A stretch of DNA of 64,000 nucleotides from Amyelois transitella (taxonomy: Eukaryota > Arthropoda > Insecta > Lepidoptera > Pyralidae). The notes under the pieces are model-generated. The model saw nothing but the letters and a program-made list of their open reading frames with translations. It made no database searches and was not told where the DNA came from. The stretch lies in assembly GCF_032362555.1 (NCBI RefSeq), contig NC_083527.1, positions 6,944,001 through 7,008,000 on the forward strand. Direction: 5' to 3'. Each line of letters opens with the position of its first letter. Position 1 is the stretch's first letter. The position numbers and the translations under genes are program-made. This document shows, in pieces, positions 1 through 64,000 of the stretch.

Positions 1-2
1 AT

Positions 3-89
3 TGTGTTCTGAAGAATCTAGTTGAGCAGTATGCGGGACCCTGGAATAGAAAATATGATATTGTTACAAATAATTTAAATATAAATTAA
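3..89 (+). CDS. Possible C-terminal end of an unidentified gene (partial)
   Basis: An open frame enters from the left edge at base 3 and stops at the TAA at 87-89, giving 28 residues ending YDIVTNNLNIN. Its first part has a balanced amino-acid mix (VEQYAGPWNRKYD) unlike the low-complexity text around it, which suggests the last exon of a + strand gene lying mostly outside the window. No acceptor can be judged because the exon start is missing. I do not recognise the family; chance openness of a short frame is a real alternative. Confidence 0.3.
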   Translation, partial: CVLKNLVEQYAGPWNRKYDIVTNNLNIN

Positions 90-1216
90 ATTTTAAGCCT
101 TTTGATTTACTTTTACAATTTGAGCAGGCTAATGTAGGTGCTACAAACCTGCCTAACCATCATGAAAGTTAAAAATTGATGAAAGTGCTTTTTCCTTGGT
201 TAGTTCTACTCGTAATGTTATATTTTTTATAACATAATACATTCATAACATGATTATGTTATATATTCTAGACTTGTAGGGGGGTAATTTAGAGTAAAAA
301 AGTGTTACTTCCCTATGAGCAGAATGTGGCATAGACAAACACACACACTGCACTTTGAGAAGTGTTATTATGGCGCCGTTTTGGTGAACATAGCTGTATG
401 TAACTAACTATGTCTTCATCTTGGCGCTCACCTTCATTACACAGTGTTTAAAATGGAAATAAGACTTAAAAACTTCAGTTGTAAATGGAAGATAATATTT
501 TGTTTTTCAAATCTTTACCTTATCCATTAATTTGTGGTTTCTTGGCTTTTTGGAAGTAAGGGCACTCTGCTTCTCCAAGGAGTGGAATTTAAAAGCTAAA
601 TCAGTACGCGTGAGAAGCCTCCAGCTCAGGCTTTGGACATAGGCAGACCTATGTCCTAACGCAACATCTGTAGTAGATGAAACATTTCAATGTTTTTGTG
701 TTTCGTCCCAACGTGTAAGTGAACATAACCTCAAAAAACGAAGATGTGCCTTCACCTATGTTCGTTACTGAGGTAGGTAATTACAATATTAGTCAATACT
801 CTGCGATTTTTCGATTGTGATACTGAATAAATTACGATTCGGTAGATTGAAGGTAACGGCAAAGACAATTGAGATTACCTATCGTTGAGTTATATTAAAC
901 AAGAAAGAAGCAACCTGAGGAAGCGACAGAAGAGTAAGTGTTAAATGACAATGACATAACATTAATTGATTCAGTTGAGTTGACATTGACATTAGGTAGG
1001 TGTAAGTTATGTAGGTACTCCATGCACAGATTGATCATTGATAATTGAAATTACCCTTCTGTGTAAAGTAATGGGTGACACACAGCCGAATATAGTAAGT
1101 ATAAAAGTAAGATCGTTGCTTCTTTACAACCAATCTGAAATAATACTCTAGGATAGTCTCAGCTCGAACTAGTCGATCGCTACTGCATCCAGTATTTTTT
1201 TATTCTTATAATTCTT

Positions 1217-1380
1217 TTTTTTTAGATGGGCCAGCAACCTGTCGCTATTTGAATATCAATTCCACCATTAAGCCATGCAGCTGAGCGTTGCCTTCAGTCT
1301 TATCGAGACTGTTGGCTCTCCCTACCCTGTACCTTAACAGGGTATTTTATTACAGACGTGATTATGACGTGAAGGTCACT
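1217..1380 (+). mobile_element. Rep-A fragment
   Basis: Starts inside the element at the 'gatgggccagcaacctgtc' block and runs to 'acgtgattatga'. The 5' third and the TATG tail are missing, and the copy is diverged compared with those at 16-20 kb. Confidence 0.7.
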
Positions 1381-2017
1381 CTACGAATCTAACTGTAATC
1401 AATTTGTTATTATTTATAAAACCACCTTCTAATTATATTTTTTAGCTTGACCAGAAATGTAGTATATCTGTCAATTAAGACCAAACTTGTTAATTTTAAA
1501 TAGCAACACCAAATAATTATGTCATATTGAGATAATGGTTAGTGAGGTAATTTGATAATAGGGCACTAATATCAAATATAAACAGTCTTAGGAGATGTAA
1601 ATAAGAATCTTAAGTAATAAAAAAGCCATAAACTAACACGACTGATCACGATAAGCTTATTGTAATTTTTACTTATTTTAATTATTGCCAGCTCAATATT
1701 TAATTTCACTTGCAATATGGCATTTAATAACTGAACATTTTCTTCAGGATCTTTTAAACTACATTGGATTTCTTGTGACTGATGAGGACGGCTATCAAAT
1801 TGTTATTACTTCAAGTAAGATACGATGGGAGTAGATGGAATAAAGGAAATAAACGCAACACGCAAAACAATTTAGATTCGCTACATAAGAATAGATTTTT
1901 ATGACCTCAAGACAATTAACATTTATAAAAACAGGACGAAAATCATCAATATTATAACGAAAACATGCATAAATACTGCATAAGTAATACTATAGAATAC
2001 ACTTAAATAACATAAAA

Positions 2018-2023
2018 TTTATT
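2018..2023 (-). terminator. Polyadenylation signal of TRAPPC2L
   Basis: AATAAA on the minus strand (tttatt on +), about 30 bases after the TAA of the TRAPPC2L frame. Confidence 0.6.
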
Positions 2024-2053
2024 TAAATAGGTAAGCATAACTTAGTCTAAATT

Positions 2054-3525
2054 TTAAACATTGTTTAACATTAAACTCTTGACTTGCTTGTCGAATTTCC
2101 TGAAAAAAAAAACAGTTATTTTAAGTGCGGTGATCTGCTTTAAATTAAACTTATGTACTATTTTGCCAAATCAATATGCTTACGCTGAAGTTATTTGATC
2201 ACCAGGTAAATGGAAAGGATTGCAAATAGCATCCGCGTAGAGAGCATGGAGTCTTCGTAAGGCTGTTCTTACTTCGGCATCTCTAATGTTACTTCCGCTT
2301 GGGGATATAGAACTTGTTACAAGAACGAGTTTTACTCTGGTGTTAGTGACATAACCATATCTGTGAAACAAAAATGGTTTAAATGTCTGAAAATGAGGCA
2401 AATGAAATGCTGCAAATGAGGCAGAAAACCTCAAAAGGCGCAAATATGTAGGTATCGGTAATACCTATACCTTTGAACCTTTTGGGGTGGAAACTCTGGG
2501 GCCGTGGGACCCATCTGCCCATCAGCTTTTCCGACAATTGTCGAAAAAGCTGATTGAGGTATCTCGTGACCGGAGGGCTGGAAATTATCTGGCTCAGAGA
2601 ATCAGCATTGCCATTCAAATTGGCAATGCTGCCAGCCTTCTAGGCACACTCCCGCATGTTGATGCTATGCGGGGACTGTACAATTTATAAATTAAATTTT
2701 AGTTTGTAGTCATCTTTTTTCTTTATTTTTATAAGTAGTTTTAGTTTTAAATTAATTAGTTTGTAAGTATCTTTTTTTCTTTCTTTTTATAAGTAGTTTT
2801 AGCTTTAGTTTTAATTTGATTTAATTATAATATTTATATAATTGTTAATATTATCTGAGATATTATTAGAAAAAGTTTAAATGTCTTAAAACATTAAGTA
2901 TACATCAATATAACATATACATCAATATAACATTCTTCTAAAACATGGATGGGAATAGCTATTATTGCTTAACTTACATTTTGTGTGTATCAGTAGAATA
3001 GAGTAATCCCAAATATAAGTCCCGTAAATCCGTACGTGCTGCATTGGCATTTGGTCCAGTAGTATTATTGTTCGTAGATGCTAATCGTTCCTCTAACGCA
3101 TCTAAAGCTGTGTGCACAAGCCATTGTCGAGATAGTTCATTATCAGTATTCGTGCTATTTCCAATTCCTCCAATGTATAGAGGAGAATTCTGTAAAACGG
3201 TTGAATTGTTACAAAAATAATATTAATTTACCTTAAAATTGGGGAAGTATTACAAAGTGTTTTGTCTATGCAACGTTAGACTCAAAACCATAGATCATAG
3301 CATAGACAGGAAGTAAATACAAAAATGACAAACGAAATAGTGATGATGTTGTACATTTTGAGGTAAACAGACTTTGGTCATTTAATCCTTATTTCAAGAT
3401 CGGGCAGTTGTGTTTCAATGTGTTGTAGTTCATTACAAATAATGGTTATCAAATTGGTGAATATTAAGTGAATATAATAAACAAAAACTTACATCTTTGC
3501 CAATAACGGCGACACAAACAGCCAT
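2054..3525 (-). CDS. TRAPPC2L: Trafficking protein particle complex subunit 2-like (TRAPPC2L)
   Basis: Four coding exons: 3525-3493, 3189-2978, 2360-2184 and 2099-2054, all with GT/AG introns and matching phases, giving 155 residues. The start MAVCVAVIGKD, the middle DLYLGLLYSTDTHKIYGYVTN, and the end (ALRRLHALYADAICNPFHLPGD, then KFDKQVKSLML) follow the TRAPPC2L family along its whole length, slightly longer than the human protein (about 140) because of an Asn/Thr-rich loop after residue 44. TRAPPC2L is a small longin-fold subunit of TRAPP complexes, which tether vesicles and activate Rab GTPases at the Golgi. Without the last 15-codon exon the frame would run into a false stop at 2180-2182; using the GTAAGC donor there restores the conserved tail. 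Intron 2 carries a LINE remnant. It is divergent from VHL. Confidence 0.93.
2487..2690 (+). mobile_element. LINE protein remnant in a TRAPPC2L intron
   Basis: A frame reads ETLGPWDPSAHQLFRQLSKK, then RAGNYLAQRISIAIQIGNAA and ASLLGTLPH. Text of this type follows reverse-transcriptase domains in many invertebrate non-LTR elements. It lies antisense inside the intron between TRAPPC2L exons 2 and 3. After its stop comes a T-rich stretch with a repeated 'ataagtagttttag' motif (about 2731 and 2789), probably the element's 3' UTR. Confidence 0.65.
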
Positions 3526-3751
3526 TGTTGTGCACAGAAAATCTTGACAGCACCGGAAGTGGGACCCTATAGGTAGTGCCGATCCTTGACATTTGTCGAC
3601 CTACATTTTTACGCTAAGCGCTAATTTTAAACTTTACGACAGTGTTTTGTGTGTTATGATTTATTTAACTACGTTGTAATTATTTTTAGTCATGGCGTGA
3701 TTATCCCATCAAATGTAGACATTTGGGTGTTTCTTGGCTTCCTCCGCAACA
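3526..3751. promoter_or_regulatory. Shared promoter of TRAPPC2L and VHL
   Basis: Only 226 bp separate the two start codons, which point away from each other, so both 5' UTRs and promoters must lie here. No clear TATA box; an out-of-frame ATG-GCG-TGA lies upstream of the VHL start, near 3692. Confidence 0.6.
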
Positions 3752-4255
3752 ATGCCAGGGAGCGATGAGTATTATTTGTACGAGACCAATGAAAAAGGCG
3801 AACAAGTTTTGGTGAAGTCTTTGAGATCTGAGAAGAAAGCGTATATTCGTTTTGTGAATCGTACTTCAAGGCCTGTGTCTGTTTGGTGGCGTGATTACAA
3901 CGGGCATAGACAACACTACGTTATAATGCCGCCAAATTCTTATTACAACACAGATACGTATATAAGTCACCCATGGGAGTTTACCGACGCCTGTACACAG
4001 GAGCGGTATGTTATTAATAACAAACAAATATTCCGGGCGCCAGAATGTATAGCTAATGTGCAGACGAGGACGACTTGGTACATTACAATTGGTGTGAGAT
4101 CCTTGCTAAGTACCGTAATGCTGTCGGTGGCTTCGAGACTGAATAATGTGGAACACGTAGATGCGTTAGGACTGCCAAAGATGCTGGCTAATGAACTGAA
4201 GAGTCTTGTAGATAAGTTGAGGACACAAGTGGTAATTAATCATGCAAGACGGTAA
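3752..4255 (+). CDS. VHL: von Hippel-Lindau tumour suppressor homologue
   Basis: Single-exon frame of 167 residues from the ATG at 3752; the frame extends upstream only through a TTG at 3734, which I did not use. Residues 28-110 match the VHL beta domain that binds hydroxylated HIF-alpha: AYIRFVNRTSRPVSVWW, Tyr56 in a QHYVIMPPN context, and His73-Pro-Trp75, which line up with the human pocket Tyr, His and Trp. The rest matches the alpha domain, including GLPKML. VHL is the substrate receptor of an elongin B/C-cullin 2 ubiquitin ligase and marks HIF-alpha for destruction in normal oxygen. The elongin C (BC) box lines up best as SLLSTVMLSV (117-126), with Val where most members have Cys. The human acidic N-terminal extension is absent, as usual in insects. 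Confidence 0.92.
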   Translation: MPGSDEYYLYETNEKGEQVLVKSLRSEKKAYIRFVNRTSRPVSVWWRDYNGHRQHYVIMPPNSYYNTDTYISHPWEFTDACTQERYVINNKQIFRAPECIANVQTRTTWYITIGVRSLLSTVMLSVASRLNNVEHVDALGLPKMLANELKSLVDKLRTQVVINHARR

Positions 4256-4321
4256 TATTAGTGTGTACATAGTTATCCAACAGTGGCCATCTTGAAAATA
4301 TTATGTGAGATTATTAACTAA

Positions 4322-4327
4322 AATAAA
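4322..4327 (+). terminator. Polyadenylation signal of VHL
   Basis: AATAAA 67 bases after the VHL stop codon. Confidence 0.55.
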
Positions 4328-4820
4328 TTTGTGAAAAATATTAATATTTCCCTAGACTGACATGAACATTTGTAGTGATTTGAATTGACTATACTATAAG
4401 TTTAAAAATATATTTGACATAATTTTAATAGAAATACTACTTTATGTTATTCAACTAGCTAATTAAATACCAATTAAGATAATGGTAATTTGATTATTAT
4501 TACACAAGTAACATGACTAATAACTTGATTTCTATTTGTAATAAGCTGGTTGTGCTCCTCCTGGGTCAAGGATTAAGAGGTTTATTCATGAACAAGTGTT
4601 ATGTCATATCTTCTCTTTCTATCTCTCTCATCTTTCCATGTTCCCAGTTGCACCCTCTGCCACAATGCTCAGGTCCTGGTGTCTGCTTACTCATATTTTT
4701 TCTTACACTTTGTCCAGTTCCCAGCCTCTTCAGTTTTAATACCATTCCATTCCACATATCTGGATAAATAAATACATAACAAAGATATAAACATAGAAAA
4801 AAGATATAATGCCTTGTCTA

Positions 4821-5061
4821 ATAAATATATATATACGGGACAAATTACACAGATTGAGTTAGCCTCGAAGTAAGTTTGACACTTGTGTTACGAGATACTA
4901 ACTCAACGATACTATATTTTATAATAAATACTTATATAGATAAACATCCAAGACCCAGGCCAATCAGAAAAAGTTCTTTTCTCATCATGCCCTGGCCGGG
5001 ATTCGAACCCGGGACCCCCGGTGTCACAGGCAAGCGTACTACCGCTGCGCCACAGAGGCCG
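4821..5061 (-). mobile_element. Rep-T, tRNA-derived SINE
   Basis: Read on the minus strand it begins GGCCTCTGTGGCGCAGCGGT (A-box region), has the B box GGTTCGAATCC about 35 bases on, then a tRNA-unrelated body ending in the AT-rich 'ttgtcccgtatat' tail. The tRNA-like part does not fold to a full tRNA with matched acceptor ends, so I call it a SINE rather than a tRNA gene. Confidence 0.8.
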
Positions 5062-5159
5062 TCAAATGTCTATGATAACCATACTGTTTGGAACATGTCT
5101 TCGCATACAGTTGCTAAAATATACCGATTATGTTAAAATTAAGTTAAAAATTCTGTACC

Positions 5160-5460
5160 CTGTGATGTCGTGTCGCTTCGATCTCCCCGCGCCCCTCCTC
5201 ACAGTCCGGGAGGCCTATAAAAGCCCACATACACACTCTAGCTCTTCCTTAGACCTTTGTTTAGCATTTACCAAGTAGCTCGCTATCCTCCAGCAGCTTT
5301 TTACTGGATCTCATGTTTCTAGCTAAACCCACGACCTCGCCTTAATTGAAAACTGGTCCATATAAAGATTGTCTTTATTCTATCAATATTTAATTATCTC
5401 TCATTTCTCTTACCTCCGACGTTTTACTAAAAAGCAACAACACCTTGTTCTTTTTGCAGA
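5160..5460 (+). promoter_or_regulatory. TATA-containing promoter or solo LTR candidate
   Basis: A GC-rich, pyrimidine-rich block leads to GGCCTATAAAAGCCC at about 5212-5226, followed by a C/T-rich leader and 'tataaagattgtctttattc' near 5360. TATA box plus leader plus polyadenylation-like motif within 300 bp resembles a solo LTR of a BEL or Gypsy element, but I could not fix the TG...CA ends or a target duplication. No coding frame follows. Confidence 0.35.
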
Positions 5461-5819
5461 ATATTTTCTGTGTTATTTTTATTGTATATTCAATCATGTA
5501 CCGTTACCCAAAATGGGTATGACGAATTTAGTGTGAATTTGGATAGGTTTATATACTGCTTACTATACAGATAAATACATTAATTATAAGAATATGTTTA
5601 TATTGCATTTATTTATGTCTACTACTGTTAATTTTTTTGTACTCAATAATCTATTTTTATTTCAATTTAATAAAAAAATTATGAAATGTTACTTTTGTAT
5701 TATATTTTTCCTCCAGGCATCAATTCTTGTTACATCCATACCATACCTCTCTGGACTTTTGAACTCAGGTCTGCATTACTCCCGTCTGACCTCGGGAACG
5801 TAAGCCATAATGAATCATG

Positions 5820-6780
5820 GTAAAAGCTGCACTCGATAAATGTATTATTTCCTCAGTCGCTTTCTACGACATCCAAAAAGATGCTGGGGAGGTAAAAGTG
5901 GTCCTATTCTATAGTCCCAGGTTCTAATTAGACATCTTGTAAGTATAATTATTCTTAAATAAGTTATCATTCATATGCTACGTAGTTTTAACGTCTGCTT
6001 ATTCAATCAGTTATGCGTACGACTTTGTAATGTCCATAGTTTCGAAATAATTATGATTTGATAAACAGCTTCCTGTAAAGTAGGTTTACTGTTACATTAT
6101 ACTGATAAATGATATCAGCTGCATGTATGTGATCTCATTATTTTCTCACCACCTATATTTCAAGTCGGTTATTATTAGGATGACGGATGGTTGGATATCT
6201 GCTTCAGAAAATAATTCCCGGTTAGTTGGATAGGGTACTTTTTATCTCGAAATTTTCACGGGAGCGTAGCCCCTACGGCCACATTCAGGCTGGATAACTA
6301 AATGACGGAACTGAGCTTCTTATAGTGACATCATACCAGGACAAGCTTGATAAACTTGTTCCATTACTCGCTTTCTACGTCATCTCGGACAGATTTAGTA
6401 CCGTTATGAAGATGTCTTCAGCATTCGTTCATTGTATGTTAAAAAATAAGGGTCAAGCCTATTTGAATAAAATGTAGAAGTTATTACGCATAGATCAAGA
6501 AAATATTTTATTTTAATGCAGCTAATATATATGTATGTAGATATATTTAAATATAATAATACAATATGTAATGTTTTAACCTTTATAATGTCAAAGTCTT
6601 TATGATATCAACGGATTTAAAAAAAAAGCTCCAAACTCTGGTATAAAAAAATAATTTATTGTAAAAAAAAAAACAAATCACATGGCTACCTTTATGATGT
6701 CAATGGATTAAAAAAAGGCTCCAACTCTGGTATAAAAAAATAATTTATTGTAAAAAAAAAAAAACAAATCACATGGCTAT
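5820..6780. other. Intergenic, no gene seen
   Basis: AT-rich. Contains a poor Rep-A scrap at about 5858-5930 and, at 6600-6775, the duplicated 3' UTR of the OSGIN-like gene. Confidence 0.5.
6744..6749 (-). terminator. Polyadenylation signal of the OSGIN-like gene
   Basis: AATAAA on the minus strand about 38 bases after the stop at 6787. A second copy lies about 95 bp further on, inside a tandem duplication. Confidence 0.5.
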
Positions 6781-6786
6781 GGCGAG

Positions 6787-9700
6787 TCAACGGGTGAATT
6801 TCTCCTTGTGTATATGTGCGACTATAGCTAGAGCGCCCCCGGGTATGAACCTGACGAAATTGTCAGCTGTCAGGGGGCCCAGCGCGTACAACCCTTTGGG
6901 TGCATTGATTAATTCGTGCGTACTTTTATCAACAGCTATAGGATTCCTACTGTCAACTGGTTTTTTCGGATCCACACCAAACCCAACACCGCTCGAATTA
7001 TTCGCGGGACATTCGCATATCACTTTGTCATCTTCAACGGTATTATTAACTTCGTTCTCCGACTTACTGATCAGGTTATTGCACGTACATTTACTCTCGT
7101 TCCTCTTTATGCAGTCTGGCAACACACATTTGCCGTCAGTGTTGCCATTAATCTCCGTGTAGTTCAGATATCGCGATTTGCAACTCTGTATGCTTTGTCC
7201 GAGGACAGATTTTAAGTAATGCCAGTGTTCTCTCAAGAAGCACTGTCTTCTTTCCGCTTCGATCTTCTTTTTCGCTTGCATTTCTGTGCATTTAATGCAA
7301 TCCGAGTCTAATTCAATGCAGTTAAGGTTGAAATTTGTTTGTAGAAAGAAGAGGTCCGGCTTTGAACCGATGAGAACGGTTATAATTGAAACGATGACTT
7401 CTGTCACTTCGTTCGTGACTAAGTTGAGGAGTTTGACCCTCTTGGGGCGCAGTGTGGGGTCCCTCCTGGGGTCCGTGGGCGGCGGGGCCTCCTCTGGGGT
7501 CACGTCCACTATCACGTGGTTGGGGTACGATTTGTAGTTGGGATAGTTGCCGTTTTCTCCGTCACACATCATCTTGTACACCTGCGGACAGAAATTTGAT
7601 GATTATGATGATGAGTGTGAATGGACAAATTGAAAATACATACATACCTACATATAATTGAATGATAAATTTAAATCGAAGATTTTAACTATTTATAGAT
7701 TCTAACTAATAATCATCATTCTTTAATTAATAAGTTGTTAAGAGTGCCGTGTAGTTGCCGGCACTATGCAATAGAATAGGACCACACCATCTCTTTCCCA
7801 TGGATGTCGTAAAAGGCGACTGACGGGTAGGTATACAAACTCAATTCTATCATTAAGCCAAACAGTTGAGTGTGGCCTATCAGTCATTTCAAGGCTGTTG
7901 GCTCTGTCCACCGCACAAGAGACATAGACGTGACTATATGTATGTATGTAAATAAATGAGAGAATTATGTTTCACTTCTAGGGCTAGCTTAGGTAGTAGG
8001 TTAAGGACCAACTTAATTTTCAATCATTTTCAGTATAAAAGAGGACTTTATAGCCAGCATTAACATAGCAGCCGTCTACCCCGCAAGGGATATAGACGTG
8101 ACCATATGTATGTATGTATGTAGCATTATGCTGTGGGGGTACCCTTTCGGGAACAGCATACTACACGTCTATTTTTGTACATAGGTATTTGACCGGGAAA
8201 GAAGCGTGTTTTTTATGTATGTGCTAGCGACCCGCCCCGGCTTCGCACGGGTGCAAAATTATAAATGTTATTATACATAAAAACCTTCCTCTTGAATCAC
8301 TCTACCTGTTACAAAAAACCGCATCAAAATCCGTTGCGCAATTTTAAAGATTTAAGCATACAGACAAACAGACTAAAATAGCGACTTTGTTTTATACTAT
8401 GTAGTGATGTATTTTTAATAGAATAGATTATTTTTCAAAATTGTATACAAGGTACCACATATTGACGTCACATAACTTAAATCCAATTATAACCACCACC
8501 GCTTCCAAAGCGCGCGTGTAGAAGGAGCGGCGGAACAAACTACACTAATGAATGTCAACACCCACCTGGCAGTAGTCGGGGTAGGCGCGCGGCGAGAGGC
8601 GCGCAAACAAAGTCGCTATTTTAGTATGTTTGTCTGTATGCTTAAATCTTTAAAATTACTCAACGGATTTTGATGCGGTTTTTTGTAACAGGTAGAGTGA
8701 TTCAAGAGGAAGGTTTTTTTATGTAGATATAATAACATTTATAATTTTGCACCCGTGCGAAGCCGGGGCGGGTCGCTAGTCACATAACTTAAATCTAATA
8801 GTGTAGATGATTTTTAAATTTATTTATTTTTTTGACATTTGAATTCTACATTATTTTTGACATTTGACATTAGAATGTTATTATATTATACATTTGGGCT
8901 TGGTAATTAATTGTATAGATTTTTAATTTTTGTATGTAATGATTTTTTTCTTTCGAATGCTGTATGTATGTTGTTTCTGAAATAAATTGAATTGAATTAT
9001 AACTACTACAGCTTCCAAAGCGCGCGTGTAGAAGGAGCGGCGGAACAAACTACACTTGAAGTCGGTTTTAATAGATTATAATAGAATACATTTATTTTCA
9101 AAATTGGATACAACAAGATAATATCACTTATTGACGTCACATCACTTAAACCCAATTATAACTACCACAACTACTACCGTTTCGCGTGTGTAGAAGGAGC
9201 GGCGGAACAAACTACACTAATGAATGTCAACACCCACCTGGCAGTAGTCGGGGTAGGCGCGCGGCGAGAGGCGCGCAAACAAAGTCGCTATTTTAGTCTG
9301 TTCGTCTCTATGCTTAAATCTTTAAAATTACTCAACGGATTTTGATGCGGTTTTGTGTAACAGGTAGAGTGATTCAAGAGGACGGTTTTTTTTTATGTAT
9401 AACAACATTTATAATTTTGCACCCGTGCGAAGCCGGGGCGGGTCGCTAGTCACATAACAAAAATCTAATAGTGTAGATGATTTTTAAATTTATTAATTTT
9501 TTTGACATTTGAATTCTACATTATTTTTGACATTTGATATTAGAATGTTATTATATTATATTTGGGTTTGGTAATTAATTGTATAGATTTTTGTTTATAA
9601 ACGATGACCTGTATACTGTACATTAAGGATGCAATAAATAAATTGAATTGAATTGAATTAATTTTTGTATGTAATGAATTTTTTCTTTCGAATGCTGTAT

Positions 9701-12700
9701 GTATGTTGTTTCTGAAATAAATTGAATTGAATTATAACTACTACAGCTTCCAAAGCGCGCGTGTAGAAGGAGCGGCGGAACAAACTACACTAATGAATGT
9801 GAACACCCACCTGGCAGTAGTCGGGGTAGGCGCGCGGCGAGAGGCGCGCGAGCGCGGCGGCGGGCGCGCGGTGCACGTGCAGCACGCGCGCGCGCCGCGC
9901 CAGCCGCACCGCGTCCGCCGCGGACACTCCCGACCCCACCACCACCACCGGGTGGGGCGCTGGGGGGGTTACAATAGAACAGATTTATTTTAATTGGTGT
10001 TTCATATAGGAATTTATGATTGTTTAGGATATTTATAAATAAAACACATTCGAGCTTCGCTTGCATGATGACGCAATGCCCAACTGATTTATTGTCTTGT
10101 ATGGCCGTTACAAACTGTTAGTCTATCTCTCTTGACAATGACATTGACACTAATATGACACAATTGGTATTTATTTATTAATTTATTATCCTACTACTAT
10201 TATAAAGGCGAAAGTTTGTATGGATGTATGGATGTTTGTTACTCTTTCACGCAAAAACTACTGAACCGATTACCATGAAATTTGGTATGTAGGTAGCTGA
10301 AGACCCAGAATAACACATATGCTACTTTTTATCCCAGAGTTCCCGCGGGATTGATAGGGTTTCCATGCGGACGAAGTCGCGGGCGGCCTCTAGTTATAAA
10401 TAATTTTATTATTTACTAGCGGACCCGACAGACTTCGTTTCTGTCAAAAAGATTTGTAATATGACAGTTTTTTGTTCCTATCTATTGGACCTACATTGCT
10501 TAGACAACAGTGAACTTTATACATTGGCAATAAAGCTCAAATTGACTGTACGTATTAGTTAGAAAACGTTTGTATGGGATAAAGAAAAGGACTGTTTTTA
10601 AGGTTTTTCAGGCAATTATTTGGTATTTTTTCGCCGTAAAAACCATCCTTGAGCTTCGACGAATATAAAAAAAAAGAATTGGCCAAATTGGTCCAGGCGT
10701 TCTTGAGTTATGCGCTTACCAACACATTTGGCGATTCATTTTTATATTATAGATTTATTTTAATTTTTATTGGGATCACATTGTTAGTCACTATTGAGGT
10801 GATCTAATCGGTAAGTATTGTGCGGCGCAAAAAGGCACAGGTTGACGTGATAAACGTTGGTGGTCTACTTAATATGACGTCAACCAATGTTGTTAAACCA
10901 TACGTTTTGACAATTATTAGGTAAGGGATATGAAGTTTCCTATAATAATGAATAAAAATTTTGAATTTTGAATTTGAATAGGTATTAAGTGCGGCGCAAA
11001 AAGGCACAGTTTCGAATCGATCGAAAAATTCTTTTGGGCATCATTAAAACCCTAAAAGATCCCCGTTTTATTCACATTTTCCATTATTTCTTCGCTTCCT
11101 AATAGTTGTAGCGTAATGTTATATAATCTAAAGCCTAAAAAGAATTTTTCCACCAACGAAACCGAACTTCGAACCAGCAGCTCCTGAGATTAGCGCGTTC
11201 AAACAAACAAACTCTTCAGCATCACAACATTAGTTTACCTACATAATAACACACACACATATATATATAACTCACAAGCCGGTTCAGCCGCCAGCGCCGC
11301 CTGTAGATCGGCCAGCGAGTGCAGGCAGTACTTGGCGGCGGCCGGCGCCAGCGTGCCGGGCCGGTCGCCGGCGCCGCAAGCGAGCACCACGCGCCCGCAC
11401 ACGTACCGGAACGGCCGGCCCTCCGTTTTGTCGTAACTGGAATTAAATATAATATGAATTAAATATATTTTGTAAGGCTAGAAATAGTTATATTTTCATT
11501 GAACAGATTTAATAGAAAAAGAATTAAATGTATTTTGTAAGGCTAGATATACATACATACATTAAATCACGTCTCTTTCTCGGAGGGGTAGGCAGAGACT
11601 ACCTCTTTCCACTTGCCACGATCTCTGCATATTTCCTTCGCTTCATCCACATTCATAACTCTCTTCATGCAACTTCGGCGTATAGTATTCAGGCTAGATA
11701 TAGTTTTCTTTTTCAAAATATTAGGTGAGCATTTATATATAAGTAGGTATATGTATATATCTACTTATACATACATCACTACATAGTATAAAACAAAGTC
11801 GCTATTTTAGTCTGTTTGTCTGTATGCTTAAATCTTTAAAATTACGCAACGGATTTTGATGCGGTTTTTTGTAACAGGTAGAGTGATTCAAGAGGAAAGT
11901 TTTTATATATAATAACATTTATAATATTGCACCCGTGCGAAGTCGGGGCGGGTCGCTAGTACGTACATAAAATCACGAATCTGTCCCGTAGGGGTGGGGT
12001 ACGCAGAGACTACTTCCTTCCACTTGCCACGATAATACATAAATATGTATATTCACGTCTATATCACTTGCGGGGTATACAGAGACCAACAGTCTTGTAA
12101 ATACTGATTGGCCACGTTCAGTTCTGGGAAGGCGTAATGGTAGAATCGAGATTCAAATAGTTGCTAGCCCATCGCCTAAAATAAGCCCCTTACTCCCTTT
12201 TTACGAAATCCATGGGAAACAGATGGAGTAGTCCTATTCTTTTTTTCTATTGGTGTACCGGGATCCACACGGAATATTAAAATTTTCTATTGCAAATTGT
12301 GCTCTACCGACAGCGAAGAACGGAAACGTGTATGTAGAAACAGTCAGTCGAATTGTAAAGTATGTCGGGCCACTCACCCGGCCACACAGAAGGCGGCGGC
12401 GCGCGGGCACGCGGCCGAGCACGGCGCCGCGCGCGCGCGCACGCATCGCACGCTCGTCACCACCACGCCCGACCTGAAGAAACGCTGGAAAGACCAATTA
12501 TATATATGTATAAGGTATGTAGCGGGAGCGATAGTTCGTTTCGGATTTAAGAGATATCTAAATTTGTAAATTGACGTCCGGTGAAAATGATGCAGTGCAG
12601 TTTGTTCCGCCGCTTTTTCTACACACGCGCTTTGGAAGCGTTAGTAGTTATAATTAGATTTAAGTGACGTATACAGGGTGACTTTTAATTCAACTGCATA

Positions 12701-15700
12701 AAGTTAACTGTTAAGTGTTCTCATCTAAAGGATATTTAAAAACGTTAATAGAAAAATATCGGTTCATATTTCAGAAAGTACGAAAAAAAATAAAAGTATC
12801 AAAATCCACGATCCTAAATACGTCATATCACCCCTGCCGGCGGAAAAGCGACGCGTAAGATTCAGAGGTCAACGACACAATTCATTTAGCTGAGCGATCT
12901 CGACAACTCTGTACTTTACTTGATCTTGATACTAGAAAAATAATTTATTTTTCAGACATTTATTTACATTTTTAGTTTTAATTTCTTTTTGTAGTATTGG
13001 TCTTTAATAAAGCATGTGACGTAGTTTTTGAGGGTTTTTTAAATGTGAAAATGATGACGTTTAATTTAAATAAAAATAGGTTCAAACGGCTCAGAAGCAT
13101 GGGTATAGCCTATGTTTAACAGGATGCAGTTGTTTTAAATGTCACCCTGTATATCGCATATACGTACAAAAATAGACATGTAGTATGCTGTTCCGGAAAG
13201 GGTACCCCCACAGCATAATGCTACATACTCATGGTCACGTCTAAATCCCTTGCGGGGTAGACAGCTGCTATGCTAATGCTGGCCGCAAACAATATTCAAA
13301 TTCAATATTTTTATTCATCATTCATTATAGGATACTTCATATCGCTTAATAATTGTCAAAACTTTTAGTTTCACAACATTGGTTGACGTCAAACAAATTA
13401 CTTAAAAACTAAGTTTACTGCCGCTTCCAAGGCGTCAGTGCAGAAGAAGCGGTAACAAACTGCACTGCAGCATTTTCTTTAACAGTCAAATATCCAAACT
13501 TAGAATAGAATGTGAACAAGAGAATACATTGACGGCCTCTGTGGCGCAGCGGTAGTACGCTTGACTGTGTCACCGGAGGTGCCGGGTTCGAATCCCGGCC
13601 AGGGCATGATGAGAAAAGAACTTTTTCTGATTGTCCTGGGTCTTGGATGTTTATTTATATAAGTATTTATTATAAAATATAGTTCGTTGAGTTAGCATCT
13701 CGTAACACAAGTCTCGAACTTACTTCGAGGCTAACTCATTCTGTGTAATTTGTCCCATATATATATTATTATTGTTCAGATTAATATATGCTACACAGCC
13801 AACGCTAACCCTCCACTTATACATATTAAAACATAATGTACCTTCAGCTTAGTAGCGCGCACGTATCTCCTGTAATAGTCCGCCAGCGCGCTGGCCGGCA
13901 GCCTGTCTCCGGAGTGGGCGCTGTGAGGGGGGAGCGTGAGCCAGGAACTGGGGGACAGGGTCCTGACGGCCGCGGGGAACCCGTGCCAAGCGCCCCCGGG
14001 GGGACCCCGGCCGAGCACTATGTGGGAGATCTGGTGGAACAAATTGTCAAAATTTAAGTTCAAAATTTTTATCCATTAGGTACTAGATGTCCCGGCAAAC
14101 GTTTTTTTTTCTTTTTTTAGTAACTAGCTGTGCCCGCGACTTCGTCCGCGTAGAATAGTTATTTTGGGCATCATTGAAGCCCTCGAGGATAAATAATTTT
14201 CCCCGTTTTTTTTTTCACATTTTCCATTATTTATTCGCTCCTAAAAGTTGCAGCGTGATGTTATATAGCCTATAGCCTTCCTCGATAAATGGTCTATTCA
14301 ACACAAAAATAATTTTTCAATTCGAACCAGTTATTTTTGAGATTAGCGCATTCAAGCTGAACTCTTCAGCTTTATAATATTAGTATAGATTACTAGTTTA
14401 AAAAAAATGTTAAGGATGGACAACCCTTCTCACTAAGGGGTATGAAAAATAGATCCTCAGACCTATTCAATGTGCTAACAAAATTTCATGAGAATCGGCC
14501 AAGCCGTTTCGGAGGAGTACGTGAACGAATATTGTGACACGAGAATTTTACATACATACATATGGTCACGTCTTTATCCCTTGCGGGGTAGACAGAGCCT
14601 ACAGTCTTGGGAAGACTGAATGGCCACGTTCAGCCGTTTGGCTTAATGATAAATTTGAGATTTAAATAGTGACAGGTTGCTAGCCCATCGCCTAAATAAG
14701 AATGCCAAGTTTGTAAGCCTATCTCGTTGTCGCCTTTTACGACATCCATGGGAAAGAGATGGAGTGGTCCTATTCATTAAATTGACGGTAGAACAGTATC
14801 ATAAGGTCTGCTACCTATATACGCTCAAATCATTCCCCTCTGCAGAATCAAGTCATCAAGAACACTAAAATAAGGATACCTGCTTCTCAACATCGTATTT
14901 CCACTCGATCAGCGGGTCAGCCTGAATGCCCAGGTCAGCACACGGCCTTAGCAGATTGTCCATCTGAAAAAAAACGAGGGTGTTATAAATAATAAAAAAA
15001 GAAAAAATTAGGAGGAGCTGAGGAGCCGAAAATAAAATTTTTGTATGTATGTTTGTAACGCGATAACTTTCGAACGGTTCGGTCCGATTTTTATGTAATT
15101 TCAAACATTACGTAGGATATGTCAATAAAATTTTTAAGTAAGTTGTACATAGATAAGCAACATGTCACTATTTGAATCTCAATTATATAATTAAGCGTTG
15201 CGTTTCTATAAATTGCCCTATTAAGTATGGTAATGAGGTTTTTGACATGCCTATTAATATACAGGCTGACATTTAAAACAACTGCATCATTTTAAACATA
15301 GACCCATGCTTCTGAGCCGTTAAAGCCTATTTTATTATTTAAATTAAACGTCATCATTTTCACATTTAAAAAAACCATCAAAAACTACTTCACACGCTTT
15401 ATTAAAGACCAATACTACAAAAAAAAAATCAAAACTAAACATGTAAATAAATGTCTGAAAAATAAATTATTTTTCTAGTATCAAGATCAAGTAAAGTACA
15501 GAGTTGTCGAGATCGCTCAGCTGAATGAATTGTGTCGTTGACCTCTGAATCTTACGCGTCGCTTTTCCGCCGGCCGGGGTGATATGACGTATTTAGGATC
15601 GTGGATTTTGATACTTTTATTTTGTTTCGTACTTTCTGAAATATGAACCGATATACTTCTTTTAACGTTTTTAAATATCCTTTAGATGAGTACACAAGTC

Positions 15701-17480
15701 ATCCTGTATATATTTATCACACACTATCAGTTACCCGTGATTTTGCATACATACATATAGTCACGTCTTTATCCCTCGCGGGGTAGACAGAGCCAATTGT
15801 CTTGGAAAGAAAGGCCACGGTACAGCTTAATAATGGAACTGAAATAGTGTCAGGTCGCTAGTCAATCACCCAAAAAGAAGAATCACAAGTTTAATTATTA
15901 GCCTTTCACTTGGTCACGACTCACGACATCCATGGGTGAGATGTGGAGTGGTCCTATTCCAAAGTGTCGCGAACCGCACGGCACAAAAGCATCAGTTTGC
16001 AACCAAACTGACATCATAATCTAACGAAGACCAATGTCTAGAACGCTGACCTTGGCTTGAGTTCAGAGAGGCCATGCAAACGCAAAAAAAAACCGGTTAT
16101 GATTCGATAAAAAACATAAATCAATGGTGCGTTACTGAGAGCGTCTGTGATTGAATCGGTAAGGTGACCGCGTGACCGATAGTGCCGTGTGGTTCCCGGC
16201 ACTAATACAAAAAAGAATAGAACCACTCCATCTCTTTCCCATGGATGTCGTAAAAGGCGACTAAAGGATAGGCTTACAAACTTGGCATTCTATTTTAGGC
16301 GATGGGCTAGCAACCTGTCACTATTTGAATCTCAATTTATATCATTAAGCCAAATAGCTGAACGTGGCCTATTAGTCTTTTCAAGACTGTTGGCTCTGTC
16401 TACCCCGCACGGGATATAGACGTGACCATATGTATGTATGTATGTACCGCTTAAACCTGTGTTTATTATTTGTAGGTGGCGTTAAATTGGCGCGAGTGGA
16501 CCGCGCTGCCGTGGTATAACTAAAATGCCGTTATCTAACATCAGGATTTACACCTTTTTTACCAGTAAAATAAGAAAAAAAGAATCTCTTTCGATCTGTA
16601 TGTATATACGAATTTTTGGTACTTACCTTTGAGTCATAAATAGGCGTTCTCATTGATGGAATGGCATCAGTTTAAATTATTACGGCAGTTTTTGACGTTT
16701 TACTTAAAACAAGGATTTGGCAGACAACGGCATTTTAGTTATACCAGGGCAGCGCGGGTGGAAACTGGTGGTGTTTCATGAAAGTGCCGTGTGGTTTCCG
16801 GCACCATTCGAAAAAAATAAAGAATAGGACCACTCCCATCTCTTTCCCATGGATGTCGTAAAAGGCGACTAAGGGATAGGCTTACAAACTTGGGATTCTT
16901 TTTTAGGCGATGGGCTAGCAACCTGTCACTATTTGAATCTCAATTCTATCATTAAGCCAAATAGCTGAACGTGGCCTTCAGTCTTTGCAAGACTGTTGGC
17001 TCTGTCTACCCCGCAAGGGATATAGACGTGATCATATGAATGAATGAATGAATTTCACGAAAGCACGGTGGTGACTACTTACCAGCAGAGGCAATGGGTT
17101 CTGGCTGCGGCCCTCCAGACCTTCGGCCAACTGGAGCAGATCAGTCTCGTACAGATTCTGTCCAACTGGCAGGTTTGATAGTCTGGAAATTTTAACGTTC
17201 AACACATTGAACAAGTCATGGCTAATATCCCTTGCGGGGTAGACATTCTGCTCTCCAGAGAGGTGAGAATTTAACTGGGACAAACGCCAGGGCGAAGAAG
17301 TAGCGTCTTGGTGTTTTATATTGCTCTGCAATATACATACATATGGTCACGTCTATATCCCCTTGCGGGGTAGACAGAGCCAACAGTTTTGAAAGGTCAC
17401 GTTCAGCTGTATGGCTTTATAATGATATTGAGATTCAAAAAGTGACAGGTTGCTAGCCCATCGCCTACAAGAGGAATCCT

Positions 17481-17511
<31 letters not shown>

Positions 17512-20500
17512 CATTTATTTTGGCACAAACAGTCATAAGTACAAAATAAAATATCTTATAGAACAGTATACAGTATTATAGACCAAACAGTGCCGATTAA
17601 GTAAATATTATATGAATTATAATAACTTAAAACTACGCGTGTTAACGAACTTTGTGTTATTTAAATTAAAAGTATGTAACGGGATGCATGCATACAATTA
17701 GCATTACACAAAAATCGTAAAGAGTATAAAAATAAAAAATAAAACCGAAAACAATATTAAGAAATCTGTTTCAAGATAAATTTTGTACACACTTTGTTTT
17801 TAGTGGACAACAGAGAACAGGAAAATATGTCTATGTCTGAGAAAAATTTGTTATAATTTACAATGCAGCGATGAAAAAAGTTATTTCGAGTATAATTCCC
17901 GCGAAACTGAGGTGGTACTAAAATGTTAAGTTTGCGAGAGGAGCGAAGCGGAGCGGTTAACAAGCCTATCCCTTAGTCGCCTTTTACGACCTCCAGTTGC
18001 CTGAATGTGCACGTTTCCTCACGATGTTTTCCGTTCACCGTAAGAGCATCGGTTAGTATTCAAACTAATGTACATAACTTCGAAAATAGTTATAGGTACC
18101 TACAATGGCCAAGGTGGGATTTGAACCTGTGCCTATTATACGCATATCAACCGAGCAATTTACTTATTACATACATACATATGGTCACGGCTATTATCCC
18201 TTGCGGGGTAGACAGAGCGAACAGTCTTGGATAGACTGAAAGGTCACGTTCAGCTGTATGGCTTTATAATGATATTGAGATTCAAATAGTGACAGGTCGC
18301 TAACCCATCGCCTAAAAAAGAATCCCAAGTTTGTAAGCCTATCCCTTAGTCGCCTTTTACGACATCCATGGGAAAGAGACGGAGTGGTCCTATACTTTTT
18401 TGTATTGGTGCCGTTAACCGCACGGCACTTAACTTACTTATTCGACGACCGATTCGCACTTAACTTAACGGCCTCTGTGGCGCAGCGGCAGTACGCTTGT
18501 CTGTGACACCGGAGGTACCGGGTTCGAATCCCGGCCAGGGCGTGATGAGCAACGAACTTTTCCTGATTGGCCTGGGTCTTAGATGTTTATCTATATAAGT
18601 ATTTATTATAAAATATATTTGTGCGGTCTGGTTCCCGGCACTAATACAAAAATGAATAGGACCACTCCATCACTTTCCCATTGATGTTGTAAAAGGCGAC
18701 TAAGGGATGGGCTTACAAACTGGAGATTCTTTTTTTAGGCGATGGGCTAGCAACCTGTCACTATTTAGATCTCAATTCTATCATTAAGCCAAATAGCTGA
18801 ACGTGGCCGATCAGTCTTTTCAAGACTGTTGGCTCTGTCTACCCCACAAGGGATATAGATGTGACCATATGTATGTATGTATAAAATATAGTATCGTAGA
18901 GTTAGTATCTCGTAACACAAGTCTCGAACTTACTTCGAGGCTAACTCAAACAGTGTAATTTGTCCCGTACTGCCGTGGTATAACTAAAATGCCGTCATCT
19001 GACATCAGGATTTTCACCTATTTTACCAGTAGAATAATAAAAAAAAATCTCTTTCGATCTGTATACACATACGAAATTTTGGTACCATTAAGTCATAAAT
19101 AGGCGTTCTCATTGATGAATGGCATCAGTTTAAATTTTTACCGCATTTTTGACCTTTTACTTAAAACAAGGATTTGACATATAACGGCATTTTAGTTATA
19201 CCAGGGCAACGTATATATTTATTTACTTGACTAGCGAACCCACCTGGCTTTCAGCATGTCGTCTATGGGCAGGTCATCCGGAATCTGTTTCAGGTGGGGC
19301 ACGTTCCCCGCCAGCATGAAGGACGTGACTAATCCGCTGGGGCCGTTTCCTGGGAACAAATACATATACGTACATACATATAATCACGTCTTTATCCCTT
19401 GTGGGGTAGACAGAGCCAACAGTCTTACAAAGACAGGGGGTCGTACATTCCTACGTACATACATATAATCACGTCTATATCCCATGCGGGGTAGACAGAG
19501 CCAACAGTCTTACAAAGACAAGGGGGGCGTACATACATACATATAATCACGTCTATATCCCATGCGGGGTAGACAGAGCCAACAGTCTTACAAAGACAGG
19601 GGGGCGTACATTCCTACGTACATACATATAATCACGTCTATATCCCTTGCGGGGTAGACAGAGCCAACAGTCTTACAAAGACAGGGGGGCGTACAAACAT
19701 ACATATAATCACGTCTATATCCCATGCGGGGTAGACAGAGCCAACAGTCTTACAAAGACAAGGGGGGCGTACATACATACATATAATCACGTCTATATCA
19801 CTTGCGGGGTTGACAAAGCCAACAGTCTTACAAAGACAGGGGAGGCGTACATACATACATAAAATCACGTCTATATTCCTTGCGGGGTAGACAGAGCCAA
19901 CAGCCTTGAAAAGACTGATAGGCCACGTTCAGCTGTTCGGTTTTAAGATAGAATTGAGATTCAAAAACTGACAATTTGCTAGCCCATCGCCTAAAAGAAA
20001 AATCTCAAGTTTAAAAGCCTATCCCTTAGAAACCCCGGCTAAGAACCTATTCACAAATTAAAAAAAAACAATTGCGTAATTACAAGCAAGCAGCGAGCAG
20101 CTATTTAGAGTAATTGCAGCAATTAGTTTGTCAGACGAAAGGTTAAAATCCCATTGTGTAGATAATTACCGTGCCGTGTGGTTCCCGGCACCAATAAAAA
20201 AGAATAGCACCACTCCATCTCGTTACCGTGGATGTCGTTAAAGGCGACTAAGGGATATGCTTATAAACTTGGGATTCTTCTTTCAGGCGATGGGCTAGCA
20301 ACTTGTCACTATTTGAATATCAATTCTATCATAGAGCCAAACAGCTTAACGTGGCCTGTCAGTATATTCAAGACTGTTGGCTCTGTCTACCCCGCAAGTG
20401 ATATAAACGTGATAAATGTAAGTATGTATGTATGTTATATAAACGTACAATACAAAACAATGTCTTATTCTCGGACCATAAATGTGTGTATAGATAGATG

Positions 20501-22274
20501 TCGCGGTGACAAGATATTATGTTTCAAAACAGCGCGGTCGTACGTACCTATAATAAAGCTAACATACATATATACATACATATGATCACTTACAAGTACA
20601 CGTATGTACAAAAACATAATGGGACCACTCCATCTCTTTCCCATGGATGTCGTTAAAGGCGACTAAGGGATAGGCTTACAAATTTGGGATTCTTTTTTTT
20701 ACGCGATGGTCTAGCAACCTGTCTCTGTTTGAATCTCAATTCTATCATTAAGCCGAATAGCTGAACGTGGCCATTCAGTCTTTTCAAGACTGTTGGCTCT
20801 GTCTACCCCGCAAGGGATATAGACGTGACCGTATGTATGTATGTATGAATGAAAAGACCGAAGGGATAAATAATGTACGTAATAGGCTGTTAAGAATGTA
20901 TATCTCAGTAGATAATACTATAAAACATTTGGAAAAATAAGGCGAACAAACTTTGACATTCTGACAAGAACGAAGACTAAAATAGACGCTAAACATTAAT
21001 AGCGATCTTATTTTCAATTGTATCTAATTGCAGCCAAGAGACAGACAATGACCTATTTTCTTTGAAATTGCTGGACAGATTTTAATAAAATGTATTATAT
21101 CTATGTCTTGATTAAGTATTTTTTTACATTCATTACATAATAGAATTGAGATTCAAATAGTGACAGGTTGCTAACCCATCGCCTGAAAAAAGAATCCCGA
21201 GTTTTTAAGCCTATCCCTTAGTCGCCTTTTACGACATCCATGGGAAAGAGATGCGAGTGGTCCTATTCATTTTTGTATTGGTGCCGGGAACCACACGGCA
21301 CACTGTCCAGGCAGTAATAAATGTCAATGGTCAGGGGGTCACAGTTTAATGGGAAGCGATAGCAAAGTATTGTGTTACTCAATTACTCAAGTGTTATTCG
21401 GGAAATTTCCATTTCATTTATGTATTTGCTGCAGAAGTTAATTTTTCTGGTGAATCATTTTTCTTTTTTTATCTTGCTTTCATCCTTTCAAAGTGCCGTG
21501 TGATTCCCGGCACCGATTGAAAAAAAAAAAAACAAAACCACTCCATCTCTTTCCCATGGATGTCGTAAAAGGCGACTAAGGGCTATGCTTATATTCTTGG
21601 GATGCCTCTTTTAGGCGACGGGGTAGCAACCTGTCACAATTTGAATTTCAATTTTATCATTAAGCCACACAGCTGAATTTGGCGTTTCAGTCTTTTCAAG
21701 ACTTTTGGCTCTGTCTACCACGCAAGGGATATAAACGTGATTAGCTAGCTTTACTCTTTCCTGGTCAATCAATGTAGTAATGGTGTAAACCTTCGGAATC
21801 TTTAGATTATGAGTCAGCTACGTGTCATCTCTGACTCTCAATTCCATCCATCAATTTAGTCAAACGTGGACTACCTAATGATGATACAGATGACCTCTGT
21901 GGCGTAGCGGTAGTACGCTTGTCTGTGCCACCAGTCTTGAAAAGACTGATAGGCCACGCTCAGCTGTTTGGCTTAATGATAGAATTGAGATTCAAATAGT
22001 GACAGTTTGCTAGCCCACCGCCTAAAAGAAGAATCTCAAGTTTTTATAGCCTATCCCTTAGTCGTCTTTTACGACATCCATGGGAAAGAGATGGAGTGGT
22101 CCTATTCTCTTTTTTTTTCAATCGGTGCCCGGGTACCACACGATAGCTTTTAAAATATTCTAAAACTTAATAACAAAATAATGTTTAAAAAAACTTACCA
22201 ATTACAACCACTTCTTTGTATTCAACATCATTTGATAACGTGTGCGTGCAATTGCAATTCACACTGTCCTTCAT
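6787..22274 (-). CDS. OSGIN: Oxidative stress-induced growth inhibitor (OSGIN)-like flavoprotein
   Basis: Ten coding exons with compatible phases: 22274-22199, 19349-19244, 17182-17083, 14963-14880, 14030-13842, 12484-12378, 11436-11276, 9959-9811 and 7581-6787, with the second split at VIG/NGPSG; note the list is nine blocks by my count, see below. They add to 1767 bp, 588 residues. A first Rossmann motif EVVVIGNGPSGLV (about 21-33) fits FAD binding; ISHIVLGRGPPGGAWHGFP and SSWLTLP follow the OSGIN pattern; a second Rossmann motif VVVVGSGVSAADAV lies near 279-292; the C-terminus ends ALGPLTADNFVRFIPGGALA. OSGIN proteins are FAD monooxygenase-like regulators of growth and apoptosis under oxidative stress. 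The total number of coding exons is nine; any tenth exon is the untranslated 5' part. A Cys- and Asn-rich stretch of about 120 residues in the last exon is not part of the core family. Introns are loaded with repeats. Confidence 0.88.
7741..7956 (+). mobile_element. Rep-A copy in the last OSGIN intron
   Basis: Runs from the 'gtgccgtgtagttgccggcac' hairpin to the TATG tail; the middle is shortened by about 50 bp, between the 'gactgacgggtag' block and the 'attaagccaaacag' block. Confidence 0.8.
8225..8400 (-). mobile_element. Rep-D copy
   Basis: Inverted relative to the copies at 8612-8780 and 9284-9450. Shares the 'gcacccgtgcgaagccgg' end and the 'aacggattttgatgcggttt' block. Confidence 0.75.
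8566..8604 (-). pseudogene. OSGIN exon fragment, copy 1
   Basis: Matches 9811-9849, the 3' end of the real exon, base for base, together with the adjoining donor (minus GTGGGT at 8565-8560). It then breaks off into Rep-D. Too short to code on its own and has no acceptor. Confidence 0.8.
8612..8780 (+). mobile_element. Rep-D copy
   Basis: Joined directly to the exon fragment at 8604; ends 'gggcgggtcgctagt'. Confidence 0.75.
9238..9276 (-). pseudogene. OSGIN exon fragment, copy 2
   Basis: Same 39 bp and same breakpoint into Rep-D as copy 1, which shows the two copies arose by duplication of one chimeric unit. Confidence 0.8.
9284..9450 (+). mobile_element. Rep-D copy
   Basis: Part of the second duplicated unit; about 95 percent alike by eye to the copy at 8612-8780. 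Confidence 0.75.
10190..10396 (-). mobile_element. Rep-E copy
   Basis: Inverted copy of the element found twice in tandem at 61.5-61.9 kb; the 'cgcgggattgatagggtttc' block and the 'tataaaggcgaaagtttgta' block agree closely. Confidence 0.75.
10418..10755 (+). mobile_element. Rep-E-like element, single copy
   Basis: Begins 'ctagcggacccgacagactt' and ends 'attatagattta', the start and end style of short LINE-tail elements in this window, but with a different body. Confidence 0.5.
10820..11009 (-). mobile_element. Rep-Y copy with a 21-bp target duplication
   Basis: The 21 bases at 10820-10840 are repeated exactly at 10989-11009. Between them lies a Rep-Y end with 'tgacgtcaaccaatgttgtt' and a GAATTT-rich tail. 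A long exact target duplication is a mark of target-primed retrotransposition. Confidence 0.75.
11036..11231 (+). mobile_element. Rep-C fragment
   Basis: 5'-truncated and diverged; 'cctgagattagcgcgttcaa' and the 'aaactcttcagc' end are clear. Confidence 0.65.
11540..11700 (-). mobile_element. Rep-B fragment
   Basis: Reads on the minus strand as MNVDEAKEICRDRGKWKEV-type text and ends with the TATG tail at the low-coordinate side. Confidence 0.75.
11782..11960 (+). mobile_element. Rep-D copy
   Basis: Complete: starts after 'cactacatagtataaaac' and ends 'gggcgggtcgctagt'. Confidence 0.75.
11968..12240 (-). mobile_element. Rep-B scrap followed by a Rep-A copy
   Basis: 11968-12032 is a short Rep-B piece; 12046-12240 is an inverted, diverged Rep-A running to 'ggtgtaccgggatccacacgg' at 12252-12272. 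Confidence 0.65.
12555..12670 (-). mobile_element. Rep-X fragment
   Basis: 'tttgttccgccgctttttct' and 'gctttggaagcg' blocks; a MITE is inserted just after it at 12674. Confidence 0.65.
12674..13149 (+). mobile_element. MITE 1, CAGGGTGAC ends, TA target
   Basis: 476 bp with imperfect terminal inverted repeats of about 26 bp (CAGGGTGACTTTTAA... against ...TTAAATGTCACCCTG), flanked by TA at 12672-12673 and 13150-13151. No open frame. TA duplication and short size fit a non-autonomous Tc1/mariner-type element. A second copy lies inverted at 15262-15706. Confidence 0.8.
13290..13505 (-). mobile_element. Rep-Y copy
   Basis: Contains 'ggttgacgtcaaac' and the 'cttccaaggcgtcagtgc' block; GAATTT-type tail at the low-coordinate end. 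Confidence 0.65.
13533..13770 (+). mobile_element. Rep-T, full-length tRNA-derived SINE
   Basis: A box at 13541-13556, B box GGTTCGAATCC at 13585-13595, body and 'tttgtcccatatatatat' tail all present. One of the two best copies in the window. Confidence 0.85.
14126..14393 (+). mobile_element. Rep-C copy
   Basis: Complete from 'ctagctgtgcccgcgacttc' to 'tataatattagtatagat'. Confidence 0.8.
14394..14551 (-). mobile_element. Rep-G copy
   Basis: Inverted relative to 62965-63112; shares 'atttcatgagaatcggccaa' style text and the 'gtgacacgagaatttt' end. Directly abuts Rep-C. Confidence 0.65.
14555..14778 (-). mobile_element. Rep-A copy
   Basis: Tail TATG at the low end; the hairpin end is lost beyond 'tggtcctattcat'. 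Confidence 0.8.
15262..15706 (-). mobile_element. MITE 1, second copy
   Basis: About 445 bp, inverted relative to 12674-13149 and alike along its length. Ends CAGGCTGAC and GTCATCCTG, each with one change from the first copy; flanked by TA. Confidence 0.8.
15746..15985 (-). mobile_element. Rep-A copy, diverged
   Basis: All blocks recognisable but shortened; 'ccatgggtgagatgtggagt' and 'aaccgcacggcac' mark its 5' end. Confidence 0.7.
16183..16445 (+). mobile_element. Rep-A copy, full length
   Basis: From 'gtgccgtgtggttcccggca' to (TATG)n at 16429-16445. Confidence 0.85.
16506..16752. mobile_element. MITE 2, 4-bp target duplication CGCG
   Basis: 247 bp; inverted ends CTGCCGTGGTATAACTAAAA against the complement of ...TTTTAGTTATACCAGGGCAG. 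CGCG occurs at 16502-16505 and again at 16753-16756. No frame. Confidence 0.75.
16783..17045 (+). mobile_element. Rep-A copy, full length
   Basis: Ends in a TGAA-type variant of the tail (17037-17053) right beside OSGIN exon 17083-17182. Confidence 0.85.
17332..17997 (-). mobile_element. Rep-A copy split by a retroposed insert
   Basis: The half with the TATG tail is 17332-17480 and the other part resumes at about 17964 with 'aagcctatcccttagtcgcc'. Between them lies the insert listed next. Confidence 0.75.
17481..17963 (-). mobile_element. 5'-truncated LINE with poly(A), inside Rep-A
   Basis: On the minus strand it ends with 'gccaaaataaatgaaaaaaa', that is an AATAAA signal and a poly(A) tail of about 25. 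The upstream end encodes LNILVPPQFRGNYTRNNFFH and YNKFFSDIDIFS, the style of the C-terminus of Jockey-like reverse transcriptases. So a 5'-truncated LINE copy landed in a Rep-A. Confidence 0.65.
17990..18165 (-). mobile_element. Rep-H copy
   Basis: Contains 'gttttccgttcaccgtaaga' and 'aaggtgggatttgaacctgt', the same order as in 49690-49900 and 58490-58810 reversed; the latter is a B-box-like block. Confidence 0.6.
18174..18428 (-). mobile_element. Rep-A copy, full length
   Basis: TATG tail at 18174-18185, hairpin end at about 18409-18428. Confidence 0.85.
18618..18880 (+). mobile_element. Rep-A inserted in Rep-T
   Basis: Flanked by ATAAAATATA at 18608-18617 and 18881-18890. The TATG tail abuts the second target copy, as expected for a retroposon. 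Confidence 0.85.
18970..19209. mobile_element. MITE 2, second copy, target CGTA
   Basis: 240 bp, same inverted ends as 16506-16752; CGTA at 18966-18969 and 19210-19213. Confidence 0.8.
19371..19905 (-). repeat. Tandem array of seven Rep-A tail pieces
   Basis: Units of alternately about 77 and 85 bp; the 'taatcacgtc' marker recurs near 19381, 19466, 19543, 19629, 19706, 19783 and 19861. Each unit holds the terminal part of Rep-A from the TATG tail to 'caacagtcttacaaagacag' plus a G-run. The last unit runs on into a longer Rep-A (to about 20030). Confidence 0.85.
20168..20440 (+). mobile_element. Rep-A copy, full length
   Basis: From 'gtgccgtgtggttcccggca' to the TATG tail. Confidence 0.85.
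20611..20848 (+). mobile_element. Rep-A copy, 5'-truncated
   Basis: Lacks the first 30 or so bases; begins 'ataatgggaccactccatct'. Confidence 0.8.
21142..21302 (-). mobile_element. Rep-A copy, lacks the tail half
   Basis: Hairpin end at 21302 is intact; the element stops at 'agaattgagattc'. Confidence 0.8.
21492..21745 (+). mobile_element. Rep-A copy
   Basis: Full order of blocks; lacks a TATG tail. Confidence 0.8.
21894..22145. mobile_element. Rep-T / Rep-A chimera
   Basis: 21894-21933 is the first 40 bp of a + strand Rep-T, up to 'gtctgtgccacc'. It joins without a gap to an inverted Rep-A that has lost its tail end (starts 'agtcttgaaaagactgatag'). Confidence 0.75.
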
Positions 22275-22518
22275 TCTGATACAATTTCTTCAATCTTTAT
22301 TCCCCTTCTTCAGTCTACAGTCACAATTGACAAGGTCACGTCTTATTGTCACTCTATAATCTGTAGTTTTCACCCGAATTTATGGTCTTCGAATTGACGG
22401 CGACAATTAAAATGCAGTCTTAAATCTAAAATAAATTATATCACATGCAGTTTAGAGTCGTGCAGACTTGTGTCTTTGTAAATTCAGTGTGGGCAGCTAC
22501 TGATGGATACTCTGTTAT
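22275..22518 (-). other. 5' UTR part of the first OSGIN coding exon
   Basis: A good acceptor on the minus strand (atttcttttgtttcag) ends at 22519. The stretch to the ATG has short upstream ATGs and no other function seen, so it is most likely an untranslated leader joined to an exon further right. Confidence 0.45.
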
Positions 22519-22735
22519 CTGAAACAAAAGAAATCCTTGATAAGTAAGTAAAAATCTTCTAAATATATCAAATTAGAGGCCGCTCGCGACTTCGTCCGCA
22601 TGGAAAACTACGTTGTAACAAATATTTTAAATTTCATTATTAAAATGAAATCGTTAAAAAAATTCGCATTAAAAGGTAAAAAGAATAATTATTATTTGTC
22701 TGTTAATAAAATAAAATGTTAAGAAATAATTAGAG

Positions 22736-22852
22736 TTATGAATGTGGATGAAGCGAAGGAAGTATGCAGAGATCGTGGCAAGTGGAAAGAGGTAGTCTCT
22801 GCCTACCCCTCCGGGAAAGAGGCGTGATTTTATGTATGTATGTATGTATAAA
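22736..22852 (+). mobile_element. Rep-B fragment
   Basis: Starts in the MNVDEAKEVCRDRGKWKEV coding text and ends in (TATG)n. Confidence 0.8.
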
Positions 22853-23214
22853 ATAAAAAAAAACAATATTTTTCTTCAGTTCTTAATTTAGATAGACATC
22901 ATCTTAAACACAACAGCGCATGAATTACAAATAACAAACGTACAATGTCCAAGTTGACTTTATAATATCTTTCCATCTCACTAGATCATCGTGTCCAAAT
23001 GTCCATTGTCCATTATAAATCCATAACAAGTGTATCTGTGTACCGAATGCCATGTCTGTCCATAAATAATTTCAACTGATCTATGTATAAATTACTTTAG
23101 TCAGACGCAAATTAATCATTCCAGAACTATAGTCATTATAAGTCAGTATTCATTTAAGTGGATATGATTAGCGATATATAATAAAATCTTGTCCCGTTGT
23201 ATGTCACGAACTGA

Positions 23215-23300
23215 AGTTGACTTTGTTGAAGCAAATGCTGCAGTGCAGTTTGTTACCGCTTGCCCCATAATAATGAATAAAAATTTTTAATTTCCATTTT
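23215..23300 (+). mobile_element. Rep-Y fragment
   Basis: 'gctgcagtgcagtttgttac' joined to 'ataatgaataaaaattttta'; the middle is deleted. Confidence 0.6.
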
Positions 23301-23609
23301 TCACTTTTTAAACTAATATTATTTATGTTGTATTTCCTATTTTATTTATACTTTAATTTAATGTACAAAATACTGTAATAAGTCTATAGCATATTAGACT
23401 TAATGCTTATCTACCAGTCAACCATTGGGTCTGACAAATAGTGACAGTTCGTATGTAATTGGTCCGGTTATCGGCGTACTCGGATTTCAGTCCATTGGAT
23501 CGCACATCATCTTTTGCTACGTCCAGCCATGCATGCCGATCTTTTCGGCATTATCATGCATGATTGATGATATTTTCGGCCTGCCCCCTTCTACCATGTC
23601 AACATGCAT

Positions 23610-23785
23610 ACATACATATCATCAGGTCTATATCCCTTACGGGGTAGACAGAGCCAACAGTCTTGAAAAGACTGAAAGGCCACGTTCAGCTATTTGGCTT
23701 AATAATAGAATTGAGATTCAAATGGTGACAGGTTGCTAGCCTGTCGCCTAAAAAAGAATCCCAAGTTTGTAAGCCTATCCATGTC
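23610..23785 (-). mobile_element. Rep-A copy, 5' part missing
   Basis: TATG-type tail then body up to 'cccaagtttgtaagcctatc'. Confidence 0.8.
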
Positions 23786-23971
23786 AACATGATCCATCAT
23801 AATTAACCTACACAGCGAGACGAGATGAAAAATTCATGTGACACTTGAATGAAAATTTCTATTAATAGGTAGTTTTGTCGACTTCGTGACCCATTTACGA
23901 ATTCACGAATTGTCAATGGATAATGACTTCGCTAACGGAGTAAAAAGTATTTATTTTTCCTTTTAAACATA

Positions 23972-24335
23972 AGCCGTGTGGTTCCCGGCACCAATATAAA
24001 ATGAGACGGGGAAAACGAGGAAAATTATTCATCCTTGAGGGCTTCAACGATGCCCAAAATAACTATTCCACGCGGACAAAGTCGCGGGCACAGCTAGTGT
24101 ATAATAATATAAAAAAGAAAAGGACCAATCCATCTCTTTCCCATCGTGAAAGGCTAAGGGATAGGTTTTTAGACTTGGGATCCTTTTTGTAGGCGATGGG
24201 CTAACAACCTGTCACTATTTGAATATCAATTCTATCATTGAGCCTATCAGCTGAACGTGGCCTATCAGTCTTTCAAGGTAAATGGATCTGTCTACCAAGA
24301 CGCAAGGGATATAGATGTGATTATATGAATGAATG
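23972..24335 (+). mobile_element. Rep-A copy broken by a Rep-C piece
   Basis: Rep-A start at 23972-24000, resumes at about 24108. The insert 24001-24107 is an inverted start of Rep-C; 'atataaaa' before and after it looks like the target duplication. Confidence 0.7.
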
Positions 24336-24429
24336 TAAACTTTTTGCAAAATTAAGCGAAACAACATTAAAATTAATTTTGTAAACGCATGCAGAGCTGT
24401 TTTAACAAACCGAAGAAAATTTATTATGA

Positions 24430-24702
24430 ACTAGCTGTGCCCGCAACTTCGTCCGCGCGGAATAGTTGTTTTGGGCATCATTGAAGCCCTCAAGGATGAA
24501 TAATTTTTCCCTGTTTTTTTTTTTCACATTTTCCATTATTTCTTTGCTCCTTATAGTTGCAGCGTGTAGCCTAAAGCCTTCCTCGATAAATGGTCTATTC
24601 AACGCAAAAATAATTTTTCAATTCGAACCAGAAGTTTATTGAGATTAGCGCGTTTAAACAAACAAGCAAACTCTTCAGCTTTATAATATTAGTATAGAAT
24701 TA
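24430..24702 (+). mobile_element. Rep-C copy, full length
   Basis: From 'ctagctgtgcccgcaacttc' to 'attagtatagaat'. Confidence 0.8.
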
Positions 24703-25000
24703 AATATCAAAAAAACAATTTATTTATTTTAACAAAAAAGTATAATATTCAAAAACATATATTACGATGTCTATTGTCACTAGCCTTCTTTATTACGAGT
24801 ATTATCATTATCCTTAATACAAATCAACAGAAATGCGGGCCAATTAAAAAAATATATAATATGTTAATTAGATTCGAGGTCAGAAGTTCGTGTCGCTGTT
24901 AAGAAAGAGATAAAAAAAATGTATTTTTTTTTGTAACTTGTAACGGAGATAAAATGGCTACCATACCTATACTTTGAGCATAAAGATATAGATTTAGAAA

Positions 25001-25240
25001 AAAAGAAAAGGACCACTCCATCTCGTTCCCATGGATGTCGTAAAAGGCGACTACACGATAGGCTTATAAACTTCGGATTCTTCTTTTAGGTGATGGGCTA
25101 GCAACCTGTCACTATTTAAATCTCAATTCTATCTTAAAACCAAATAGCTGAACGTGGTCTGTCAGTCTTTTCAAGGCTGTGGTTGAAGATGTGGTCACTG
25201 CCTACCCCTCCAGGAAAGAGGCGCGATTTATGTATGTTAA
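25001..25240 (+). mobile_element. Rep-A copy fused to a Rep-B tail
   Basis: Rep-A to about 25185 ('tcttttcaaggctgt'), then 'gatgtggtcactgcctaccc' and the TATG tail of Rep-B. The switch occurs where both families approach their shared tail type. Confidence 0.65.
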
Positions 25241-25555
25241 AAAACAAACAAAATCTATTTTTATTATCAAAAAATATTTTAATTAAATTTTTAGTTCATA
25301 TTCTAACATTGTACGTTGCCAGTACAACATCTATTTAAAAAAAAACAAGTTGAGTCAAAGATAATTAAGAACAATTAATTTTTTTAGACGCATTTAGACG
25401 TTTCTTAGAGTAAGTTGTCTGTGAGCCGTTTTTCATCGGTCACCGGTTTGGGTTTACGCCAAAACAACAATGTTCAATGTAAATAAAATGGGATAACATG
25501 CAATATTCCTGGAAAAAGAAGAGCTGTCTGTCTGACTGTTTTTTGCGGATGAGAA

Positions 25556-25762
25556 CATACATATAATCACGTCCATATCCCTTGCGGGGTAGACACAGCC
25601 AATATACAAAGACTGATAGGCCACGCTCAGCTGTTTGGCTTAATTATTAAAGAATTGAAATTCAAATAGTGACATGTTGCTAGCCCGTCGCCTAAAAAAG
25701 AATCACAAGTTCGTAAGCCTATCCCTTAGTAGCCTTTTACGACATCAATGGAAAAGAGATGG
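25556..25762 (-). mobile_element. Rep-A copy, 5' part missing
   Basis: TATG tail at the low end; stops at 'gaaaagagatgg'. Confidence 0.8.
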
Positions 25763-25910
25763 ATCGGATGTGAATCTATGGAAATTGCAGTAGGTATATT
25801 CGAATTCTACCTAACTTGTGGTAGCACGCTAAGATGAGTTCTAAGGTGGTACAAATGAGTCAGAATTATTTTGAAAGTTTCACAGTTGTAAGGATCTAAA
25901 AACAGAGATA

Positions 25911-26100
25911 TACATACATACGATCACGTCTTTATCCCTAACGGGGTAGACAGAGCCAGCAAAGACTGATTGGCCACGTTCAGCTGTATGGCTTATATAC
26001 AGATGGAATTGAGATTCAAATAGTGACAGGTTGCTAGCCCATCGGCTACAAGAGGAATCGCGAGATCATAAGTCTATCCCTTAATCGCCTTTTACGACAT
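25911..26100 (-). mobile_element. Rep-A copy, 5' part missing
   Basis: Tail variant 'acatacatacgatcacgtct'; ends at 'ttttacgacatcaa'. Confidence 0.8.
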
Positions 26101-26395
26101 CAACACAATATGAGTGTCACTGACAGTTTTCATTATTATCTTAACTGAACTGACGTACGTCAGTTACACTTCAAACTGATAGCAGTTCGCCAAAGATAAG
26201 CTGATAACACTGATAAGATAAGAGTATTTTGATTGCCGAGCCGAATCGTTTGTAGTGTTGCTGAATTGTCGATAGTTTTATCGATAGACGTCGGTATCGA
26301 CACTTGCGCCGACTGGTGATGTTGTGAAAAAGTATTCCCTCTCCTTCCTACCAATCAGAGTTCCGATTGAGGTGAAAAGAAAGAGACCATTTTTT

Positions 26396-26428
26396 TTAAC
26401 GGCATTTTAGTTATACCAGGGCAGTGCG
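26396..26428. mobile_element. MITE 2 terminal fragment
   Basis: Only one inverted end is left ('cattttagttataccagggc'). Confidence 0.6.
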
Positions 26429-26700
26429 CCAGGTGAACAAGCCTCCATAGTTATGACCACGGCATGACCTTGGTCATTAGAACCCTTCGATAATGATGAC
26501 GAGTACTTTACAACCCCAAATCAATTATTCATAACAATGGAAAGTCTGAAAGTTGATAACATCAATATGTCATTACAAATCGATCAATATTGGAAGTCTA
26601 AGGTGAAGGGCGATTTTAATGAGAGGCATACCATGACACCTTGACCGAACGTTGGCAAAGAGTTGGTAGAAGACGCGTGCTAGTGTTTATATATTATATG

Positions 26701-26880
26701 TACATACATACAAATAAATCACGCCTCTTTCCCGGAGGGGTAGGCAGAGACTACCTCTTTCCACTTGCCACGATCTCTGCATACTTCCTTCGCTTCATCC
26801 ACATTCATAACTCTCTTCATGCAAGCTCGGCGGTTTCGGGTACTTTTGACCTGACCCTTTATAAGGACGTCCTTTATTAT
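26701..26880 (-). mobile_element. Rep-B copy
   Basis: TATG tail at the low end; coding text RNRRACMKRVMNVDEAKEVC on the minus strand. Confidence 0.8.
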
Positions 26881-26995
26881 TATATGTAAAGTAAAAGTAA
26901 AAAGTAAAAGGCGACTTAGGGATAGGCTCATAAACTTGGGATTCTTCATTTAGGCGATGGGCTAGCAATACCCCATGAGAGATAATGTATTTTTT

Positions 26996-27257
26996 CATAC
27001 ATACATACATATAATCACGTCTATATCCCTTGAGGGGCAGACAGAGCCAACAATCTTGAGCGGACTGATAGGCCACGTTCAGCTATTTGGCTTTAAGATA
27101 GAATTGAGATTCGAATAGTGACAGGTTGCTAGTCCACCGCCTAAAAAAGAATCACAAGTTTGTAAACATATCCCTTAGTCGCCTTTTACGACATCCATGG
27201 GAAAGAGATGGAGTGGTCCTATTCTTTTTTGTATTGGTGCCGGGAACCACACGGTAT
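26996..27257 (-). mobile_element. Rep-A copy, near full length
   Basis: Tail at 26996, hairpin end damaged after 'gggaaccacacgg'. A + strand Rep-A piece lies just to the left (26906-26970). Confidence 0.8.
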
Positions 27258-27536
27258 TTTTTCATACTGTGCATTTTTTCCCTTTATCGTCCTAGGCGGC
27301 TAAGAGAGTTAGCACTTTCACCTGCATCAACCATGGCACACGCTGATAGCGCATGGAGATTAAAAAACGTTTTATTCAAATAAGCGAAAGTCTCCGAAAA
27401 GGGCCGAATTATAATCAGATTCGAGTATATTCATCGGGTCTCAGACACCCACGCTCACTGTACCTTCCATCATGAACTGCTGTCCCAATTCTATCATGGT
27501 GGCAAGTGTGCTAGAGACGACATAATACTTCCTCAT

Positions 27537-27759
27537 ATATATATGAGACTGATTGAGTTAGCCTCGAAGTAAGTTCGACACTTGTGTTACGATATACTAA
27601 CACAACGATAAAATATCATATAATAAATACTTATATAGATAAACATAAACAAGACCCAGGCCAGAAAAAGTTCTTTTTTCATCATGCCCTGGCCGGGATT
27701 CGAACCCGGGACCTCCGGTGTCACAGACAAGCGTACTACCGCTGCGCCACAGAGGCCGT
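27537..27759 (-). mobile_element. Rep-T, full-length tRNA-derived SINE
   Basis: A and B boxes intact on the minus strand; about 90 percent like the copy at 13533. Confidence 0.85.
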
Positions 27760-28099
27760 AAAATATGCACATACAGCTATATAAAAGGAGATGAAATTTT
27801 AAAGAAATGTCTATTCTATATAAGAAACTCCATGGTTCAAACAACCTTTACAAATTGACCTCGTATTAACATCTTGATTATATGTGCCATGAACATGTCC
27901 TGACGTGTTTAAGATGACGGTCTGTTAAAAAAACGTTGAGTAAACTGCAAGGGAACTTATTTGTTTAAAACTACATACATTATAATGATTAATTATTGAA
28001 ATCTTTATCTTTAGTCTTTTCGAGAATGTTGGCTCTGTCTATCCTGTAAGGTATATAGTCTTGATTATATGTACCTGTGCATGTGTGCATAATTGCATA

Positions 28100-29330
28100 C
28101 ATCTTCACAATCGCGTGACTATTAAAAAGAGTAAGGTAAGTTAAATTTAGGTAAAGGAAAGCCAAACTACCTTAAAAGGGCTTATTTCAAAACGCTCAAA
28201 GAGCGGTTATAATAAACTAAAAAAATTGAAAAAAAAACATATCTATGATTTGAAAACAAAATGAAAAAACAAATTTGAAACAAAAAAAAAAAGAATGTAT
28301 TCGAAATGAATTCATTTGAAAATAAAATAATTTAAAAAATTCATTATTCTACATTCGTACAACCCGTCTCCTAATCTTAAAACTAGTTTTCAGAAACGTC
28401 CCGCAGTTAAATAAATAAATTTATTAATTAAGTATTTCGAATTAAACAAAATCAATCGACATGAATTTACGTTTCGACAAATACACACCTTGGAAATTTT
28501 GCAGACGTTAAACCTTTATATTATGTTAATGACGTCAAAAGATTACGCTTTATTGCAACTTTTGGGAAAATTGTGTTATTAAATTATTTTTTAAAATTAC
28601 ATAAGATGGTGCAATCCAATGGAAAATGCAATATGAGTAAGCAGAATGCGCATTCTCCTTACAAGATACTCTTACTCTTAGTTATAACATTTTAACAGCC
28701 ATGATGACTTGACAATAAAATAATAATTATTTATCAGATAATGTTTTACGTGTAGAATTATTTGCAATTATGTTTTGTAATAACATCTTATTAATGGAAA
28801 TACTGATAAATTACATCATTTTTTTTCTGTAATAAATTAGTACGTAAGTTTTATTTATTTATAGCCTTTTATTTAATCAAAATAAATACTTGCATTTTAA
28901 TTAAAGAAAAGCTATTCCCTATTGAGATAAAACTTCGCTTTCAGAATTTGAATAACTTTAAATCGACTTTAATTTCTGAAAATTCGACATTTCATAATTA
29001 TAAACACATAACATACATGCTGGTAGATAACATAATTATTTTATATTGTTCTTATTTTTAATATATGTATATAAAATTTTAATTTAAGAAATGTTTAAAA
29101 ATGAGATAAAACATATTATTTTTAATAAACATAAAAATTGTATAATAAATAGTGGTACCTAGTTAATTCAGAACTAACTTAACTACACTAAAGAAGCAAC
29201 ATTAAGTATGAGGAAATGCAAAAATAAGTTACGATTTTAATTTTCCTGCTTCAGGTTATAAATCTGCACCTATGTTACATATTAACAATATTTACTGGAA
29301 ATATTAATATATCAATTAAAAACATATTTT
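28100..29330. other. AT-rich stretch without genes
   Basis: Very AT-rich, no repeat family that I recognise, no open frame of note. Confidence 0.6.
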
Positions 29331-29332
29331 CA

Positions 29333-29583
29333 TACATACATACATATAGTCTATATCCCTTGCAGGGTGGACAGAGCCAACACTTTTGAAAAGACTGATA
29401 GGCCATGTTCTGCTAGTTGGCTTTTAGAATTGAGATTCAAATAGTGACAGGATGCTAGCCTATCGCCTAAAGGAAAAATTACAATTAAAAGCATATCCCT
29501 AAGTCGCCTTTTACGACATCTATGGGAAAAAGACAGAGTGGTCCTATTATTTTTTTATTGGTGTCGGTAACCACACGGCACAT
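29333..29583 (-). mobile_element. Rep-A copy, near full length
   Basis: Tail at low end, 'ccacacggca' at high end. Confidence 0.8.
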
Positions 29584-29616
29584 GAACTTTTACATTAAAT
29601 GGTAAAAAATACTTAC

Positions 29617-29800
29617 TTTAAATTAAAACTTTTTACAAAAAAAACACAAACCGCAAAAAGTAAGTGCACCTAAAAAAATCCCGCCAGCCACAGCACTAAA
29701 TCACAAGAACTAGTCGAACCACTTCGAGGAAAAAATTAAGAAAAAAAAAATCTACGCCCCGCAAGTAAAACACGAGAACCGCGTGAGCGAGGCAAAAGCG
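29617..29800 (-). other. Candidate non-coding first exon (minus strand)
   Basis: A strong donor (AAA then GTAAGT) at 29616-29611 follows about 180 bp that begin in a CpG-richer block (29760-29830). It could be the first exon of the OSGIN-like gene, whose coding start lies 7 kb further along the strand. No start codon context to prove it. Confidence 0.3.
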
Positions 29801-30288
29801 TGCGGTCACTGGGACAGCGCAATGCAGACTGAATTCAAATTAGGAACATTACAAAAATTGTTGACATTGACTGGTGATGCTGAACTTCAGCTAATGACCG
29901 GCGCGGCGTCTGGCTGGTGGCGGGTAGTGATTCTGGTTCCAGATAATACATACATACATACATATGGTCACGTCTATATCTCTTGCGGGGTAGACAGAGT
30001 CAACAGCCTTGAAATGAATGAATGGCCACGTTCAGCTATTTGGCTTAATGTGTTTTCCAGCTGCTGACATCAAAACCCACGCAAGCGGATCCGCAGGGTG
30101 CAGCTAATCAATCGTGATGTACGATCACGTGTCAGCCACCGTGGGTTTTGTGTGAGGATCGGCATAAGAGGATAATGTACACGCATAAATTACTACTTAT
30201 AATGATATCAATGAATTGCATGTAAGTACTTCGACTAGGTACATGATACGAAACATTAGAGTAATTATTTGCATAAGAGAATTAACTT

Positions 30289-30545
30289 GTGCCGTGTGGT
30301 TCCCGGCACCAATACAAAAAAGAATAGGACCACTCCATCTCTTTCCCATGGATGTCGTAAAAGGCGACTAAGGGGTAGGCTTATAAACTTGGGATTCTTC
30401 GTTTAGGCGATGGGCTATCAAGCTGTCAATATTTGAATCTCAATTCTATCATTAAGCCAAATAGCTGAACGTGGCCTATCAGTCTTTTCTAGACTGTTGG
30501 CTCTGTCTACCCCGCAAGGGATATAGACGTGATTATATGTATGTT
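30289..30545 (+). mobile_element. Rep-A copy, full length
   Basis: Clean copy from 'gtgccgtgtggttcccggca' to the tail. Confidence 0.85.
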
Positions 30546-30626
30546 TTGTAAATACATACTCAACTACGCGGTTTTACTCGTCATTTCTTTGAAATTGACC
30601 GTTGCGAAAGAAAATCTTAGAATGTA

Positions 30627-30872
30627 CTAGCTGTGCCCGCGACTTCGTCCGCGTGAAATAGTTATTGAATAATTTTCCCCGTTTTTTTTTTCACCTTTTC
30701 CATTATTTCTTAGCTCCTTATAGTTGCAGCGTGATGATAAATAGCCTTAAGCCTTTCTCGATAACTGGTCTATTCAACGCAAAAAGAATTTTTCAATTCG
30801 AACCAGTAGTTCCTGAGATAAGCGCGTTCAAACAAACTCTTCAGCTTTATAATATAAGTATAGATCGTGAAT
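30627..30872 (+). mobile_element. Rep-C copy
   Basis: Short deletion after 'gcgtgaaatagttattgaat'; end intact. Confidence 0.8.
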
Positions 30873-31239
30873 AACCCCGCTTTTGGCTTTATAATATTAA
30901 TATAGATCTATCTATCTATTACTACCATTAAAACGTAAAACTGAAAGTACCTACGTAATAAAAAGTTGATATAACTTACACACTTGTATGATCGATCGTA
31001 CAATACAATGATATGACATACATATACATATGTATATGATAGCTTATCTTATCACTTACGTGGGAACTAAAAGTTACATGTAATTTTAATCGTCACCGCA
31101 AAAAGAAATGTGTTATTTGTATATTTTAATATTGCCAGACATTTTTTTTTTGTTAATTATGAATTATTTGTATTTATGTTAGTATATTATTGCGAATAAC
31201 ACAGTGACTTGCTGATTTTTAACTTAATTATCTAGTTAC

Positions 31240-31455
31240 ATACACACATCCATATGTAAATATAATCACGTCTATATCCCTTGCGGGGTAGACAGATCCT
31301 ACAGTTTTAAAAAGACTGATTGAATTGAGATTCAAATATTGACAGGTTGCTAGCCCATCACCTAAAAGAAGAATCCCAAGCTTACATGCCTATCCCTTAG
31401 TCGCCTTTTACGTCATCCATGGGAAATGAGTTGTGCCGAAAACCACACGGCACAG
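31240..31455 (-). mobile_element. Rep-A copy with internal deletion
   Basis: The stretch 'ggccacgttcagctatttgg' is missing, and the 5' end is shortened. Confidence 0.75.
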
Positions 31456-31544
31456 GAGGTATTTTTTTACTTACTACCTCATGCGTGGAACGCCACATTT
31501 ATTATGTCCTATCAATTGATCACCCGTGTAGTGCACGTAAGAAC

Positions 31545-31790
31545 TGTGAAGACAACTATCTATACGCCACAAATCGCAAAAATAAAATAAAGAAATCACG
31601 CGACGCTATCAGTCAAAAACCAGCGAAAAACCTAAATCGCGCAAGCAAAGATTTCACGGATTGGAGCATATATACAACCTCCGACACAACATCGTCTGTC
31701 GCGCGGTTCCCCAGGCATCACACCTAGCCTGGCGGAAGATATACCCTTTGGTGGCGGTCGAGCCGAATCATCGCTCCCGCTGCAGAACAA
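31545..31790 (-). repeat. Dispersed repeat, partner of 50104-50280
   Basis: Inverted copy of the sequence near the KXD1 3' end: 'gcgcggttccccaggcatca', 'agcctggcggaag' and 'gctcccgctgcag' line up with the complement there. Confidence 0.65.
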
Positions 31791-32049
31791 TATAATTCAA
31801 CGTCTAAACAACTATCCATATAACAGTTTTTAAAACAATCGACGAAAGTCGAATATTGACGAAAAATTATTCGACAATTAAGTAAACATCAAGAGATTTC
31901 AATTTAATGTTATGGTTTAAAACAATACAATTGGGGTGTTAGATTTCCTATTGTCACTTTTATATCAATTTAAAACATACCTACATATAGTCACGTCTAT
32001 ATTATGAATTATTGTTTGATTAATAATTGTTAATTATGAATTATGGATT

Positions 32050-32350
32050 ATGTGTGGTTCCTGGCACAATACAAAAAAGAATAAGACCACTCTATCTCTT
32101 TCCCATGGATGTCGTAAAAGGCGACTAAGGGATAGGCTTACAAACTTGGGATTTTTTTTTTGGGCGATGGGCTAGCACCCTGTCACTATTTGAATCTCAA
32201 TTCTATCATTAAGCCAAATAGCTGAACGTGGCCATTCAGTCTTTTCAAGACTGTTGGCTCTGTCTACCCCGCAAGGGATATCTAACGCTTAGTCGCCTTT
32301 TACGACATCCATGAGAAAAAGATGGAAGTATTCTTTTTTAATTGGTGTAA
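32050..32350. mobile_element. Two Rep-A pieces, head to head at their ends
   Basis: 32050-32282 is a + copy lacking its tail; at 32283 it switches to an inverted piece ('cttagtcgccttttacgaca'). This looks like a rearranged pair. Confidence 0.7.
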
Positions 32351-32369
32351 AGTAAGTTTAAGATGATAT

Positions 32370-32590
32370 CGAAATTGTTGACGAAGGTGACGTTGTTGAA
32401 GAAAATGCTGCAGTGCAGTTTGTTACCGCTTCTTCTGCACTGACGCCTTGGGAGCGGCAGTAAACTTAGTTTTAAGTAATTTATTTGACATCAACCAATG
32501 TTGTGAAACCAAAAGATTTGACAATTATTAAGTGATATCAAGTATTCTATAATAATGAATACTGTGAAACCTGTGAATTTGAATTTGTTG
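32370..32590 (+). mobile_element. Rep-Y copy, full length
   Basis: 'ctgcagtgcagtttgttacc', 'cgccttgggagcggcagtaa', 'tgttgtgaaaccaaaagatt' in order, GAATTT tail. Used as my reference for the family. Confidence 0.75.
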
Positions 32591-32814
32591 ACTTAATTGT
32601 TTTTTGTACCATACAAACATTGACTCACACCTACTTGCAAATTATCTTCTATCAGATTCACAAAGTTGTATTAACTAAAGGTAATTATTATTGTGATATC
32701 ATAAAAGGTGAGATTTTCTACATCCTGTTAGGTAGTTACGAGTATTCCCATATAGCATACACTGTTGGATCTGTCTACCACCGAGATCTACCCCGCAAGG
32801 GATAGAGACGTAAT

Positions 32815-32962
32815 ATAATAGAATAGATTTATTTCCAAAATTGGATACAAGGTATCGCTTATAGACGTCACATCACTTAAATCTAATTATAACTATTATC
32901 GCTTCCAAAGCGCATGTGTAGAAGAAGCGGCGGAACAAACTACACTGCAGCGCTCTTAAATC
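32815..32962 (+). mobile_element. Rep-X copy
   Basis: Begins 'aatagaatagatttatttcc' and ends 'aaactacactgcagcgctct'. Confidence 0.75.
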
Positions 32963-32999
32963 TAAATCGTGACCGAATGAGCCAATCAAGAGATATGCT

Positions 33000-33150
33000 C
33001 ACTTGGGATTCTTCTTTTAGGCGATGGGCTAGCAACCTGTCACTATTTAATTTAATTTCCATTTAAGCTAAACGTGGCCTGTCAGTCTTGCGTGGATTAT
33101 TGACTCTGTCTACCCTGTAAAGAATATAGACGTGATTTTATCTATATATT
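33000..33150 (+). mobile_element. Rep-A fragment
   Basis: From 'ttgggattcttcttttaggc' to 'atagacgtgatttta'. Confidence 0.75.
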
Positions 33151-33497
33151 TGAACGAATGCACATATATGTATTGTATATATGTATGTAAAGCAAGTGTT
33201 TACTGTGTAATTTCTTAATTAATGTAAAAAAAAACTTCATTAAATAGTACACTGATCTTCAGTTATAAATAATGATTAGGAACCTCGTATAAGTGCCCGC
33301 GTAACAACAAGCAAGCGCGACGCCGTTTTTATCGCGCGTTATCTATCGCTGTTTCGCTTTTTATCATGACGAAAAACGGGACAGCGATAGTTTCACGCGC
33401 GATTCTATCGGAGCCTATTGAAATAAGAAAGTCATTCAAGTGATATATATAACTTGATAACGGGATCGTAGTGTCAATTATTTACGTTAAGCAGACA

Positions 33498-33690
33498 GTG
33501 CCGTGTGGTTCCCGGCACTTATAAACTTGGGATTCGTCTTTTACGCGATGAGCTAGCGACCTGTCACGATTTGAATCTTAATTCTACATATCTTAAAGTC
33601 AAATAGTTAAACGTGGCCCATCAGTGTTTTCAAGACTGTTGGGCTCTGTACCCCGCACGGGATATAAACGTGATTTAATGAATGTAACAT
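33498..33690 (+). mobile_element. Rep-A copy with internal deletion
   Basis: The 5' hairpin joins directly to 'ttataaacttgggattcgtc', skipping about 65 bp. Confidence 0.75.
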
Positions 33691-33950
33691 TACAAGTTAA
33701 AATTTATAGACATTTAATTCAGACAAAGTCAATCAAGCAAAAGCTAGTAGTGACATACATGAATACACGTACGTACATAAAACAAACCAGCGTAATTTAT
33801 CAAAATTACCTACATACATATGTTCACTAAAAAAAACACTTCGCAGTCATAGCAACCGGTGGACAACATAAAATCCAGTCACCATAACATACCGGCATTA
33901 GTCTTCTGACTCATACATATATGTCGATAAGGCTTTCATTATATGTAATA

Positions 33951-34221
33951 AACTAGCTGTGCCCGCGACTTCGTGGAATAGTTATTTTGGGCATCATTGA
34001 AGCCCTCAAGGATAAATAATTTTCCCCGTTTTTTTTTTTCACATATTCCATTATTTCTTTGCTCCTTATAGTAGCAGCGTGATGTTATATTAGCCTAAAG
34101 CCTTCCTCGATAAATAGTCTATTCAACGCAAAAATATTTTTTTCAATTCGAACCAGTAGTTCCTGAGATTAGCGCGTTCAAACAAACAAACTCTTCAGCT
34201 TTATAATATTAGTATAGATAG
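33951..34221 (+). mobile_element. Rep-C copy
   Basis: Lacks a few bases after 'cgcgacttcgt'; otherwise complete. Confidence 0.8.
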
Positions 34222-34419
34222 GAAATTTATGTGGGCGTCACTTGTTTTATACTTTTTGTTCTTGAAAGGCGTGAGCTGAAATTTGGTAATAGAAAACAAA
34301 ATCTTGTCATTTTTGAGAAAAGAAATTCGCCCCGAATTACAAGATACCTGGAGTTTAAAACTCATGGTCTGATCCAAAGCAAACTATAATATATACCTTG
34401 CATTTCATTTTATATGTAC

Positions 34420-34595
34420 TGGGCCATTCGCCTTTTTATTTTAATTTCCTCCCACCCTAAGGTTGACTGGAAGAGATTGCTTTAGCGATAAGTCCGCCTT
34501 TGTACCTCATTATCTGTGTTTTTTTCTGTTTTTCTTTTCCTTATGGTGCAATAAGGAGTCTATCTATCTATCTACCTATCTATAATATGTTATAA
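34420..34595 (+). mobile_element. LINE 3' end with (TCTA)n tail
   Basis: 'aaggttgactggaagagatt', 'gtccgcctttgtacctcatt', 'gtgcaataaggagtctatct' then (TCTA)n. Related pieces: 46205-46270 and, inverted, 62880-62955. The shape fits a CR1-like LINE 3' UTR. Confidence 0.6.
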
Positions 34596-34943
34596 TCTAA
34601 GCCCAAGAACTTTCTTATCAGCTGGTATCCGAAAATATTCGTTGGGTGATGTCTCTCTACCAGTTTTCAACGGCAGGTTTCCGAAAACGCCTATTGGTTG
34701 GAATTCTAGCAACCTGTCACTATTTGAATCTCAATTCCATCATTGAGCCATACAGCTGAACGTGGCCTTTCAGCCTTTATCAAGAGTTTAAGACTCATGG
34801 TCTGCTCCAAAGCAAACTATATTATATTTTAGACCAAGAACTATATTAGTATTCTGAAGTCTTTTTACATTTTTTTTAGGATTTCCATTTTAAAATTAAG
34901 TTTCTATCATTGGTTACGAAAATAAATGTATATGCATTTAGTC

Positions 34944-35085
34944 TGCCGTGTGGTTCCCGGCACCAATACAAAAAAGAATAGGACCACTCCATCTCTTTCC
35001 CATGGAGGCCATTCAGTCTTTTCAAGACTGTTGGCTCTGTCGACCCCGCAAGGGATATAAACGTGACCATATGTATGTATGTATG
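34944..35085 (+). mobile_element. Rep-A with large internal deletion
   Basis: The 5' 65 bp join at 'cccatgga' to 'ggccattcagtc' and run to the TATG tail; about 120 bp are gone. Confidence 0.8.
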
Positions 35086-35573
35086 CATTTAGTCTTAAGC
35101 CCATAGTCCGCATACAAATCTATACTTAACATGAAAATACCACGTTTTAATCGAGATTACTATTGATACGTTAGTAGATCAAGGCCAAGGCAGTCTCGAT
35201 CCGAGGGCGGCCTGAAATAATTCCTAAACAGCAATAGTTAACGTAAATGTGTTTGTTTATAGATAAATAAATAAATACGGGAAAAGTTACTCAGATTGAG
35301 TTAGCCTCGAAGTAAGTTCACAATTCAACGCTCGTAAAAGTTTACTTACCGAATTGAAACTATCTAATATTCGCTGGACCCAAGGTCACCAATAGCTATG
35401 TATGTCCGATGCTAAGCTATATATTATGTATGTCTATTGCACAACATTGCGCAATCGTTTGAAATCGTTGTTATCATGAAATTTAATGGTTTTTATTTGT
35501 AACAATGACTGTGAGAGTTAGTGGTAAGTTTTCATGCGACGTTTCGTTTTTTTTTTCCAGAGGATTACATAGA

Positions 35574-35845
35574 TTGTGACGAAGTTTTGTCAAAATTAGG
35601 GAGACTTCACGCGTAATCCATATAAACTTAAGATAGGTAATTGTTAAAACAAAACATACGTACATACATATATAATCACGTCTAACGGCTAAACAGAGCC
35701 GACAGTCTTGAATCGACGAAGATTTGTCAAAGTTAGACTACATGCGCGTAATCCATATAAACTAGAGATCATTGTTAAAACAAAACATACGTACATACCT
35801 ACATATAATCACGTCTAACGGGTAAACAGAGCCGACAGTCTTAAA
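35574..35845. repeat. ~135-bp tandem duplication
   Basis: 35574-35710 and 35711-35845 share 'cgcgtaatccatataaact', 'ttgttaaaacaaaacatacg' and a Rep-A tail piece ending 'agagccgacagtctt'. Confidence 0.75.
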
Positions 35846-35974
35846 GAGGCTGATAGGCCACGTTAAGCTGTTTGGTTTTCCGCCTGACTTCAGACGCTAG
35901 AGTTGCCAGATTGGCATTTGATGTCCGGTCAAAATTGCGGTGTCAGGACTGTCCGGTGTTTTTAGGCTTTGCAT

Positions 35975-36150
35975 TAACATACATACATACATACATAAGA
36001 TCACGCCTCTTTCCCGGACGAGTACGCAGAGACTACCTCTTTACACCTGCCACGATCTCTGCATACTTCCTTCGCTTCATCCACATTCATAACTCTCTTC
36101 ATGCAAGCTCGGCGGTTTCGGGTACTTTTGACCTGACCCTTTACCAGAAC
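35975..36150 (-). mobile_element. Rep-B copy
   Basis: TATG tail at the low end; ends at 'gaccctttaccagaacg'. A further short piece lies at 36458-36515. Confidence 0.8.
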
Positions 36151-36758
36151 GCTTTGCATTAAAACTGAAGAATTTCATCTTAAAGGCCACCAAAAAAAAG
36201 CTCGTTCATAAGAGGTCAAAAATGTCCGGTCTTTTACCTTAAAATTATAGTAAAACCAACGGACACGTGACAACAATTAACTTTATTGACCTGAAATACA
36301 TCCCATACAAGTGACGCTAGAGAATATATATATTTTTTTTTGTTCCTGAGGCATTGTTATACTTAATCATTAATTCTACAAAAAGTGAGGCCAAACTCTC
36401 AAGTCTGTCCGGCCTTTACGTACTTAAGAACTATAACAACCGTACCGGCAAACTTTTACATACATACATAAAATCACGCCTCTTTCCCGGAGGGGTAGGC
36501 AGAGACTACCTCTTGCAACCTTTTAAGGGGAAACTAATCCATATTATAAACATGTCGCATGAATATACAGGCTTTCTTTAAGCGGCGGGATAAAGCTACA
36601 CTGCAGCATTTTTCACCGGACGTCAATTTACAAATATACATACATACCTAGATCTTTTAAATCTAAATCGTGGACGAATGCACGTTATTTTATCAAACAT
36701 TAACATTGCTGAAACAAACCAAACGGTGTTTTTGTCCGTTCTATACGTTGAAAATTAT

Positions 36759-37016
36759 ACATACATACATATGGTCACGTCTATATACCTTGCGGGGTAG
36801 ACAGAGCCAACAGTCTTGAAAAGACTGAATGGCCACGTTCAGCTATTTGTCTTAATGATAGAATTGAGATTCAAATAGTGACAGGTTGCTAGCCCATCGC
36901 CTAAAAAAGAATCGCAAGTTTGTAAGCCTATCCCTTAGTCGCCTTTTACGACATCCATGGGAAAGAGATGGAGTGATCTATTCTTTTTTGTATTGGTTCC
37001 GGGAACCACACGGCAC
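36759..37016 (-). mobile_element. Rep-A copy, full length
   Basis: Clean copy. Confidence 0.85.
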
Positions 37017-37204
37017 TTATAATTCTCACACGAAAATTATAATTCTATGATTCTGTGATATGTTATGGTTATTACAGCATACAAGTTGTGTGTATTACGT
37101 CACCCCTGGAGCCGGGCCAAGTTCAATACCAGAGCATGCGCTTTGAACACCCGAAGATTTGGTAGACCACGATAAGACAGTGTGTACTATCAAATTTTAA
37201 GTGT

Positions 37205-37472
37205 GTGCCGTGTGGTTCCCGGCACCAATACAAAAAAGAATAGAACCACTCCATCTCTTTTCCATGGATGTCGTAAATGGCGACTAAGGGATAGGCTTAC
37301 AAACTTGGGAGTCTTTTTTAGGCGATTGGCTAGCAAAGCAACCTGCCACTAGTTGAATCTCAATTCTAATGTTAAGCCAAATAGCTGAACGTGGCCATTC
37401 AGTCTTTTCAAGACTGTTGGCTCTGTCTACCCCGCAAGGGATAAAGACGTGACCGTATGTATGTATGTTTAA
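37205..37472 (+). mobile_element. Rep-A copy, full length
   Basis: Opposite orientation to the previous copy, 190 bp away, so the two could pair as a long hairpin when transcribed. Confidence 0.85.
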
Positions 37473-37551
37473 GTTCTACTTTCAGTAGTACTAGTAACTA
37501 TGAAGAAGAGTTTATATATGTTATTATTTTAGGCGATATGTTAGCAACCTG

Positions 37552-37803
37552 TACATACATACATAAAGTCACGTCTTTATCCCTCGCGAGGTAGACAGAT
37601 CCAACAGTCTTGAAAAGACTGGTAGGCCACGTTCAGCTGTTCGGCTGTAAGACAGAATTGAGTACTAGCATAGCTAGTACATCGCCCAAAAGAAGAATCC
37701 CAAGTTTATAAGCCTATCCATTAGTCTCCTTTTACGACATCCATGGGAATGAGATGGAGATCTCATTCCCATAATTTTTTTAATGTTACCGGGAAGCACA
37801 CGG
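37552..37803 (-). mobile_element. Rep-A copy, diverged
   Basis: Carries a duplicated 'gagatctcattcccat' block near its 5' end. A tail scrap follows at 37820-37880. Confidence 0.75.
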
Positions 37804-38249
37804 TGCACAGTGTACATTATTTACATACATACATATAGTCACGTCTATATCCCTTGCCAGGAAGACAGAGACGATGGTTAAGAAGAGACCTCGTACATTT
37901 TTAACTGAAATTAATCCAGGAACGACAAAAAAAAAACTACGCCATTTTTGGCAATAACATTTAAATGAAAGGTACTTATATAAAAAAATACGCGATAACG
38001 ATTTAACATTATCATGTTTACGATATATAATAATGTCGCGGCGACACTTCCCCTTTAAAAGTTCTCGGCCTTAAAACAGACAGATAGACAGACACAGACA
38101 GATCACAGACTAAGTGGCCTCCATTCGTACTGATAAATTTCGCGATATACATATATTTATTTCAGAATTGTTTTTTTACCAATTTTAGATAATATATAAA
38201 AACTTTCCTATACTTACTGGCCAAGGTTAAATAGATTATATTAATTAAC

Positions 38250-38505
38250 TAGCCGTGCCCGCGACTACGTCCGCGTGGAAAAGTTATTTTGGGCTTCATT
38301 GAAGCCCTCAACGATGAATAATTTTCTCCCGTTTTTTCTTTCACATTCTCCATTATTTCTTCGCTCCTTATAGTTGCAGCGTGATGTTATATGATGATGC
38401 CTAAAGCCTTCCTCGATAAATGGTCTATTCAACACAAGAATATTTTTTTAATTCGAACAAGTAGTTCCTGAGATTAGCGCGTACAAACAAACAAACTCTT
38501 CAGCT
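38250..38505 (+). mobile_element. Rep-C copy
   Basis: Ends at 'aaactcttcagcttttt', where a Rep-B begins. Confidence 0.75.
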
Positions 38506-38509
38506 TTTT

Positions 38510-38790
38510 GGAGGAGGGGTTGACCTGACCCTTTGGCAGGACGTCCTTAATTTGATCAAGATACGTTCGTCTAGGTCTTCCCACTCCGACCTTTCCCTCC
38601 ACACTCTCCTTGTATATCTGCTTAGTCAACCTGCTTTCATTCATCCTCTCCACATGACCGAACCATCTCAACATACCCTTATCACGCTGTTCCTTATCCG
38701 GTCACTCAATTTCACACACATCATAGGTACTCTTTAACGCTCTCATTTCCACTGCATTTATTCTGCTTTCGTGCTTGTTTTGATCGAGTC
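38510..38790 (-). mobile_element. Rep-B copy, lacks the tail
   Basis: Reads on the minus strand LRWFGHVERMNESRLTKQIY and on to YLDQIKDVL; extends further upstream in the element than most copies. Confidence 0.8.
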
Positions 38791-38979
38791 AAACTCGCTC
38801 TAACCCCTCTGGTCGGTGACCGACGCGTCTACCGCAGCCCACGCCTGGATCTCATCGGCAGCTTCTCCAGCGTGGCAGCTCTGACACCTGCCGGCGTCTA
38901 CAGTCGTCATCGCTCACAACATCCTCGAACCACTGCAGACTACGAACATCTCCAGTTCAGAGTCATTGGAAGACGACCT

Positions 38980-39302
38980 GGCATACATACATACATAAAA
39001 TCACGCCTCTTTCACGGAGGGGAAGGCAGAGACTACCTCTTTCCACTTGCCACGATGTCTGCATACTTCCTTCGCTTCATCCACATTCATAACTCTCTTC
39101 ATGCAAGCTCGACGGTTTCGGGTACTCTTAACCTGACCCTTTACCAGGACGTCCTTAATTTGATCAAGATACGTTCGTCTAGTTCTTTCCACTCCGACCT
39201 TTTCGTCCACACTCTCCTTGTATATCTGCTTAGTCAACCTGCTTTCATTCATCTGGCATTTGCAAGCTATTGATTGTCTTTCCACTTGCCACGATCCCTG
39301 CA
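38980..39302 (-). mobile_element. Rep-B copy
   Basis: TATG tail at 38980-38998; coding text from MNESRLTKQIYKESVDEKVG to the end without a stop. 'tgtctttccacttgccacga' at the high end is a repeated piece of its own 3' part. Confidence 0.8.
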
Positions 39303-39352
39303 TTCCACTTCTTAAGCTTTAAATGTACAATACTTGTCTCAGTGAGATAATA

Positions 39353-39510
39353 AATACATACATATTATCAAGTCTATATCAATTGCGGGGTAGACAGAGC
39401 CAACAGTCTACAAAAGACTAATGGCTACATTTCACAAAGTTTCCCTTCTACGACAATGGGAAAGGTATTAAGTGGTGTTCTTAAGAAGTGTCGGGAACCA
39501 CAAGGCACAC
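39353..39510 (-). mobile_element. Rep-A copy, short and diverged
   Basis: Tail and both outer blocks present; most of the centre is deleted. Confidence 0.7.
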
Positions 39511-39820
39511 ATTCAGTTGCCTAAAATGTGCAGAGTTCAGGTGTCCTTACAATATTTTTCTCATCACAAGAGATTATGTTACAGATTATACAACAATTAT
39601 TGTAACCGTGTGACATAAAGTCATGAATCAATCTTATGTCACATTGTCATGTAATAGTATTTTAAATTCTTCATGTTATAACAACATTATTGTATGAAAA
39701 AGTTGTATAAACATTACATTGTGTAATGGAATACATGTATTTGTACTACATATGTCCTTTGGTTTGTGTTAGAGGTGAGGTGAAGATCAGAAATAATTTT
39801 ATGGCGACATCTATGCACTA

Positions 39821-40088
39821 CATACATACATACATATAATCACGTCTATATCCCTTGCCGGGTTGACAGAGCCAACAGTCTTAAAAAGACTGATAGTCCA
39901 CATTCAGCTGTTTGGCTTCATGATAGAACTGAGATTCAAATAGTGACAGGTTGCTTGCCTGTCGCCTAAAAGAAGAATCCCGAGTTTATTAGCTTATTAT
40001 ATAGTCGCCTTTTACGACATCCATGAGAAAGAGATGAAGTGGTCCTATTCTTTTTTCTTATAGTGCCGGGAACAGGCACACGGCACTA
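39821..40088 (-). mobile_element. Rep-A copy, full length
   Basis: TATG tail at 39821-39836, hairpin end at 40088. Confidence 0.85.
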
Positions 40089-40115
40089 ATCTATGCACTA
40101 GAAGTTAAGATACAT

Positions 40116-40500
40116 ATGTATTTTCACATATATCAAGAGATAAGGGAATGTTGTGATGTGAAAGAAGATGTAGTTACAGGAATAGAAAAGGGTATGTTAA
40201 GATGGTTCGGTCATGTGGAGAGGATGAATGAAAGCAGGTTGACTAAGCAGATATACAAGGAGAGTGTGGAGGGAAAGGTCGGAGTGGGAAGACCTAGACG
40301 AACGTATCTTGATCAAATTAAGGACGTCCTGGTAAAGGGTCAGGTCAAAAGTACCCGAAACCGCCGAGCTTGTATGAAGAGAGTTATGAATGTGGACGAA
40401 GCGAAAGAAGTATGCAGAGATCGTGGCAAGTGGAAAGAGGTAGTCTCTGCCTACCCCTCCGGGAAAGAGGCGTGATTTTATGTATGTATGTATGTATGTA
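40116..40500 (+). mobile_element. Rep-B, longest copy, LINE C-terminal coding end
   Basis: An open frame of 119 codons ends at the TGA 40473-40475, followed by (TATG)n. The text LRWFGHVERMNESRLTKQIY, KVGVGRPRRTYLDQ and GKWKEVVSAYPSGKEA is the tail region that follows the reverse transcriptase in many arthropod non-LTR polyproteins. No RT domain is left, so it is a 5'-truncated copy. An open frame this long suggests a young copy. Confidence 0.8.
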
Positions 40501-40522
40501 TCAAGAGATAATCTATCCCATA

Positions 40523-40678
40523 AGTGATAACCCTTACGGGATTAACAGAGCTAGCAGTCTCAAAAAGATTGAAAGCTCACATTCAGTTGATGGATGGTTT
40601 AATGATATGAGATTTAGTGACAGGTTGCTAGCCCATCGCCTACAAAAAGAATCCCAAGTTTATTATTAGCCTTTCCCT
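40523..40678 (-). mobile_element. Rep-A fragment, diverged
   Basis: 'gacaggttgctagcccatcg' and 'ttacgggattaacagagcta' are recognisable. Confidence 0.7.
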
Positions 40679-40719
40679 TAATTGACAAGTAAAGATACCT
40701 AAAAATTGCATAAACCTTT

Positions 40720-40940
40720 AGAATAGAATAGATTTATATTCAAAATTGGATACAAGGTATCAATTATTGACGTCACATAACTTAAATCTAATTATAACTA
40801 CTACCGCTTCCAAAGCGCATGTGTAGAAGAAGCGGCGGAACAAACTACACTACAGCATTTTCATAGGACGTCAATTTACAAATATAGATCTCTTAAATCT
40901 AAATCGTGGGCGAATGCACATTTTCTACATTAAAAAACAT
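40720..40940 (+). mobile_element. Rep-X copy, full length
   Basis: From 'tagaatagaatagatttata' to 'gtgggcgaatgcacatttt'. Confidence 0.8.
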
Positions 40941-41004
40941 GTATAAATGTAGAACTGATTATGTCAATACGAATATTACTTTACTGTATCATATGAATTT
41001 TATA

Positions 41005-41240
41005 AAGGGAAAAGACCACTCCATCTCTTTCCCATGGATGTCCTAAAAGGCGACAAAGGGATAGGCTTACAAACTTGGGATTCTGTTTTAGGCGATGGGC
41101 TAGCAACCTGTCACTATTTGAATTTTAATTCTATCATTAAGACAAAAAGCTGAACATGGCCATTCAGTCTTTTCAAGGCTGTTGGCTCTGTCTACCCCGC
41201 AAGGGATATAGACGTGACCATATGTATGTATGTATGGAAA
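41005..41240 (+). mobile_element. Rep-A copy, 5'-truncated
   Basis: Begins 'gggaaaagaccactccatct'; TATG tail intact. Confidence 0.85.
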
Positions 41241-41394
41241 AGATTATAACTATTGCTTAATTGGGAATTACTGTCTGGACTAACCTTGATATTATTGAAT
41301 TGAGTTCTACTTCTTTCAATGTCTTGTCAGATCTTTGGGTAAAAATTAGGCTTAAATGTAATTCTCATAATTTGAATAATCAGTGACAAGTGCA

Positions 41395-41765
41395 AAGTTG
41401 ACGTTATAGAAAAAAATCTAGAAAAAGCTGCAGTGTTGTTTGTTACTGCTTTTCCTGCACTGAGCTTTGGAAACTGCAGTAAACTTAATTTTAAATAATT
41501 AATTTCACATGGTAAAGGGTCAGGTCAAAAGTACCAGAAACGATGAAGAGAGTTATGAATGTGGATGAAGCAAAGGAAGTATGCAGAGATCATGGCAAGT
41601 GGAAAGAGGTAGTCTCTGCCTACCCCTCCGGGAAAGAGGCGTGATTTTATGTATGTATGTATGTTATTTCACATCAATCAATGTTGTGAATCCAAAAGAT
41701 ATGACAATTATTATGTGATGAGATGTTGAAATGTTCTATAAAAATAAATGAATAATTTGAATTTG
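41395..41765 (+). mobile_element. Rep-Y copy split by a Rep-B tail
   Basis: Rep-Y halves are 41395-41510 and 41666-41765. The insert 41511-41665 is a + strand Rep-B end with TATG tail; ATTTCACAT at 41502-41510 and 41666-41674 is its target duplication. Confidence 0.8.
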
Positions 41766-42359
41766 AGTGTCAACTCCACCCCTATTGAGTGAGGGAACTG
41801 AACAATAACTAAGGCATATTATATTTTTGATTTGTAGATAGGTTTGTATAATTGATTAAAAAATTAGGACATTGTTAAAGTCATGAATGAATTTGTCATC
41901 CTAATTTAAGTTATAATGCAAATCAATGGTAGTTTCCAGATGTCCTCACACACAATGGGATAAAATACACCTTTCCTGAATGACAACTGAAAAGGTAGGT
42001 ACATTACCCACCTATTATGTTATCAAGTTGTTGACATAAGTCTTCACTGAACGCCACACTTGCCGGCCGAAACGTAAACATTATCGCCTTCAAATACTAT
42101 GTAACATCCTCTTTAAGAGCACAGAATGACCCTGCCAAGACATCTTTTATAACGAAATCGGCATAACAAATCAATAAATGCATAATTAACCGATTTAATA
42201 ATACAGAACTACATCGCATAGAAACCTATCGATTTTTAAACCACTTTTAATGAAGCATTATAGTACTTAATTAGAACCGTCTCGAAGCGCGAAGGTTATC
42301 GTGCATGTATAAGAATAAACTAGTGCACAAATGCTGATAGGTGCAGAAAAAAAACTTAC

Positions 42360-42560
42360 CATGAAATACTTCCAAGTTGGGGCCTGAAGGAAATGTTAAT
42401 TTTGGGGTTTTAAACACTGTATCACTTATAATTACTAAAGCACTGAGTTATAATAACAAATTAACTTCACAATTTTCATGTAAATATTAGAACGATGATG
42501 ATTTACACGGAATTATAGTGAAACGAGAAATTTTAGTTTCCGCAAGTCTTCCAACGTGAT
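42360..42560 (-). other. Candidate first exon (minus strand)
   Basis: Ends with ATG then GTAAGT at 42359-42354 on the minus strand. It sits in a repeat-free block (41800-42680) that stands out from the repeat-filled surroundings. It may be a distal leader exon of a minus-strand gene such as the OSGIN-like one, 20 kb away. Confidence 0.3.
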
Positions 42561-42679
42561 TTTCTCAGTAGTTTACTGTAGTTCTGTCGTTTGCCACCAG
42601 AGCCGCTACTATTTTATATTTTGTTTGTTTGACATTTGGTAAGGATGCGTTCTTTGCTGGTAATTTTATTTGAGTGTGT

Positions 42680-43900
42680 TCTTATTTGTATATATATAAT
42701 ATATGTATATCCTAGTCAATACTTCTCGTAAAATGACACGCGCAAAAAACAATTGCTGTTTCTCTGTTTTATTATGATATGAAACGGTATCGCGCGTCCC
42801 ATACTACGGGGGCTGGTAAGGAAAACGCAAATTTCGTTAGGCTCAATACCTTAGAAATAATTATTTTTATGACTGCAGTTAAAAATTCTAATATTGAAGT
42901 TGTAAAATTAGTTTCAGTGAGTTAGGCAACTACATATGTATTTACAGATATTTAGTTGGAGACCGTGGGAAACATTATAAAAGTCAATAAAACACAATAT
43001 TTTAAAATAATTCTATATTGTTTTGTATTCATATTTTGGTTTATTTTAGATTATAAATAAAAAATATGTTATAAATATCACATATATTTTTTAATATTAG
43101 TAAATATAGACTTTACAATACTAAAAGAGTAACAAACTATATAATAAAAAATGTTTATATAAATAATAATAAAAAAATAGTTTCTGTAAAAATAAACCCT
43201 GTGGCTTTATGTCCCGAACGACAATGACACAAAAAGCAGTTACAGTGTGGAAGCGAGCCGAATTAAGGATCTCGTCGAAAGAATGATACTAGTAATGACT
43301 TTAAATATCACAGATTATTAAACCACTGCACTACTAATTGACCGAACTTACCAATCAACTTGGACAGATTTTTTTTTATAGGTAAATGTATATTTGTAAC
43401 GCGATAACTTTCGAACCGGTGGTGGTTCGATTTTGATACAATTTAAAATATATGTAGGATTTTTTTTTTTTTTTGTATACTAAGATTTTACTGTTGGTAT
43501 GAATTTTCCAATTTTAGTTATGCTATAAATTGAGAACAAAATGTAGCGTTGATGGGTATCTGCTATTTGATACAGATAAGTATATGTAGGATTTATCAAT
43601 ACAATTTCCGAGTTCGTTCATTTAATAGGCAAGGTAGTTTTTGGGATATTCACAATTTTGTAAAATATGAAGGGGTGTGCTGTATTGATACGGGAACCAA
43701 ACCAAAAAAGTGTCGAACCACTCAACAGTGGCTCCGGCGATGTTTAGTCGGCGGCTGTATTTATGCTCCGTGACAACTTTCTTTGCGCGATTTAGATTTT
43801 TCGCTGCTATTTGCTGAGCGCGTCATTTTCTTCGCTATGATGGACATTTGGCGTGTGACGTTAGTGATGCCGTCACATTCTATTAGGAAAAAGTCCTATG
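42680..43900. other. AT-rich stretch without genes
   Basis: Holds a CG-rich foldback piece (42735-42805) and at 43390-43470 a repeat related to 15035-15125 ('gtaacgcgataactttcgaa'). No exon seen. Confidence 0.5.
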
Positions 43901-43907
43901 TTAAAAG

Positions 43908-46648
43908 CTACTTCAAAATATTATTCAAAATATCACAGACTACATCCATAGACGGCCTATCATGTCTATTCCGTTCCAAACACCTCACCGCTAACCCGTA
44001 CACATCACTCGCTTGCTTCCAGTCCTTCACCAACGGATCCAACAGTCCGCTAATATCACCGTCCTTACAATTCTCTTCAACGTAATCCTTTATATTCATT
44101 TTCACATCCACTAAAATCGGTTTCAGTCCGGTAAGAAGTTCCAGGAGGACGATTCCGAAGCTGTATATGTCAATCTTCTGGGTTACGGTGCCGGAGAAGC
44201 CTTCCGGGGCCATGTAGGCGTGGGTGCCCATTAAAGTCGTGGTGAAGACAGTGTGCTCTACGTGTTTGGCCATCCCAAAATCGCATAGCTGGAACATTAA
44301 AAATGTATGATATTAATAAATGACCAAAGATGAAGATCTCTCTTAAGTTTTATTTTAGAATCTTTTGGATGGGTATTTATGTACCTTCGAATGTGTAGAT
44401 ATGGTCTTAATTGACTGACCTATCAGTGAAAACAAAGTACAAAATAGCTGGGAATCGAACCCAGGGACTTCAATGCGCCAGGTATTAAATTCATTAATTT
44501 TATACTTATTTTTTTGCAATGTAGGCAATAGACATTCACCCATAATATAGATTTAAGGTTTATATTTTTAAATTGACGTCTGTTAAAAATGCTGAAGTGT
44601 CGTTTGTTCCTCCGCTTCTTCTACACATGCGCAGAGCGGTAGTAGATATAATTATACTTATGTTAACATCAATAAGCAATACCTTGTATCCAATTGTGAA
44701 AATAAATGTATTCTACTAGGTCTTCAAAGTAAGGACTGATAAAATTTTTTCCTTACCTTTGGAACGTAATCCTTAGTCAACAAAATATTAGCACTCTTAA
44801 CATCTCCATGCATATAATAATTCTTCTTCATTGAACTCTTTTCAGAACTTCCCACTTCACTACTGACTAATTTCTCAGTTTTGTGCACATACTTCAGTCC
44901 TTCTGCTGTGCCTAATATAATACCAACTCTCTGCTTCTCATTTAACCTTTTTGCAGCTAAATTCTGCTCCAAGGAACCTCCTTCAACATATTCGCAAACT
45001 AAACACAAGGCCGGACCATCTATTGAGTAACCAATTATAGGCACAATATTGGTATGTTTCAAATTTAACAAACTTTTAACCTCAGAATTGAAAGCCTTTA
45101 TAGCGACATCTGGCTTCTCAGCTATATGCAAATCCTTAAATCGTTTCACAGCTACTTGACCGTAATTCGGATGGTAGCCTACGTACACTTCTCCAAAACC
45201 GCCTGATCCTATTCGGCCTGTTGGTCCGAATTGACTCGTGAAGAGCTGATCAAAGAATTTGTGCGTAATAGTCTGCAGATCTGTATAACTGAAGTGAACT
45301 AAATCTATGCTTCTGATTATAGAGTTATCTATCCTTGATATATCTGGCGATTTTCGTTCTAATAATGCTGGTATTGATAGATTAGAATCTTGTGTTGATG
45401 TCTTAGGTATTAGAGCGCTGAAATCGGGTAGATTCATTGACTCAGAGAATTTGATTAAATCTGGAGCCGATTCTAGTTTATGAGTTGATTTGTTTCCTAT
45501 AGATTCTATAACTACTGGAATGTTTGCACTTGAGAGCATTTGTATTGTAGTGTCGTTGTTCACATTTGGTGTCATATTGAGGGACTGGTTCCGATACTGG
45601 TTTCGGTCCTGGTTTTTCTGGTTGAGTCCTGTCTGATTGGTGTCCATGTCTAAATTGTTGAGTAGCATTGTAATGCCTGGTATAGGGGCCGCTGGGCCTT
45701 TTGTGGGCCTGGGTGGTGCTGGCTCTGAAATGAATAAGTTAGGAATTATATTTTTAAATTCAAAGTTTCGCCATCTTATTCACATGCTGTCTGTAAATCA
45801 TATATTTAATTTTAAATATGTCCACTCATGCTTTTCCAAGATTTCAAAAGGCAACCACCATGTGTACAAACATGTTGCTGATGAGTTTTTTTTTACATTT
45901 GATGAAGCATGTTGCTAATAATTAGCTGCTTTTTAATGTAAAGTTTTTTCTTATAATATTGAAGTTGTTGTAACTAACCATTCAATATCTCAGCAATGAC
46001 ATCAGCAGCTCGGTATATCTCAGCCTTCTTAATGATTTCCTTTAGGATCCGTAATGTTGGTCTGATCCTGCCAGACGTGCCCCATTCGTCAAATAGAATT
46101 TCTGCACATTTCTTGCCTGTTGTCTTTGCGTGTTCTTCTATCAATCTGTGTAATTAAAAAAATTTGTTTACTCAAAGATGTAACTGTTTGAAACATAAAC
46201 ATTATAAAACTTGAGGTTGCCTGGAGGAGATCGCTTATTGCAATAAGACTGCCTTTCGTATATTAAATCCCTAACGTAAGTTTAGGATGACTTTATTGCT
46301 ATAATTTTATGTATAATATATATTTATATTCTGGTCCAGGATGGTATTTTAAAGATCACAGATTGAATGTTGGGCTGGCTGGAAAGCCAATTTGGAGCGA
46401 GAGGTTTGATAAAGTTTTCTTGGTAATTTTGCTATTGGTATGGTGTTGCGACATATATGTAAATTAGCACCTTACCTCATATGTTCATTATTGTACTTCA
46501 GGCCTGAGTTTTCATCCATTGGGTTCTTTGTTATGAGAGACATGACCTTTTTCCAATCACTATTGGTTTCCAACACGTCTGCTATGCGACAGAGCGGCGC
46601 TGTGGATAGTTTTCTCAATTCCACATCTTGATTCACTTGTAACTCCAT
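43908..46648 (-). CDS. tub: Tube / IRAK4-like death-domain kinase
   Basis: Four coding exons, 46648-46476, 46145-45979, 45724-44757 and 44288-43908, phases compatible, 562 residues. Residues 8-113 form a death domain (DWKKVMSLI, ILFDEWGTSG); a Ser/Asn-rich linker follows; the kinase domain spans about 258-555: glycine loop GSGGFGEV 286-293, Lys307 in VAVK, Glu328, HGDVKSANILL with Asp421 and Asn426, DFG 439-441, APE 463-465. The FSYTDLQTITHKFF start and GTHAYMAPEGFSGTVTQKIDI point to IRAK4 rather than Pelle/IRAK1. In insects Tube is the IRAK4 counterpart: with MyD88 and Pelle it carries the Toll signal. Flies have lost the kinase half; here all catalytic residues are kept. Odd points: HGD for HRD, Cys357 at the gatekeeper place, and about 15 extra Ser/Lys-rich residues just before HGD. 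Confidence 0.92.
44560..44722 (-). mobile_element. Rep-X copy in the last Tube intron
   Basis: Inverted; '(t)tgaaaataaatgtattcta' tail side at the high end. Confidence 0.75.
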
Positions 46649-47411
46649 AATTTTTGATAATTAAAATGGCTAAGTGTAGTGTCACTAGAAAATTAAAATG
46701 ATCTTTTTAAGGTAAAAATTTTACAAAATAAACAACTTATAATTAATAATCCACCTTAATGTAGGTACTTAGGTAGATACTACGACTGACACGAAGATTT
46801 GATACACGAAGTCAATTTAGCAATGTTACTAAATAAATGACATTTAAACAGAAAAAAAGGTTGATCTTCGCAGATCGATTGTGATTTTAAAGAAGATATG
46901 GAAATCTCTAAATCACGGCAACAGGAACAAGCCAATTGTCAAAATTGTCACTTGATGTATAACTCCATTTTACGCAAAGAACATTGAACATCAAAATTTC
47001 AGCCACCACCACTGAAGATGAAGATAAGCCTAGGGCCTAGGGCCTAGGGGCTTATCTTCATAGGAGGCTGAGATAGGTCTCAGCCTCCCACTGCTCTGAC
47101 CAAATGGAATGGGCGTGCGTGTATTCATTCAGTGATTAATTTAACAATTTCAATTAAAATAAAAGCAATTCAGAACTAGTACCGGAAATGTGAATATCTA
47201 TTGCAGTTATGCATCCTCTGCAAAGCAGTCTGCTATTTTGTGTTGAAAGAAACGTTAACATAATCAAATCAACTTCAACTCAAGCGACAACGGCAACCAG
47301 TTTTGTATCTTGTCAATCAACGTAATCGCGCAATTTTTCTTTTAATATATATATTTAGAAAAAAATCTCACGAGTGAAAGTTTGTTGTTATTTACTTGAG
47401 AATCAAACAAC
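46649..47411. promoter_or_regulatory. Divergent intergenic region between Tube and UBE2T-like
   Basis: 763 bp, free of Rep-A/B, with two neighbouring hairpins at 47019-47060 and 47063-47088. It must contain both promoters. Confidence 0.5.
47019..47088. repeat. Two adjacent hairpins
   Basis: 47019-47060: arms TGAAGATAAGCC and GGCTTATCTTCA around a centre of CCTAGG repeats. 47063-47088: arms GGAGGCTGAGA and TCTCAGCCTCC, 4-base loop, no mismatch. Confidence 0.85.
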
Positions 47412-48269
47412 ATGGCTTCCGTTCCGGCAGCCCGAAGTGCTCGCTTGGCTCGCGAAATTTTGAATTTCGAAACAAGGCCGCCATGGGGTATTTCTTGCGT
47501 ACCAGCTGAAAAGGATAACTTCGATGTGCTCATTGCCACTTTGAACGGGCCTAGAAACACTCCGTATGAGAACGGCAAGTTCAAAGTGCGGATCACAATA
47601 CCTGACATGTACCCGTACGAACCGCCTCTTGTGAAATTCGCCACACCTGTGTACCATCCTAATATTGACAGAGGTATTCTAATTTTTTTTTATAGTTATC
47701 TATCCCTTTTCAATTTTCATCTTAAAAGAAAGTATATTACACATACATACATAAAATCACGCCTCTTTCCCGGAGGGGTAGGCCCTACCTACCTCTTTCC
47801 ACTTCGCTTCATCCACATTCATAACTCTCTTCACGCAAGAAACAAAGAAAGTTATTTAAAAGTCTATATAGAAGTAGAAATAAGTAAGTTAGCAGGTTCA
47901 ATCTGCTTAGAATATGTCTGTGTGAAATTTTATGTAGTACCCATTCGCTTTTTATCTACCGCCTGCAGTCCAAATGCTAGTCCATACTTTTGTACGGAAT
48001 TCTTATGTGCCAGCCATAAACCAATTACCTGAGAAACCAATTTATTTGTTAAAGGTGGTCGTATTTGCATGGACATGCTGAAAATGCCTCCGAGGGGAGC
48101 CTGGGTGCCGACAATCACTCTGGAAACTTTACTCGTATCACTCCAGACCCTATTGGCTAATCCTAACCCTAATGACCCTCTGATGATGGACGTAGCCAAC
48201 GAGTATAAGCAAGACAGAGATCAGTTCATGCTAAATGCTAAGTTATACACAGAGAAATATGCCGTTTAA
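47412..48269 (+). CDS. UBE2T: Ubiquitin-conjugating enzyme E2 T-like
   Basis: Two exons, 47412-47673 and 48055-48269, 158 residues. The E2 fold is plain: HPN at 82-84, catalytic Cys92 in GGRICMDMLKMPPRGAW, then TLETLLVSLQTLLANPNPND. The MLKMPPRGAW stretch and the PNPNDPLM end single out UBE2T among E2s. In vertebrates UBE2T works with FANCL to monoubiquitinate FANCD2 in DNA crosslink repair; the same role here is inference. Reading on past the GTATTC donor gives a false 206-residue frame that runs into a Rep-B copy in the intron. The splice joins AGA-G to GT-GGT and restores the conserved Gly-Gly-Arg-Ile-Cys. Confidence 0.9.
47733..47840 (-). mobile_element. Rep-B fragment in the UBE2T-like intron
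   Basis: TATG tail at 47740-47752, then about 85 bp of the coding end with a small deletion. Confidence 0.8.
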
Positions 48270-48363
48270 AAGTAATTTTTTTCCTTTTTTTCTCTACAGA
48301 AGAGAAACAGGTGATATTTGAATCTTTAGTTAAACAATGTGTTTGTTGTAAAATACATTTAAA

Positions 48364-48369
48364 AATAAA
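48364..48369 (+). terminator. Polyadenylation signal of the UBE2T-like gene
   Basis: AATAAA 95 bases after the stop; another 'aataaa' lies at about 48379. Confidence 0.5.
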
Positions 48370-48599
48370 AATATAGCTAATAAAAGGGAAAGGGAATCAC
48401 AGGTATGTCAGACTGGTGTAATAGTGAGCAGTCTAGTTTGACTCTCAGACATTCTTAATATGTGATGCCATAGAATTACTTTTACTTTTGATTATAGAAA
48501 AATACATTTTAATAAATTCTTAAGGTAGTGAAATGTAGTATGTACTGAATTTAAGTAAGTAACATAATTAGTTCTACATTCATTCATGTTTTTTAATGT

Positions 48600-48955
48600 A
48601 GACAATGAGCATTTGTCCACGATTTAGATTTAAGAGATTTATATTTGTAAATTGACATCTGCTGAAAATACTGCAGTGTAGTTTGTTCCGCCGCTTCTTC
48701 TACACATGCGCTTTGGAAGTGGTAGTAGATTTAAGTGATGTGTCATCAATAAGTGATACTTTGTATCCAATTTTGAAAATAAATCTATTCTAAATTTTTG
48801 TGTAAAGTACATTTTAATTGTTTTTGTGATTGGCCTGGGTCTTGGATGTTTATCTATATAAGTATTTATTTTAAAATATTGTATTGTTGAGTTAGTATCT
48901 CGTAACACAAGTTTCCAACTTACTACGAGGCTAACTCAATCTGTGTAATTTGTCT
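48600..48955. mobile_element. Inverted Rep-X followed by a Rep-T tail
   Basis: 48600-48795 is a minus-strand Rep-X; 48826-48955 is the 3' half of a + strand Rep-T without its tRNA-like head. Confidence 0.75.
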
Positions 48956-49689
48956 AAAAAAAAAAACAAAAGTTAATGCATTTCCAAGACACAGGTGGGG
49001 TCTTTCATATGCATAAAACAAATTTAATGGTTATACATAGGTAGAAAAATGAATACAAAGGCCCCTGAATTACTGAATAATTAAGAATAATCAGAATTTT
49101 GATTCATTTCATTTCATCATTGCCGCGTGGAGTCCTCCACATATAGGCCTTTCACAAACTGATCAGTTGAATGCTTTCGAAGTCGTTTTTCGAGAAACTA
49201 CTTACATCCTATTTTTATAGACATTGATATAATCATGCTTCGATACCGGAGGGTTAGGCAGAAACTACATTCATATAATAAAAATATACAACAAAACAGA
49301 GAAAATAGCTTGCACTGAAATTATTTTTTGTAATAACTAAGAAAATTTTTCAAATGATCACATACCTATTTAGAAATAAGAAAACATTATAATTAAGTTA
49401 GATTTTATTAAGAATTAAAATAAGATTACTGTACAAGCTTGTTTTTTTTTTAAACATAGACAAAGAATAACTTTTGGTAACTATAGCAGATACAATACTA
49501 TAATATATACATATTTGTAGTAAATAATCAAGGAGTTGGGGCACCCCTGTGTATGGTAAGCCCATCCAATCAATGGTACTGGTGTTCACAACCACAAACT
49601 ACAAAATTACCCCCTTCACTAAACAATATATAAGTAAGTTAATTGTAGCTATTTTACATAATAATTATTATTTGCAATTTTTATTAAGA

Positions 49690-49900
49690 TTGTCTGTGGT
49701 CGAATGATAAGGTGTTCGGTTTTAAATCCCGCCCCAGCCATGTACCAATTACTATTTTCGATGTTACGTAAATTTGTTTGAATACCAACCGATGCTCTTT
49801 ACGGTGAGGGTAAACATCGTGAGGAAACCTGCACATTCAGGCAACTGTTTGCATAGAAGGGCGAAATGTGAACTCAGCCTAATATAATACTCTTAGCACA
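49690..49900 (+). mobile_element. Rep-H, tRNA-like SINE
   Basis: 'ggtcgaatgataaggtgttc' (A-box-like), 'ggttttaaatcccgcc' (B-box-like), then 'cggtgagggtaaacatcgtg' and 'cctgcacattcaggcaactg'. Third copy of the family by my count. Confidence 0.6.
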
Positions 49901-50103
49901 GTATAAGAAGTGTGGTCTCAGCCTAGGAATAAATCCACCGACCAGAAACAGAATGTGGGACCTCGTGAATTAATACAAGCACATTTCCAATGCATTTTCA
50001 GAGGCCAATAACTCCTAACAATCACTAAAAGACTTTCATATTGCGACACCACGCATAATATTTTTAACAATATGTACTCCTTTAACTGAATTCATTATAT
50101 CTG

Positions 50104-50280
50104 TAGCGGGAGCGATGTTTCGGCTCGACCGGAAGTACTTCCGCCAGGCTAGGTGTTATGCCTGGGGAACCGCGCGACAAAGGATGTGTCCGAATCCGGA
50201 AAAATGTTTTTTTTTTACTGATAGCGTTGCGTGATTTTATTTTTGTGTCATGTTGCGTATAGATGTCGCCACATATCAAA
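50104..50280 (+). repeat. Dispersed repeat, partner of 31545-31790
   Basis: Includes 'gcctggggaaccgcgcgaca' and 'gatagcgttgcgtgatttta'. Ends where the KXD1 3' UTR signal (tttatt at 50291) begins. Confidence 0.65.
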
Positions 50281-50417
50281 TTTCACAATATTTATTTATT
50301 GAATAATTGTCAATAATTATGAATAATATAATAAATATTGAAGTTATTGTTTTGAATAGCAGAATAAGTCAGACCTAAAAGGTAAAGCCAGGGGCCAAAA
50401 CTGGATCCCTTCAAATT

Positions 50418-51412
50418 TCATCCCGTGTCTGTACTGCTGTCATCCCCTGAACTTGCACTCTCAGTCTCCGAAGAGCTGCTGCCTTTCACCTTCACAACTT
50501 CTACATTATTGTTACTCTTATCGTTACTATTTCTATTCTCCTTCTTCTTCTTCTTATCATCACTGGCAGTGGGTTTCAAAGTTTCCGTAGAGACGGTTGC
50601 CACCATTTTGGTTTCGGCCTGTACATCCGGTGGTTTGTCTACGTCTTCCTCGTCAATTGGTTTGCTGTTAGCTATCGATGTTGCTATGGCGTGCTTGTAT
50701 GCTTCAGGGTATTGTGTGCTGAAAAATTTGATAGAATTTATAAATAAGAATATAAATAAGATAAATGGATGTCTGGTCAATCATCAACAAAATATCCTTG
50801 TTACCTTAGCTTAGTTTTGATAGCCCGTATTTTTTTGAATATAAACTCAAGGTCTTTTTTCATATCTAGAAGCAGTTGTGTATGTTTCTTGAATTCTACA
50901 GATGCAGCGCGGAGACGGCTCGCAGACAATTGGTTACAATTTGTCAGCATTTCAGTAGTTTTTTCAAATCTTTGTAGCCTGGGAATTGATAAATAATTTA
51001 TGGTTTAGCCTGGCTTATTGCTACCACAATTTTTAAGGTGGATTGGAAAGTCAATAGCGTCTATAAACCTACCTACTCTGAATCTTTGAATGTAGAGATC
51101 TTAAGGTGTGCAGAATATTGTCAGAAAAGAAGACAGTGAGTGTTATTTAGAGAGTAATTATAAATAGTTATAGATGCTTTCAATAGGTGCTCGTCGTGGG
51201 CAAACGATTTATCTTAATTAATAATGGTTTTTTAATTTGAACAATTAATAGAATACATTAAAAGGTGCTTACATATTTTTTTGCGCACGAATAATAGTTT
51301 CGACGTCAGTTTGGTCCACCATGCCCGCCAACCCTTGCACAAATACTTCGGGCGCTGAGTAGTTTTGAAAGCATTCTATTGAAAAATCACTCTCTGGAGT
51401 GTCGTTTGCCAT
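50418..51412 (-). CDS. KXD1: KxDL motif-containing protein 1, BORC subunit
   Basis: Three exons, 51412-51273, 50978-50805 and 50718-50418, 204 residues. Residues 35-106 match KXD1: DVETIIRAQKNMLQRFEKTT, then a helix with the K-x-D-L motif at 87-90 (LLLDMKKDLEFIFKKIRAIK) and TQYPEAY. The region should form a long coiled coil. The C-terminal 85 residues are Lys/Asn- and then Ser/Asp-rich and look disordered; this tail varies in the family. KXD1 belongs to BORC, which recruits Arl8 and kinesin to move lysosomes outward. AATAAA lies on the minus strand at 50296-50291. Confidence 0.9.
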
Positions 51413-52145
51413 TTTTCCACTAATTAATGGATAAAAATACAATTTTATAGTTTGGTTCTGAGATTGATTTGTTTACTTAATGTAAGTCACTGTCAGTTCA
51501 GTCATCATGACAAATGTCATGTAAATTTTGCGTTTAATATTTGTACAAAACCAATTTGTTAATCAGTCTTTGGAATATGTAAATATCTTTATTTTATTCA
51601 ATTTATTAAATTATTAAAATATCAAAATCAGGTAGGGGACGGTTTCCTGATTCGATCGATTTAAAAAATATATAGACTTGTCATGCCATCTATAATAGAT
51701 AATTACAGAGTAGTTGAATTAGAATCCAGACTTTAAAAATTAACCTGATTTCAAAAAATTATGGTAGCAAGCAATAGCAATCATTCTATGCCTGTTTTCT
51801 AAATGGCGGAAATCTCTATCTGGTAGTCAGAAGTTAAACTTAAACGTATTTATAGTTTCATAATTGTGATGAAAGATGGAGTTGTTTTAAAAAAGGAAGA
51901 AGTGTTACAAGAGGAAAATAATGGCGAATTATACAAATCTTTTCCCACGAACTGCGGCCGGACTTATACCGATACTTGACAAAATGCAAAAAATTCCTTG
52001 ATAACTAAAAAAAAAACAAAAATGATGAATGGCACATGGTAAAAAAACAATCGGTGTTATGGAATAGTAAAATGTTTGTATTCATTTGAATCTATTACTA
52101 AATATGGTCTTTTAAATAAACTTGAATTCAAAATGCAGGCCACAA
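51413..52145. other. Intergenic, no gene or known repeat
   Basis: Contains the KXD1 promoter side and the 3' flank of the next gene. No repeat family recognised. Confidence 0.5.
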
Positions 52146-53006
52146 TTATACATTAGTTTTCTGTAATTTTTCCAACCTCTGTTTCAGCCTCATTTGTCTC
52201 ACTTGATGAATCGACTTCGGGAACAGCGACTTACGCCTGTACCTTGCTAAAAAGCTTAGCAGATTCTGAATACGTACTGCGACAGTATCATCGTCGTATG
52301 GATCTCTCACTTCGACTTCTATATCATCCTCACCTAATTGTTTGACTACACACTCAGCTCTTTCGCATCGTTGAAAAAGGGCGCGCAGAACAACATGTAC
52401 ATCATCTTGGTCAGTTACAATTGTATCGTACAACCTCAAATTGCTGCTTCTCAATTCAGTTCCCGAATCTACATCTTCATCGTTCCTCAAATCGGTTCTG
52501 CTGCATCCGCATCTCAACTGGCCACTCTCACTCCTTTCGCAACCGCAAGATTCTTCTCGATTGCAGCCACATCTTAAAGCGTCGCTTCTGCCACCGCCAC
52601 ATCCACATCGTAAAGATTCGCTTCTCGGACATCCACAGGTAGGGTTTCTCTTACAACCACATCTTAGGGCGCCTTCGTCACTCCTGCTGCATCCGCACCT
52701 TAGATCTTTATTGTCGTCTAATTCTTTCTTATTATCAGTACACCCAATTCTACCACATCTCGCTAAATCTTTAGCGACTGCTTGTATGAGTTCTATTAAT
52801 ATTTTATTCTCATACTGTATTCCATACTCATCCGGGTCTTCATATATTTGCCCATTTGGTTTACGTTTAGGAGAGGCTTCGTTTTCTTGATTATCACCTC
52901 GATCAGGCTGTTTTACCTTGATTTTCCAGTCTTTTAAATTATTGCCGTAATGTCTTCCATGTACAGTCCAGATAAGAGCTGCGAAAATGATGAGTTTCCA
53001 GAGCAT
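52146..53006 (-). CDS. Secreted protein with seven Cys-Gly-Cys motifs, unrecognised
   Basis: Single exon, 286 residues. Residues 1-17 are a clear signal peptide (LIIFAALIWTVHG). Residues 18-65 are charged and Pro/Lys-rich. Residues 102-171 hold seven CGC motifs (104-106, 116-118, 124-126, 134-136, 147-149, 154-156, 166-168) in a repeated Leu-Arg-Cys-Gly-Cys or Ser/Thr-Cys-Gly-Cys setting spaced 8 to 13 residues. The block is bracketed by two similar segments: LIQAVAKDLARCGRIGC (73-89) and VVLRALFQRCERAEC (205-219). The C-terminus is Arg/Lys-rich. I do not recognise the family. Paired Cys could bind metal or form disulphides; which is unknown. Codon use is normal and the frame is full length, so it is very likely a real gene. 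Confidence 0.8.
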   Translation of the reverse strand: MLWKLIIFAALIWTVHGRHYGNNLKDWKIKVKQPDRGDNQENEASPKRKPNGQIYEDPDEYGIQYENKILIELIQAVAKDLARCGRIGCTDNKKELDDNKDLRCGCSRSDEGALRCGCKRNPTCGCPRSESLRCGCGGGRSDALRCGCNREESCGCERSESGQLRCGCSRTDLRNDEDVDSGTELRSSNLRLYDTIVTDQDDVHVVLRALFQRCERAECVVKQLGEDDIEVEVRDPYDDDTVAVRIQNLLSFLARYRRKSLFPKSIHQVRQMRLKQRLEKLQKTNV

Positions 53007-53049
53007 TTTTCAAAAACTTCGAGACTATTGGTCTTTTGACTAAGTATAA

Positions 53050-53068
53050 TTCCCATTATATATAACCG
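53050..53068 (-). promoter_or_regulatory. TATA box of the CGC-repeat gene
   Basis: 'ttatatataa' about 50 bases upstream of the ATG, leaving a 5' UTR of some 20-30 bases. TATA plus a short leader plus no intron fits a strongly or tissue-specifically expressed gene (inference). Confidence 0.4.
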
Positions 53069-53286
53069 TGTGTGATTGGAATATTAATCGATTAAGCGTG
53101 TTATTGATGATTGAATCAGGTGATGCTACTTGATAATTGCGATTATTTTCTTAATTAGAAAATAGATTGCGATCAGAAAATAATTAAAAAAATTTTTGCA
53201 ACAGGTACTAAACTGGATTTACAAATTCCTATTGTATCTGTGAAATTTTAATTTTTTTTTATTGGAAATTGATTGACAGTTTTAAT

Positions 53287-53530
53287 TAATACATACATAC
53301 ATAAAGTCACGTCTTTATCCCTTGCGGGGTAGACAGAGCCAACAGCCTTGAAAAGACTGATAGGCCACGTTCAGCTTTTTGTATTGATGTTAGAACTGAG
53401 ATTAAAATAGTGACAGGTTGCTCACAATCCCAAGTTTATAAGCCTTTCCCTTAGTCGCCTTTGATCCATGACATCCATAGGAACGAAATTGAGTGTTCCT
53501 ATTCTATTTTTTATTGGTGCCGGGAAAATA
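53287..53530 (-). mobile_element. Rep-A copy, diverged
   Basis: TATG tail at the low end; 'tattggtgccggg' at the high end. Confidence 0.8.
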
Positions 53531-53824
53531 ACGATATGAATTATACCTAAAGACCACATGGTTTCTTAGGTCTGTAAAAATAACGCTCGAAATTACTAAC
53601 AACGTTGAAACGAATGTGATTTCGCCAAAGCATTTAAGACACCGAAAGAAACCTATTCTGACAAGAGAGACAGAAAATATTTGTAAGAGAGAGTGTTTAC
53701 AAAAAAAATAAAAAGAAATGTAACGTTTTGAGAGAGTGACGGGGAGGTCTGAAACTGTTTTGGATGGTAACCGGGGAGAAACAACTCCATACTGGAGAAA
53801 CGATATCCCCTGAAGTAGGTGTTC

Positions 53825-54065
53825 ATTTGGTCACATTTATATCCCCTGCGGGGCAGACAGAGCCAGCTGTCCCGAAAAGACTGAATGGCCACGTTCAGCT
53901 AGGTATTTGGCTTAATGATAAATTGAGATTCAAATAGTGACAGGTTGCTAGCCGATCGCCTACAAAAGAACCCCAAGATTGTTAGCCTATCCCTTAGTCG
54001 CCTTTTACGACATCCATGGGAAAGAGATGGAGTGCTCCTATTCTTTTTTGTATTGGTGCCGGGTC
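53825..54065 (-). mobile_element. Rep-A copy, tail lost
   Basis: Starts 'tcacatttatatcccctgcg' without TATG repeats. Confidence 0.8.
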
Positions 54066-54365
54066 AAATAAATAATGTTTAATTTTATAACATGCCATTA
54101 TAACATAGATTGTATGTTGTATTTGACTCATCAAATTAAGTTTAAAAATACCTGTGTCTGTGTGAAAAGTTGATCCAGACTGAAAATATTGGAATGTATT
54201 GAAGGAGAGGTAGCTTAGTACATTCATTAGTGGACGAAATAAACTGCTAAAAAAGAATAGTTGTGTAATAGCCGAAAACTGTTCTCATGAAGATACGACA
54301 TCTTTATGAGAACAGTTTCCGGCTCGTGTTGAAGCGTGTGAGAGATTATTTAAACATTTCGCAGC

Positions 54366-54690
54366 GTGGGGTAGTTCCTTGTGGGGTAGACAAAGTCAAC
54401 AGTCTTGAAAAGATTGATCGGCCACGTTCAAACCAGAGATTCAAACTCAGGTTGCTAGCTTAAAAGAAGAATCTAAAGTTAAAGCCTATCACTTAGTCGC
54501 CTTTTACGTCATCCATGGGAAAGTCAGCGACGAGCTTACACGAGATAAATTATTATGCATGTGAATGAAAATTTGAATCACAATTCCATTATTTAACCTA
54601 ACAGCTGAAAGTGGCCTTTCAGTTTTTGACTGTTGGCTCTGTCTACCGCGTAAGGGATATAGACGTGAGTAGTCACGATACATAAAAATG
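54366..54690. mobile_element. Two Rep-A pieces in opposite orientation
   Basis: 54366-54525 minus, 54590-54690 plus. Both diverged. A scrap of Rep-B follows at 54727-54775. Confidence 0.65.
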
Positions 54691-54998
54691 TAGGTATGTA
54701 TGTGAATGACAAGTACAACAGTATGCAAGAATAGTGGCAAGTGGAAAGGTGTAGTCTACCTACATAGGGCCTGATCTTATATGAGGTAATTTTTTTTTTT
54801 TAAATATAATTACTAAAGCATTATGTTGGCAATATTTTTCTAAGATTAAGTTATTATATGAGGTAGGTAATTATGTGTGCATACCTATATTAACTTTAGA
54901 CAGTTACCGATATCATTTAACCTTTAAATTTCTGCTACACGGCTAAAAAAGGGTTAAAAAATAAACAAAAAAATCTTGCATCGTATTTCTGTGTAGTC

Positions 54999-55004
54999 TT
55001 TATT
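54999..55004 (-). terminator. Polyadenylation signal of the small secreted protein
   Basis: AATAAA on the minus strand 23 bases after the stop at 55027. Confidence 0.55.
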
Positions 55005-55026
55005 CAGAAATAGCATAACTCCTTTC

Positions 55027-55841
55027 TTAAAAACCTGAAATTAGCCCAATCGGCATCACGAACCGCCTCAAATCGGATCTTTTCCTTCCTACAATCTTCT
55101 TTAGACTTCTAAAATTGTCGACACCACTTCTTCTTCTATTTTCAATCACTCGAAACTTGTCCAAACCTTTCTCGTAATCTTCCAACGGTCCCCCGTCATC
55201 TTTCAAATCGTCGTGATGCGCAAACGCTTCATCGTATCGTCTAGAAAACAACCTGCCTGGATCTATACTCCTTCTACCAGATTCCTCGTACGAATCAAGA
55301 TCACCTTTCCGTTTTCTGTTCTTAACTAATACATCTTCTATAAGCCGCTGTTCTTCCACGATGCCAGCTAAGTCGAATCTGTCGTTATGATCCCCAAAAG
55401 TCACGTCAGGACGCATATCCGTACTGACAGCATATTGACATAATGCCGGAGTGATGAACAGAAGGAAACTTGTAATTATGTGGAGTCTGAAATTTTATAA
55501 GAATAAATTACAGTTATGACTAAGGTATGACTAAGGTGCCGTGTGGTTCCCGGCACCAACAGAAAAAAGAATAGGACCACTCCATCTCTCTCCCATGGAT
55601 GTCGTAAAAGGCGACTAAAGGGTAGGCTTATAAAACTTGGGATTCTTCTTTTAGGCGATGGGCTAGCAACCTGTCACTATTTGAACCTAAATTCTACCAT
55701 TAAGCCAAATAGCTAAACGTGGCCATTCAGTCTTTTCAAGACTGTTGGCTCTGTCTACCCCGCAAGGGATATAGACTCGACCATACGTATATACATATGT
55801 ATGTATGACGACGTTAAAAAAATGACTTTTGGTTACCTCAT
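55027..55841 (-). CDS. Small secreted protein, possible peptide-hormone precursor
   Basis: Proposed two coding exons: 55841-55837 (only ATG-AG) and 55486-55027, 154 residues. The splice gives MRLHIITSFLLFITPALC, a good signal peptide, from a long exon that has an acceptor at 55487 and no ATG of its own before the hydrophobic stretch. After the signal come acidic, Arg-rich stretches with several dibasic sites: RKRK at 59-62, RR at 73-74 and 84-85, RRR at 119-121, GRKR at 135-138. Gly followed by basic residues is the usual sign for amidation. A 13-residue peptide would lie between RRR and GRKR. No Cys after the signal. I do not recognise it as a named neuropeptide family. The first exon rests on sequence logic only. 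Confidence 0.65.
55537..55800 (+). mobile_element. Rep-A copy in the first intron of the small secreted protein
   Basis: Full length, antisense to the gene, ending 35 bp from the proposed first-exon donor. Confidence 0.85.
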
Positions 55842-56196
55842 TTAGAAAAATATTTATCTAAGCACCTTACAAATAAATTATATCAACACAACCATGATAA
55901 AGTTAATAATGTAACTAAAACACGTGAACAGTTGACTTTGTGGTGAAATGCGCAATCAGAAATCCAATTTTATGCTTTGAAAGGCGTCGTAATTATAATT
56001 TGGAAATTAAATGACTGCGTCGGGCAACACTCAGTTATTTCTCGTTAATTAGTTAGCGCTTGTGATCGGCTGTAAATTTAACTTTTCACTGTTCAACTTT
56101 CCATTCCGAACGCTTGGGGAATATTGAGCTAAGGAAAAGGGAAAACTATAGGACTTCTTGCAGAGTTTTATTCGGTCTGTGTTATATATGATATGA

Positions 56197-56300
56197 TGTG
56201 TATGAAGCGAAATATGTATGCAGATATCGTGGCAAATCAAAAGATGTAGTCTCTGCCTACCCCCCGGGAAAGTGGCGTGATTTACATGCATACGTACTTA
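56197..56300 (+). mobile_element. Rep-B fragment
   Basis: 'gtgtatgaagcgaaatatgt' to 'gaaagtggcgtgatttacat', diverged. Confidence 0.7.
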
Positions 56301-56324
56301 TATATGTACAATCTGGGTTAGCAA

Positions 56325-56560
56325 AATGAAAAATTAAAATTTTTTATTCATTATTATAGGACATTTCAACATCAGTTAATAAGTAATTATCATACCTTTT
56401 GGTTTCACCATATTGGTTGACGTCAAAATTAATTACTTTAAATTAAGTCTACTGCCGCTTCTTCTAAAAAAACTGCACTGCAGTATAGAAAATACTTTCA
56501 TAATAAATAATTTCAACTTAACAATTACCTAAACTCAGAATAGAAATGTGGTTGACAGAA
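56325..56560 (-). mobile_element. Rep-Y copy
   Basis: Inverted; 'tggttgacgtcaaaattaat' and 'aaactgcactgcag' present. Confidence 0.65.
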
Positions 56561-56871
56561 TACATTGTTATGATTAATCGATTTAATCAAAATCTAAATA
56601 ATATCTAAATATATACATCCTAATTGTAAATTCAAATATACTCGTAGTTTATCAATCAGCAAAATGCAAAGTTTTTTGATCTGTATGCCCCTAAACTTAA
56701 AACTTAATTAATCAAGAATCAAATGAAACAACCCGGTAGCCCAATTGGCATGAGAGTTTAAAAAACTTACGCAAATGCCGAGAACCACACGAAACACGGT
56801 CCATAACACATCTCAAAAACTTACTTTGGGGCTAGCTCGATCTGGATTTTTACGATATTTAAGTATTATTT

Positions 56872-57750
56872 AGAATAGAATAGAATAGAATAGAATAGAA
56901 TAGAATAGAATAGAGTAGAATAGAGTAGAATAGAATAGAATAGAACAGAATAGAACAGAATAGAACAGAATAGAACAGAATAGAACAGAATAGAACAGAA
57001 TAGAACAGAATAGAACAGAATAGAACAGAATAGAACAGAATAGAACAGAATAGAACAGAATAGAACAGAATAGAACAGAATAGAACAGAATAGAACAGAA
57101 TAGAACAGAATAGAACAGAATAGAACAGAATAGAACAGAATAGAACAGAATAGAACAGAATAGAACAGAATAGAACAGAATAGAACAGAATAGAACAGAA
57201 TAGAACAGAATAGAACAGAATAGAACAGAATAGAACAGAATAGAACAGAATAGAACAGAATAGAACAGAATAGAACAGAATAGAACAGAATAGAACAGAA
57301 TAGAACAGAATAGAACAGAATAGAACAGAATAGAACAGAATAGAACAGAATAGAACAGAATAGAACAGAATAGAACAGAATAGAACAGAATAGAACAGAA
57401 TAGAACAGAATAGAACAGAATAGAACAGAATAGAACAGAATAGAACAGAATAGAACAGAATAGAACAGAATAGAACAGAATAGAACAGAATAGAACAGAA
57501 TAGAACAGAATAGAACAGAATAGAACAGAATAGAACAGAATAGAACAGAATAGAACAGAATAGAACAGAATAGAACAGAATAGAACAGAATAGAACAGAA
57601 TAGAACAGAATAGAACAGAATAGAACAGAATAGAACAGAATAGAACAGAATAGAACAGAATAGAACAGAATAGAACAGAATAGAACAGAATAGAACAGAA
57701 TAGAACAGAATAGAACAGAATAGAATAGAATAGAATAGAATAGAATAGAT
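56872..57750 (+). repeat. Satellite of TAGAA / TAGAACAGAA units
   Basis: Bases 56941-57720 are 78 perfect copies of the 10-bp unit TAGAACAGAA. On both sides lie 5-bp TAGAA units with a few TAGAG variants (56872-56940 and 57721-57750). The array runs straight into the start of Rep-X at 57735. The 307-codon open frame on the minus strand is a by-product, since 10-bp units repeat in phase every 30 bp without a stop. Confidence 0.97.
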
Positions 57751-57945
57751 TTATTTTCAAAATTGGATACAAGGTATCACTTATTGACGTCACATAACTT
57801 AAATCTAATTATAACTACTACCGCTTCCAAAGCGCATGTGTAGAAGAAGCGGCGGAACAAACTACACTGCAGCATTTTCATAGGACGTCAATTTACAAAT
57901 ATAGATCTCTTAAATCTAAATCGTGGACGAATGCACATTGTCTAC
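57735..57945 (+). mobile_element. Rep-X copy, full length
   Basis: Starts in the TAGAA units and ends 'gtggacgaatgcacattgtc'. Nearly the same as 40720-40940. Confidence 0.8.
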
Positions 57946-58011
57946 TATTACTATTTAAGTTTTATACAGCTGAACGTGGCCTTTCAATCTTATAGACGTG
58001 ATTATATGTTC

Positions 58012-58195
58012 TAGACCACGTTCAGCTGTTTGGCTTGATGATATTATTGAGATTAAAAAAGTGACAGTTTGCTTGCCCATCGCCCAAAAGAAGAATCAGA
58101 AGTTTATAAGCCTATCCCTTAGCCGCTTTATTGACATCTATAGGAACGAGATGGAGTGGTCCTTTTTTTTATTGGAGCCGGGAACCACACGGCGG
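58012..58195 (-). mobile_element. Rep-A copy, tail part missing
   Basis: Hairpin end 'gccgggaaccacacggc' at 58177-58193. Confidence 0.75.
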
Positions 58196-58489
58196 TCACG
58201 GTCGGTTTACCTTTTTTTTTTAATCAGCTGTCAAGATTTTGGTTTCATAATCCAGGCTTTGTCCTATTCTAGGGTGGGTAACACAAACAATTGTTTGAAG
58301 TCGTCCAACAAAAGGCCTATCAAAGGATCAAGAGAATCGTAAAAAATAATTACGTGTAACCGAACGCATTTAGCATCAGCGCGCAATTAAAATGGCATCA
58401 AGGGAACACACGTTCGTGGCGCCATCTGTTAGCGGACGTGACGTCAGAACCGCCATTTGCATTTTTTTTCCCGCCAACTGCGTTATAGA

Positions 58490-58810
58490 ACAGCGCGTCG
58501 GTGGTCGAACGGAAAAATGCCCCGTAGTAAGGCGTGTGTAGGTACTGGTTCAAATCCTATCTTGGCCATGTAACTATGACTCTCTTTTGAGTTATGTATA
58601 ATAGTTTGAATACTAACCGATTCTCTTTCGGTGAGGGAAAAAACCGTGAGATAACCTGCACATTCTGGAAAATGTAAGTGTATCCATGATCCAATACGGG
58701 TTAGGTTTCCCTATAATTAAACCGAATCCAGGATCATGGTCAAAAAGGAGACTCTGGGCTCCTCTCTAGAGAGGTGAAGATGATACCGGTACTAGCGCCG
58801 GTAGGACGAA
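58490..58810 (+). mobile_element. Rep-H, tRNA-like SINE, longest copy
   Basis: 'gtggtcgaacggaaaaatgc' and the B-box-like 'ggttcaaatcctatcttgg', then 'ttcggtgagggaaaaaaccg', ending 'cgccggtaggacgaagaaga'. Confidence 0.65.
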
Positions 58811-60240
58811 GAAGAAGAACCGCGTTATACAATTGTTTGTGTCGCTTTTTATTATGCCATGAAACGGGACAGCGATAGTTTTTCGCGCGATAAAAACATC
58901 GTCGCGTGTGTGGCATTGGTTAGTAAACAAACTAATGTAGAGGCTCATTTCATGGCCGACATGACATCAGTAGGATTCCAACGGGTACATTTTTTGAGAA
59001 ACCGCAGACGCTCGTACTGATTAAACTTCAAAATGAAAATAATTATATTATTTGTGCTTTATATTATCTAGTACTTAGGTACTCAACATAGAACATTATA
59101 AATTCACGTTGTAACTATTGTTTTCCAGCCAGGGGCGGTTTAAGCGCCACCGGCCATCGATCAAATGAAAATTATTTAATTGTCTATTAGCCATAGACAA
59201 TTAATTCAGTGGCAGTATGCCTCGAATAATAAACGTTTAACATACCTAACAGGAATATTATTTATTTGGTTGATGGTTTTAAGAATAGTTTTTTTTTATT
59301 GGAGCGGTGAATGCAATCAGAAAATCACTTTTATCATGTGTTTGTGAATGAAAACGGTGTTATTAGTTAAAAAAGGAATATAAGTAGATCTTTAACTTAA
59401 CTAAAATTTTTGCAGGTTTTCCTAATTTTTGTTGTTGTGGAAGTTTGGAAGAGATTCCTCGAATAATTACATATTTCTTAACTTGCAACTTAATCGTCGA
59501 AATCACAATAAAATCGTATCAGTAGTTTTTTGAGGAGTTTTTAAAATCGATGAGGTAATAATGAATACTAAGTAATTTTAAAATTCCCATGGGAACAAAA
59601 CTCCGTGTAAAAGATAATTATAATCAAAGTTGGCATAACAAATGTTTGTAATGTCTTGGGCTTATTATTTTAAAATCATAATTTTCCAGGATATTCTAGT
59701 AAGTATTTAAAAAATACATAACACCTTTAGCACGTGTTCATTGTATGTTAGCGCACTTGTATAAATGGAGACATTTGATCAAGTGGTTTGGTTCATGTTG
59801 TTAATAATTTATTCCACGATGTCACCAGCCAATAATTATATTTTCTTTTGTTTTGGTCGTTTGTGCAAGAGTGTGATAATGAAATTAAAAAATATAAAAA
59901 TTTAAGTAAAACTGGTCTTTACAAAATGTGCATATAATTTTTCAAAAACCAATTTTATTTTTGTCATCAAGTTTAATTATATACAACGTTTAAGATTTTT
60001 GTAAAAGTAAAAAAGTCACGCAAGACGATAATTGTGCCTATATCAGTTAAAAACAAACTGTTTTGCTTTTTTTTTAATTAATGAAAAAATAGATTTGTTT
60101 CACCAAATGAATGCAGGCATAGGTAATACTTTATCTTGCGTGAAAGCGTACGTATTTACTTAACTATTTGATCGTAAAAGAAACACAAAACAATACATTA
60201 CTTAGCACCAAACATTCATCTGTTTTGCATAAAAACAGAA
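58810..60240. other. AT-rich intergenic stretch
   Basis: A CG-rich foldback piece at 58810-58920; otherwise nothing recognised. Confidence 0.5.
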
Positions 60241-60588
60241 ATCGTAAACACAATGCGATACTGCACGCCTGCCAGCGACCGGCTGCTCGGCTCGGCATTT
60301 TATGAAAAACCATTTTTCCGACCAAGCGCCGGGCGCTCCCATTCCCGCCCTCAGTTACAACTGAAGCGTGTATCCGAACGCACGCGAATTTCCCGCGTAT
60401 TGCGACACGCTGACTTCTCGCGTTCGAAAAAAGAATATCAAAACCTTACACAATTATTAATTTGAAATTTCAAATATTTTTTTATTGCTGCGTTCCGTTT
60501 TACATTTGACTGGTTTGTTTTAGTGAATTGTGAAAGACTGCAATAAAACTGGGAAGCTGTGAGCCGTCAGCTGTCAAAAACGTTGAAG
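60240..60588 (+). other. Candidate promoter and non-coding first exon
   Basis: A block rich in CpG (60255-60430) is followed by 'acgttgaag' and a GTAAGC donor at 60589. It looks like the 5' end of a + gene continuing past the window. The 70-codon frame at 60253-60465 has no family likeness and I do not count it as coding. Confidence 0.35.
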
Positions 60589-60599
60589 GTAAGCATCAG

Positions 60600-61480
60600 G
60601 TTCTAAATTATTACGAGCAATAAATCATAGAATAATATGACGGAATTATTTAAAGTTTTATCTGAGTTGAATGATCGATTTAGATTCGTTTAATACGGAA
60701 ATTTATACTTGTTTTAATTGTATTATATTTGTCTTTTTCTCCAAATGAAAATGATATTTTTCTATTCATATACACACCAAAGTGATTAAATTTTTTAAAT
60801 TAAATTAACGACTATTCCATATTTTTAACAATTTTATAAATCATAATGAAGCACTTTAAAATACCTGTTATTTTTTTTAATACTTTATATTTTCTTAAAG
60901 TCGCAAATTTTTTTCCACAAATTTAATTTTTTTGATATTCTATTGAAACTTATCCATCAATTTAAATATGTTATATTTTATTAAAATACTTTAATTAAAA
61001 AGATTCGAGAAAAACAATACTTAAATTTAAAAAAAATATTCCACAAACTGCTTTCATGCATGAAATGAGGCAAAGAAAATTGGACTTTTCATCTTTATCG
61101 CTGGTATAAATAAAACAATATTAGTTTTCATAAGCGGCACCTGCACGCACAGGCATCAGCTGTTCTGTCGATATGGCGGCATTAAACCCTTCAGGCTGCC
61201 GCTTTCCAGATATATTACATTTTTCTTTCCAATATTCTTACATCAAGACTGTATACGTATGAAAATATTTAACAAATTACCTTTTTTATAAAAATGACGA
61301 AACTGTAAGATTAGAAAAAATATTAGCAATTTATGTTGTTTTTTTTTATTTAAACTAACTACTGGCCACTAAGTTTCAAAATTGTTTATTTTTAAAAGTT
61401 AAGAAAAAAAATGCTTATGATGATCTATGTATAAAACGAAACGTCAGGTATTTATGGCTATAACTGGCTGTCAATTTTAT
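60600..61480. other. AT-rich stretch without genes
   Basis: Would be intron if the first exon before it is real. No repeats recognised. Confidence 0.5.
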
Positions 61481-61488
61481 TTTATACT

Positions 61489-61880
61489 AGAGGCCGCCCG
61501 CGACTTCGTCCGCATGGAAACCCTATCAATCCCGCGGGAACTCTGGGATAAAAAGTAGCCTATGTGTTATTCTGGGTCTTCAGCTACCTACATACCAAAT
61601 TTCATGGTAATCGGTTCAGTAGTTTTTGCGTGAAAGAGTAACAAACATCCATACAAACTTTCGCCTTTATAATAGTAGTAGGAAGGATAGAGGCCGCCCG
61701 CGACTTCGTCCGCATGGAAACCCTATCAATCCCGCGGGAACTCTGGGATAAAAAGTAGCCTATGTGTTATTCTGGGTCTTCAGCTACATACCAAATTTCA
61801 TGGTAATCGGTTCAGTAGTTTTTGCGTGAAAGAGTAACAAACATCCATACAAACTTTCGCCTTTATAATAGTAGTAGGAT
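61489..61880 (+). mobile_element. Two Rep-E copies in tandem
   Basis: 61489-61686 and 61689-61880, offset 200 bp, nearly the same; the second lacks 'acct' in 'cagctacctacatacc'. Confidence 0.85.
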
Positions 61881-61980
61881 AAAATTAAACATCCACGGTG
61901 AAACTTCTACCAATTGTAGGTACCTAATTAAAAAATAATACAAAAAAATTAAAAAATCGTATTTCAAATCGTATAAAGGA

Positions 61981-62247
61981 CTAGCTGTGACTTCGTCCGC
62001 GTGGAATAGTTATTTTGGGCATTATTGAAGTCCTCAAGGATGAATAATTATCCCCGTTTTTTTTCACATATTTATTCAATTATTTCTTTGCTCCCTACAG
62101 TTGCAGCGTGATGTTTTATAGCCTTAAAGCCTTTCTCGATAAATGGTCTATTCAACGCAAAAATAATATTTCAATTCGAACCAGTAGTTCCTGAGATTAG
62201 AGCGTTCAAACAAACAAACAAACTCTTCAGCTTTATAATATTAGTAC
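61981..62247 (+). mobile_element. Rep-C copy
   Basis: Lacks 'gcccgc' near its start; end 'tataatattagta' runs into Rep-A. Confidence 0.8.
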
Positions 62248-62505
62248 TTACATACATATGGTCACGTCTATATCCCTTGCGGGGTAGACAGAGCCAACAG
62301 TCTTGAAAAGATGAATGGCCACGTTCAGCTATTTGGCTTAATGATAGAATTGAGATTCAAATAGTGACATGTTGCTAGCCCATCGCCTAAAAGAAGAATC
62401 ACAAGCTTATAAGCTTATCCCTTAGTCGCCTTTTACGACATCCATGGGAAAGAGATGGAGTGGTCCTATTCTTTTTTGTATTGGTGCCGGGAACCACACG
62501 GCACT
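62248..62505 (-). mobile_element. Rep-A copy, full length
   Basis: TATG tail abuts Rep-C; hairpin end at 62485-62505. Confidence 0.85.
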
Positions 62506-62879
62506 TATAGATAAAAACCCACATTACTCAAACGAATGGTATCGCCGGGCACTGATTGCCCGCATTGCCTCGCCCCGTATGTATCCGAACGTATTTTAAG
62601 GCCACTGTACACTGGGTTATTAAAAAATATGGCGGTGCCATTAGACCGGGGTTACATAAGAACAGTGTTATGATTTTCATGTTTAAAAGACACAATTATT
62701 ACACACTTGCCTACTTACCTGGTTACATTATTACATCCTCACCTCTCTGTGTGAGTGAGATTTTTATGCGTTACAAACATACATACATATACAAAAAAAT
62801 TATTTCGACTCAAGTTGATTGGTAGACCTCACTCGCTTCGCTCAGTTTTTAGGTTATTAGTACTAATACAATAAAATAT

Positions 62880-63115
62880 AGATAGATAGATTAAACTCTT
62901 TATTGCACCATAAGAGTAAAACAGACAGAGATGGTACAAAGGCGGATGGTACAATATCTTATATATAAAATTCTCGTGTCACAATGTTCGTTACCGTACT
63001 CCTCCAAAACGGCTTGACCGATTCTCATGAAATTTTGTGAGCATATTGAGCAGGTCTGAGAATAGGCGAACACCTATTTTTCAAAGAGTTATCCACCCTC
63101 AACATTTTTTTTTAA
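62880..63115. mobile_element. LINE tail piece and Rep-G copy
   Basis: 62880-62955 is an inverted CR1-like tail with (TAGA)n; 62965-63112 is Rep-G, partner of 14394-14551. Confidence 0.6.
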
Positions 63116-63356
63116 TTAGAAATTACTTAAAAAATATTTATATGGCAAAACAACGCTTGTCGGCACAGCTAGAATACATACATATGTATATGTCCGAAAT
63201 ATTTATAAAAAGACAAATGAAGAACTCTATGAATGAATACAGATTAAAGCGTTTTTCTGTGTGAGAATAACCCGCATATATCCTATGGGGGCTGTTTGAT
63301 AAGCGGATTGTTAATTGTAACAATACTACCTTGTATCCGTTTATTGTACACACAAA

Positions 63357-63650
63357 CATTTAACCACGTCTTTATCCCTTACGGGGAAGACAGTGCCAAC
63401 AGTCTCGGAAAGACTGAAAAGCCCAATACAATCAAATTGGCATTCTTCTTTTTGGCGATAACTTAGCAACAAGTCACTATCAGAATCTAATTTCCAGCAA
63501 TAGGTAAGTCATCCTGAACGTAGTATTTGATTTCGAGACTATTGGCTTTAAATACTTAAATGCCTAATCCAATACTGAATTAAAAAAAAAACTAGTTTGC
63601 TCTGTCTACCCCGCAATGAATGAAGAAGTATGTACTCCAAGCACCATACA
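63357..63650. mobile_element. Rep-A scraps
   Basis: A tail piece on the minus strand (63357-63420) and diverged + pieces to 63620. Confidence 0.5.
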
Positions 63651-63729
63651 AGTGTATCGAGGTGACAACATTTATCAAAAAGTGTAAGTATAGAGAGATG
63701 ATAAAATTATTTAAAGCACAATAAGAGAG

Positions 63730-63948
63730 TAAAAAATGAATAGGACCACTCCATCTCGTTCCCACGGATGTCGTTAAAGGCGACTAAGGGATAGGTTTAT
63801 AAACATTGGATTCTTCTTTTAGGCGATGGGCTAGCGACCTGTTACTATTTGAATCTCAATTCTATCTTAAAGCCAAACAGCTGAACGTGGCCTATCAGTC
63901 TTTTCAAGACTTGGTTCTGTCTACCCCGCAGTATGTATGTATGTATAA
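63730..63948 (+). mobile_element. Rep-A copy, 5'-truncated
   Basis: 'ataggaccactccatctcgt' to TATG tail; 'tatagacgtga' before the tail is missing. Confidence 0.8.
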
Positions 63949-64000
63949 GAGTGTATAGAGCGGATATTACCGCCCCTGGCCGCATTAGAGCATCTGCTAG

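Follow-up and report, generated by a model that had tools for sequence, protein, structure and literature searches.

Background

Repeats of the form CX10CXCXC, in which Cys-X-Cys elements lie about ten residues apart, occur both in the silk proteins of Chironomus and in VEGF-C/D. The Chironomus proteins (sp185 and sp220, of the Balbiani-ring type) are secreted and cysteine-rich, as is the silk homology domain found in VEGF-C/D (PMC3068167, PMC7926383, in part). Disulfide-rich materials include Chironomus silk, with about 16% cysteine, and the eggshell proteins of silkmoths, with up to about 30% (PMC3068167, in the part available), and the chorion of Hyalophora is described as hardened via disulfide cross-links (PMC13409908, in part). 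Moth chorion includes cysteine-rich classes, and silkmoth chorion genes are described as split in two, with exon 1 the minor and exon 2 the major part (PMC4639761, in the part available). Metallothioneins are characterized as proteins of less than 10 kDa with 15-30% cysteine, no aromatic residues and Cys-X-Cys motifs (PMC4229212, in part). The tripeptide Cys-Gly-Cys (CGC) has itself been studied in redox peptides that mimic protein disulfide isomerase (PDI), where its reduction potential is given as -167 mV and that of the PDI CGHC site as -180 mV (PMC4316792, in part).

We analysed a 64,000-nucleotide window of the Amyelois transitella genome in which an open reading frame (ORF) encodes a protein with seven CGC triplets. 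Like the Chironomus silk proteins and VEGF-C/D, the CGC protein is probably secreted, is rich in cysteine and repeats Cys-X-Cys elements at intervals of roughly ten residues, but it is far smaller than the Chironomus proteins, has CXC only where these have CXCXC, always places Gly between the two cysteines, and yields no Pfam match to the PDGF/VEGF domain. With the high-cysteine chorion proteins of silkmoths (HcA/HcB; PMC4639761, in part) it would share secretion, a moth host, abundant cysteine and a role in disulfide cross-linking; it differs from them in being encoded by one exon, in lacking a chorion domain and in being charged rather than Gly-rich. Its CGC block resembles insect metallothioneins in holding cysteine in Cys-X-Cys motifs only and in its size and composition, yet the block forms part of a protein of 31 kDa that starts with a signal-like leader, is Arg-rich and has Gly between every cysteine pair. 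The PDI mimics contain the same tripeptide (PMC4316792, in part), whereas here there are seven, in a segment without a match to a thioredoxin-type domain. The CGC protein does not clearly stand out as a new type of system.

Results

Gene structure and coding evidence

The features of the locus are collected in Table 1. The stop-to-stop frame of the gene comprises 287 codons, whereas the longest such frame in each of 60 64-kb windows simulated under an order-2 Markov model averaged 148 and never exceeded 198. With the TATA box in this place, the predicted start site would leave roughly 30 nt of 5' UTR. On the 3' side, the first AATAAA lies 539 nt past the stop.

Table 1. Coordinates of the CGC gene, its predicted protein segments and adjacent features (positions within the window)
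Feature	Position	Strand	Description
Single-exon CDS	52146..53006	-	ATG to TAA, 286 aa; in-frame TGA two codons before ATG
Putative signal peptide, residues 1-17	52956..53006	-	Called by eye; hydrophobic core LIIFAALIWTV, cleavage VHG/R
N-terminal flank, residues 18-101	52704..52955	-	Hydrophilic; amphipathic stretch; RCGRIGC
RCGRIGC, residues 83-89	52740..52760	-	CX4C
CGC block, residues 102-170	52497..52703	-	Seven CGC, spacing 12-8-10-12-8-12
C-terminal flank, residues 171-286	52149..52496	-	36% hydrophobic residues; last 28 residues basic
RCERAEC, residues 213-219	52350..52370	-	CX4C
TATA box TATATATAA	53056..53064	-	58 nt before ATG
Candidate variant poly(A) signals	52077..52096	-	AATAGA (+50) and AATACA (+64) after stop
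KXD1-like gene	50418-51412	-	Apparently at least 3 exons; next gene downstream
E2 ubiquitin-conjugating enzyme gene	47412..48266		Neighbour gene

Codon use of the ORF is mildly coding-like, with 5 of 2000 random segments scoring equally high. Across its full length, a different reading frame on that strand scores above the ORF frame (0.131 vs 0.079); once the CGC block is removed, the ORF frame scores best (0.110 vs 0.088). Codon statistics thus mildly support coding and are not frame-specific while the block is included. This weak signal, together with the fact that the gene is known here from sequence alone, would suit a chance open frame running over a repeat with no gene behind it. We rejected that explanation because of the length of the frame relative to the simulated windows and because CGC persists despite silent divergence, far beyond what neutral simulations retain (see below); the presence of both a TATA box and a signal-like leader also counts against it, and we consider it highly improbable. 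The interval is very probably a real gene for a secreted protein, present in one full-length copy and matching no family searched.

The KXD1-like gene, which we take to encode a BORC subunit (KxDL), begins about 730 nt beyond the CGC-gene stop on the same strand. Its exon piece at 50807-50971 matches Pfam KxDL (E 7.5e-18); the other pieces were placed by translation, among them the first exon piece, at 51272-51412, which is itself without a Pfam match. Further neighbours within the window are VHL and a kinase (Pfam Pkinase), presumably Pelle/IRAK.

Several other elements of the window were recorded. Upstream of the CGC gene, 55027-55494 on the minus strand carries an exon whose product looks secreted, has many dibasic sites (KRK, GRR, SRR, RKR) and may be a precursor of peptides; translation would have to begin in an exon further upstream, and the one Pfam match (E 0.31) is below the cut-off. 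A 264-aa open frame with several cysteines at 6787-7581 on the minus strand has no Pfam match at E<=1. A ten-base minisatellite (TAGAACAGAA) of about 88 copies with 99% identity occupies 56871-57749 and abuts a dispersed repeat, of which an inverted copy without such an array is found at 48598-48792. Four matches resembling tRNA-His, two per strand (4988-5059, 13535-13606, 18471-18542 and 27685-27756), resemble copies of a tRNA-derived SINE more than separate genes because a similar 3' tail (tgatga...aactttt...) is, by eye, common to them.

Protein layout

The original prediction, of a secreted-type protein with a signal peptide, seven CGC motifs and an RCxRxxC segment in each flank, agrees with the layout found here. 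The putative signal peptide was called by eye, with the cleavage site placed by the -3,-1 rule (MLWKLIIFAALIWTVHG|RH), and a leader of this kind is plausible. Cleavage there would leave a mature protein of about 30.7 kDa. Fourteen of the 18 cysteines of the full protein sit in CGC triplets, the remaining four being C84/C89 and C214/C219, and no N-glycosylation sequon is present in the protein. The block of seven triplets had been given as 70 residues long and evenly set; it measures 69 residues, and the triplets, which start at residues 104, 116, 124, 134, 146, 154 and 166, are unevenly spaced (Table 1).

The CGC block

Seven CGC triplets exceed what composition would produce: no more than 2 appeared in any of 20,000 shuffles of the whole protein, and 20,000 shuffles confined to residues 103-170 reached a maximum of 4 and never 7. 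Neither stray cysteines in the block nor decayed triplets retaining two of the three CGC residues (within residues 90-210) were found outside the seven. Among the seven CGC-encoding words, third positions differ in 38 of 63 comparisons. The invariance of positions 1 and 2 is forced by choosing words that encode CGC and is no proof alone; the restriction of differences to third positions was therefore rejected as a selection argument, being circular. Neutral simulations were therefore run under the assumption of common descent, with the words radiating as a star from a single ancestor and silent divergence set to the 38 observed differences; none of 3000 runs kept all seven CGC (mean kept 0.29, maximum 4).

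Two 30-residue stretches, beginning at residues 102 and 132, share 19 identical residues, and the identity is concentrated at the CGC positions (9 of 9, vs 10 of 21 other residues). At codon level the two stretches agree in 3 of 30 positions, show silent differences in 16 and encode another residue in 11, so that 16 of the 19 conserved residues are encoded by different codons. Cys and Gly have been retained in spite of strong divergence at silent sites, and therefore the array is probably old and kept by selection, provided that the seven words share descent and as judged from one genome. The growth of a CGC repeat between the flanks, as originally suggested, is accordingly plausible, but with different codons at so many conserved residues it would be an old event.

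Linkers separated by three places resemble one another more than under random ordering (128 of the 5040 permutations of seven linkers score as high), and 96 of 720 permutations reach the value when the six bounded linkers only are used. Tandem Repeats Finder reports a two-copy, 36-base repeat with 77% match inside the array. The linker similarity lends weak support to a possible higher-order unit that comprises three CGC and recurs about 2.3 times.

The block contains 13 basic and 8 acidic residues and is 10% hydrophobic. Taken alone, at 7.3 kDa and 20.3% Cys, with seven CXC and no F, Y, W or H, it fits the description of metallothioneins (PMC4229212, in the part available), and it could be a metallothionein-like domain within a secreted protein, its seven Cys-X-Cys motifs wrapping a copper or zinc cluster. 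The whole protein, with aromatic residues and 18 Cys in 286 residues, does not fit it, and the mature form lies well above the 10-kDa limit; the apparent signal peptide is a further point against this reading. Pfam includes metallothionein families, and neither the whole protein nor its pieces matched one. Thiols in the ER tend to oxidise, which also counts against metal binding, as does the absence of the metal-response word TGCRCNC within 1 kb upstream. We regard this explanation as unlikely.

Flanking segments

The flanks had been proposed to derive from one doubled ancestral segment (residues 73-89 and 205-219). The best local alignment between them scores 31, against a shuffled mean of 27 (BLOSUM62, gaps 11/1), a score reached by 18.6-20.2% of shuffles in two runs. 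Under three other gapped schemes 8.8%, 9.0% and 27.8% of shuffles reach the flank score, and 44% do so without gaps. The doubling was rejected because the score falls within the shuffled range under all schemes. Between the flanks, only the CX4C spacing recurs: the only two cysteines of each flank are so spaced, which happens in both flanks together in 7 of 20,000 shuffles by a post-hoc test. The helix originally placed before RCxRxxC finds support in the N-terminal flank, where the preceding stretch is amphipathic (moment 0.50, reached by 214 of 5000 shuffles); in the C-terminal flank amphipathicity is not clear (1716 of 5000).

Hydrophobic stretches in the flanks (36% hydrophobic residues in the C-terminal one) raise the alternative of a compact disulfide-rich effector or ligand, such as an immune or hormone-like proprotein, in which CGC pairs within one chain would form a rigid rod presenting the flanks. 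RXRR is the consensus of a processing-type site, and its occurrence at residues 255-258 would free the basic 28-residue tail. However, shuffling the mature protein also yields an RX[KR]R 46% of the time (9251 of 20,000 trials), and the amphipathicity of the tail is unremarkable, being reached by 2776 of 5000 shuffles. Because both the site and the moment are at chance level, the release of a basic amphipathic peptide by processing was rejected as a firm claim. No kappa-B-like site, in two consensus forms, was found within 1 kb upstream, and Pfam, NCBIfam and PHROGs give no family match. An effector or ligand is as likely as metal binding, and we place both below cross-linking.

Homology searches

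The whole protein has no match in Pfam, NCBIfam or PHROGs at E<=1, and none among PDB sequences at E<=10. When it was divided into three pieces there was again no PDB match, and two Pfam matches (E 0.19 and 0.26) were below the cut-off. That the protein was unrecognised thus holds within these four collections, although the silence of NCBIfam, which covers prokaryotes, and of PHROGs, which covers phages, says little. Orthologues named "uncharacterized" may well exist among insect proteins. In the 327-Mb assembly of 33 contigs, in which the window lies on contig C23, the full protein and the N-terminal flank each retrieved one match, the gene itself. By tblastn no relative was found in phages or in two contig collections that are, by their descriptions, of viruses (32 pattern matches) and prokaryotes (39). 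At least 236 CGC-pattern loci in the viral contigs included 102 frames with at least three CGC at a spacing of 8-12; of the 40 of these frames that were listed, many are near-perfect repeats by eye. The literature searched yielded no paper on Cys-Gly-Cys repeats in Lepidoptera.

A drifted member of the moth chorion family was considered, since cysteine-rich classes occur in moth chorion (PMC4639761, in part) and six chorion frames of the same genome hold one CGC each. The protein has no match to Chorion_1 (PF01723) at E<=1. PF01723 matches in the genome number at least 16, with at least 15 on C28, at least one on C8 and none listed on C23; these matches, like the dispersed repeats, point to a lepidopteran genome. 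The six frames examined among them have 2-4 Cys and Gly-rich arms, and their single CGC contrasts with the seven found here; none is of the high-cysteine type, so that this class was not directly compared. The CGC gene is one open frame, as opposed to the two exons given for silkmoth chorion genes (PMC4639761, in part). A single copy of TCACGT, the chorion hexamer, is present in the 1 kb upstream, at -306 and inside a dispersed repeat. With no chorion domain, a single frame and a different place in the genome, the gene is therefore not regarded as a member of the chorion family, and membership is the least credible of the explanations considered. The protein may nonetheless act in the eggshell without belonging to the family.

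Each CGC could also serve as a small isomerase site in a thiol-disulfide exchange factor acting on other secreted proteins. The reduction potentials given for CGC and for the PDI site, and the mimicry of PDI by CGC peptides, speak for this (PMC4316792, in part). Pfam detects no thioredoxin-like domain, and single CGC sites suffice elsewhere, so that seven would need another reason; we think such a factor very unlikely.

Discussion

Our preferred interpretation, held tentatively and at somewhat less than even confidence, is that the intronless, TATA-driven gene encodes a secreted protein that would be cross-linked outside the cell through CGC disulfides. Judging from its sequence, the signal peptide would direct the protein to the ER. 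The hydrophilic block, too poor in hydrophobic residues for a normal core, would be held by disulfides. Not all of the seven triplets can be paired triplet to triplet within the chain, so some may bond other chains. The otherwise ordinary flanks, with one CX4C pair each, may hold the chain or pair with partners, and the inter-chain bonds could build a matrix by analogy with midge silk and the cysteine-rich moth eggshell.

In favour of cross-linking we count the retention of CGC despite silent divergence, the composition of the block (20% Cys, 10% hydrophobic), the TATA box near the ATG and the coding frame without an intron. Against it we count the overall cysteine content (18 of 286 residues), which is below that of the structural examples, the charged and fairly ordinary flanks, which are not Gly/Ala-rich, and the single full-length copy, compared with at least 16 chorion-family matches in the same genome. 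It is also conceivable, if quite improbable, that the protein represents a moth-lineage family with an exported metallothionein-like CGC array, a thiol scaffold switchable between metal-bound and disulfide states with the CX4C flanks as anchors.

Conclusions

Lineage-specific cysteine-rich secreted genes are common in insects, and if other moths prove to have relatives with an existing "uncharacterised" annotation, the CGC gene would be an ordinary one of this kind. Metal binding by the block would make it a metallothionein-like domain that is exported, and we know of no description of such a domain. Since there is one full-length copy, the gene can be removed and tested. Should the product prove to be secreted and cross-linked, its CGC array, which looks old and selected, would be a short natural module for disulfide materials.
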